DNA of 33,917 nt from a virus. Both the position numbers and the translations under genes were made by a program. The notes under the pieces are model-generated. The model had not been told where the DNA came from. It saw only the letters and a list, made by a program, of their open reading frames with translations, and did no database searches. Below, piece by piece: positions 1 through 33,917 of the stretch (position 1 is its first letter; each line of letters begins with the position of its first letter). The DNA lies in IMG/VR virus record IMGVR_UViG_3300043465_000731, positions 1 through 33,917 of that record. The stretch is one strand, 5' to 3'.

Positions 1-939
1 ATCGTCTAACAGGACGGACGCAGGACGTTTACACTTAACCAAGTTCAACGTAACGGTATCCATGTGGATACGTAAATTGTATTGCAGTTCTTCTATTTTG
101 GACATGATACGTTCAGTGTTTGATGCGTTATCTAGTTTTTCTTGCAAGTCACGAATATGTCCTTCTATTTCAAATCGTTTACGGCGTACACCAACAATGT
201 GTGTTGCTTGTTGTTCACCACCATAAGCACCTGAACTGATAGTCATTTTGCGTCCATCAGCACCTGCAGTGCGACTGGACTGGTGCAAAACAATTAACGG
301 AATATTATGACGTTTACCGAACGCTTTAATGCTGTTGGCTTTAGACGGAACATCTTCTCCACCGCCTGTAATCAAATCCAAATAGTCCACAACGATTAGT
401 TGTGGGTCACCCAATACGTCTATTGATTCAGACAAAGCACGTTCCATTTCAATGAGAGACACTGTTTGGTCAAACACTGCTAGGTTCGGGAAATGTTCTA
501 ATGCCGTATTACGCAATAAATCAATGGATTGTCTGTCGTTTTCAGCAATGCGAGTTTCTAAAACGTTTGCGTCAATGCCGTGAGTAACACAAGCCAACTT
601 AATTAACGTCAAAGTGCGTGGCTCATCGGGACAGAAATAGATTACACGTTTGTCTTTGTTGGCTACAAGAATCTGTAGCAACGCCAACGTTTTACCGCTA
701 TGGCTATAACCGTTTATAATACACATTTCTGACGGTGCAATGCCACGCATTTGTGCATCTATCTCATGAAAACCTAGATAGATTCTTTCTTGTGGTGATT
801 GCGCCCAGTGAACATAATCATCTGCGGCTTTGTGTAATGGTGTGTAATACGCTAAAGGTGCGGTAGACAAGTCGGGCGTGGGAAGAATTTCCCCACGCCC
901 CAACTTTGCCCAACGACCCACATAATCGGGGTCGGTCAC
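1..939 (-). CDS. DnaB/RecA-like (SF4) replicative helicase ATPase, C-terminus beyond the window
   Basis: A leftward frame is open from a GTG at 939 to the window edge (313 codons, no stop). It has Walker A GYSHSGKT at about residues 77-84, a Walker B LIVVDYLDL at 181-189 and a motif LIVLHQSSR at 215-223 that ends in the Gln typical of DnaB-type motif 3. In this family the enzyme unwinds DNA at the fork as a hexamer. The start is a GTG lying 3 bases past the upstream gene's stop, so the two are probably translationally coupled; no in-frame ATG lies near it. There is little room for a DnaB N-terminal primase-binding domain, so this is a core ATPase form. RecA/RadA-like recombinase is the alternative. 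The ATPase fold is secure; the helicase role is a family inference. Confidence 0.82.
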   Translation of the reverse strand, partial: MTDPDYVGRWAKLGRGEILPTPDLSTAPLAYYTPLHKAADDYVHWAQSPQERIYLGFHEIDAQMRGIAPSEMCIINGYSHSGKTLALLQILVANKDKRVIYFCPDEPRTLTLIKLACVTHGIDANVLETRIAENDRQSIDLLRNTALEHFPNLAVFDQTVSLIEMERALSESIDVLGDPQLIVVDYLDLITGGGEDVPSKANSIKAFGKRHNIPLIVLHQSSRTAGADGRKMTISSGAYGGEQQATHIVGVRRKRFEIEGHIRDLQEKLDNASNTERIMSKIEELQYNLRIHMDTVTLNLVKCKRPASVLLDD

Positions 940-942
940 AGG

Positions 943-1389
943 TTACCGCCTAACTCGTGGTTCCCAAAACGCTTCCGTACCTGTAGTGGATTTGAACCAA
1001 GGGCGCTTAGGGTTGACCGCTAAACCGTCACGGTTATCCCAAACTTCGGTAACGCCCTTCTTTGCACATTCAGTGTGCAACCATGCAGGAATTGGACCAT
1101 GTTGCGTACCTTTGATACGAACTTGACCGCCTTGCGCTGGTTGAAACGCTGGTTGTGTTGATTGTGTTACTACTTGGCTATTTGGGAACGCTTGAACCAA
1201 CATTTCTTCTTGCGTTGGTGCTTCGCCTGTCATACCCATTTTGGTAAACAATGCGTCTACCGTTGCGTCTAATGCCAAAACAAAATTAGCGATATTCATT
1301 TGAACATCATCTGTCTTGGGTGTTATATCGGCAGCGATTTTACCTGCAACCTGAATAACAATTGATTGGTCTCTGTTTACTGTAGTAAT
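943..1389 (-). CDS. Actinophage-type conserved small protein with probable ATT start
   Basis: The first ATG is at 1299 and has no Shine-Dalgarno. The frame stays open upstream through protein-like sequence (ITTVNRDQSIVIQVAGK at its start) to an ATT at 1387-1389, which sits 6 bases after a perfect AGGAG (1396-1400). I therefore place the start at the ATT, giving 148 residues instead of 118. The C-terminal half (GPIPAWLHTECAKKGVTEVW, then KRPWFKSTTG and EAFWEPR) looks like a small beta/zinc-ribbon-like domain of the kind found in actinophage proteins with an N-terminal TVNRDQS segment. It lies directly upstream of the helicase gene, 3 bases away, which suggests a replication-associated role, possibly DNA binding. 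Function is unknown. Confidence 0.75.
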   Translation of the reverse strand: MTTVNRDQSIVIQVAGKIAADITPKTDDVQMNIANFVLALDATVDALFTKMGMTGEAPTQEEMLVQAFPNSQVVTQSTQPAFQPAQGGQVRIKGTQHGPIPAWLHTECAKKGVTEVWDNRDGLAVNPKRPWFKSTTGTEAFWEPRVRR

Positions 1390-1436
1390 AACTATCTCCT
1401 ATCTATTTGTTGTTGTGAACTAACTATAGCATATCC

Positions 1437-2243
1437 TTATTCAGCGTCGTGGCAATTAAAAGCGCCTTTGCAAACACTCCAAAACGAACACCACTGTTCT
1501 GAACATAACGCACTTTCATCATTCGTTATCCATTGATTATCTACACCAGTTCTTAGGGCTACGTTTACCGCCCCACGAACATGATGTTTTAACCAATTCC
1601 AATGTTCAGCACCCCGATAAATTGGCACAATTTGTGCTTTCGGGTCTAGTTGCCGAATCATTACACCATAATTAAATTTTGGTTCAATGTCGGTATCGTG
1701 AGATACCGCATAAGTATAAACTGTTGGCTGAATAGCGGACTTTTGTTTACTAAACTGGCTGTAGGATTTCTTTGCTGTTTTCCAATCCCACACAACACCA
1801 TCTTCGTCTACGTAATCTATTGTGCCTTCTAACCAAACGCTATAACCATTAACGTCAATGCCCAACGGTACTTTAAATGGGTGTTCAGTTTTTCCACCCA
1901 GTTTTACTTTAGGTAAAATTGAATCATAAAACGCTTTAGACATTGATTCTAAATATTGCGGAATTTCTTCCTGATTAATGTTAGACTTTTTATAGTTTGT
2001 TGTTTCCAGCGACTCGTAATCATTGGCAACTACATCTAACATGTCAAGAAAGTTTGAGGACGTACCATTAAGTACGGACTCAATACCTGTATGAACTGCT
2101 GTACCTATAATGGTGGCATCTGAACCCGTTCTAAACTCTGGACGTACTATACCAAGTCTAGCACGTTCAGGGCAAATAGCCATGTCACCAAGCCAAGACT
2201 GTCTGACATAAACGACTTTATTAAGTTCATCTACCCGCATCAT
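1437..2243 (-). CDS. PD-(D/E)XK nuclease, Cas4/AddB/RecB-like with cysteine cluster
   Basis: The 268-residue protein has the RecB-type nuclease signature. His51 lies in GTAVHTGIE, Asp143 in EGTIDYV, Asp153 and Lys155 in VVWDWKTAKK, and a QPTVYTY motif starts at 172. One cysteine near the N-terminus (Cys24) plus four at the C-terminus (Cys247, 252, 258, 264) match the layout of the 4Fe-4S nucleases Cas4 and AddB. Such phage enzymes trim or resect DNA ends during replication and recombination. Two ATGs are adjacent (2243 and 2240); AGGAG at 2246-2250 is only 2 bases from the first and 5 from the second, so 2240 may be the true start. The membership is clear; the exact DNA substrate cannot be read. 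Confidence 0.85.
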   Translation of the reverse strand: MMRVDELNKVVYVRQSWLGDMAICPERARLGIVRPEFRTGSDATIIGTAVHTGIESVLNGTSSNFLDMLDVVANDYESLETTNYKKSNINQEEIPQYLESMSKAFYDSILPKVKLGGKTEHPFKVPLGIDVNGYSVWLEGTIDYVDEDGVVWDWKTAKKSYSQFSKQKSAIQPTVYTYAVSHDTDIEPKFNYGVMIRQLDPKAQIVPIYRGAEHWNWLKHHVRGAVNVALRTGVDNQWITNDESALCSEQWCSFWSVCKGAFNCHDAE

Positions 2244-2250
2244 TTCTCCT

Positions 2251-2313
2251 TTAGATATTAAGTAATAGAATATATATAACTGTTAATACAATTACAGCAT
2301 AGACAATCTTCAT
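2251..2313 (-). CDS. Tiny predicted membrane peptide (20 aa)
   Basis: ATG at 2313 overlaps the upstream stop in an ATGA. The 20-residue product, MKIVYAVIVLTVIYILLLNI, is one Lys followed by an almost unbroken hydrophobic helix, which is enough to span a membrane once. Its TAA directly abuts the AGGAG used by the nuclease gene, so the three reading frames are packed without spare bases. The overlap and composition favour a real peptide, but a frame this short can arise by chance. Confidence 0.4.
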   Translation of the reverse strand: MKIVYAVIVLTVIYILLLNI

Positions 2314-2465
2314 GATTGGCTATCTAAATTAGGGAACTCTTGTTTTAACTTAGCCCATAATTTTTGGGCTTTTTCACTAGGGTCATTCTTAATTTCGTTG
2401 TAAACTTTTTGTTTATGTTTACGGATTCTATCGTTCATTTGTTCTGTTGTTTCATTTTCTCTCAT
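2310..2465 (-). CDS. Hypothetical small charged helical protein (51 aa)
   Basis: This 51-residue frame starts at ATG 2465 and is rich in Lys, Glu and Gln (for example RIRKHKQKVYNEIK and KAQKLWAKLKQEF), consistent with a short amphipathic helix pair. AAAGG lies 12 bases upstream, a loose ribosome site. It fills the gap between the gene ending at 2470 and the membrane peptide, and its TGA overlaps the next ATG. No family is recognised; a small regulator or inhibitor would fit its size, but nothing shows that. Confidence 0.5.
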   Translation of the reverse strand: MRENETTEQMNDRIRKHKQKVYNEIKNDPSEKAQKLWAKLKQEFPNLDSQS

Positions 2466-2469
2466 GGTT

Positions 2470-3081
2470 CTAGTATACCTTTCTGTTGTTTGACTTCTTC
2501 ATGTCTCTGCTAACTCTGAATAGTTTTTTCCAATAAGTCATAGTAGTTTTGCCTGTTTGGAACAAACGGGCAATACCAGCATAACTTTTTCCTTCGGTGT
2601 CAATCATAAGTGTGCTAAAGTTCCGAAACTGTTCTTCGGTCATAACATGTTTATGTTTATTGACACTAACGGCACAGATAAACTGTTCTAACGAAACGTT
2701 AAGCCGTTTTAATATATCTATAATGTGCAGCGTTGGGTGTTGATGTGCGGCAGCCATTACGCTGTCACGAATCAGTTTCCATTTATGCAAATTAGTGTAA
2801 GATTCAGGAAACCGTAAGGCTACGATGTCGGATTCATTGGCATAATAAATTCCGCCATACTCCGCCCACAGGTCATGAACATACAATAATGTTTCTAAAT
2901 ATTCTAGAGTTGTGTCATTAGTCCATTCGTGACCTTTAACATAACCTAAGATTTCTGCTATTCGTTCACCTTGCCACATGTCAAACACAGCGTCTTTAGA
3001 CACCATAACTGACTTGGCAGGGCGAACGTCACATAAACACGATTCTTCGTGTTTTGTTACACCGCATTGTTCAATCGTCAT
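2470..3081 (-). CDS. Hypothetical early protein with C-terminal helix-turn-helix-like segment
   Basis: The 203-residue protein has no recognised family. Near the C-terminus, at about residues 164-188, the segment GKSYAGIARLFQTGKTTMTY followed by WKKL has the spacing of a resolvase/Hin-type helix-turn-helix (S-x-x-x-I-A-x-x-F-x-x-x-x-x-T), and the tail is basic (RDMKKSNNRKV). The N-terminus carries three Cys (in CGVTKHEESCLC). Its start overlaps the upstream gene by 11 bases, which indicates coupled translation. A DNA-binding regulator, or a subunit that recognises replication DNA, is plausible. The helix-turn-helix reading is by eye. Confidence 0.7.
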   Translation of the reverse strand: MTIEQCGVTKHEESCLCDVRPAKSVMVSKDAVFDMWQGERIAEILGYVKGHEWTNDTTLEYLETLLYVHDLWAEYGGIYYANESDIVALRFPESYTNLHKWKLIRDSVMAAAHQHPTLHIIDILKRLNVSLEQFICAVSVNKHKHVMTEEQFRNFSTLMIDTEGKSYAGIARLFQTGKTTMTYWKKLFRVSRDMKKSNNRKVY

Positions 3082-3277
3082 TTACTTCGTCTTTCCAATC
3101 TGTCGGGTTTTCTGCCTCAAATTCTTGAATTAATCCTTCCATTATATCATGCCCAAATTCAATGCACGCTTCTGATAACCGTGTACCAATTTCGTCCATA
3201 ACATAATCACACTGGTCGTCCGTCCAATCAGGACGGTAACCTTTAATATCTTCACCTAACCATATAATTGTACTCAT
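3071..3277 (-). CDS. Hypothetical acidic small protein (68 aa)
   Basis: A strong ribosome site (AAGGAGAT, 5 bases before the ATG) precedes this frame. The product is acidic, with many Asp and Glu residues and few basic ones (TDDQCDYVMDEIGTRLSEAC, then a tail ending in KDEVNDD). Highly acidic early phage proteins are often DNA mimics or inhibitors of host enzymes, but no specific family is visible here. It overlaps its upstream neighbour by 1 base (TAATG) and its downstream neighbour by 11. Confidence 0.65.
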   Translation of the reverse strand: MSTIIWLGEDIKGYRPDWTDDQCDYVMDEIGTRLSEACIEFGHDIMEGLIQEFEAENPTDWKDEVNDD

Positions 3278-3486
3278 TATTTATCTCCTTTTTTTGGTTG
3301 TGATATAACAAATCCACCTATATTTTTACTTATCATTTCTATTTCATCGTGTAAACCAAACGCCGCAGCGCTAATGCCGTGTGTTATAGAACTATCTAAC
3401 TGTTCATACAACAAATCTACTGCACTATCTGAGTCTTTGGCGTAAACATCAAACGAAATACTGAACGTACCACGATAAAGATTCAT
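3277..3486 (-). CDS. Hypothetical small protein (69 aa), ferredoxin-like strand-helix pattern
   Basis: The sequence begins with a beta strand (YRGTFSISFDVYAKDSDSAV), continues with a helix (DLLYEQLDSS) and ends with another strand-rich part (IEMISKNIGGFVISQ). This pattern is common in small phage alpha/beta proteins that start with a YxGxxxVxxxV strand. No catalytic motif is present. It overlaps both neighbours (1 and 4 bases), so it belongs to the early operon. Function is not known. Confidence 0.62.
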   Translation of the reverse strand: MNLYRGTFSISFDVYAKDSDSAVDLLYEQLDSSITHGISAAAFGLHDEIEMISKNIGGFVISQPKKGDK

Positions 3487-3653
3487 TCTGATTCCTTTCC
3501 GAAACCGTTAGGTTTCTTAGATAATTGCATAATCCCATGCTTGGTACACATAGGTTTGTCTGTCATGCGGACATGGATTTCCACACCATGCCCACACAAC
3601 GAACATTCATAATAACCTTTCGGATATAACTTGCGTTCAACTGGCGCTTTCAT
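3483..3653 (-). CDS. Small zinc-ribbon/zinc-knuckle protein (56 aa)
   Basis: I start this gene at ATG 3653, which overlaps the upstream stop as TAATG and follows ACGGAG. A longer frame starting at 3680 would run 28 bases into the upstream gene and has no ribosome site. The product has CSLC near the middle followed by CTKH about 19 residues later, a C-x2-C...C-x2-H set that should bind one zinc. The tail is basic. Such small zinc proteins in phage early regions are usually nucleic-acid binding or bind host proteins; nothing more specific can be said. Confidence 0.65.
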   Translation of the reverse strand: MKAPVERKLYPKGYYECSLCGHGVEIHVRMTDKPMCTKHGIMQLSKKPNGFGKESE

Positions 3654-4267
3654 TATTTCTCCGTTTCTTTTTTCAGCCAATCTTCAATCTCACCAACCAA
3701 CTCAACCCCATCTTCTTCCGCATTATAATCTTGAACCGCTTTCAATATTCTTTCCAATAACGTATTCATTTTGTGAATCGTTTCTTCTGTTTGTTCACCT
3801 CTTGCAATATCTTCACCGAAAGAATCCATTACTTCCATAATTTCGTCCTCAGGAACTAAATTGTTTTGCACAGCGAACTGCATTACTTCCGCAATGAAAC
3901 TGGCTTCATTATAGGATTCGGCTACACGTCGCAAAAATCCGCTCATCAACCACTTGACAAACGTATCAGGAACATCGCCATCTTCACCGTCACCAGCGTC
4001 AGTAACAACAACAACGTTACCACGAATCTCTTGACGGAACAACGCACTGGCAAGCCAATTCATTTCCGAATCCTTGATTCGCCCTTCATCATCGCAATAA
4101 CCAACCAACTCAAACGGTTCATTAGTGTCACGTTTCTGTGCAAAAACACGCACAGCCTCAATATTGCCACCAACCAACGACTGAATTGACTCTAACCCAT
4201 TAATTACAACGGGTTCAGGTTCAACACCCGAACCACACTTTAATAACACTGCCGATACTGTACTCAT
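3653..4267 (-). CDS. DUF3846-like protein
   Basis: The N-terminal part reads as a DUF3846 domain: strand SAVLLKCGSGVEPEPVVIN, then GLESIQSLVGGNIEAVRVFA, then YCDDEGRIKDSEMNWLASAL, then a hydrophobic strand GNVVVVTDAGDGE. The family is common in phages and plasmids of actinobacteria and firmicutes and has no established activity. Residues after about 100 form an acidic helical extension (IMEVMDSFGEDIARGEQTEE). AAAGGGTGG lies upstream of the ATG. The domain assignment rests on the G-L-x-x-x-Q-x-L-V-G-G-x-I-E-A and EGR/DExKxxxxxxNxLA patterns. Confidence 0.75.
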   Translation of the reverse strand: MSTVSAVLLKCGSGVEPEPVVINGLESIQSLVGGNIEAVRVFAQKRDTNEPFELVGYCDDEGRIKDSEMNWLASALFRQEIRGNVVVVTDAGDGEDGDVPDTFVKWLMSGFLRRVAESYNEASFIAEVMQFAVQNNLVPEDEIMEVMDSFGEDIARGEQTEETIHKMNTLLERILKAVQDYNAEEDGVELVGEIEDWLKKETEK

Positions 4268-4271
4268 TACA

Positions 4272-4415
4272 TTACCACCCTTTCATAAGTAGTTTGATTA
4301 TTATATTTATAACACATAACGCAACCAACACTTGATACGCTTTTGCAAACAAACGTTTACTAGGCGTATCATTCTCTAACCAATACGCTATACGATACCA
4401 CCAATATTCTATCAT
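4272..4415 (-). CDS. Small membrane protein (47 aa)
   Basis: ATG 4415 overlaps the stop of the VWA-like gene in an ATGA. The product begins with an aromatic amphipathic stretch (MIEYWWYRIAYWLEN) and ends with one hydrophobic helix (QVLVALCVINIIIKLLM) followed by a basic tail, the layout of a single-span inner-membrane protein. It ends just before the ribosome site of the DUF3846-like gene. Coupling to the VWA-like gene suggests it may work with the AAA+/VWA pair at the membrane; that is inference from position only. Confidence 0.55.
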   Translation of the reverse strand: MIEYWWYRIAYWLENDTPSKRLFAKAYQVLVALCVINIIIKLLMKGW

Positions 4416-5266
4416 ATCAACCCCAATCCTGTAATCGTAGACATAATGAACTTCATACCATCTTCCTCAAAATCACCAGTGCCTGACTCAAAGTTATCAA
4501 TCACAATATCCGCATTAACATGCGATTTCATTTTGCAATTAGACGCTGAACCGTAACTACCACCAATAATTTTCTTCGCTTCTTCCCACTTAGACATCTC
4601 CATGTTAGAAAACGAGATACGTCTAAGCATAGACGGGTGAGCAATTGCAAACATCAAATTATCAATGTCCAACAACTGTTGCGAATCATGCAATTTCGTG
4701 AGCATACTATGATATTTGTTGCTACTAGAAGTTGCAATCTCGCTATAAACCTCAACACCGACACCCAAACGATTAATGATATCAACCAATGAACATATCA
4801 TCGCACCACGTTGCTTGATTGTCTCTGCTGAAACACCGCTATTGACAGTACCATTGACCAGTAATCGCACAACACGCCCCATGCGTGTTTGTGGCACATC
4901 AACATAATCAATCATACACTCAGGGTCACCCATAAGATAACGGTCAATATCGCCTGACTCGCCAGTAATATTGAACTTGGTCTCAAACAAGTTACCAAAC
5001 GTTGCGCTAATGATGTTATCCAACGAATTAATCAACTTATCAACCTCAGGACGTATATCATGCCAACCACGTGTACCCAAATCGCAAGCCTCGTCCAAAC
5101 TATCAGACCCACGCCAATCAGGTCTATCACGTTTATCAGACGACTTGCGTTTCTTGTTGCTTTTAGCGTCCACCAACAAATCTGCCAGTGTATCATATTC
5201 TTCAACCCAAACGCCAGTCTTAACTGTACCTGACGGACTAACATAATCATGTATAAACTGTCTCAT
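4412..5266 (-). CDS. VWA-like (CobT/DUF7192-type) partner of the AAA+ ATPase
   Basis: The 284-residue protein lies directly downstream of a MoxR/CobS-type ATPase, the classic place for a von Willebrand A partner. It contains DWRGSDSLDEACDLGTRGWH at about 50-69, a MGDPECMI segment at 112-119, and a VWA-like core: strand RVVRLLVNGTVNSGVSAETI at 131-150, then KQRGAMICSLVDIINRLGVG and VEVYSEIATS. The first strand ends in N-G-T-V-N-S-G rather than the canonical D-x-S-x-S, so metal binding at a MIDAS site is uncertain. A good ribosome site (TGGAGAT) precedes the ATG. In this module the VWA protein usually delivers a client to the ATPase for remodelling. The family call is moderate; the pairing is clear from context. 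Confidence 0.65.
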   Translation of the reverse strand: MRQFIHDYVSPSGTVKTGVWVEEYDTLADLLVDAKSNKKRKSSDKRDRPDWRGSDSLDEACDLGTRGWHDIRPEVDKLINSLDNIISATFGNLFETKFNITGESGDIDRYLMGDPECMIDYVDVPQTRMGRVVRLLVNGTVNSGVSAETIKQRGAMICSLVDIINRLGVGVEVYSEIATSSSNKYHSMLTKLHDSQQLLDIDNLMFAIAHPSMLRRISFSNMEMSKWEEAKKIIGGSYGSASNCKMKSHVNADIVIDNFESGTGDFEEDGMKFIMSTITGLGLI

Positions 5267-5309
5267 AATATCTCCAATCGTAGTTGTTGTTTCCCTAATA
5301 ATTTAACAT

Positions 5310-5351
5310 ACTAGTCCACGTCCGCAGGGAAGGATACGAACGTGAACTAGT
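5310..5351 (-). promoter_or_regulatory. Inter-gene hairpin between the ATPase and VWA-like genes
   Basis: Arms 5310-5324 and 5337-5351 pair over 15 bases around a 12-base loop. On the plus strand two positions are C-A mismatches, but in the leftward transcript both become G-U wobbles, so the element is a full stem only as leftward RNA. This suggests it acts at RNA level (stability, processing or partial termination) between the two coupled genes. Confidence 0.55.
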
Positions 5352-5362
5352 AGTCACGAACG

Positions 5363-6649
5363 TTACACTTCTACTGGCGAACCTTTGGGTACGATAACCG
5401 ATTCCATAACCTTGCTAACGATATCAGGTTTGACACCTTTAAGCAAACGCATGTCAATAGCGTCCTGCCAAGTGAACCCACCAGCAAGCAACTTAGCACC
5501 ACCAACACTAGCACGAGGCGATACAATCACCTTCAGACCATGAGTATCAACGTTACGGCGTGCAGTACGAACAATATTCAACCACGTTGAACCATGTTCC
5601 ATATTCAACCCCGTACCACGCACCAACTCAGTCTCAAGGCGTTCATCAATCTTAACGTGCATCATCGTGAAACGGTCAATCGTAGCACCATCAATCGGCG
5701 CACGACCAACATATTCTGCAGTAGCACCATTACCCCACGTGTTCGCTGCAGCAATCGCAACAAACTGTGGGTGACGCTTAATCATACCGTCAGGAAACGA
5801 CATGCTATCGTTAGATAACGCATCGTTCAACACGGTCAAAATATTCGGATTACTAGCGTCAATTTCGTCCATCAAGAACACGCCACCATGTTCATAACGG
5901 TCACGAAACCCTGTAGACTGATACAAGTTATCGCTAATAGCCTTGTAACCCTTGATATCCGCTTTAGATGACTGCGAATTGAACGGCTCTGCACTAAACG
6001 CAACACCGAGCGACTCCGCAACCTGACGGGCAATCTTAGACTTGCCAACACCAGCACTACCAGTCATCCACACATGTTCACCGCAAGAAACCGCACGAAG
6101 AACCTTAGGGAATATCTCATGAGTCAAACCAGTCACGGGACGAGTTTCACCAGTCGGCAAAACCACGTTAGTGACCAACGGACGAACATCACGTAACAAC
6201 TCCCTAACGTATGAACGTTCTTCCGTTAATGCTGACTCAATCAACTTGCGCACCGCATCTTCGTCTACGCCAACAGACCGCAAAGCGTCCTGAATCACGT
6301 CACGAACAGCGTTAGCAACCCTGTCACCAGTCGGCACAGACGGCACAAACGAAGGTTGTGACGGCTGAGGAATAACTGGCGGAACTGGCTGAGTAACATG
6401 CAACATCGTTACACCACGAGCAACACAATCGTTGCACGCTTGCAATACTGTCGCAAGAACCTCATCTTTCGTTTTCGCCATCGGTTTACCAACCCAAGTC
6501 AATCCAAAAGCACGTTTATACATAACAATTAACGTGTTTTTGTCCAACCACCTAATTTCGTATGGATATTCTTTTCCACTAGCCAATAAAACATACGCTT
6601 TCTTTTCCGTGCAATCAACACGAACAATATTCATAGCCTTCCCTGCCAT
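5363..6649 (-). CDS. MoxR/CobS-type AAA+ ATPase
   Basis: The AAA+ core is complete: Walker A GSAGVGKSK at 197-205, Walker B GVFLMDEID at 256-264, a sensor-1-like IAAANT at 299-304 and an arginine-finger-like DRF at 325-327. The 428-residue length, including an unrelated N-terminal domain (about 1-85), a Pro-rich linker (88-108) and a helical segment (109-165), exceeds the simple MoxR size. MoxR/CobS ATPases remodel or insert metal into client proteins with a VWA partner, and that partner gene is immediately downstream. A second ATG at residue 6 has its own AGGGAAGG site, so the start may be 15 bases later. The client in this phage is not identifiable. Confidence 0.88.
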   Translation of the reverse strand: MAGKAMNIVRVDCTEKKAYVLLASGKEYPYEIRWLDKNTLIVMYKRAFGLTWVGKPMAKTKDEVLATVLQACNDCVARGVTMLHVTQPVPPVIPQPSQPSFVPSVPTGDRVANAVRDVIQDALRSVGVDEDAVRKLIESALTEERSYVRELLRDVRPLVTNVVLPTGETRPVTGLTHEIFPKVLRAVSCGEHVWMTGSAGVGKSKIARQVAESLGVAFSAEPFNSQSSKADIKGYKAISDNLYQSTGFRDRYEHGGVFLMDEIDASNPNILTVLNDALSNDSMSFPDGMIKRHPQFVAIAAANTWGNGATAEYVGRAPIDGATIDRFTMMHVKIDERLETELVRGTGLNMEHGSTWLNIVRTARRNVDTHGLKVIVSPRASVGGAKLLAGGFTWQDAIDMRLLKGVKPDIVSKVMESVIVPKGSPVEV

Positions 6650-6723
6650 AACACTACCCTTTCTTTCTGCCCGACTAGGGCTTTTGTTTAATCGGCTGAC
6701 AGAATTGCCAACCGAAATCTATT

Positions 6724-6753
6724 ACTTCAACACACACGTCCACGTCCGTGTAT
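6724..6753 (-). repeat. Hairpin repeat copy 1 (ACTTCAACAC family)
   Basis: The unit ACTTCAACACACACGTCC is followed by a partly inverted copy. Arms 6732-6738 and 6747-6753 pair over 7 bases with one position that is G-U in the leftward RNA. It lies between the 48-residue gene and the AAA+ gene. Confidence 0.6.
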
Positions 6754-6754
6754 A

Positions 6755-6901
6755 TTACAACCACCAATCATTCAACTCAAGCAAACCAATATCCCAATAC
6801 CTGCGAAACATCGCATGCCATAACGCTACGGGAATTGACTCACCTAACCAACGATTAAGTTTGTAACACTTTACACGTGCCATTTTCTTTAACGGATTCA
6901 T
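6755..6901 (-). CDS. Hypothetical small basic protein (48 aa)
   Basis: A clear ribosome site (AAAGGACA) precedes ATG 6901. The 48-residue product is rich in Trp, Arg and Lys (MNPLKKMARVKCYKLNRW at the start, then two Trp-containing helices and a DWWL end), suggesting a small amphipathic or membrane-associated protein. It is the first gene downstream of the structured leader at 6902-7135. No family is recognised. Confidence 0.55.
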   Translation of the reverse strand: MNPLKKMARVKCYKLNRWLGESIPVALWHAMFRRYWDIGLLELNDWWL

Positions 6902-6935
6902 AATTGTCCTTTCATATAATGAATGTATCCTTTTA

Positions 6936-6969
6936 CGGGTAGCGGGGGTGTATTATAGCCCGCTACCCG
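6936..6969 (-). promoter_or_regulatory. 11-bp perfect hairpin in the leader of the AAA+ operon
   Basis: CGGGTAGCGGG at 6936-6946 and its exact complement at 6959-6969 enclose a 12-base loop. Read leftward, the loop contains TATAAT, the consensus -10 hexamer. The stem is GC-rich but no T tract follows it on either strand, so a classical U-tract terminator is not supported. It could be a promoter in a cruciform-prone palindrome, an attenuator or an mRNA-stabilising 5' hairpin. Confidence 0.5.
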
Positions 6970-7017
6970 CAGTGATTCACAACATAATCAGATTATAGGA
7001 AACTAACCCTACTGACT

Positions 7018-7117
7018 AACCTTGCGGAGACACTATCTCCCACGTGCATGATACTACCACACACGCTAGCGGTTCGGCAAGGTTATGAACCTCACAAACT
7101 CGGCACATGCCCGAACC
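7018..7117 (-). ncRNA. Structured RNA leader with competing stems
   Basis: Read leftward, GGTTCGG (7111-7117) can pair with CCGAACC (7071-7077), enclosing the small hairpin AGGTT-CAT-AACCT (7080-7092). Alternatively, AACCTTGC (from 7084 to 7077) pairs with GCAAGGTT (from 7025 to 7018) around the hairpin GGAGA-TAGTG-TCTCC (7026-7040). The two arrangements share bases and so exclude each other. This fits a regulatory leader of the AAA+ transcript or a small structured RNA. It is not a canonical tRNA: there is no TTCRANY loop and no 7-base anticodon loop. Confidence 0.4.
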
Positions 7118-7119
7118 CA

Positions 7120-7138
7120 TAAACCCCTTTAGGGTTTA
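7120..7138 (-). terminator. Weak hairpin at the end of the 83-aa gene
   Basis: A 7-bp stem TAAACCC/GGGTTTA with a 5-base loop overlaps the stop codon of the gene that ends at 7136. No T tract follows on the leftward strand, so it may only slow or protect the transcript end. Confidence 0.35.
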
Positions 7139-7387
7139 CTTGCTTGCCACACGGTCAAACGTGTAGAAAATCTCATTCATGACCGTACCCGACTTCACAT
7201 CAAACAACACAACACCCTCAGAATTGGTGCGAACTTGCTTCTCACGCTTGTCAGCGGTCATAACCGTAACAATCGTACCAACCTTGATTGGGGTACTTGC
7301 AGGAAACGCAACAGCCCAATCCTTGTCAATCTTCGCAAAGCGACCTACGATTGTTGGTGTTGCTGTCTTTGTTGATTTCTTAGCCAT
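7136..7387 (-). CDS. Hypothetical small basic beta-rich protein (83 aa)
   Basis: After a basic start (MAKKSTKTATPT), the sequence alternates hydrophobic residues in short strands (TIVGRFAKIDKDWAVAF, then IKVGTIVTVMTADKREKQVR, then GVVLFDVKSG). This suggests an SH3-like or OB-like small barrel, a fold common in small phage nucleic-acid-binding proteins. It stands alone between two non-coding structured stretches, so it probably has its own promoter. No specific family is recognised. Confidence 0.6.
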   Translation of the reverse strand: MAKKSTKTATPTIVGRFAKIDKDWAVAFPASTPIKVGTIVTVMTADKREKQVRTNSEGVVLFDVKSGTVMNEIFYTFDRVASK

Positions 7388-7475
7388 TAAAGTGTCCTTC
7401 CACTCTAGGGAACGGCTGTACGTTCACGTACATCTAATATCGTAGCACCATGCCACAACCACCATTCAATATTCT

Positions 7476-7503
7476 ACTTCAACACATACGTCCGAGGACA
7501 TAC
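7476..7503 (-). repeat. Hairpin repeat copy 2
   Basis: The unit ACTTCAACACATACGTCC is followed by GAGGACATAC, which folds back on ATACGTCC; one C-A mismatch on the plus strand is a G-U in the leftward RNA. It lies about 90 bases upstream of the 83-residue gene. Confidence 0.6.
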
Positions 7504-7516
7504 ATGCTACCGTATT

Positions 7517-7584
7517 GCGGATAGTGAGGAATTGAACCTCAACAAGCGCACCAGCGCTACCCTGCCCACAAGGAGAAACGGGCA
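7517..7584 (-). other. tRNA-like relic (T-arm plus 3' acceptor half)
   Basis: Leftward, bases 7541-7525 form a perfect T-arm (5-bp stem TGAGG/CCTCA with loop TTCAATT, the TTCRANY pattern), followed by CTATCCGC, a plausible 3' acceptor strand. Upstream are two further stems (7545-7558 with a 4-base loop, and 7563-7567 with 7580-7584). No matching 5' acceptor (GCGGATAG) and no 7-base anticodon loop exist, so this cannot be a working tRNA. A captured tRNA 3' end, as in an attP core, would look like this, but no integrase is present in the window. Confidence 0.35.
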
Positions 7585-7588
7585 AAAC

Positions 7589-7723
7589 TTAAACGGTGTA
7601 ACCGTTCATCAACTCAATCAACTCGTCCACTTCCGCTTCACGGCGAATATTCGCCTCGGCACACAACTGCAAAGCAAACTCTAACTCCGTTAAAGGCTTC
7701 GGTGCTTGCAACAATTCCAACAT
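7589..7723 (-). CDS. Hypothetical small acidic helical protein (44 aa)
   Basis: The frame starts at ATG 7723 (an in-frame GTG lies two codons upstream) and encodes a Leu/Glu-rich helix (MLELLQAPKPLTELEFALQL, then CAEANIRREAEVDELIEL). The composition is that of a small helical protein, and the third-base pattern resembles the neighbouring coding genes. The ribosome site is poor (GAGAG about 10 bases upstream). No family is recognised. Confidence 0.45.
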   Translation of the reverse strand: MLELLQAPKPLTELEFALQLCAEANIRREAEVDELIELMNGYTV

Positions 7724-7790
7724 ATTCACTCACTCTCTCATGCCGTAGCATGACTAGGTAATCGTTACCGAATAGCAACGACAAACAAAA

Positions 7791-7824
7791 ACTTCAACAC
7801 ATACGTCCATGTCCGTATGTGAAG
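7791..7824 (-). repeat. Hairpin repeat copy 3 (most complete)
   Basis: After the unit ACTTCAACAC, CACATACG (7798-7805) pairs perfectly with CGTATGTG (7814-7821) around the loop TCCATGTC, and the flanking CTT/AAG can extend the stem past a 3-base bulge. Leftward it is followed by TTTTTGTTTG, so this copy resembles a weak intrinsic terminator. Confidence 0.65.
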
Positions 7825-7856
7825 CATGTCATCAGCAACGACAACACAACAACAAT

Positions 7857-7884
7857 ACTTCAACACATGCGTCCAAGCACATGC
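7857..7884 (-). repeat. Hairpin repeat copy 4
   Basis: The unit ACTTCAACACATGCGTCC is followed by AAGCACATGC, which folds back on ACATGCG with C-A positions that become G-U in leftward RNA. Its start lies 66 bases from the start of copy 3. Confidence 0.55.
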
Positions 7885-7935
7885 ACTCAAGCACATCATC
7901 ATCATGTCATCGTTGCCAACAACACTACCCTAATT

Positions 7936-7952
7936 ACTTCAACACATGTCAC
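7936..7952 (-). repeat. Hairpin repeat copy 5 (degenerate)
   Basis: The conserved half ACTTCAACACATGTCAC is present but the fold-back arm is lost; the following bases are a run of CCGCCC-type sequence. It starts 79 bases after the start of copy 4. Confidence 0.5.
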
Positions 7953-8110
7953 CGCCCGACCACCCGCCCGCATACGAGGCAACAAACAAATACCCTACTT
8001 CCTTCACGTCCGCTTGCCCGCCCACACACATGTGCGACCCCAAAAATTGTGGGCAGATTATAAACATTATGGCTCTTTATGTGGGTGCGAGTGCTAGCGT
8101 GTAAGACTTC

Positions 8111-8173
8111 TCACACGTCCGCACACGTTAAGGGGGGGGCATGGGGGGGGCGGCAGCCCTCGTGGACGTGTGA
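8111..8173. repeat. 10-bp inverted repeat flanking two G8 tracts
   Basis: TCACACGTCC at 8111-8120 and its exact complement at 8164-8173 flank 43 bases that contain G8, CAT, then G8 (8132-8150) and a GGCAGCCC hairpin. The arm shares ACACGTCC with the ACTTCAACAC repeat family. The G tracts could fold into a G-quadruplex or may be length-variable. Confidence 0.6.
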
Positions 8174-8202
8174 CTCTAATAGTCTAGGGCGAGATAGAGG
8201 TA

Positions 8203-8217
8203 GCGGATACCATCCGC
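8203..8217 (+). terminator. Small hairpin followed by T4
   Basis: GCGGAT-ACC-ATCCGC forms a 6-bp stem with a 3-base loop. On the plus strand it is followed by CCGTTTTGTC, a short T tract. It is a weak terminator at best and would act on rightward transcription, although no rightward gene ends here. Confidence 0.25.
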
Positions 8218-8281
8218 CCGTTTTGTCTATGCTGGATGGGGGTGGGGCTTGTTTTAAACGGAGTCCCTAGTTTTGTATGGT

Positions 8282-8596
8282 TTAACAGTTCCATTTACGC
8301 AATGATAGCGCTTTGCGTGTTGGTCGTCCTTTGGAGTCTTTCATTGGTCCTGGCATGCCGCTCATGCGGGCGCAGAATGATTTGCGGCGTTTCGCCGCTT
8401 TTGAGTTTGGTTTTAGTTTGCTGGGTGGGGTGGTTACTGCCATTGACAGTTTTGACCCTGGGTTTTGTCGTCTATAGGATGCTATTCCTGCGGCGTTTAG
8501 TCCACCTTCAGGGTTTTTTCCTGCTTTGCGTGTCCATGCTGCCGTCTTGTAGGCTTTCGTGGCGGCTTGTTGTGCGGTCATTTTTTGTTTAGCCAT
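8282..8596 (-). CDS. DUF6321-like lysine-rich phage protein
   Basis: The 104-residue protein carries the hallmarks of a short basic family seen in aquatic phages: GKNPEGGLNAAGIASYRR in the middle and KSFCARMSGMPGPM followed by GRPTRKALSLRKWNC at the end. It is strongly basic, and the FCARMSGM and LRKWNC blocks suggest a conserved compact domain. It often sits beside structural genes in related phages, but its role (virion DNA packing or another) is not established. It is coupled to the next upstream gene by TAATG. Odd feature: it is transcribed away from the structural genes. Confidence 0.72.
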   Translation of the reverse strand: MAKQKMTAQQAATKAYKTAAWTRKAGKNPEGGLNAAGIASYRRQNPGSKLSMAVTTPPSKLKPNSKAAKRRKSFCARMSGMPGPMKDSKGRPTRKALSLRKWNC

Positions 8597-8997
8597 TATT
8601 TACCTCTTGCTTTTTTCCCTGCTGCTTTTGCTTTCGGGGTGTTGGGTACGAATTGTTTGCCTGCTTTGGTTCCTGCACGTTTTTTGCGGCTGGTTGCAGC
8701 GTATTCTGCTTTACTTAAAGACTTTATGGCTGCTGAAGGTAGATAGCGTTCACCTGTGGCTTTTGGTCCTTGGGTGGATGGTTTACCTGATTTGGTTCGC
8801 CATTTTTCTTTACCCCATTTGGATAAAGATTTTTGTTTACTGGTTTTGTTTCCTGTGTATCCGCCGCCTGCGGCTTCATATTTTTGGGCTACTAGTTGTG
8901 CTTTACGTGCCGACCATTGCCCTGAACGTCCACCTTTGGTTCCTGCTTTTACTGACGCTACTATTTGGTCACGTAAACTAGGTTTAGTATATCCCAT
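8596..8997 (-). CDS. DUF5872-like basic phage protein
   Basis: The N-terminal half reads MGYTKPSLRDQIVASVKAG, then GRSGQWSARKAQLVAQKYEA, and the C-terminal half holds ERYLPSAAIKSLSKAEYAAT followed by KKRAGTKAGKQFVPNT, the pattern of DUF5872-type proteins. The tail (KAKAAGKKARGK) is highly basic, consistent with nucleic-acid binding. It overlaps the upstream gene by 14 bases and the downstream one by 1. No activity is established for the family; a virion or DNA-binding role is inference. Confidence 0.72.
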   Translation of the reverse strand: MGYTKPSLRDQIVASVKAGTKGGRSGQWSARKAQLVAQKYEAAGGGYTGNKTSKQKSLSKWGKEKWRTKSGKPSTQGPKATGERYLPSAAIKSLSKAEYAATSRKKRAGTKAGKQFVPNTPKAKAAGKKARGK

Positions 8998-9205
8998 TAC
9001 GTTTCTTTGATTTTGGATGCGATTTGCCAGCCATCATACTGCCGTTAGGCATTTTGTGCATGGGTTTTGATTTAGATTTTTTAACATCAATTTTTGCTGT
9101 TGGTGACATTTTCATTGCAGCCTTATCACGTTCGTACTGACGTTTACCTTCAGGTGTGTACGCATAGTGTTTAACTTTTCCGTCTATTCGCTGTAGTTTT
9201 GGCAT
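8984..9205 (-). CDS. Small basic protein (73 aa), first gene of the leftward trio
   Basis: AGAGGAAG lies 4 bases upstream of ATG 9205, a good ribosome site. The 73-residue product is lysine-rich with a PNGSMMAGKSHP segment near the C-terminus, a pattern I associate with short phage proteins next to DUF6321-like genes. There is no catalytic motif. It heads the leftward operon that faces the terminase operon across the control region at 9206-9471. Confidence 0.68.
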   Translation of the reverse strand: MPKLQRIDGKVKHYAYTPEGKRQYERDKAAMKMSPTAKIDVKKSKSKPMHKMPNGSMMAGKSHPKSKKRNGIY

Positions 9206-9248
9206 ACACTTCCTCTGTCTTTGCTGTAAATAGTATTGTCCTTAAATC

Positions 9249-9266
9249 GCCACCCTAAGGGGTGGC
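9249..9266. terminator. 7-bp hairpin in the divergent region
   Basis: GCCACCC-TAAG-GGGTGGC is a perfect 7-bp stem with a 4-base loop. No T tract follows on either strand, so it is more likely an mRNA leader hairpin of the leftward trio than a terminator. Confidence 0.3.
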
Positions 9267-9329
9267 TATCTAACAGTCAGGCACTGACCCCCCTCAGTCC
9301 CCCCTACTAAAAAGAGTGCTGTTCCCTAA

Positions 9330-9344
9330 TGAGAATCATTCTCA
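9330..9344. promoter_or_regulatory. Fur/Zur-type 7-1-7 operator
   Basis: TGAGAATCATTCTCA is a perfect 7-1-7 palindrome that matches the Fur-family consensus TGATAATNATTATCA at 13 of 15 positions (symmetric G/C changes). It lies midway between the two divergent operons. A host or phage metal-sensing regulator could bind it. The match is clear; function is inferred. Confidence 0.5.
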
Positions 9345-9388
9345 ATATCTTGTTACAGCCGAGACAGCAAAAGGGTTTCATCTAAAAA

Positions 9389-9432
9389 GTTACATTAATG
9401 TTACAGAAATGTTACACAAATGTCACAAAGAT
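9389..9432 (+). repeat. Four-copy 11-bp iteron array (GTTACAnnAAT)
   Basis: GTTACATTAAT, GTTACAGAAAT, GTTACACAAAT and GTCACAAAGAT follow each other without gaps, starting at 9389, 9400, 9411 and 9422. An 11-bp period puts each copy on the same helix face, as in arrays bound by a cooperative regulator or initiator. It ends about 40 bases before the terminase small subunit gene. Confidence 0.7.
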
Positions 9433-9453
9433 TTAACATTCCCATAACAATTA

Positions 9454-9473
9454 GGAACAGGTAACTCTATTGT
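9454..9473 (+). promoter_or_regulatory. GGAAC-N9-TATTGT element (copy A)
   Basis: GGAAC at 9454-9458 is followed after 9 bases by TATTGT (9468-9473), directly at the start of the terminase small subunit gene. It is one of six similar elements upstream of rightward genes. Confidence 0.4.
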
Positions 9474-9918
9474 GATGACGGAATTATTGGATGCCCGACA
9501 ACAAAAATTTTTAGACTGGCTATGTACACCTAGTGTCGCTCGTGTCCCTTCTTCTCAAGAAAAGTATGCTCACGTTGAAAACATTGATGAGTCTACGTTG
9601 CGTAGGTGGAAGAAGAAACCTACGTTTAAGGCTGCTTGGGAAAGGCGTGTTGCGGAGTCTCAGGGGAGTCCTGAGCGGACTCAACAGTTGTTGGATAATT
9701 TGTTTCAACGTGCTTTGGATGGTGATAACAATAGTGCTAAGTTGTATCTTCAGGCTACTGGGCGGCTTGCGCCTGTTCAGTTGCAGGTTGAACATTCTGG
9801 TAAGGTTTCTGAGTTGTCGGATGCACAGTTGTCTGAGTTGATTGTGGCTTCTGCTGCCAGTGAGCAACAGTCCCGTTTAGATTCAACAAAGACAGTGGGG
9901 GTTTATGAGTCAAACTAA
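9472..9918 (+). CDS. terS: Terminase small subunit (TerS), phBC6A51-type HTH
   Basis: The N-terminal part holds a helix-turn-helix of the TerS type: SSQEKYAHVENIDESTLRRW followed by KKKPTFKAAWERRV, where a recognition helix ends in L-x-x-W-K-x-x-P-x-F. The remainder is helical and acidic, as expected for the oligomerisation part. TerS recognises the packaging site and loads the large subunit. The start is GTG 9472 or the adjacent ATG 9475; neither has a strong ribosome site. It is unusual that TerL lies 5.7 kb downstream, after tail and lysis genes. Confidence 0.75.
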   Translation: MMTELLDARQQKFLDWLCTPSVARVPSSQEKYAHVENIDESTLRRWKKKPTFKAAWERRVAESQGSPERTQQLLDNLFQRALDGDNNSAKLYLQATGRLAPVQLQVEHSGKVSELSDAQLSELIVASAASEQQSRLDSTKTVGVYESN

Positions 9919-10195
9919 TGATGCAATGTATGTTGCGCTAAAAGCGCAGTACCCAACACTGTCTACGTTAGGTGACATGATGTACGCTTTTGCCCAAGAC
10001 AACGGCTATAACTTCCGTGACACACTTGGGTACGAGTTTTATGCTGCTACTGGGGCTGTTGGTACGACTCGTGGCGATTTGGCTAACTCGTACTGGAATG
10101 ACCCTGACTTTGCTGTTTTTAACCTTGAAACAGAAAATGGAACAGATTTACTATTAGAAGACGGTAGTTTTATTTTGATGGAGACTAACAACTAA
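9905..10195 (+). CDS. Hypothetical virion protein with LLLEDGSFILME motif
   Basis: The 96-residue product ends with a beta-hairpin motif, NGTDLLLEDGSFILMET, widespread in phage tail-fibre and capsid-spike proteins. The first half is helical and aromatic. It overlaps TerS by 14 bases and the next gene by 1. A virion surface or fibre component is likely; the exact role is unknown. Confidence 0.6.
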   Translation: MSQTNDAMYVALKAQYPTLSTLGDMMYAFAQDNGYNFRDTLGYEFYAATGAVGTTRGDLANSYWNDPDFAVFNLETENGTDLLLEDGSFILMETNN

Positions 10196-10428
10196 TGGCA
10201 GACCTAAAGATTTCTCAATTAACATCATTGTTGGGTTCGGCTGCCGCCGACACCGATGTTGTCCCTGTTGTTGATATTTCGGCTACTACGACAAAGAAAA
10301 TATCTTTGTCGGAGTTGGTAGAATACATTGTCGCTAGTGGGGTGTTTTCTGGTGCTGTAAGCAGTTTGTCACCTACCCCCGATTTTAGCGATGTAGATAA
10401 TATCCTAGCAAACGCAGTATTCCTTTAG
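10195..10428 (+). CDS. Tail-fibre N-terminal-like small protein (77 aa)
   Basis: The sequence LKISQLTSLLGSAAADTDVV followed by PVVDISATTTKKISLSEL is the pattern found at the start of many phage tail-fibre and appendage proteins (KISxL...DxxPVVD...TKKISLSEL). Here it stands alone in 77 residues, so it may be a detached fibre base or adaptor. It is coupled by TAATG to the previous gene. Confidence 0.62.
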   Translation: MADLKISQLTSLLGSAAADTDVVPVVDISATTTKKISLSELVEYIVASGVFSGAVSSLSPTPDFSDVDNILANAVFL

Positions 10429-10451
10429 GGAACGATTTAACCACTTATTAG
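10429..10451 (+). promoter_or_regulatory. GGAAC-N12-TATTAG element (copy B)
   Basis: GGAAC at 10429-10433 and TATTAG at 10446-10451 lie just after one stop codon. The TATTAG runs into the AGGAGA ribosome site for the gene at 10461. Confidence 0.4.
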
Positions 10452-10460
10452 GAGATAACA

Positions 10461-10823
10461 ATGGCAACTTTTACTAAAAAGATTCTTTCAGGTAGCACAG
10501 ATGGCAAAGCGATTAAGGTTGCTGCGACTGCTACGGCTGGTACGACGATTCATACTGGTTCGGCTACGGCTACAACTCTTGATGAGGTTTGGTTGTATGC
10601 GGTAAACAGTTCTGCTTCGGCTGTTAAATTGACGATTGAGTGGGGTGAGGCTGCTGCACCTGATGGCAATATTGAACTGAGTGTTGCTGCTGAGTCGGGT
10701 CTTGTTTTGGTTGTTCCAGGGTTGCCCATTAAGGGTAATGCGACTCCGCTTGTTGTTAAGGCTTTTGCTGCTACGGCGAATGTTGTGATGTTGCACGGGT
10801 ATGTAAACCAGATTACGGTTTAG
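10461..10823 (+). CDS. Beta-rich virion (decoration or fibre-like) protein
   Basis: AGGAGATAAC precedes ATG 10461. The 120-residue product has alternating beta strands: TKKILSGSTDGKAIKVAATA, then TLDEVWLYAVNSSASAVKLT, IEWGEAA, SGLVLVVPGLPI and VVMLHGYVNQITV. This pattern resembles small head or tail surface proteins of aquatic podoviruses. There is no enzyme motif. A decoration or fibre-base role is a context inference. Confidence 0.62.
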   Translation: MATFTKKILSGSTDGKAIKVAATATAGTTIHTGSATATTLDEVWLYAVNSSASAVKLTIEWGEAAAPDGNIELSVAAESGLVLVVPGLPIKGNATPLVVKAFAATANVVMLHGYVNQITV

Positions 10824-10832
10824 GGTTTAGCG

Positions 10833-11732
10833 ATGTCTAGATTTGGTCAGCGCACACGGGTTTCTACTTATACTTCAAATTGGGTTTCAGAAATAGTTCC
10901 GTTCGTTATTTCTGGTGGTCAAGAAACCATTACCGTTGGTGGCTACAAATATGTGGTGTTTACCTCGTCAGGTAATTTGACTGTTGAAGGTAGTGGAAAT
11001 GTTGATGTTTTAAGCATTGGTGGTGGTGGTTCTGGTGGAGAATTTACGGGCGGCGGTGGTGGTGGTGGTGAAATAGATTTATGGGTTGCGGCAAGTATTA
11101 GTTCAACTGTAGTTGTAACTATTGGTGCGGGCGCAACAGGACAATCTAGTAATGGCGGAACAACTACTTTTGGTGCGTTCACTTCGTCACTTGGTGGCGG
11201 TGGTGGCGGTTCAAGCAATGCAGGTGACGCTGGTGGTTCTGGCGGTGGTGGTGGCGGTTATTCTGGGTATAGTGGTGGTGGCGCTAGTGGTAGCAACACT
11301 TTTGCTGGTGGTGCTGGGGCTGGCGGAATAGTTGGCGGTGGCTGGTGTGGTGGCGGCGGCGGTGGTGGCGGTGCAACGGCTGTAGGCACTAATGGAAGTT
11401 TTGGTGGAAATTTTGGTACAGCAGGCGCTGGCGGTCAAGGCTATCAAATATCAACGGCTGATGCTAATTTAACTGCTGGCAATTTCCCAACAACTTTGAC
11501 AGGCAAAACATATTTTTCGTCGGGTGGTGGCGGCGGCGGTGGTGCTGAAGGTGGTCGTGGTGGCAATGGTTCAGGTGCAGCAGGTGGAACCAATGCAGGC
11601 AATGGTGGCGGTCAATCATCAGGTACTACAACTAACGCATCTAGTTATGGGTGCGGCGGTGGTGCAGGTTGGGACTCTAGTACTTTTGGAACTGGTTTTG
11701 CTGGAGTTGTAATAGTTAGACAGGCGGTTTAA
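10833..11732 (+). CDS. Glycine-rich tail adhesin
   Basis: A short N-terminal beta domain (GGYKYVVFTSSGNLTVEG, residues about 37-55) leads into a long Gly-rich body (about 65-280) with runs such as GGGGSGG, GGGGGGGEID and SGGGGGGGG. This matches the Gly-rich domain family of phage tail-tip adhesins, in which polyglycine helices make loops that bind host receptors. It follows the fibre genes and lies next to a tail-fibre assembly-type protein, which fits receptor binding. Alternate frames through this low-complexity stretch are shadows. Confidence 0.78.
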   Translation: MSRFGQRTRVSTYTSNWVSEIVPFVISGGQETITVGGYKYVVFTSSGNLTVEGSGNVDVLSIGGGGSGGEFTGGGGGGGEIDLWVAASISSTVVVTIGAGATGQSSNGGTTTFGAFTSSLGGGGGGSSNAGDAGGSGGGGGGYSGYSGGGASGSNTFAGGAGAGGIVGGGWCGGGGGGGGATAVGTNGSFGGNFGTAGAGGQGYQISTADANLTAGNFPTTLTGKTYFSSGGGGGGGAEGGRGGNGSGAAGGTNAGNGGGQSSGTTTNASSYGCGGGAGWDSSTFGTGFAGVVIVRQAV

Positions 11733-11735
11733 TTT

Positions 11736-12011
11736 ATGTCCGTATATGCAGAAATTGTAAACGGTGTTGTAGTAAATATTATTGAAGCCGATGCAAATTT
11801 TGTTGAATCACAAACTAATAAAAATTATATTTTGTGTACTCGTGCTGGTGTTGGTTGGACATTTAATGGCACAGATTTTATTAGACCACAGCCATATCCT
11901 TCATGGGTTTTAGATGAAAACAATAATTGGCAATCACCAATTCCAATGCCTATGGATGGCAAAAAATATGAATGGTTTGAACCAAACCAAGTGTGGATAG
12001 CACTTGTTTAA
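11736..12011 (+). CDS. Tail-fibre-associated small protein (YAEIVNGVV family)
   Basis: The protein has the recurrent phage motif YAEIVNGVVVNIIEAD at the start, followed by GVGWTFNGTDFIRPQPYPSW, NNWQSPIPMPMDGKKYEW and NQVWIALV. Such proteins are common directly after tail-fibre genes in aquatic phages and are thought to cap or help assemble the fibre. The 91-residue length is usual. It begins 4 bases after the Gly-rich adhesin ends, which supports a functional link. Biochemical activity is not known. Confidence 0.75.
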   Translation: MSVYAEIVNGVVVNIIEADANFVESQTNKNYILCTRAGVGWTFNGTDFIRPQPYPSWVLDENNNWQSPIPMPMDGKKYEWFEPNQVWIALV

Positions 12012-12029
12012 GATATAGTTAAAACACAA

Positions 12030-12683
12030 ATGGAAAATAATAACGCTTTGCAAATTGGTTATTTTTTCCCAACAGCAATAGGTATTTGTAACAATTTGTT
12101 GTCGTTTGATGAATTAGAAAAATTGCAACAAGTTTGCAAAAACCTAAAAGAGACAGTTTCAAATAGTGTAAATACTCATTGGTTGTCTGGCGCTCAAAGC
12201 CCGTTTAACACAATCAATACTTACAATATAATCAATGACGCAAATTTTAATAACTTAAATTTGTGTGTCAATAATAAAGTGACGGAATTTGCTCTGCATC
12301 ATTCAGATAGCGGAAATTATTTTTGTAAAAATGCTTGGTTGAATGTTTACGGTGAAAACGAATACCAAGAACCACATATTCATTGTGCGCCTTATGTTTA
12401 TAGTGCAGTGTTTTATGTAAACGCATCAGACGAAGCAGGTTTATTTGTTGTTCAGTCACCTTTCAATCACACCCAAATTGAAGAAAACCATATTAGCCCA
12501 AATATGTTAAATGAAACAAAACGATGGTGGAAACCCCAGTCCAATATGTTGATAATCTTCAAATCAACATTAAATCATTACACAACCCCGAATCATGGCA
12601 GTCGCACAAGTATTGCTTTCAATTACAAATGTTATTTTGGTGATGATGGCACGATTCAAGAACCGCAACCAGACATTAACTAG
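12030..12683 (+). CDS. 2-oxoglutarate/Fe(II) oxygenase-like protein (TIGR02466-like)
   Basis: The product has the double-stranded beta-helix markers of the TIGR02466-type oxygenases: EPHIHCAPYVYSAVFYV at about 114-130 with His116 and His118, SNMLIIFKSTLNHYTTP at 171-187 with His183, and GSRTSIAFNY at 190-199 with Arg192 for oxoglutarate binding. Metal ligation by the first His, His183 and a carboxylate is likely, although the classical HxD is replaced by HIH. Phage members probably hydroxylate proteins, nucleic acids or surface glycans; its place after adhesin genes hints at fibre modification. Its 3' end overlaps the next gene by about 40 bases. Confidence 0.75.
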   Translation: MENNNALQIGYFFPTAIGICNNLLSFDELEKLQQVCKNLKETVSNSVNTHWLSGAQSPFNTINTYNIINDANFNNLNLCVNNKVTEFALHHSDSGNYFCKNAWLNVYGENEYQEPHIHCAPYVYSAVFYVNASDEAGLFVVQSPFNHTQIEENHISPNMLNETKRWWKPQSNMLIIFKSTLNHYTTPNHGSRTSIAFNYKCYFGDDGTIQEPQPDIN

Positions 12684-14250
12684 GTGGCTGATACCGCTAC
12701 CAGCAATCCTGTTTGCGCTTACGGCGCAAACTGTTAATGCTGAACCAATCCTAGGAATAGAAACCACCTATTACACGATTGACGAAATACCGCCAGTCCA
12801 ATCAGACACCGAATATCTAGTTTGCGGAACAGAGGTTGAGAACAACATCAACCGCAACTACGACTATGAGTTATTTGAGGATTGCACGGGTGACTTGTTC
12901 ATGGTTCACATGGCAGGCTTTATTGACATACCTGAACACGACACCATAGAGTTTATGCTTGCCACAGATGATGGTGGCACAATGCAAATCGGTGACAACG
13001 AATGGGGCAACTGGAACGACCAAGGTTGCTCATGGATGATGTCAGGCGAACTAACCTTAGAGTCTGGTAGCAACGCTTTCAATGTGTGGATGTATGAGCA
13101 TGGCGGGAACTCGTGCATCATGCTCGCATGGAACATAGACAACGAAGGCTGGGCAATAGTGCCAGATGAGGCGTTCACTCAACAAGCCACCCCGACAACA
13201 ACTACTTCTTCTTCAACGACCAGTACAAGTACAACGACAACCACAACAACATCGTCGTCAACAACAACGACATCATCTATAGTACCCCCACCCACAGAAA
13301 GTTCCACAACCACAGAACCAATTCAGATAAGCACAACCACATCAGTTGCAGATACCACGACAAGCACCACCACGACAACTGAACCGCCTTATACATCAAC
13401 TCAAACATCTAGCACTATTCCCACCATTGAGACTCAACCCGTAACCACCGTAGACGAAACCGAAACCATAGTTGTCGTAACTGAAACAACCGAACCCGAA
13501 ACATTTATAACCGACCCTGAAGAAATAACTGTACCTGAGACAACCGAACCCGAAACATTTGTGACCTTACCCGAAACCATAACCGTACCCGACACGACCG
13601 AACCTGAAACAACTACAACCTATCCTGACGGTCCTGTTGAAGATATTGTTGAGACAACCATTCCTGAGACATTCGTTTCCGATATTCTTGACGAGATTCT
13701 TCTTGACGAAAAAGAACAGCAAACACAGCCGCTACAGCCAGAGGAAGATATATCAGAAACAACGCTATTAGAAGTAGAGAGTTCATCAACAACCAGTGTA
13801 TTGTTCCTTGAAACAGAAATTGTTGAAGATGAACCCATTAGCAGTGAACAGTTTTCTGCGATTATAGAATCTATTGATGAAGCAACACCAGAGCAGGTGA
13901 CAGCGATTATAGAAACTGTGTTAAATAGTGATGTTTCTAGCGACCAAGCCGCAGAGTTGGTGTCTAATGTGGCTATTTTGCAGGTTATTACAGAATCTGA
14001 CGCTAAAGAGTTGTTTTCTGAGGTTGTCCCCGCTGAGTTGTCCGAGGAACAGGCGGCGTTAATTGTAGAGGCTGTCCAATCAGCACCTAAGGAAGTTCGT
14101 AAAGCATTTGAGGCGGTGATTGACATTTTTGGTTCACAATTTGAAAGTTATGTGCCAACTGGGTCAAACATTCCTGTTAGCGAACGGCGTACTTTGGTGG
14201 CTATTGGGGCAACATTAACAATGTTGCCTGCCCCTAGGGTTAGACGATAA
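12643..14250 (+). CDS. Secreted PA14-domain protein with Thr-rich linker
   Basis: I place the start at ATG 12643 (or the adjacent ATG 12646), which gives a basic N-terminus and a signal peptide (LIPLPAILFALTAQTVNA). An earlier ATG at 12595 would add a nonsense-like stretch inside the oxygenase gene. Next is a PA14-like domain (FMVHMAGFIDIPEHDTIEFM, then ATDDGGTMQIGD and IMLAWNIDNEGWAIVPDE), then a mucin-like Thr/Ser linker with T-E-P-E-T-F repeats, then an acidic helical region and a final hydrophobic, basic tail (RRTLVAIGATLTML). PA14 domains bind carbohydrates. This looks like a host-type secreted surface protein; the role in a phage is unknown. Confidence 0.75.
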   Translation: MMARFKNRNQTLTRWLIPLPAILFALTAQTVNAEPILGIETTYYTIDEIPPVQSDTEYLVCGTEVENNINRNYDYELFEDCTGDLFMVHMAGFIDIPEHDTIEFMLATDDGGTMQIGDNEWGNWNDQGCSWMMSGELTLESGSNAFNVWMYEHGGNSCIMLAWNIDNEGWAIVPDEAFTQQATPTTTTSSSTTSTSTTTTTTTSSSTTTTSSIVPPPTESSTTTEPIQISTTTSVADTTTSTTTTTEPPYTSTQTSSTIPTIETQPVTTVDETETIVVVTETTEPETFITDPEEITVPETTEPETFVTLPETITVPDTTEPETTTTYPDGPVEDIVETTIPETFVSDILDEILLDEKEQQTQPLQPEEDISETTLLEVESSSTTSVLFLETEIVEDEPISSEQFSAIIESIDEATPEQVTAIIETVLNSDVSSDQAAELVSNVAILQVITESDAKELFSEVVPAELSEEQAALIVEAVQSAPKEVRKAFEAVIDIFGSQFESYVPTGSNIPVSERRTLVAIGATLTMLPAPRVRR

Positions 14251-14420
14251 TGAAAAAAATATTGGATTACCTTGTAGATAATGCGTGGACATGGGCGGGA
14301 ACTGGCATGGTTTTGATTACTTTGTCTGGTCCTACTCTTAGACAGGCAGCGTTTCTTACTGGTATGGCGATTATGGTACATTCCATAATCACTTTTAGTC
14401 AAAAGGATAACAATGAATAA
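14250..14420 (+). CDS. Small holin-like membrane protein (56 aa)
   Basis: ATG 14250 overlaps the preceding stop (TAATG). The product begins KKILDYLVDNAWTWAGTGMV and contains a hydrophobic segment followed by a second one near LTGMAIMVHSIITF, separated by PTLRQ, so two short membrane helices are likely. It is immediately followed by a second holin-like gene and then two muralytic enzymes, so this is probably a holin or antiholin subunit. It is too short for the open frame to be decisive on its own. Confidence 0.6.
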   Translation: MKKILDYLVDNAWTWAGTGMVLITLSGPTLRQAAFLTGMAIMVHSIITFSQKDNNE

Positions 14421-14643
14421 TATGATTGCAAAAAGTTTAGACCTCGTACAGCGTTTGGTTTCGCTGTTTATTGCTAGTGCGTTACCAATTGTGACTGGTG
14501 GCGCTATTTTGGGTGTAGATGTTGTTAAATCTGCTGGTGTGGCTGGACTAACAGCGTTGTTTGGTGTTGTTCAAAAGTTGGCTGCCGCCAGTGTTGATGG
14601 CGAGTTGTCGGCTGATGAAATTAGCAAGGCGTTCGGCAAATAA
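14413..14643 (+). CDS. r1t-like holin (76 aa)
   Basis: AAAAGGATAAC precedes ATG 14413. The sequence DLVQRLVSLFIASALPIV, then GVDVVKSAGVAGLTALFGVV and QKLAAAS has the arrangement of r1t-type holins: an amphipathic start, one or two membrane helices and a short charged tail (DGELSADEISKAFGK). Holins open the host membrane to release the lysins. It is followed by the M15 peptidase gene with a 1-base overlap. Confidence 0.7.
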   Translation: MNNMIAKSLDLVQRLVSLFIASALPIVTGGAILGVDVVKSAGVAGLTALFGVVQKLAAASVDGELSADEISKAFGK

Positions 14644-15176
14644 TGCCGTATCCTGTTGTTGCAGTAAAATACTGTAGCCATTTAGCAGGGAAAAAACCTA
14701 GTCAGGTTACGCCAGATATTTTGCGCAAAACTGTTAGTGGCGGCAAAATGGAGTTGTGTGCTGCGGATGCGTGGGATGCAATGGTTGCTGCTGCCGCTAA
14801 AGATGGTATTACTTTGAAGCCAACTAGTTTGGGTGACCAGTTTCGTAGCATTGACCAGCAAAAGGCTGCGTTTTTGCAACGCTACAGAAAAGAACCTGTT
14901 GCTAATTCTACTAGTCGTACTTGGAATGGTCAGAAATGGTGGCTAAAACGTGGTTTTGCGCCTTTGGCTGCACCGAATGATGACTCTAAAACTTGTAGCC
15001 GTCACATGTTGGGGTTGGCTGTTGATGTTGCTAACGCTAATGGTAAAATATTAGAATGGCTGTTAAACAACGAAGACAAGTTTGGGTTTAGCCACGAAGT
15101 TCAGTCTGAACCTTGGCATATCCGTTATGTGGCTGGGGATGATGTTCCTACGGCTGTGAAAAAATTTTTGCAATAA
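14643..15176 (+). CDS. M15-family peptidase endolysin (VanY-like)
   Basis: Zinc ligands typical of VanY/D-Ala-D-Ala peptidases are seen: His121 and Asp128 in SRHMLGLAVDVA, and His159 in SEPWHIRY. Glu156 is the likely catalytic base. The enzyme cuts cross-links or stem peptides in the host cell wall. The 177-residue length is that of a single domain without an obvious cell-wall binding part. It begins at the holin stop (TAATG) and is followed by a second muralytic enzyme. The fit to the family is strong. Confidence 0.83.
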   Translation: MPYPVVAVKYCSHLAGKKPSQVTPDILRKTVSGGKMELCAADAWDAMVAAAAKDGITLKPTSLGDQFRSIDQQKAAFLQRYRKEPVANSTSRTWNGQKWWLKRGFAPLAAPNDDSKTCSRHMLGLAVDVANANGKILEWLLNNEDKFGFSHEVQSEPWHIRYVAGDDVPTAVKKFLQ

Positions 15177-15205
15177 TCTAAATAACAATCTGTTAGGATG
15201 GTGTT

Positions 15206-15625
15206 ATGCGTAAATGGTTTATATCCATTATTGTTGCATGTCTAATTATGCCAATCGCCCATGTCCATGCTGTGTCTAAGGAGTTGGTTGGTAAATGTGG
15301 GCATTGGTTGGATGATGCTTTGGATGTGGGTTGGTCTAGGTCTGATTTATCTAAATTAGATTATATTATGTGGCGTGAGTCACGTTGTTTTCCCAAAGTG
15401 TTTAATTCTTCTGACCCCAATGGTGGTTCTGGTGGGTTGTTGCAAATTAATCAATTTTGGTGTTTGCCTAATAAATATAATCCTAGTGGATGGTTGCAAT
15501 CTCAAGGTGTTTTAAGTTCGTGTAAAGAGTTGTTGATTCCTAAAATAAATTTACAGGCTGGTTTGGCTATTTTTGAGTACTCTGAGGAACGTAACGGCAA
15601 TGGTTGGCAGCCTTGGGGTAAATAA
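15206..15625 (+). CDS. Secreted lysozyme-like transglycosylase
   Basis: A signal peptide (RKWFISIIVACLIMPIAHVHA) precedes a small lysozyme-like domain. MWRESRCFPKVFN gives catalytic Glu58 in the R-E-S-x-C context, and GGLLQINQFW is the second substrate motif of this group. The 139-residue protein fits a lytic transglycosylase that cuts the glycan strand. The signal peptide means it may be exported by the host and act from outside the membrane, or serve as a virion-associated entry lysin. It lies between the M15 lysin and TerL. Confidence 0.78.
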   Translation: MRKWFISIIVACLIMPIAHVHAVSKELVGKCGHWLDDALDVGWSRSDLSKLDYIMWRESRCFPKVFNSSDPNGGSGGLLQINQFWCLPNKYNPSGWLQSQGVLSSCKELLIPKINLQAGLAIFEYSEERNGNGWQPWGK

Positions 15626-17226
15626 TGGAATTAAATGAACTGTTAAACGAAGCAGAGTTCCGTAAATGTCGTGGACCCGAAAATGCTAGTGTGGATGAAC
15701 AGTTGGTTGCATTTTCTTATTTTTGTGAAAAATATTGGTTTGTAAAACATCCTCAAAAGGGACGTATTTTGTTTAAGTTGCGTCTAGCGCAAACAGAAAC
15801 TGTTAAAACTTGGATGAGTGAACGTTACAGTATCGTCCTTAAGGCTCGCCAAATTGGGTTTAGTACGTTGGCTGCCGCCTATAGTTTTTGGTTGGCATAC
15901 TTTTTTTCTGACCGTTTTATTGTAATGTTAAGCCGTACTGAACGTGAGTCTGTAAAGTTATTATCTAAGGCTAAGTATGGTTACCGATTTTTGCCTCAAT
16001 GGTTTAAGTTGCGTGGTCCGCAACAAATTACCGAACATCAATTAAAAATGGTATTTGACAACGAATCCGCTATTGAATCTTTGCCGTCCAGCAACGACCC
16101 TGCTCGTGGTGAGTCAGTGTATTTGGTAATTGTAGACGAATGGGCGTTCTTACCTAATGCTGAGGAAGCGTGGGCTTCTATTGAACCTGTTACGGACGTT
16201 GGTGGTCGTGTGATTGGTCTGTCTACTGCTAATGGGTCAGGCAATTTTTATCACGAGTTGTGGGTTGGTTCACAAACCAACGCCAACAAGTTTAAAGGCA
16301 TCTTTTTCCCTTGGTCTGCTGACGGCGAACGCAACCAAGACTGGTATGATGCCAAAGCGGCTAACATGCACCCTTGGCAACTACACCAAGAATACCCCAC
16401 ATTCCCCGAAGAAGCATTTATCAAATCAGGTAATCCCGTTTTTGATATTCAAATGTTAGATGACATGTCTCTTGTAGAACCTAGTCGTGGTTATTATCAT
16501 TTGTATTCGGATGGGAATGGAGAGTTCCGTTATTCGGAAAATGGAGAGTTGCATATTTGGGCTTTCCCACAAAAAGAATCTGTTTACGTAATTGGCGCTG
16601 ACGTTTCTGAAGGTTTATCTTATGGTGACTATAGTTCCGCACACATTATAGAGGCTAAAAGTGGTGTAGTTGTCGCTACTTGGCATGGTCGTATTGAACC
16701 TGATTTGTTTGGTGAAATGTTAGCAGAAATAGGTTGGTGGTATAACACTGCGTTATTGGGTATTGAAAACAATAATCATGGTTTAACTACTCTTAAGGCT
16801 GCCCAAAAACATGGTTATAAAAATCTTTATAAACAACGCCGTTTAGCACATGTTCGCCCTGAGGCTACAGACATTTTGGGTTGGCGTACTACGGCTACTA
16901 CTAAACCTTTGGCTATTGATGAATTGTCTGCTGCTATGCGTACTGACACTATTCAAATTTATGACCGTTTAACTATTGCGGAGTTACGCACTTTTGTTCG
17001 TAAAGAAAATGGTAAAATGTCTGGTAGTCCGCATGATGACCGTGTTATTTCTTTGGCTATTGCTAATCAAATGTTGAAGTATGTTTGGTTGTCGGAGTAT
17101 CGTCCTGCTGATAAACCGCCTACAAATAGTTTGTTGTGGTGGGAAAAACATATTTTTGGTGGTCGGAAAGCAGAAAAAACACCTATTGGCGCACATAATG
17201 TGCGCAGTCAGACTCCTTTTCGTTAG
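15625..17226 (+). CDS. terL: Terminase large subunit (TerL)
   Basis: The ATPase part has Walker A KARQIGFST at 73-81, Walker B VYLVIVDEWAF at 165-175 and coupling motif IGLSTANG at 197-204. The nuclease part has Asp326 in VYVIGADVSEG, Glu381 in LLGIENNNHG and Asp471/472 in SPHDDRVISLAIA. The 533-residue length is normal. TerL pumps DNA into the procapsid and cuts the concatemer. It starts at the transglycosylase stop (TAATG). TerS lies 5.7 kb upstream, an unusual gap. Confidence 0.93.
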   Translation: MELNELLNEAEFRKCRGPENASVDEQLVAFSYFCEKYWFVKHPQKGRILFKLRLAQTETVKTWMSERYSIVLKARQIGFSTLAAAYSFWLAYFFSDRFIVMLSRTERESVKLLSKAKYGYRFLPQWFKLRGPQQITEHQLKMVFDNESAIESLPSSNDPARGESVYLVIVDEWAFLPNAEEAWASIEPVTDVGGRVIGLSTANGSGNFYHELWVGSQTNANKFKGIFFPWSADGERNQDWYDAKAANMHPWQLHQEYPTFPEEAFIKSGNPVFDIQMLDDMSLVEPSRGYYHLYSDGNGEFRYSENGELHIWAFPQKESVYVIGADVSEGLSYGDYSSAHIIEAKSGVVVATWHGRIEPDLFGEMLAEIGWWYNTALLGIENNNHGLTTLKAAQKHGYKNLYKQRRLAHVRPEATDILGWRTTATTKPLAIDELSAAMRTDTIQIYDRLTIAELRTFVRKENGKMSGSPHDDRVISLAIANQMLKYVWLSEYRPADKPPTNSLLWWEKHIFGGRKAEKTPIGAHNVRSQTPFR

Positions 17227-17230
17227 TTTG

Positions 17231-17251
17231 GGAACAGGAAAGTGTTATTAG
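17231..17251 (+). promoter_or_regulatory. GGAAC-N10-TATTAG element (copy C)
   Basis: GGAAC at 17231-17235 and TATTAG at 17246-17251 lie between TerL and the zinc-ribbon gene; the second block abuts its ATG. Confidence 0.4.
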
Positions 17252-17476
17252 ATGACAAATTTTACTTGCGAAGAATGTTCTAGACAGTTTTATGATGAGA
17301 AATTGCCCCATCGTGGTGCAATTTGTTTTGGCTGTCACATAAAAAGTGTTCGTTTAGGGTTTACTTATGGCAAAGACAACTTTCATGGGGATACCATTGC
17401 TGAAAAGCAACGCCAAATTATGTCGGATGCCGCTATTAACGGAGTTCAGGCTGAACCTGTAACTAATTGGATGTAA
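17252..17476 (+). CDS. Small zinc-ribbon protein (74 aa)
   Basis: Two CxxC pairs (CEECSRQF near the start and CFGCH about 20 residues later) form a zinc ribbon. This is followed by KSVRLGFTYGKDNFHGDTI, a block I associate with small proteins found next to TerL in actinobacterial aquatic phages. It might contact DNA or the packaging machinery because of its position between TerL and the portal. The molecular role is unknown. Confidence 0.65.
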   Translation: MTNFTCEECSRQFYDEKLPHRGAICFGCHIKSVRLGFTYGKDNFHGDTIAEKQRQIMSDAAINGVQAEPVTNWM

Positions 17477-17477
17477 T

Positions 17478-17675
17478 ATGGAAGCCATCCTTGTACCTAT
17501 TTTGGTTGCGGTTATAACAGGTCCAATGGTGGTTGTTTTAAACAAGTTACGTTCAGAAAACACTAGTCAACATGCCGAGTCTAGGGATTTGTTGCAACAG
17601 GTTGCTGATAAGGTTGATACTGTAGACACAAAGTTAGATGAACATATTGGTTGGCACAAAGGTAAGGATGTATAA
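17478..17675 (+). CDS. Small membrane-anchored coiled-coil protein (65 aa)
   Basis: One hydrophobic helix at the start (ILVPILVAVITGPMVVVL) is followed by a heptad-like, polar region (QQVADKVDTVDTKLDEHIGW) and a basic end. This is the layout of spanin-like, holin-like or membrane-tethered accessory proteins. It begins 1 base after the zinc-ribbon gene and overlaps the portal start by 1 base. Position before the portal rather than with the lysins makes a lysis role uncertain. Confidence 0.6.
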   Translation: MEAILVPILVAVITGPMVVVLNKLRSENTSQHAESRDLLQQVADKVDTVDTKLDEHIGWHKGKDV

Positions 17676-19408
17676 TGGTTAAGAAAAACATGGCAGACTA
17701 TTTGGCGCAGTCTAAACAACGTATTGAATCTAGCCGCAAGTGGCGTAAAGATGACGGGTATGATGGCACTTGGCGACGAATGGTTGACATGTATAAAGGT
17801 CGCCATTTTGATGACTATAAAACAGAAGACCGCATGTTGGTTAACATTTCGTTTTCTACAATTAACGTTATTTCGCCAAGTATTTCGGTTAACTATCCGA
17901 AGATTTCTGTCAATGCTGTTAATCCAGACAATGCTGGACAGGCGGTTATCGCTGAAGCGGTGGTGAATTATTGGTGGAAACATCGTGATGTTCGTTCACA
18001 TTTTCGTCGTGCCGTAAAAGACATGTTAACAGTTGGGCATGGTTGGATAAAAGTTGGTTATCGTTTTGTTGAGGAAGAAGACACCCAAGGTGGCGACACA
18101 GAAGTTTCCGACCCTATTCCTGGTGGCGAGTCAACACCTACTAGTATAATTTTAGAAGATAGCCCGTTCGCTGAACGGGTTTCTCCTAATGATATTTTTG
18201 TTGACCCAGATGCTACCAGCATGCACGATATTCGTTGGATTGCACAACGTATCCGCCGACCAATTAATGACGTAAAACAAGATAAACGTTACAATAAAGT
18301 TGCTCGTGACCAAGTTAAAGTTATGGCTGTTAGCCGTTATGCTGATGACCCTTCACGCAAAAAAATTCATGACAAAAACGCTGGGTATGCAGAAATTTGG
18401 GAATATTATGATGTAGCCAATAACACGATGAGCATTTTTTCTGAACAAGGCGAAAACTTTTTAGTTAAGCCAATAAAAATGCCGTATGCGTTTGGGCAAC
18501 CATTTGTGATGTTGCGCAATTATGATATCCCTGACCATTTCTATCCAATGGGTGATTTGGAATCCATTGAACCGTTGCAAAAAGAATTGAACGAAACACG
18601 TTCGCAGATGATGAATCATCGCAAAAAGTTTGCACGCAAATATTTGTATAAAGAAAATGCGTTTGACCAGTTGGGTCGCACCGCTTTGGAGTCAGACCAA
18701 GACAACGTTATGGTTCCTGTTATTTCGGATGAAAGTTTGGGCGGTGTTGTTTCTGCTTTCCCAGCGGTTATTAACCCACCAGAGTTTTATAATCAAACTA
18801 ATTTGATTGTTGGTGACATTGACCGTATTTCTGGGGTAACAGAGTTTCAACGTGGCGGCGTATCAGAGATTCGCCGCACCGCAACCGAAACATCGTTAAT
18901 GCAAGACGCAGCCAATGCCAGAACTTCAGATAAGTTGGCTACTGTTGAACAGGCTATTGCCGAAATTGGTCGTCGTATGGTGCAGTTAGCGCAACAATAT
19001 ATGATTGGTGAACAAGTGGCACGTGTTATGGGCAAAGACGGAGAACCTATTTGGGTTAACTTTGACCGTGACTATTTGCAAGGTGACTTTGATTTTGAAG
19101 TTGCTGCAGGTTCAACGCAGCCAGCAAATGAGTCGTTCCGCCGTCAGATGGCGTTACAGATGGTTGATGCACTTGCACCGTTTGCGGGTGCAGGTATTGT
19201 TGACATGGGTAAACTTGCCGCCTATGTGTTGCAGATGGGTTTTGGTGTAAAAAACCCTGATGAGTTTATTAATGCCGCACCACAACAACAAGGTATGCCT
19301 GCTGGTCCTGCGGGCGCTGCGGGTGCGTCACCTGCTAGCCCTGAAGTTCAAGCAATGTTGGCTGCTCAAGAACAAGCAGGACAACAACAACCTTTACCAC
19401 CACAATAG
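17675..19408 (+). CDS. Portal protein (P22/SU10-like)
   Basis: The 577-residue protein opens with SRKWRKDDGYDGTWRRMVDM and contains the portal signature regions: a wing beta domain with SPNDIFVDPDATSMHDIRW, then YPMGDLESIEPLQKELNETR, QMMNHRKKFARKYLY and SGVTEFQRGGVSEIRRTATE. The C-terminus is Gln- and Pro-rich (GQQQPLPPQ). Portals form a 12-mer ring at one capsid vertex for DNA entry and tail attachment. TerL upstream and scaffold/capsid downstream fully fit. The assignment is secure. Confidence 0.92.
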   Translation: MVKKNMADYLAQSKQRIESSRKWRKDDGYDGTWRRMVDMYKGRHFDDYKTEDRMLVNISFSTINVISPSISVNYPKISVNAVNPDNAGQAVIAEAVVNYWWKHRDVRSHFRRAVKDMLTVGHGWIKVGYRFVEEEDTQGGDTEVSDPIPGGESTPTSIILEDSPFAERVSPNDIFVDPDATSMHDIRWIAQRIRRPINDVKQDKRYNKVARDQVKVMAVSRYADDPSRKKIHDKNAGYAEIWEYYDVANNTMSIFSEQGENFLVKPIKMPYAFGQPFVMLRNYDIPDHFYPMGDLESIEPLQKELNETRSQMMNHRKKFARKYLYKENAFDQLGRTALESDQDNVMVPVISDESLGGVVSAFPAVINPPEFYNQTNLIVGDIDRISGVTEFQRGGVSEIRRTATETSLMQDAANARTSDKLATVEQAIAEIGRRMVQLAQQYMIGEQVARVMGKDGEPIWVNFDRDYLQGDFDFEVAAGSTQPANESFRRQMALQMVDALAPFAGAGIVDMGKLAAYVLQMGFGVKNPDEFINAAPQQQGMPAGPAGAAGASPASPEVQAMLAAQEQAGQQQPLPPQ

Positions 19409-19423
19409 GTCACCAGACACTCT

Positions 19424-19476
19424 AGGATGCGTTTTAACGCATCTAACCCAGCGGGGGGTATCCACCATACCCCCCG
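19424..19476 (+). terminator. Two tandem hairpins after the portal gene
   Basis: The first stem is GATGCGT/ACGCATC (19424-19441). The second is CGGGGGGTA/TACCCCCCG (19452-19460 with 19468-19476, loop TCCACCA). They are GC-rich but without a T tract. They sit between the portal and scaffold genes and may partially terminate or stabilise the transcript so that capsid genes are expressed separately. Confidence 0.55.
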
Positions 19477-19481
19477 TCTAG

Positions 19482-19503
19482 GGAACGCCCATTCTAGTAT
19501 TAG
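19482..19503 (+). promoter_or_regulatory. GGAAC-N11-TATTAG element (copy F)
   Basis: GGAAC at 19482-19486 and TATTAG at 19498-19503 lie just after the strong hairpins and 28 bases before the scaffold ATG, the best place of all six copies for a promoter. Confidence 0.45.
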
Positions 19504-19531
19504 AACAACCATTACGGATTCTAGGAGAAAT

Positions 19532-20308
19532 ATGAGCGACGAAATCGCAACACAGTCAGCGGAACCAGTTGAAGGGTCACCCACATCTGATAGTGTAATC
19601 ACAGAAACACCCGATACACCTACATTGAACGTGCAGGAATACTCTAATTATAGAGTTCCAGTTAAGTTGGATGGAGAGGAATTGCAAGTCCCTCTTAGTG
19701 AGGCTATTGCAGGTTATCAACGTCAAGCCGATTATACTCGGAAAACGCAAGAATTGTCTCAGCAACGTGAAAAAATAGAATTTGCTTCAACACTTCAAGC
19801 CGCTTTAGAGAATAACCCAGCAGCGACACTCAGTTTATTGTCTCAACATTACAATGTGCAAAACACACCACAGGTTGACCCGATAGATGAAGAATCTTTA
19901 ACTCCAGAGGAACGTAAGATTCGTGAACTTGATAAACGTGTAGCATCTTTTGAGGAATTTCAGAATCAGCAACAGATTGAAAAAGAAATTGCTGGTTTGC
20001 AAACCAAGTATAGTGATTTTGATGTAAAAGAAGTTGTGTCAAACGCTTTGCGTATGAACACAACCGATTTAGAAGGCGTGTATAAGCAATTGGCTTTTGA
20101 TAAAATTGTGGCACAGTCCAAAATAGAAACAGCAGCGAAGGAACGTTTGAAGCAAACCGATAATGGTGTGCTTGAAGCGAAACGTGCTGCTAGTGTGGTG
20201 TCGGGGGGTTCTTCGGCTACTAGTTCTACTACGACAGAAAAGGCTGCCCCAATTAAATCAGTTTCCGAGGCTTGGGCTGCCGCTAAACTTCAAATGGGTG
20301 CAAATTAA
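19532..20308 (+). CDS. Capsid scaffold protein
   Basis: I start at ATG 19532, which follows AGGAGAAAT. An upstream ATG at 19427 would translate through both hairpins and is rejected. The 258-residue product is acidic at the start, then has YRVPVKLDGEELQVPLSEAI followed by GYQRQADYTRKTQELSQQRE, a pattern of phage scaffold proteins, and helical, Gln/Glu-rich coils up to a Lys/Ala-rich C-terminal helix (SEAWAAAKLQM) of the kind that binds capsid protein. It lies between portal and capsid genes. It is likely lost from the mature virion. Confidence 0.82.
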   Translation: MSDEIATQSAEPVEGSPTSDSVITETPDTPTLNVQEYSNYRVPVKLDGEELQVPLSEAIAGYQRQADYTRKTQELSQQREKIEFASTLQAALENNPAATLSLLSQHYNVQNTPQVDPIDEESLTPEERKIRELDKRVASFEEFQNQQQIEKEIAGLQTKYSDFDVKEVVSNALRMNTTDLEGVYKQLAFDKIVAQSKIETAAKERLKQTDNGVLEAKRAASVVSGGSSATSSTTTEKAAPIKSVSEAWAAAKLQMGAN

Positions 20309-20340
20309 CCATTTAACAACTACTATTATAAAGGATTATA

Positions 20341-21279
20341 ATGTCTAATGTAAACTTTGATGCGTTGCTAAGTACAACGCTCGCTAACTATCGTGACCAA
20401 TTAACAGATAACGTGTTCTCGGACCGTGTTCTCACTAATCACCTGATGACCAAGGGGCGTATCCGTATGCTCAATGGTGGAACCAAAATTGTTGAGCCAT
20501 TGATTTATGGTCAAAACACTACGGTTGCTTCATACAGTGGATACGATTCAATTTCACTAACAGCACAAACAGGTATCACTGCAGCAGAATACGATTGGAA
20601 GCAGTACGCTGCATCAATCGCAATCAGCGGTATTGAAGAAGCAAAGAACAACGGCGAACAAGAAATTATTAACTTGTTGGAAGCCAAAATCATGCAGGCT
20701 GAGGAGTCAATGCGTGAAGGTTTCAACGACATGTTCTACGCAGACGGAACTGGCAACAGCGGCAAGGACTGGAACGGTCTCGGCAACATCATTGAGGCTT
20801 CAGGAACTGTCGGTAACATCAACCGTGCAACTGCTGGTAACGAGTACTGGCGTTCATACGAGGAGAACACAGCAACTGCTTTGACTCTCGCTCAAATGGC
20901 AACCGCATACAACACGGTTTCTGTTGGTAACGACCACCCAGACATGGTTCTCACAACTCAAACATTGTTTGAAAAGTATGAGGCTTTGTTGCAACCACAG
21001 TTGCGCTACACAGACGCTAAGACAGCAGATGCTGGTTTCCAGAACCTTCTGTTCAAGGCTGCACCTGTAGTGTTTGATGCAAGTTGCACCGCTGGTGTAA
21101 TGTTCTTCATCAACAGCAAGTACCTCACACTTGTCGGTCACTCAGGTAAGTGGTTCCAGCAAACAGAGTTTGTTCGTCCAGAAGACTTGGATGCACGTTA
21201 TGCTTTGATTATGTGTTACGGCAACCTCACTTGCCGCAACGCTAAGAAGCAAGGCAAACTAACAGCAAAAACTGCTTAA
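20341..21279 (+). CDS. Major capsid protein
   Basis: The 312-residue protein follows the scaffold gene and has the features of an HK97-fold coat protein: an N-terminal helical arm (TLANYRDQLTDNVFSDRVLT), RIRMLNGGTKIVEPLIYGQN, a long spine helix region (GEQEIINLLEAKIMQAEESM) and the axial domain with HPDMVLTTQTLFEKYEALLQ. The codons switch here to AAC, GAC, TTC and GGC endings, unlike the T/A-ending neighbours, as expected for the most highly expressed phage gene. GNLTCRNAKKQGKLT at the end matches the closing strand of such proteins. Confidence 0.9.
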   Translation: MSNVNFDALLSTTLANYRDQLTDNVFSDRVLTNHLMTKGRIRMLNGGTKIVEPLIYGQNTTVASYSGYDSISLTAQTGITAAEYDWKQYAASIAISGIEEAKNNGEQEIINLLEAKIMQAEESMREGFNDMFYADGTGNSGKDWNGLGNIIEASGTVGNINRATAGNEYWRSYEENTATALTLAQMATAYNTVSVGNDHPDMVLTTQTLFEKYEALLQPQLRYTDAKTADAGFQNLLFKAAPVVFDASCTAGVMFFINSKYLTLVGHSGKWFQQTEFVRPEDLDARYALIMCYGNLTCRNAKKQGKLTAKTA

Positions 21280-21293
21280 GTAACATAATTTGT

Positions 21294-21311
21294 TGGGGGC
21301 GCAAGCCCCCA
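21294..21311 (+). terminator. GC-rich hairpin after the capsid gene
   Basis: TGGGGGC-GCAA-GCCCCCA is a 7-bp stem with a stable GNRA tetraloop, 14 bases after the capsid stop. No T tract follows. It probably shields the capsid mRNA 3' end or causes partial termination. Confidence 0.65.
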
Positions 21312-21360
21312 TCAAACAATAAACAACAACAATTTAAACAAAACAAAACAGGAGATAGAA

Positions 21361-21786
21361 ATGCCATTAGTCCCAAATGATACAGACGGTGCGATTAGTC
21401 GTAGTCGTATACAATCATACGTTACAGCAAAAGAAAAGGTTACAGCAGTAGCCGTTACTAATGCTGCAACACCAACAGCAGCACAACTACTTAACAGTAA
21501 GTTGTTTGTTGCAACACCAACAGAAGACACAACCTTCACCCTACCAACAGCCGCACTTGTGCTTGCTGAATTGAAAGATGAAGCAGTTGGAACCTCGTTT
21601 GAGTTTACAATCGTGAACCTTGCGTCTAGTTTTGAAACTGTTGTTACAACCAATACTGGTTGGACAATCACTGGTGGTGGGTTGATGACAGTGTTTGATG
21701 GAACTTCAGCGACATTCCTTGCTGTTGTAACATCAACTACAGCAATTCAGTTGTACCGCAAGAACTCTGGCGGCGCAGTTAAGTAA
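21361..21786 (+). CDS. Beta-rich head decoration-like protein
   Basis: AGGAGATAGAA lies before ATG 21361. The 141-residue product is rich in Thr, Val and Ala and shows alternating strands: KVTAVAVTNAATPTAAQLL, then DTTFTLPTAALVLAELKDEA, FEFTIVNLASS, NTGWTITGGG and AIQLYRKNSGG. This is common in capsid decoration or head-fibre proteins. It lies directly after the capsid gene, bracketed by strong terminators on both sides, so it may be made at a level close to the capsid protein. The role is inferred from context and fold pattern. Confidence 0.65.
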   Translation: MPLVPNDTDGAISRSRIQSYVTAKEKVTAVAVTNAATPTAAQLLNSKLFVATPTEDTTFTLPTAALVLAELKDEAVGTSFEFTIVNLASSFETVVTTNTGWTITGGGLMTVFDGTSATFLAVVTSTTAIQLYRKNSGGAVK

Positions 21787-21791
21787 TTTAA

Positions 21792-21819
21792 CAAAATTTG
21801 CCTTAATTGGCAATTTTGT
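21792..21819 (+). terminator. Hairpin 1 of a triple terminator
   Basis: CAAAATT(T)GCC pairs with GGCAATTTTG, with one bulged base, around the loop TTAATT. It is the first of three consecutive hairpins after the decoration-like gene and overlaps the foot of the second. Confidence 0.5.
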
Positions 21820-21839
21820 GGGCTGGGAACAACCCACAA
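21816..21839 (+). terminator. Hairpin 2 of a triple terminator
   Basis: TTGTGGG-CTGGGAACAA-CCCACAA is a perfect 7-bp stem. The loop contains GGGAAC, a sequence also present in the recurrent GGAAC element. Confidence 0.55.
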
Positions 21840-21840
21840 T

Positions 21841-21869
21841 ATGGTAGGGGGACAAAAGCCCCCTACCAT
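21841..21869 (+). terminator. Hairpin 3, strong intrinsic terminator
   Basis: ATGGTAGGGGG and its exact complement form an 11-bp GC-rich stem with loop ACAAAAG, followed by TTTGATTTTAT. This is the clearest rho-independent terminator of the window and ends the capsid/decoration transcript. Confidence 0.85.
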
Positions 21870-21889
21870 TTTGATTTTATAGGAGTTTT

Positions 21890-22453
21890 ATGCCAAAGGT
21901 CCCAGACCCAGACAAAATTTTAAAAGCAGTTATGCAAAACCTGAAAAAGTCAGGTGTGTTGGATGATGTTGCTAAAACTGGTGGCAATTTGGCTGATGAC
22001 ATCTCAAAGATTATGTCTGAGATGACTGGTAAAGCAGCGAAACCAGCAAAACCAGCAAAACCTAAGTTGCCCAAGAATCCACCTAAAAGCAAACCCGCCA
22101 GTCAAGATATACCGCCATTAAAACCAGGTGCTTCAAAGGCTGAGGCTAAAGCACGTATGGAAACTTTAATGCAAGAAGAATGGGCTCGTGTTGATAATAT
22201 TAAAGCCAAACGTAGCAAATCGGGTTCGGCTGATAAAATGGAACGTGAAGCCCGCCGTCAAGCCAATCGTGACAATTGGGCTAAAGAACGTGAAGCATAC
22301 AACAAAATGAAAGCCATTGAACGTGAAGAACGCAAAGCGGCAAACAGGGCTAAGTGGGCTGCAACCTTAGAAGAAAAATATGGTGGAAATATTGTTGAGG
22401 CTCGCAAAGCAACATCAAAAGGTCGTAACAGAAATAAAAAGGATAAAAAGTAA
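21890..22453 (+). CDS. Basic Lys/Ala-rich virion-associated protein
   Basis: AGGAG lies before the ATG. The 187-residue protein begins PKVPDPDKILKAVMQNLKKS and carries a GKAAKPAKPAKPKLPK segment, then long charged helices (EREERKAANRAKWAATLEEK). The composition, rich in Lys, Arg and Ala, resembles internal proteins that bind the packaged DNA or coiled-coil head proteins. It is followed by a larger protein of the same style. No enzyme motif is visible. Confidence 0.6.
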   Translation: MPKVPDPDKILKAVMQNLKKSGVLDDVAKTGGNLADDISKIMSEMTGKAAKPAKPAKPKLPKNPPKSKPASQDIPPLKPGASKAEAKARMETLMQEEWARVDNIKAKRSKSGSADKMEREARRQANRDNWAKEREAYNKMKAIEREERKAANRAKWAATLEEKYGGNIVEARKATSKGRNRNKKDKK

Positions 22454-23712
22454 TGGCTAGAGGTGGTTCTTCTGCGGACGATATCGCCAGGGCTATTGTT
22501 CAACGACTTTTAGAAGCCCGCAAACCTGCTGTCTCTGCTGTAAAGAATGTTGCAGATGATGCTGGCAAACTTGCCAGCACAGCAAAATCTGCTGTTCAAA
22601 AGGCTTTAGGCAAAAGTGGAAAACCTAAGGTTAGTAGCAAAACAGCAAAGACAGTAACCCCAAAACCGAGCAAGCCTGCTTCTAAGCCGATGACAAAGGA
22701 ACAGCGCCGTTTGGCTAACCAGCAGGCTGACGCTGAACGCCGTGCTATGGGTGCTGATAAAAGAGCAGCAGATAAAGCGGCACAGAAAAAAGCAAACCGA
22801 GAACGATTCCTTAATAAAGAAAAAAGTAAAGTTGAAACAAGGATGACTCCGCAGATGATGCGTCAACAAGGCTATCCTCTTATTAGTAATACTTTAACCA
22901 AGAAAATGAACTCGGTTGATTATAAGACTCGTTTGCTTAAAAACGAGGGCGGCATGTTAGATAAACAAACAAACATAGAGGCTTATAAACTTGTAAAATT
23001 ATATGAAAAAGATGGTCGCAAACTTACTCCTAAGCAGGTTGCGCAAGTTCGTAAGAATGTTGAGTCAGAAATTAAATCTTTTGCTGAAAGAAACTTGGAC
23101 AAACTATCCAGAGGTGTTGATACTAGGTTAAAGAATTTGGGTAAGATGACTCCAGAGGAGTTGGACACTGAGGCTGGTAGAATGGCTTTTCGTGCTAAGA
23201 AAGATAAAATCCGAAAAGGTGTTGAACCTAAGGATTCTCGTAGGGATTATCAAATTCGTCAAGATAAAGAAACGAATATGCGTCTTGAGGCTTTGGAACG
23301 TAAACGTGCAGATGCTAAACTTAATAGAGGTACTGGTACTTCAACTGGTCCTAAGGTTAAGGGTCCTGAGTCTGCTAAGGCTAGGGAGAAGCGTTTGTCT
23401 GCTTTGGCTTCTGAGCGTAGACTTGTTGCGCAACAGGAAGCAAATGCGGCGAAACGTTCTAAGGTTAAGCCTTTGGCTGTGTCGGCTAAGAAGTATAGTG
23501 CTGAGGAACTTAAGAATGTTAAATTGACCACATCTGCTGATGTGGCTGCTGCAAGAGCGGTTCTTGGCAAGGGTGGCGAGGGTTATAATATTAAACCTAG
23601 TGCGCCTTTACGTTCTGGCAGACGACAGGAAACTGCCGAAGAACTTAATGCACGTTTGTCAGCGTTCCGAGCAAAACAATCAAAAGGTTCTAAAGCACCA
23701 AAGAGGAAATAA
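22453..23712 (+). CDS. Large basic Lys/Arg/Ala-rich virion-associated protein
   Basis: The 419-residue protein starts ARGGSSADDIARAIVQRLLE, echoing its upstream neighbour's amphipathic start, and continues with histone-like stretches (KAVTPKPSKP-type runs) and charged helices. The C-terminal part has SAKKYSAEELKNVKLTTSAD, then EGYNIKPSAPLRSGRRQETA. It is strongly basic along its length. A DNA-binding or internal virion role is likely by composition. It overlaps its neighbours by 1 base on each side. Confidence 0.62.
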   Translation: MARGGSSADDIARAIVQRLLEARKPAVSAVKNVADDAGKLASTAKSAVQKALGKSGKPKVSSKTAKTVTPKPSKPASKPMTKEQRRLANQQADAERRAMGADKRAADKAAQKKANRERFLNKEKSKVETRMTPQMMRQQGYPLISNTLTKKMNSVDYKTRLLKNEGGMLDKQTNIEAYKLVKLYEKDGRKLTPKQVAQVRKNVESEIKSFAERNLDKLSRGVDTRLKNLGKMTPEELDTEAGRMAFRAKKDKIRKGVEPKDSRRDYQIRQDKETNMRLEALERKRADAKLNRGTGTSTGPKVKGPESAKAREKRLSALASERRLVAQQEANAAKRSKVKPLAVSAKKYSAEELKNVKLTTSADVAAARAVLGKGGEGYNIKPSAPLRSGRRQETAEELNARLSAFRAKQSKGSKAPKRK

Positions 23713-24236
23713 TGGTTACTCCACGTAACCAACGTTATAAGCGCAAGGTTAATTCTGCTTTAGATTTGTCCAAGATGGCTGCTGACCCCAAGGGGTTTGA
23801 GTACGAACAACGCACTAAGTCTATTGTTGAAACTAAACCTGGTTTTGGACCATTTAATGATATGGTTAATTTTTCTGGTGTTGTTCGTTTTGGTAAAGAA
23901 AATTTAGATGCACAGTTGTCTGATTTGTTGAGGTTAAATAAAAAGAACCCTGGGATTGTACGGGCGGAAGATAAATATGGTCAAAAAGCATCTTTTGTAG
24001 GTGAGTCTTTGTTGCCTTTAAACGAGTTAGAAAACATTTTAACTGGCAAGGGAAGTAAAAGTGACCTTTTTAATGCTTGGCTATATACTCAAAAAGGTGG
24101 CGCTACGGCAATGAAAGGTTTGGGGTTGCTTGGTAAAGGTGTGACTAAACCTGTTGGTGCTTTAACTCGTAAAGCCAGTGTGGGTAATAAGTATGGTCGC
24201 AAGGTGTTAGAAAAAGTGTTATCGGCATTACCTTAA
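23712..24236 (+). CDS. Hypothetical virion-region protein (174 aa)
   Basis: The protein is coupled by TAATG to the preceding basic protein. It begins VTPRNQRYKRKVNSALDLSK and has a globular-looking middle (GFGPFNDMVNFSGVVRFGKE) with a Gly/Lys-rich, hydrophobic C-terminus (MKGLGLLGKGVTKPVGALTR), a possible membrane-active helix. In podoviruses such small proteins are often ejected with the DNA. No family is recognised. Confidence 0.58.
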   Translation: MVTPRNQRYKRKVNSALDLSKMAADPKGFEYEQRTKSIVETKPGFGPFNDMVNFSGVVRFGKENLDAQLSDLLRLNKKNPGIVRAEDKYGQKASFVGESLLPLNELENILTGKGSKSDLFNAWLYTQKGGATAMKGLGLLGKGVTKPVGALTRKASVGNKYGRKVLEKVLSALP

Positions 24237-24237
24237 A

Positions 24238-24257
24238 GGAACGGATACCCATATTAT
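24238..24257 (+). promoter_or_regulatory. GGAAC-N9-TATTAT element (copy D)
   Basis: GGAAC at 24238-24242 and TATTAT at 24252-24257 lie right after a stop codon and reach into the next ATG. Confidence 0.38.
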
Positions 24258-24504
24258 GATGAGCAATTCAATACCTAGTTACGCTTTATACGGTAGACCA
24301 GTGGACCATTATAGGCTTTCTGCTGTTGCTGATGCGCCGTTGGCGGCTGCCAGCGGCGAATATTTGGGTCGTGGCAACAAATGTATGGGCAACGACGATA
24401 CCTGTGGCGCTAACCGTATGAAGGGGCAAGAATTGTGTGTTGGGCATTACCGTCAGGCTGTTAATTTGGCTGAGTTGGCTGAACAAATTGAATCCGAGGA
24501 ATAA
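24256..24504 (+). CDS. Small zinc-binding protein (82 aa)
   Basis: Residues about 43-65 hold C-x6-C-x10-C-x2-H (in GRGNKCMGNDDTCGANRMKG followed by QELCVGH), a likely single zinc site. The N-terminus (SYALYGRPVDHYRLSAVADA) and an acidic end flank it. Two ATGs (24256, 24259) are adjacent; a ribosome site is weak. It lies between virion proteins and the adaptor gene. Function is unknown. Confidence 0.6.
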   Translation: MMSNSIPSYALYGRPVDHYRLSAVADAPLAAASGEYLGRGNKCMGNDDTCGANRMKGQELCVGHYRQAVNLAELAEQIESEE

Positions 24505-24506
24505 CA

Positions 24507-25220
24507 ATGGCATACGCAACAATGACCGCAACAACGTTGCGTCAAACCGTCCGTGACATCACTGACCTAGATAGTGAGGACCTACCAGATTCGTTGTTGA
24601 ATGTTTATATCCGTGACGGATATTACCGTATATTGGATATGGAAAAACGCTGGTCTTTCCTAGAGAAGTCGTTTACTTTTAATACTGTTGCCGAGCAACG
24701 TGAATACACCATTAGTGCCTTTACTGCTGACCCTATTGGTCAGGTTATTTCTATTGTTGACCCTACGGGTACGGGTTTGCGTTTGGATATGGTTGGACTT
24801 GATATGGGTGAAAATACTTATATCGGTTCGTATGATACATCTGCTGACCCGTTGTTTTATGCTATTTGGGAAGGTAAAATTCATTTGTTTCCCAAACCAA
24901 ACAATGTTCGCACCTTGAAGGTGCGGGCTTATCGTGAACCGATTGATTGGGTTACTACTGGTGGTGCGGTTGATGCCAGTCCGTCTTTGCATTTTCCTTT
25001 AGTGTATTATGCTTGCAGCCGTGTATATCAACGCCTTGAGGACACGGTTATGGCACAAGAATATAAACGTGCTTTTGACGAAGGTGTTGTCTTGGCTAAA
25101 GAGAATATTATGAAACCTAGTAGTCATGCGCATTTGCGTTTATCTCAGGGGCAAACTTCTGGTCGTCCAACCTTTCAGGATTGGATGCGACGTATGGGAC
25201 AGGATTTAAAACTTAACTAA
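24507..25220 (+). CDS. Head-tail adaptor (SU10 adaptor-like)
   Basis: The 237-residue protein begins with TTLRQTVRDITDLDSEDLPD followed by SLLNVYIRDGYYRILDMEKR, WSFLEKSFTFNT and EQREYTISAF, the pattern of the podovirus adaptor that plugs under the portal. The central part has KIHLFPKPNNVRTLKVRAYR, and the C-terminus is a helical tail. The position before the beta-propeller nozzle gene, with a 1-base overlap, is as expected. It forms the ring that joins portal and tail. Confidence 0.8.
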   Translation: MAYATMTATTLRQTVRDITDLDSEDLPDSLLNVYIRDGYYRILDMEKRWSFLEKSFTFNTVAEQREYTISAFTADPIGQVISIVDPTGTGLRLDMVGLDMGENTYIGSYDTSADPLFYAIWEGKIHLFPKPNNVRTLKVRAYREPIDWVTTGGAVDASPSLHFPLVYYACSRVYQRLEDTVMAQEYKRAFDEGVVLAKENIMKPSSHAHLRLSQGQTSGRPTFQDWMRRMGQDLKLN

Positions 25221-26833
25221 TGGCTAAAGTTAAAGTTCGTGAACTGAAAGATTTTACTGGGGGGCTAAACTTTCGTGCCGACCAGTTTCAGTTGGCTGAT
25301 AATGAATCTCCTGATATGTTGAATGTTGAAATTGACCCTAGAGGTGGTGTTTTTAGTCGTGGTGCTATGCGCCGTATTAATAGTACGGCGGTATCTGGTA
25401 CTTGGACACCACAATCGTTGTTTCCGTTTTATGGTGCTACACCACGTATAATGTTGTCTACAGAAACTAGAGTTTATCGGTCTACTGGTGCTGATTTTAG
25501 TTTGTTGGAATATAGTTCTGGTAATCCTATTGTTGCTACTAGTACGCATGGTGCTAGTTTTGCACAGTGGGGTACTAAATTGTATATTGCTGTTGGGACT
25601 GCTGGCAACGGTGGCTATGTTTGGGATACTGCTAGCACGTATGCTACGGCGTTGACAGCAAGTGGTACTGCGCCGCATGCTTGGCAAACTACTCCTACTA
25701 CAGGTGAGCGGAAAATGCCGACAGCGGAGTTGTTGCATGTTCATGCTAATAAAATGTTTGCCGCTAATGTTCGTGTTGATGGTGTTGATTATCCGAATCG
25801 TTTGCATTGGTCGTTGGAAAATGCACCTGAGAACTGGAATGAAGATGATTATATTGAAATTAATGCTGGCGGTAATCGTATTACTGGTTTGGCTACTGTT
25901 GCTGGTCAGTTAATTATTTTTAAACCAAACGCAATTTTTGCTTTGTTTGGTTACGATTCAGATAATTTCCAAGTTGTAGAAGTTTCTAGTAATCTTGGTG
26001 TTGACACACCACACAATATTGCTGTTAGCGACAAAGGTGTATATTTCTTTTCTAATCCTGAAGGTGTATATTATTATAACGGTTCTACTATTACGGACAT
26101 TTTTGAAAACCTTAGACCTATTATTGATTTGGATTATATTACTGTTGGTGTTGAAGATGGTTTTCATTTAAGTTGGATTGGTCAACGGTTGTGGGTTTCT
26201 GCACCTTATTCTAGGACTGGTGCTGTATCAAATAGTACTGTTAATTTTGTTTATGACCCAACTATTAGTGCTAAGGGTTCTTGGATGCAGTTTTCAACTG
26301 CGGACGGCAAAGGTTTGACTGCTGGATGTAACTGGCATAATGCGTCCAATGTTGAGTTTCGTTTACTAACTCATCCAACTTTACCTTATGTTTTACAGAT
26401 TGATATGTATGATGAAGAACTTGATAATATTTCTGGCACTGATGTTTCTTATACTAGTAAGTATCGTACTAAATGGTTTGATGCTGGTTCCTATACTCAA
26501 CGTAAAATGTTTCGCCGTCCAGAGTTTGTTATTAAACAATCTGCTGTAAATCAAACTATTGGTGTTAAAGTTTATCATGATTTTGATGAGGCTGATGGTA
26601 ATGAACGTAGAACTTTTAATTTAACACAATCACCAATTGGTTCTGGTATGGTTTGGGGGTCTAGTAATTGGGGGGATAATTGGTCTACTGGTGCTATTAG
26701 TTCTTTGTTGATTACTGGAAACAATTTGGGTTTAGCCCAAACTGTTCAACTAGAGTTTAACGGTCCTTTGGGACAGTTGTGGGGAATTAACAGTATTGGA
26801 TACAAATATCAACCTAGACAGGTTAAAGGATAA
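25220..26833 (+). CDS. Tail nozzle/stabilisation protein (beta-propeller-like)
   Basis: The protein opens with VKVRELKDFTGGLNFRADQF followed by ADNESPDMLNVEIDPRGGVF, the usual start of podovirus tail-tube/nozzle proteins (P22 gp10 or T7 gp12 type). Repeated strands follow (GTKLYIAVGTAGNGGYVWD, RITGLATVAGQLIIFKPNAI, DKGVYFFSNPEGVYYYNGS, GQRLWVSAPYSRTGAV), consistent with propeller blades. The 537-residue length is suitable. It forms the distal tail tube through which DNA passes. It follows the adaptor gene directly. Confidence 0.83.
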   Translation: MAKVKVRELKDFTGGLNFRADQFQLADNESPDMLNVEIDPRGGVFSRGAMRRINSTAVSGTWTPQSLFPFYGATPRIMLSTETRVYRSTGADFSLLEYSSGNPIVATSTHGASFAQWGTKLYIAVGTAGNGGYVWDTASTYATALTASGTAPHAWQTTPTTGERKMPTAELLHVHANKMFAANVRVDGVDYPNRLHWSLENAPENWNEDDYIEINAGGNRITGLATVAGQLIIFKPNAIFALFGYDSDNFQVVEVSSNLGVDTPHNIAVSDKGVYFFSNPEGVYYYNGSTITDIFENLRPIIDLDYITVGVEDGFHLSWIGQRLWVSAPYSRTGAVSNSTVNFVYDPTISAKGSWMQFSTADGKGLTAGCNWHNASNVEFRLLTHPTLPYVLQIDMYDEELDNISGTDVSYTSKYRTKWFDAGSYTQRKMFRRPEFVIKQSAVNQTIGVKVYHDFDEADGNERRTFNLTQSPIGSGMVWGSSNWGDNWSTGAISSLLITGNNLGLAQTVQLEFNGPLGQLWGINSIGYKYQPRQVKG

Positions 26834-26835
26834 CA

Positions 26836-27132
26836 ATGGCTACACTTACTATTCCACATAGTTTTACAAACGGCACAGCCGCTATTGCGACTGAAGTTAA
26901 TGCAAACTTTGTTGCTATTAAAACGTTTACTGAAGCGTTGGCGGCTGGCACAAACATTGACGCTGGGGCTGTAAACTCGGCTGCAATGTCTGCAACTGGT
27001 GTGGTTGCTGGTGTTTACACAACAGCAAACATTACAGTTGATTCGGCTGGTCGTTTAACAGCAGCGGCATCAGGTACGAGCGTTACTGGTGACAGTGACC
27101 AGTTGGTGTTGGGTTCGCAGGTGTTCGGTTAA
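26836..27132 (+). CDS. Small tail-fibre-like protein (98 aa)
   Basis: The sequence TLTIPHSFTNGTAAIATEVN followed by ANFVAIKTFTEALAAGTNID matches the repeated N-terminal motif of phage tail fibres (FxxGTxAxAxxVNANFxAI). The rest (NITVDSAGRLTAAASGTSV) is the typical VDxxGRxTAA fibre repeat. At 98 residues it may be a fibre base. AAAGGATAAC lies before the ATG, 2 bases after the nozzle gene. Confidence 0.7.
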   Translation: MATLTIPHSFTNGTAAIATEVNANFVAIKTFTEALAAGTNIDAGAVNSAAMSATGVVAGVYTTANITVDSAGRLTAAASGTSVTGDSDQLVLGSQVFG

Positions 27133-27275
27133 TGGCTTGGTCTGTTAACTCGTTGTCTTTGCTGACAAGTGTGGACAAAAATGTTTTACAAAACATTTTT
27201 GTGTCACTTCAGGCTGAACTAGAACGTTTACAAAAAGAAATAGACGAATTAAAACAGTTGAAAGCAATTAGGTAA
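27132..27275 (+). CDS. Small coiled-coil protein (47 aa)
   Basis: The frame overlaps the previous stop by 1 base (TAATG) and ends 4 bases before the next ATG, so it fills the gap precisely. The product has a hydrophobic start (AWSVNSLSLLTSVDKNV) and a Leu heptad coiled coil (QAELERLQKEIDELKQLKA). It could be a trimeric connector for the preceding fibre-like protein. Family unknown. Confidence 0.6.
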   Translation: MAWSVNSLSLLTSVDKNVLQNIFVSLQAELERLQKEIDELKQLKAIR

Positions 27276-27279
27276 CATT

Positions 27280-27717
27280 ATGTCAATGATAGACGCATAT
27301 TATGGCGATTACGGGATGGCTGAAGCATCTGCCCGTAAACGCCGTTCCGCAACCTCAATAGCGAACCGACAGGCTGCGTTTCTGGGGCAACAACGTGGCA
27401 CACGCAATATAGCGGACTTGACACGTAAACTCACCGAAGGTTTTCGCCCACAAATGGCTAGTTATGGTAAACGTGGTTTGGCTGGTCCTGGTGTGGCTTC
27501 GGGTATACAACGTAAAGGTTTAGAACGTTACGCTGCCGATATGCAACGTGGAATATCTGATGAAACACAAATGCTACAGGATGAACAGAACCGTATTGCT
27601 ATGAGTGAAGCAGCATCTCAGGCTGACCTTGAGGATTATTTGACGCAGTTACGTTTACAAAAACAAAGAGATATTATTAGTTCGGCTACTGCCCTCAAGC
27701 AGTATGCTGCCTACTAG
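27280..27717 (+). CDS. Internal virion protein-like (145 aa)
   Basis: The protein begins SMIDAYYGDYGMAEASARKR and is helical and charged, with repeated Gln, Arg and Ala (IANRQAAFLGQQRGTRNIAD, DETQMLQDEQNRIAMSEAAS). This composition and the position after the nozzle gene match the small ejection proteins of podoviruses. There is no catalytic motif. AGGTAACATT before the ATG is a modest ribosome site. Confidence 0.6.
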   Translation: MSMIDAYYGDYGMAEASARKRRSATSIANRQAAFLGQQRGTRNIADLTRKLTEGFRPQMASYGKRGLAGPGVASGIQRKGLERYAADMQRGISDETQMLQDEQNRIAMSEAASQADLEDYLTQLRLQKQRDIISSATALKQYAAY

Positions 27718-27725
27718 GGGGTGTT

Positions 27726-29117
27726 ATGTCGTTTAAATTAGTTAATGGCAAATGGGTACAAAATGGTGAGCCACTTGGTCCACCTAATCCTGCTTTGCAA
27801 CAACCTGTTCCTGTTCCACCATTAAATTTGGATGCTTTGTATAAAAAATATAATGAAGATGTTCTTGCGTGGCAAAAAGAAAACAAAAAAACCGCAAATG
27901 TTATGCCGCCTGATTCGTGGTTAAAACCACGTCAGGCGTTGCTGCAGGGACAGATAGAAGCACAAACGTCAGCACGACAAGAAATAGTTGACCGCAACAA
28001 TGTTATAATGTCACAAAACTTTTCAACAAAACAAACATTGTTGGATAATGCACGTGAGGACAAATATCGTCAAGCACAATTAGATTTACAACGTGCTGCT
28101 GCTGGTACTGCTGCTGCTGTTCGTGCGCAAGAACGTATAGATGCTTTGGCTAAAGAAAAACGTGACCGTGAAGCACAAGTTGCAGCAGAGGCACGTGCGC
28201 AACAACAACAAGTTGATGCAGAAAAACGTCAAATAGCACGTGAAGATGCGTTAGCAGCCGAAACTAGACTGCGTGGTATTGCGGGTGGTAACGCTGCTGC
28301 TGATTATCTGTTTTCACAAGCAGGAAAACGAACCACTGAAGGTTTGATAAGAATTAAAGAACTTTATGACCCAATGAAAACTATGGCTGATAGCGAATTT
28401 GCTACACAACTTGAACTATTGGCTAATGATTTTAAAACTGCACGTGGACAAGTTATGGGTGCGGGTGAAGATTTCTTAAAAAACTTTGTTGATAGTGTCG
28501 CTTATAAAGATGTTCCTATTAGTACTTTAGAAGCACCAACAAATCCTTTGTTGGCTGCATTACAATCTCAAGGTGCTGGTACTGGCGAGGTGCAGGCTAT
28601 AAGTGATTTTGCTAAACAGTTTGCTACTAGTACATCAGATTTGGGTAAGTGGGCTGCTAGTCAATTGAATGTTGGGCAACAAAACTTTGACATTGCTAGT
28701 AAACGTGCTGCTACTGGTGCTACTACTGCTGCTTTGCAAGGTTTGGCTGGTCAGGAACCACGTATTAAGGCTGGTATGCAGGCTGACCTAAATAAACGTT
28801 TGCAAGATATTGCGTTGCAAAAAGCACAAGCAAGTGAAAACGTTTACGCTAGACAGGCAGCGCAAGAAGATTCGGCTGCAGCAATAAGGGCGCAAACTAT
28901 GCAACAGTATGGTTATGTGCCAAAACCTGAAGAACCTAAAAAACCTGAAGAACCTAAAAAACCTGAAGAACCGCCAGCCGATGATGGGGCTGCTAAAGCG
29001 GCTGCGGATGCGGCAGCAGCGAAAAAAAAGGCTGAAGAAGAAGCGGCTGCTAGGGCTGCTGCTCAACGAAACGAAAGTATAGCGCAAGTTAAAGCAATGC
29101 GGCGAGCGGAGTTTTAG
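27726..29117 (+). CDS. Internal virion (ejection-like) protein, coiled-coil
   Basis: GGGGGTGTT precedes ATG 27726. The 463-residue protein starts with KLVNGKWVQNGEPLGPPNPA and then is mostly long Ala/Gln/Arg helices with coiled-coil character (about 100-360). Near the C-terminus is a repeated P-E-E-P-K-K linker, then an Ala/Lys/Glu helix (AAADAAAAKKKAEEEAAARA) of the TolA-like kind. In podoviruses such proteins lie inside the head and are ejected with the DNA. Role inferred from order and composition. Confidence 0.62.
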   Translation: MSFKLVNGKWVQNGEPLGPPNPALQQPVPVPPLNLDALYKKYNEDVLAWQKENKKTANVMPPDSWLKPRQALLQGQIEAQTSARQEIVDRNNVIMSQNFSTKQTLLDNAREDKYRQAQLDLQRAAAGTAAAVRAQERIDALAKEKRDREAQVAAEARAQQQQVDAEKRQIAREDALAAETRLRGIAGGNAAADYLFSQAGKRTTEGLIRIKELYDPMKTMADSEFATQLELLANDFKTARGQVMGAGEDFLKNFVDSVAYKDVPISTLEAPTNPLLAALQSQGAGTGEVQAISDFAKQFATSTSDLGKWAASQLNVGQQNFDIASKRAATGATTAALQGLAGQEPRIKAGMQADLNKRLQDIALQKAQASENVYARQAAQEDSAAAIRAQTMQQYGYVPKPEEPKKPEEPKKPEEPPADDGAAKAAADAAAAKKKAEEEAAARAAAQRNESIAQVKAMRRAEF

Positions 29118-29136
29118 GAACAGGTATTCTTATTAT
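29117..29136 (+). promoter_or_regulatory. GGAAC-N9-TATTAT element (copy E)
   Basis: GGAAC at 29117-29121 and TATTAT at 29131-29136 overlap the end of the previous stop region and lie 24 bases before the ATG of the giant protein, a promoter-compatible spacing. A second TTAGGGAC follows. Confidence 0.42.
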
Positions 29137-29160
29137 AGGATACTAATTTAGGGACTTTTC

Positions 29161-32100
29161 ATGGCTGTAACACGTTCACCGTTTGTTAAGAAACAAACAC
29201 TTGACCGACCTACTGGATATGGCTTTGATGATGCAGGTAAGGCAATATACACGTTCAAAGATGGTACGTCACGTATCCTAAGACCGCAACGTGATACTTC
29301 TCAAGATGAACAAGATTTTGCTGATGCGCAAAATGAATTAGAACAAAACATTTCTAAAGCACAATCTAAAGCGTTTGAAGTTGGCAAAGACAGTATTGTT
29401 GACCAACTTGGCAATATTGCAATGGGTGGTGCGCCTAAACAGGTTGGTGGTGGCTGGTTTAAGAGTTTGTATGATATTGCTACACTTCCTTTAAATTTGA
29501 CCAGTAGAGAAAAATGGTTGTCGCTTGGTGAGGTTGGTAAGCCTGTTAGGTCTACTTTGCAATCTGCGTTAAATGAAGTTGCTGATGGTTTAACTGTTCT
29601 TACTGGCAGAACAAGAATTGACGCACGTGGCAATAAAGTTAAACCTTCTATAAAAGAGTTTGTTAGCAATGCCCGTAATTTTGATTTTCAACCTTTTGGT
29701 GAAGGTGGAACAGTTGGAAACCCTAATGCGCTTCCAAACAAAGTAATGAATTTTGTTGCAAATACTTTTACCGACCCCATAACCTACGTTTCACTTCCTG
29801 CAAGTGCTGTTGGTAAAATGGGTAAATTTGCTACCGTCTTAAAAGGACTTGAGTTACAAAAAAAGTACCCTGGTCTAATTGATGATGTTGTATTAGATAA
29901 TCTTGGTCGCAAAGGTCCTGTTGCTTTTCCAAAAGAAGTTAGAGATGCTGAAGGTATTTTTGTTGGTGTTAAATATATGGGTAAAGAAATTCCAAACTCT
30001 AGTGTTTTAGCGGAAATTTGGGCTGACACCGCTGGTGAAATTAGCGCCAAAGCAGGCGATATATTTTTCCGCAAATATCCTAAAGTACAAACATTTATTT
30101 CTAAATCCAAAACCAAACCCCTTGTCCTTGCTGGATTAGGTCGTAGACACTTATCTGGAAAAGAATGGTATGACACCTACTTACAAGGTTTAGCACATTA
30201 TTCTGCCAACACTGTTGGCAAAAGTACTGCCTTGTATGCTAAGGGTGTTATTTCGGGTGAAATAACCAATACGGCTATGGCAGTAAAAGGTTTGCCTGAC
30301 GATGAACAAAAACTTTTAGTTCCATTAATTGAAAACCGTTCTGGTGCGGTGACAAACAATCCTTTAACACAAGAAATTGTTGAAGGTTTTAAAACTTGGG
30401 ATGGTGCGCAACGTGATGTTATAAACGCTAAAGTAAATGAACTTTCAGTTAAATATGGCATTAATGTTAAAGAAATGGGTTTTGTTGAAGACCATATTTA
30501 TCATTCTATTACTGATGATGCGAAAGAATTTTTGCGTAGCCAAGGCGGAAATAAAAAAACTGGTCGGGCAAAATATGCAAAATATTTTGCGGACTATAAA
30601 CTTACTGCTGATGAAATTAAAACTGGCAGAGGTATCGCTAGTTACCGTAAAGTTCGTGGACCTGAACTTAACCCCGTAACTGGTGTTACTGAATATTCTG
30701 AGTTTTTGGGACAAAAAGTTTTAAAAGGCGACATTACTGAAATTAATGAAATTGCCATGAAAGAACTTGGTGTTCCTTGGTTTAAAACAGATTTGCCTAC
30801 AATCATTGATGACAGCATTGCTTCTTATAGTCGTATGCACGGTAGGTATGACTATGTTGAACGTTTGTTAGATTTTGGTCCAGAGGTTATTAAACCTTTG
30901 ATTAAACAGGCTGTTGATGACGGTCCAATTGCTGATACGTTATATAAAATTGTTACGGACTTAACTTCTGAATATCAAAGATTAACTCCAAGGGTTAAAC
31001 GAAATGTTACTGCTGGCTTGGCAGGCACTAGAGAAGGTTTGGCAACGGAACTCCAAGAGGTTTCTGATGTTGCTCGTGCAGTTTTGTCGGGCAAAGCATC
31101 TTACCGCAAAGCGGTAAATGATGAGACTTTAAAGGTTGTTTCTAGCATTGACGCAATTATTGAACGTATGCAAGAACTTGCAGAACAGGCTGTGAAGGTT
31201 TCACCTGATAAAAAAGGTGAGTTTAACAATTTGTATTTAGCAACCATGCGTCATGCTGCGGAAATGAAAGAAGCGTTGCTTAATGGCGAAGGTGACCGTT
31301 TCTTGTCTATGCAAGAGTTGCGTTACGAATATGTTTCTAGGTTTCCCAATAATGATGATTGGCAAGGCAAATCGGCTGAATGGATGGCTGAACGCATTGT
31401 GCGTGACGCTGGTGGTGGTGATGCAATAGATGCAAGAGAAGTTTTCCGTCAGAAAACTCATGACACTTTAATTAATTTGCGTGACGAAATTCCTGCTGGC
31501 AACCCTGAAGCGGCACGTGTAATTGACGAAGCAATATTGGCGAACGAAACAGAGTTAGAAGCGTTGGCTCGTATAAATGTTGCTAAAGATAATGCGTCTT
31601 ATGCTACTGAGGGTTTGATTTATGGTTTTCCACCAGGTTTTAATGACGAACCTATTCCGTTTCAACTTTATACAACTAAACCTATTGATAATGAATTTGG
31701 TACGTTTGCGCAAATGAAAGATGCTATTGTTGGTCATGCTATACCTGAAGAAGATTTGTTGGATTTGCGTGACCCAACTACTTTTGCAAATTTTCTTAAT
31801 CCTGAGTTTTGGGCTGATGATTTAAACAGGGCTTGGGCTGAAGTTGGTGTGCCTGATATGATGCCAATGGATGTTGTTGACAATATGCTTGCTAACAATG
31901 GTTTTATAGACCCAGAGTTTATTCGTGCTTATCCAGAAAAAGCGGAATGGTTAATGGGTATGTATGATATGCAAACTAAAGTTGATACACTTTTAGAAAC
32001 CGCTGACGATGTTTTGCCAATGTCTAATGAAGAACTTAATGATTTCTTTACATGGTTTGCCGATATGCAAGAACGTCTTGCTGGGTCTTTAAGTCCTGAT

Positions 32101-33917
32101 AATGCTGAAAGTGTTGGTAAGGTTGTTGCAAATAAATGGTTTGGTGGAGTTGTGGACGATGCTGCCGCAAATGGTTATAAAGGTGCTTTAATGCCTTTAA
32201 CACGCATTTTTGATGACTTTGAACCTTCTTTGAATGAGTGGGCGGTGTTGTTGCCGAGCAACACACCTGCGTTTAAAGTTGGTGATTCTATTGCTTCGCC
32301 TTGGCAGTTGTTAGAAAATAATAGTTTTATGAAAACCATTATGGACGAAACATTAGAAGCCACCCATGTAGCAAAGACAGATGTAAAGAAGTTGTTGCAA
32401 CAAAATGGTATTGAGGTTGGGCAAACGTTAGCGGAACGTGCAAAATTGGATGAGCAGATTGCGGAATCAACTAAAGTTGATAATGCTTTCAAGGCTTTAA
32501 TGAATTTGCGTAGTACAGATAGTGTTCAGGTTGGTGGCAAATCTGTTCCCAAAACAGTTATTCTTAACAAACTTGCAACACTTGACAGTTTTTTTAGTAA
32601 TGCTTATAGCAAAATTGACCAAGATATTTTGCGTGAAATTGAAAAAACTTTTGGTCCAGAAGAACTGCAAACATTGCGTTTAGATTATAAACAACGTTTA
32701 CCTATGTTGTTGAACGAGGTTAAAGTTTTGGAAACTTGGACTGATGAGGTTGGTTCGGCGTTGGAACAAGAAGTCAATGACTTTTTGTTGCTGTTGTCTA
32801 ATAAACCGCCTAAGGGTTCTACGGCTGCTAGTAATGCGGCTTGGTCTAAACATGTTGAGAAAAGTCTTGAGTCGTCTTTGTTGTTGCAAGATTCACCTGC
32901 AGTTAAAGAGGCTTATGACCGTGTAACGAAAATTTTGCATGCCGATGAGTTGGCGTTGGCTAAAATTGAGTCAGAGATTCCTCAAGCGTTTAGTTTTTAT
33001 TCTGCTGCAAAAATGTTGGGTATTCGTGGGCAAAAGTTTATTGATGTTGCTGAACAAGGTTGGGAAGAACTTGCTGGTTTGGGATTGCAAATCCCAAAGG
33101 AAGCAAAAGAACAGTGGATGCCTGCTATAAAGAAGTTAAGTGATGCGGGCGAGTATGGTGCGTTTTTAAGAAACTTTGATAAAATGAACGCATATTGGAA
33201 ACGTTGGGTTACTGCTAGCATTGGTTTTTTTGTGCGTAACGGCATGTCTGCGATGTTTATGAATTATACTGATGGTGTCACTAATGACGCTATTGGTACT
33301 GGTATAAAATGGGCAGCGGCACAAAATGATACTGTTGGTAAAAGATTGAATAATAAAAACTTTGCTAACTGGATGGCAAGAGCAGGGATTACAGACCCAC
33401 AAGAAATGGCAAAAGCCGAGTGGGCAACTAAAGTTGTTATGGCTACTGGTTATGGTGTCAATGATGATTTCGCTGCACCGACAATTGGGCGATTGGCTCA
33501 AGTTACAACAGATAAATATATTGGTTTTTTTCAAAACAAAAACAGTTATGTTGAACGCGCCGTTCGTTTGCCAATGGCAATAGATTCGTTTAACAAGGGG
33601 CAAACGTTTGATGAGGCAGTTGCACGTATTTCTCGTGTACATTTTGATTATAGCGATTTGTCTAAGTTGGATGAAACCGTAAAGCGGTTTATTCCGTTTT
33701 GGATTTGGACTTCCCGAAACATTCCGCTTCAAATGACACAAATATTAACTCGCCCTAAAGCGTATTATGAGTATCAAAGAGTTCAAGAAGAACTGCCTGT
33801 CAACGCTAACTTGATGATGCCTAAATGGATTAACGAACGTGAACCATTAGGTTTGGGTAATGGGTTGGCTAATTGGGTGTTGACACCCGATTTGCCTCAT
33901 ATCCGTATGAAGGCTAT
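29161..33917 (+). CDS. Giant internal virion protein, C-terminus beyond the window
   Basis: An open frame runs from ATG 29161 to the window edge with no stop, at least 1585 residues. It starts AVTRSPFVKKQTLDRPTGYG. Toward the visible end it has NAYWKRWVTASIGFFVRNGM followed by SAMFMNYTDGV, and at about 1506 KRFIPFWIWTSRNIPLQMTQ followed by RPKAYYEYQ, blocks I associate with very large virion proteins of aquatic podoviruses that are ejected to form a channel. Long helical regions and acidic stretches fill the middle. No protease, polymerase or lysin motif was recognised in the visible part. Smaller reverse-strand frames across it are shadows. Confidence 0.75.
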   Translation, partial: MAVTRSPFVKKQTLDRPTGYGFDDAGKAIYTFKDGTSRILRPQRDTSQDEQDFADAQNELEQNISKAQSKAFEVGKDSIVDQLGNIAMGGAPKQVGGGWFKSLYDIATLPLNLTSREKWLSLGEVGKPVRSTLQSALNEVADGLTVLTGRTRIDARGNKVKPSIKEFVSNARNFDFQPFGEGGTVGNPNALPNKVMNFVANTFTDPITYVSLPASAVGKMGKFATVLKGLELQKKYPGLIDDVVLDNLGRKGPVAFPKEVRDAEGIFVGVKYMGKEIPNSSVLAEIWADTAGEISAKAGDIFFRKYPKVQTFISKSKTKPLVLAGLGRRHLSGKEWYDTYLQGLAHYSANTVGKSTALYAKGVISGEITNTAMAVKGLPDDEQKLLVPLIENRSGAVTNNPLTQEIVEGFKTWDGAQRDVINAKVNELSVKYGINVKEMGFVEDHIYHSITDDAKEFLRSQGGNKKTGRAKYAKYFADYKLTADEIKTGRGIASYRKVRGPELNPVTGVTEYSEFLGQKVLKGDITEINEIAMKELGVPWFKTDLPTIIDDSIASYSRMHGRYDYVERLLDFGPEVIKPLIKQAVDDGPIADTLYKIVTDLTSEYQRLTPRVKRNVTAGLAGTREGLATELQEVSDVARAVLSGKASYRKAVNDETLKVVSSIDAIIERMQELAEQAVKVSPDKKGEFNNLYLATMRHAAEMKEALLNGEGDRFLSMQELRYEYVSRFPNNDDWQGKSAEWMAERIVRDAGGGDAIDAREVFRQKTHDTLINLRDEIPAGNPEAARVIDEAILANETELEALARINVAKDNASYATEGLIYGFPPGFNDEPIPFQLYTTKPIDNEFGTFAQMKDAIVGHAIPEEDLLDLRDPTTFANFLNPEFWADDLNRAWAEVGVPDMMPMDVVDNMLANNGFIDPEFIRAYPEKAEWLMGMYDMQTKVDTLLETADDVLPMSNEELNDFFTWFADMQERLAGSLSPDNAESVGKVVANKWFGGVVDDAAANGYKGALMPLTRIFDDFEPSLNEWAVLLPSNTPAFKVGDSIASPWQLLENNSFMKTIMDETLEATHVAKTDVKKLLQQNGIEVGQTLAERAKLDEQIAESTKVDNAFKALMNLRSTDSVQVGGKSVPKTVILNKLATLDSFFSNAYSKIDQDILREIEKTFGPEELQTLRLDYKQRLPMLLNEVKVLETWTDEVGSALEQEVNDFLLLLSNKPPKGSTAASNAAWSKHVEKSLESSLLLQDSPAVKEAYDRVTKILHADELALAKIESEIPQAFSFYSAAKMLGIRGQKFIDVAEQGWEELAGLGLQIPKEAKEQWMPAIKKLSDAGEYGAFLRNFDKMNAYWKRWVTASIGFFVRNGMSAMFMNYTDGVTNDAIGTGIKWAAAQNDTVGKRLNNKNFANWMARAGITDPQEMAKAEWATKVVMATGYGVNDDFAAPTIGRLAQVTTDKYIGFFQNKNSYVERAVRLPMAIDSFNKGQTFDEAVARISRVHFDYSDLSKLDETVKRFIPFWIWTSRNIPLQMTQILTRPKAYYEYQRVQEELPVNANLMMPKWINEREPLGLGNGLANWVLTPDLPHIRMKA

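Follow-up and report, generated by a model that had tools for sequence, protein, structure and literature searches.

The window, by which we mean the whole stretch of DNA analyzed, is a 33.9-kb virus record from IMG/VR in which genes for terminase, portal, capsid and an SU10-type adaptor run rightward and genes for a nuclease, a CobS-like AAA protein and DUF proteins run leftward. The near-complete relatives retrieved are mostly 36-38 kb in length, with several being circular assemblies whose start points differ. One gene has homologues in mycobacterio- and gordoniaphages, a weak hint of an actinobacterial host. A contig from a Pseudomonadales MAG (L132, JALRKV010000030.1) was rejected as host evidence as it appears to be a chimera, only approximately 700 bp of phage sequence (9600-10318) being joined inside a bacterial monooxygenase-like gene, and no phage match besides this contig was detected in 392 Pseudomonadales genomes.

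The terminase operon and a leftward operon diverge from an intergenic region which contains a tandem array of short repeats (Table 1). No sigma-70-like promoter could be recognized between 9000 and 9600 on the + strand. The small terminase subunit gene (terS) has no good Shine-Dalgarno sequence at 9472-9475, in contrast to most genes elsewhere in the window. RNA structure in the 5'-UTR was set aside, the folding energy not being unusual (z -0.98). A further proposal, that the array and a leftward DUF5872 gene form one module, was suggested at first and then broken by the array occurring without the gene (L010) and the gene without the array (L037, L038, L040).

Table 1. Features of the divergent region and the genes that border it (window coordinates).
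Feature	Position	Strand	Remarks
First gene of divergent leftward operon	8984..9205	-	
Divergent intergenic region	9206-9471		Holds the array, directly before terS
Left arm of flanking inverted repeat, CTGTTCCCTAA	9319..9329	+	Repeat flanks palindrome and array
Fur/Zur-like palindrome, AATGAGAATCATTCTCAATA	9328..9347	undefined	Conserved in relatives
Tandem array, six in-phase 11-bp units	9388..9453	+	7-bp TGTNACA-like core and 4-bp spacer; read from the sequence, kept in relatives
Stretch of the preliminary description	9389..9432	+	Three exact copies and one degenerate copy
Right arm of flanking inverted repeat, TTAGGAACAG	9451..9460	+	Between array and terS; TAGGGAACA in most distant relatives
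terS, small terminase subunit, first gene of rightward operon	9472..9918	+	phrog_2538, PF13022; start codon GTG 9472 or ATG 9475

The preliminary description had reported four copies of GTTACAnnAAT at an exact period of 11 bp. Three copies are indeed exact (9389, 9400, 9411), but the fourth (9422, GTCACAAAGAT) carries two mismatches. The period itself is borne out and runs on further than was described, with the window when read in 11-bp steps giving units at 9388, 9399, 9410, 9421, 9432 and 9443, in order AGTTACATTAA, TGTTACAGAAA, TGTTACACAAA, TGTCACAAAGA, TTTAACATTCC and CATAACAATTA. The array is real, and it extends beyond what was first reported. Its TGTNACA core is near-palindromic, successive units have T, T, T, C, A and A as the variable base, and the surrounding intergenic stretch is A/T-rich. 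Across the whole window, GTTACAnnAAT with one mismatch was found 22 times against 17.6 expected; the consensus is not enriched and the array is therefore local, not part of a dispersed motif. The isolated GTTACA that had been noted at 9352 is present in the window and absent from three relatives (L012, L017, L019). In Markov simulations, three exact, evenly spaced copies of a hexamer appeared in 3 of 60 runs, so three copies alone are only modest evidence and it is the relatives that must decide.

Conservation in these relatives is decisive for the reality of the array. We fetched 48 terS relatives and compared 32 distinct upstream sequences, of which 21 (terS identity 72-100%) have at least three in-phase units in the same place, most of them four to seven; four have only two units and the remaining seven, all distant sequences, have one or none. 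A run of three units occurred in 0.1% of shuffled sequences. The variable core base is T, C or A and never G in 104 units, although these were collected at no more than one core mismatch and their invariance is thus partly the result of selection. A Fisher test on aligned blocks is a cleaner measure, with rows that are related sequences: in ten close sequences the core positions T3, A5, C6 and A7 vary in 0/21 cases compared with 13/38 elsewhere (p = 0.0013), and in the group with TGTAACA units the same positions vary in 0/16 compared with 6/24 (p = 0.035). Loss of period or copies in close relatives had been named beforehand as an outcome that would tell against the array; the picture is mixed, in that the close relatives keep it, one (L017) is shorter by exactly one 11-bp unit with the phase retained, and distant relatives do not have it. 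The nearest annotated relative, MW202803, has no array, and named isolates gave only short, statistically weak matches. A second TGTTACA array, found approximately 1.2 kb before terS in three genomes (G006, G013, G014), has the stop codon of a leftward gene on one side and a terminator-like hairpin on the other; it does not clearly lie at a promoter, and a simple promoter model leaves it unexplained.

The array also has conserved neighbors. The spot occupied by the Fur/Zur-like palindrome is taken in group 2 relatives by an 11-bp direct repeat, ACAAGTTNAATACAAGTT. The Vibrio Fur consensus, AATGATAATAATTATCATT, is a 19-bp inverted repeat (PMC7536154), and the candidate Fur/Zur box AATGAGAATCATTCTCAAT is a few bases off this consensus. 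Palindrome and array are together enclosed by an inverted repeat reading CTGTTCCCTA / TAGGGAACAG, with conserved arms TGTTCCCTA/TAGGGAACA that are found in nearly all relatives, array-less ones included. The arms pair in many relatives, with CCG/CGG replacing CTG/CAG in L037, and in two sequences (L043, L044) they lie just ~22 bp apart.

Arrays of the same type occur well beyond this phage family. When IMG/VR was scanned for runs of four TGTNACA units spaced by 11 bp, 97 stretches matched, of which 92 are non-coding (not within long open frames) and 82 do not belong to the family of the window's phage. The control at period 10 gave 11 stretches (5 non-coding), that at period 12 at least 120 (112 in coding repeats, 8 non-coding) and the reversed motif, again at period 11, yielded 10 (8 non-coding), such that non-coding 11-bp TGTNACA arrays are approximately tenfold over the spacing and reversal controls. 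Many of the arrays outside the family come from T4-like phages that have a GC content of ~33% and a gene distantly resembling the cyanophage 'peptidase'. In this group the array is followed by TTTACA-N17-TATAAT, the -35 element starting 10/11 or 20/21 bp past the last unit, and these offsets, one turn apart, would be the pattern expected of a helically phased upstream regulator site. The promoter-like sequence adjoins 31 of 66 distinct arrays compared with 0.6 expected from shuffles; many of the 66 are mutually related, however, and are not independent events.

Among known operators, two kinds resemble the array. The PHO box of PhoB/PhoP is likewise a tandem of 7-bp half-sites with a 4-bp spacer, thus of period 11, located upstream of genes (PMC4832192, PMC10294691), and for Mycobacterium PhoP the 4-bp spacer is strict and three or four motifs are bound better than two (PMC4832192). 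The array has this head-to-tail layout, but consists of four to six units and precedes a terminase operon. It also differs at position 4, which is T, C or A in the array; on the + strand half of the units have a T, which is never seen there among the 58 E. coli sites compared and speaks against strict PhoB specificity on this strand. With a matrix built from those sites (PMC10294691), the best matches coincide with the array, both in the window and in seven relatives (G001-G004, G006, G007, G013), and when read on the minus strand as TGTAACATTTCTGTAACA it reaches a score of 17.6, exceeding the upper quartile of the known sites (16.2). The strand favored by the matrix differs between lineages, whereas a degenerate GTnAC fits all lineages in one orientation. 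Such a core is found in the second kind, the actinobacterial operators of MtrA (GtnAcC-n5-GTnAcn; PMC13189361) and AfsQ1 (GTnAC-n6-GTnAC; PMC6988585), which share with the array the GTnAC core, its degenerate third base and the 11-bp period. These usually comprise two half-sites, however, and an actinobacterial host is only hinted at by the homologues mentioned above. Phage-borne operators under a host two-component regulator have a precedent in the control of cyanophage genes by host PhoB (S-PM2d, P-SSM2 pstS), although the cyanobacterial box is PyTTAAPyPyT/A and its targets are metabolic or replication genes and not a terminase operon (PMC10976474). The authors of that study caution that Pho boxes cannot be predicted reliably in phages (PMC10976474).

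Taking the position, layout and conservation of the repeats together, the array is probably a cis-regulatory operator, placed ahead of the terminase/late operon in the intergenic region from which the two operons diverge. This retains and narrows the suggestion of the preliminary description that such repeats bind cooperative regulators: same-face sites before the terminase operon, with period and in-phase copies kept, stand, and the layout is now specifically of the OmpR/PhoB type. Each TGTNACA with its 4-bp spacer would serve as one landing site, the 11-bp period would allow several protein subunits to stack cooperatively on one helix face, and binding of a host regulator would tune late-gene, and perhaps divergent, transcription to the signaling state of the host. 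Transcriptional action at the window's array, the family of its binder and the sign of regulation are what we infer here. By analogy with the operators above, the chances are roughly even that the array is bound by a response regulator which the host supplies and which belongs to the winged-helix OmpR/PhoB family, resembling PhoB/PhoP, MtrA or AfsQ1. The OmpR-type Trans_reg_C domain was detected in none of 11 phage genomes and in 11 of 14 control genomes, and a regulator supplied by the host is therefore most likely.

A different binder is conceivable, in that the units could be symmetric 7-bp operators along which a phage-encoded homodimer, of the ribbon-helix-helix or small HTH kind, stacks. 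TGTNACA is palindromic, its variable base differs between units and between lineages, and the T,T,T,C,A,A run (often 2+2 along the array in the T4-like set) is what a symmetric dimer would lead one to expect and need not arise with a head-to-tail regulator. A divergent region with exchangeable neighbors, here the palindrome or ACAAGT repeats, also resembles a phage operator region. However, no RHH_1 domain was found in 13 genomes, and the presence of the array in unrelated phages points to a shared host factor, which makes a phage homodimer unlikely in our assessment. Neither of two phage proteins considered follows the array, with the protein at 2470-3081 and a sigma-region-4-like protein occurring in array-plus and array-minus relatives alike. 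The former had been put forward as a candidate binder and was dropped; it has no family match, and its mostly helical model gave no significant PDB match.

Both the packaging-site and the replication-iteron readings fit worse than the operator reading. Location directly upstream of terS, together with flanking TGTTCCCTA/TAGGGAACA arms kept in nearly all relatives, would suit a pac/cosB-type site that the small terminase subunit recognizes. We regard this as improbable, given that the array is not shared by all TerS homologues, being missing where TerS is 65-69% identical, that the arrays of other phages adjoin sigma-70-like promoters, and that no common contig ends are apparent at the array, through which circular assemblies run. 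Tandem repeats in an A/T-rich intergenic stretch are also reminiscent of origin iterons bound by an initiator, a role raised in the preliminary description for which no positive evidence emerged; no cognate initiator was recognized nearby among the genes scanned, the primase- and DnaB-like genes of relatives are located elsewhere, and distant relatives do without the array, leaving this reading very improbable. As for a functionless, drifting tandem repeat, chance can produce a three-copy hexamer in a sequence of this length, as the simulations above illustrate, but an invariant core between varying spacers, loss by a whole unit (L017) and promoter-phased arrays shared by unrelated phages make it scarcely credible.

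If the operator reading is correct, virion production in uncultured aquatic phages would be linked to host signaling through a site in front of the terminase/late operon. It is already known that host response regulators control a few metabolic and replication genes of cyanophages. In the open-access literature searched, neither arrays of four to six units preceding a terminase operon nor recurrence of this array type among unrelated phages was found, and a search for the motif in phages brought up no relevant paper. More speculatively, a widely conserved host two-component regulator may, via promoter-phased TGTNACA arrays, inform unrelated aquatic phages, and in the podovirus-like family of the present phage gate the packaging/late operon with a metal signal added from the adjoining Fur/Zur-like site; this broader picture is possible, though we consider it doubtful. 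As the TGTNACA motif at period 11 is searchable, the idea is testable across phages and candidate hosts.

Other motifs were observed in these genomes. The sequence GGGAAC(A/G)-N~9-TATA-like, usually TAGGGAAC, lies just before late-gene start codons in G004, G006, G007, G009, G013 and G014, and at 17230, 19481 and 21825 of the window, and is possibly a phage-specific promoter. Nine near-complete relatives encode a small protein with sigma-70 region 4 (22866-23219 in the oriented G001 genome), in a part missing from the window, which could recognize the GGGAAC motif. Finally, ACTTCAACACA(T/C)(A/G)CGTCC-like repeats at 6724, 7476, 7791, 7857 and 7936 of the window lie in non-coding DNA upstream of leftward genes and are possible early regulatory sites.
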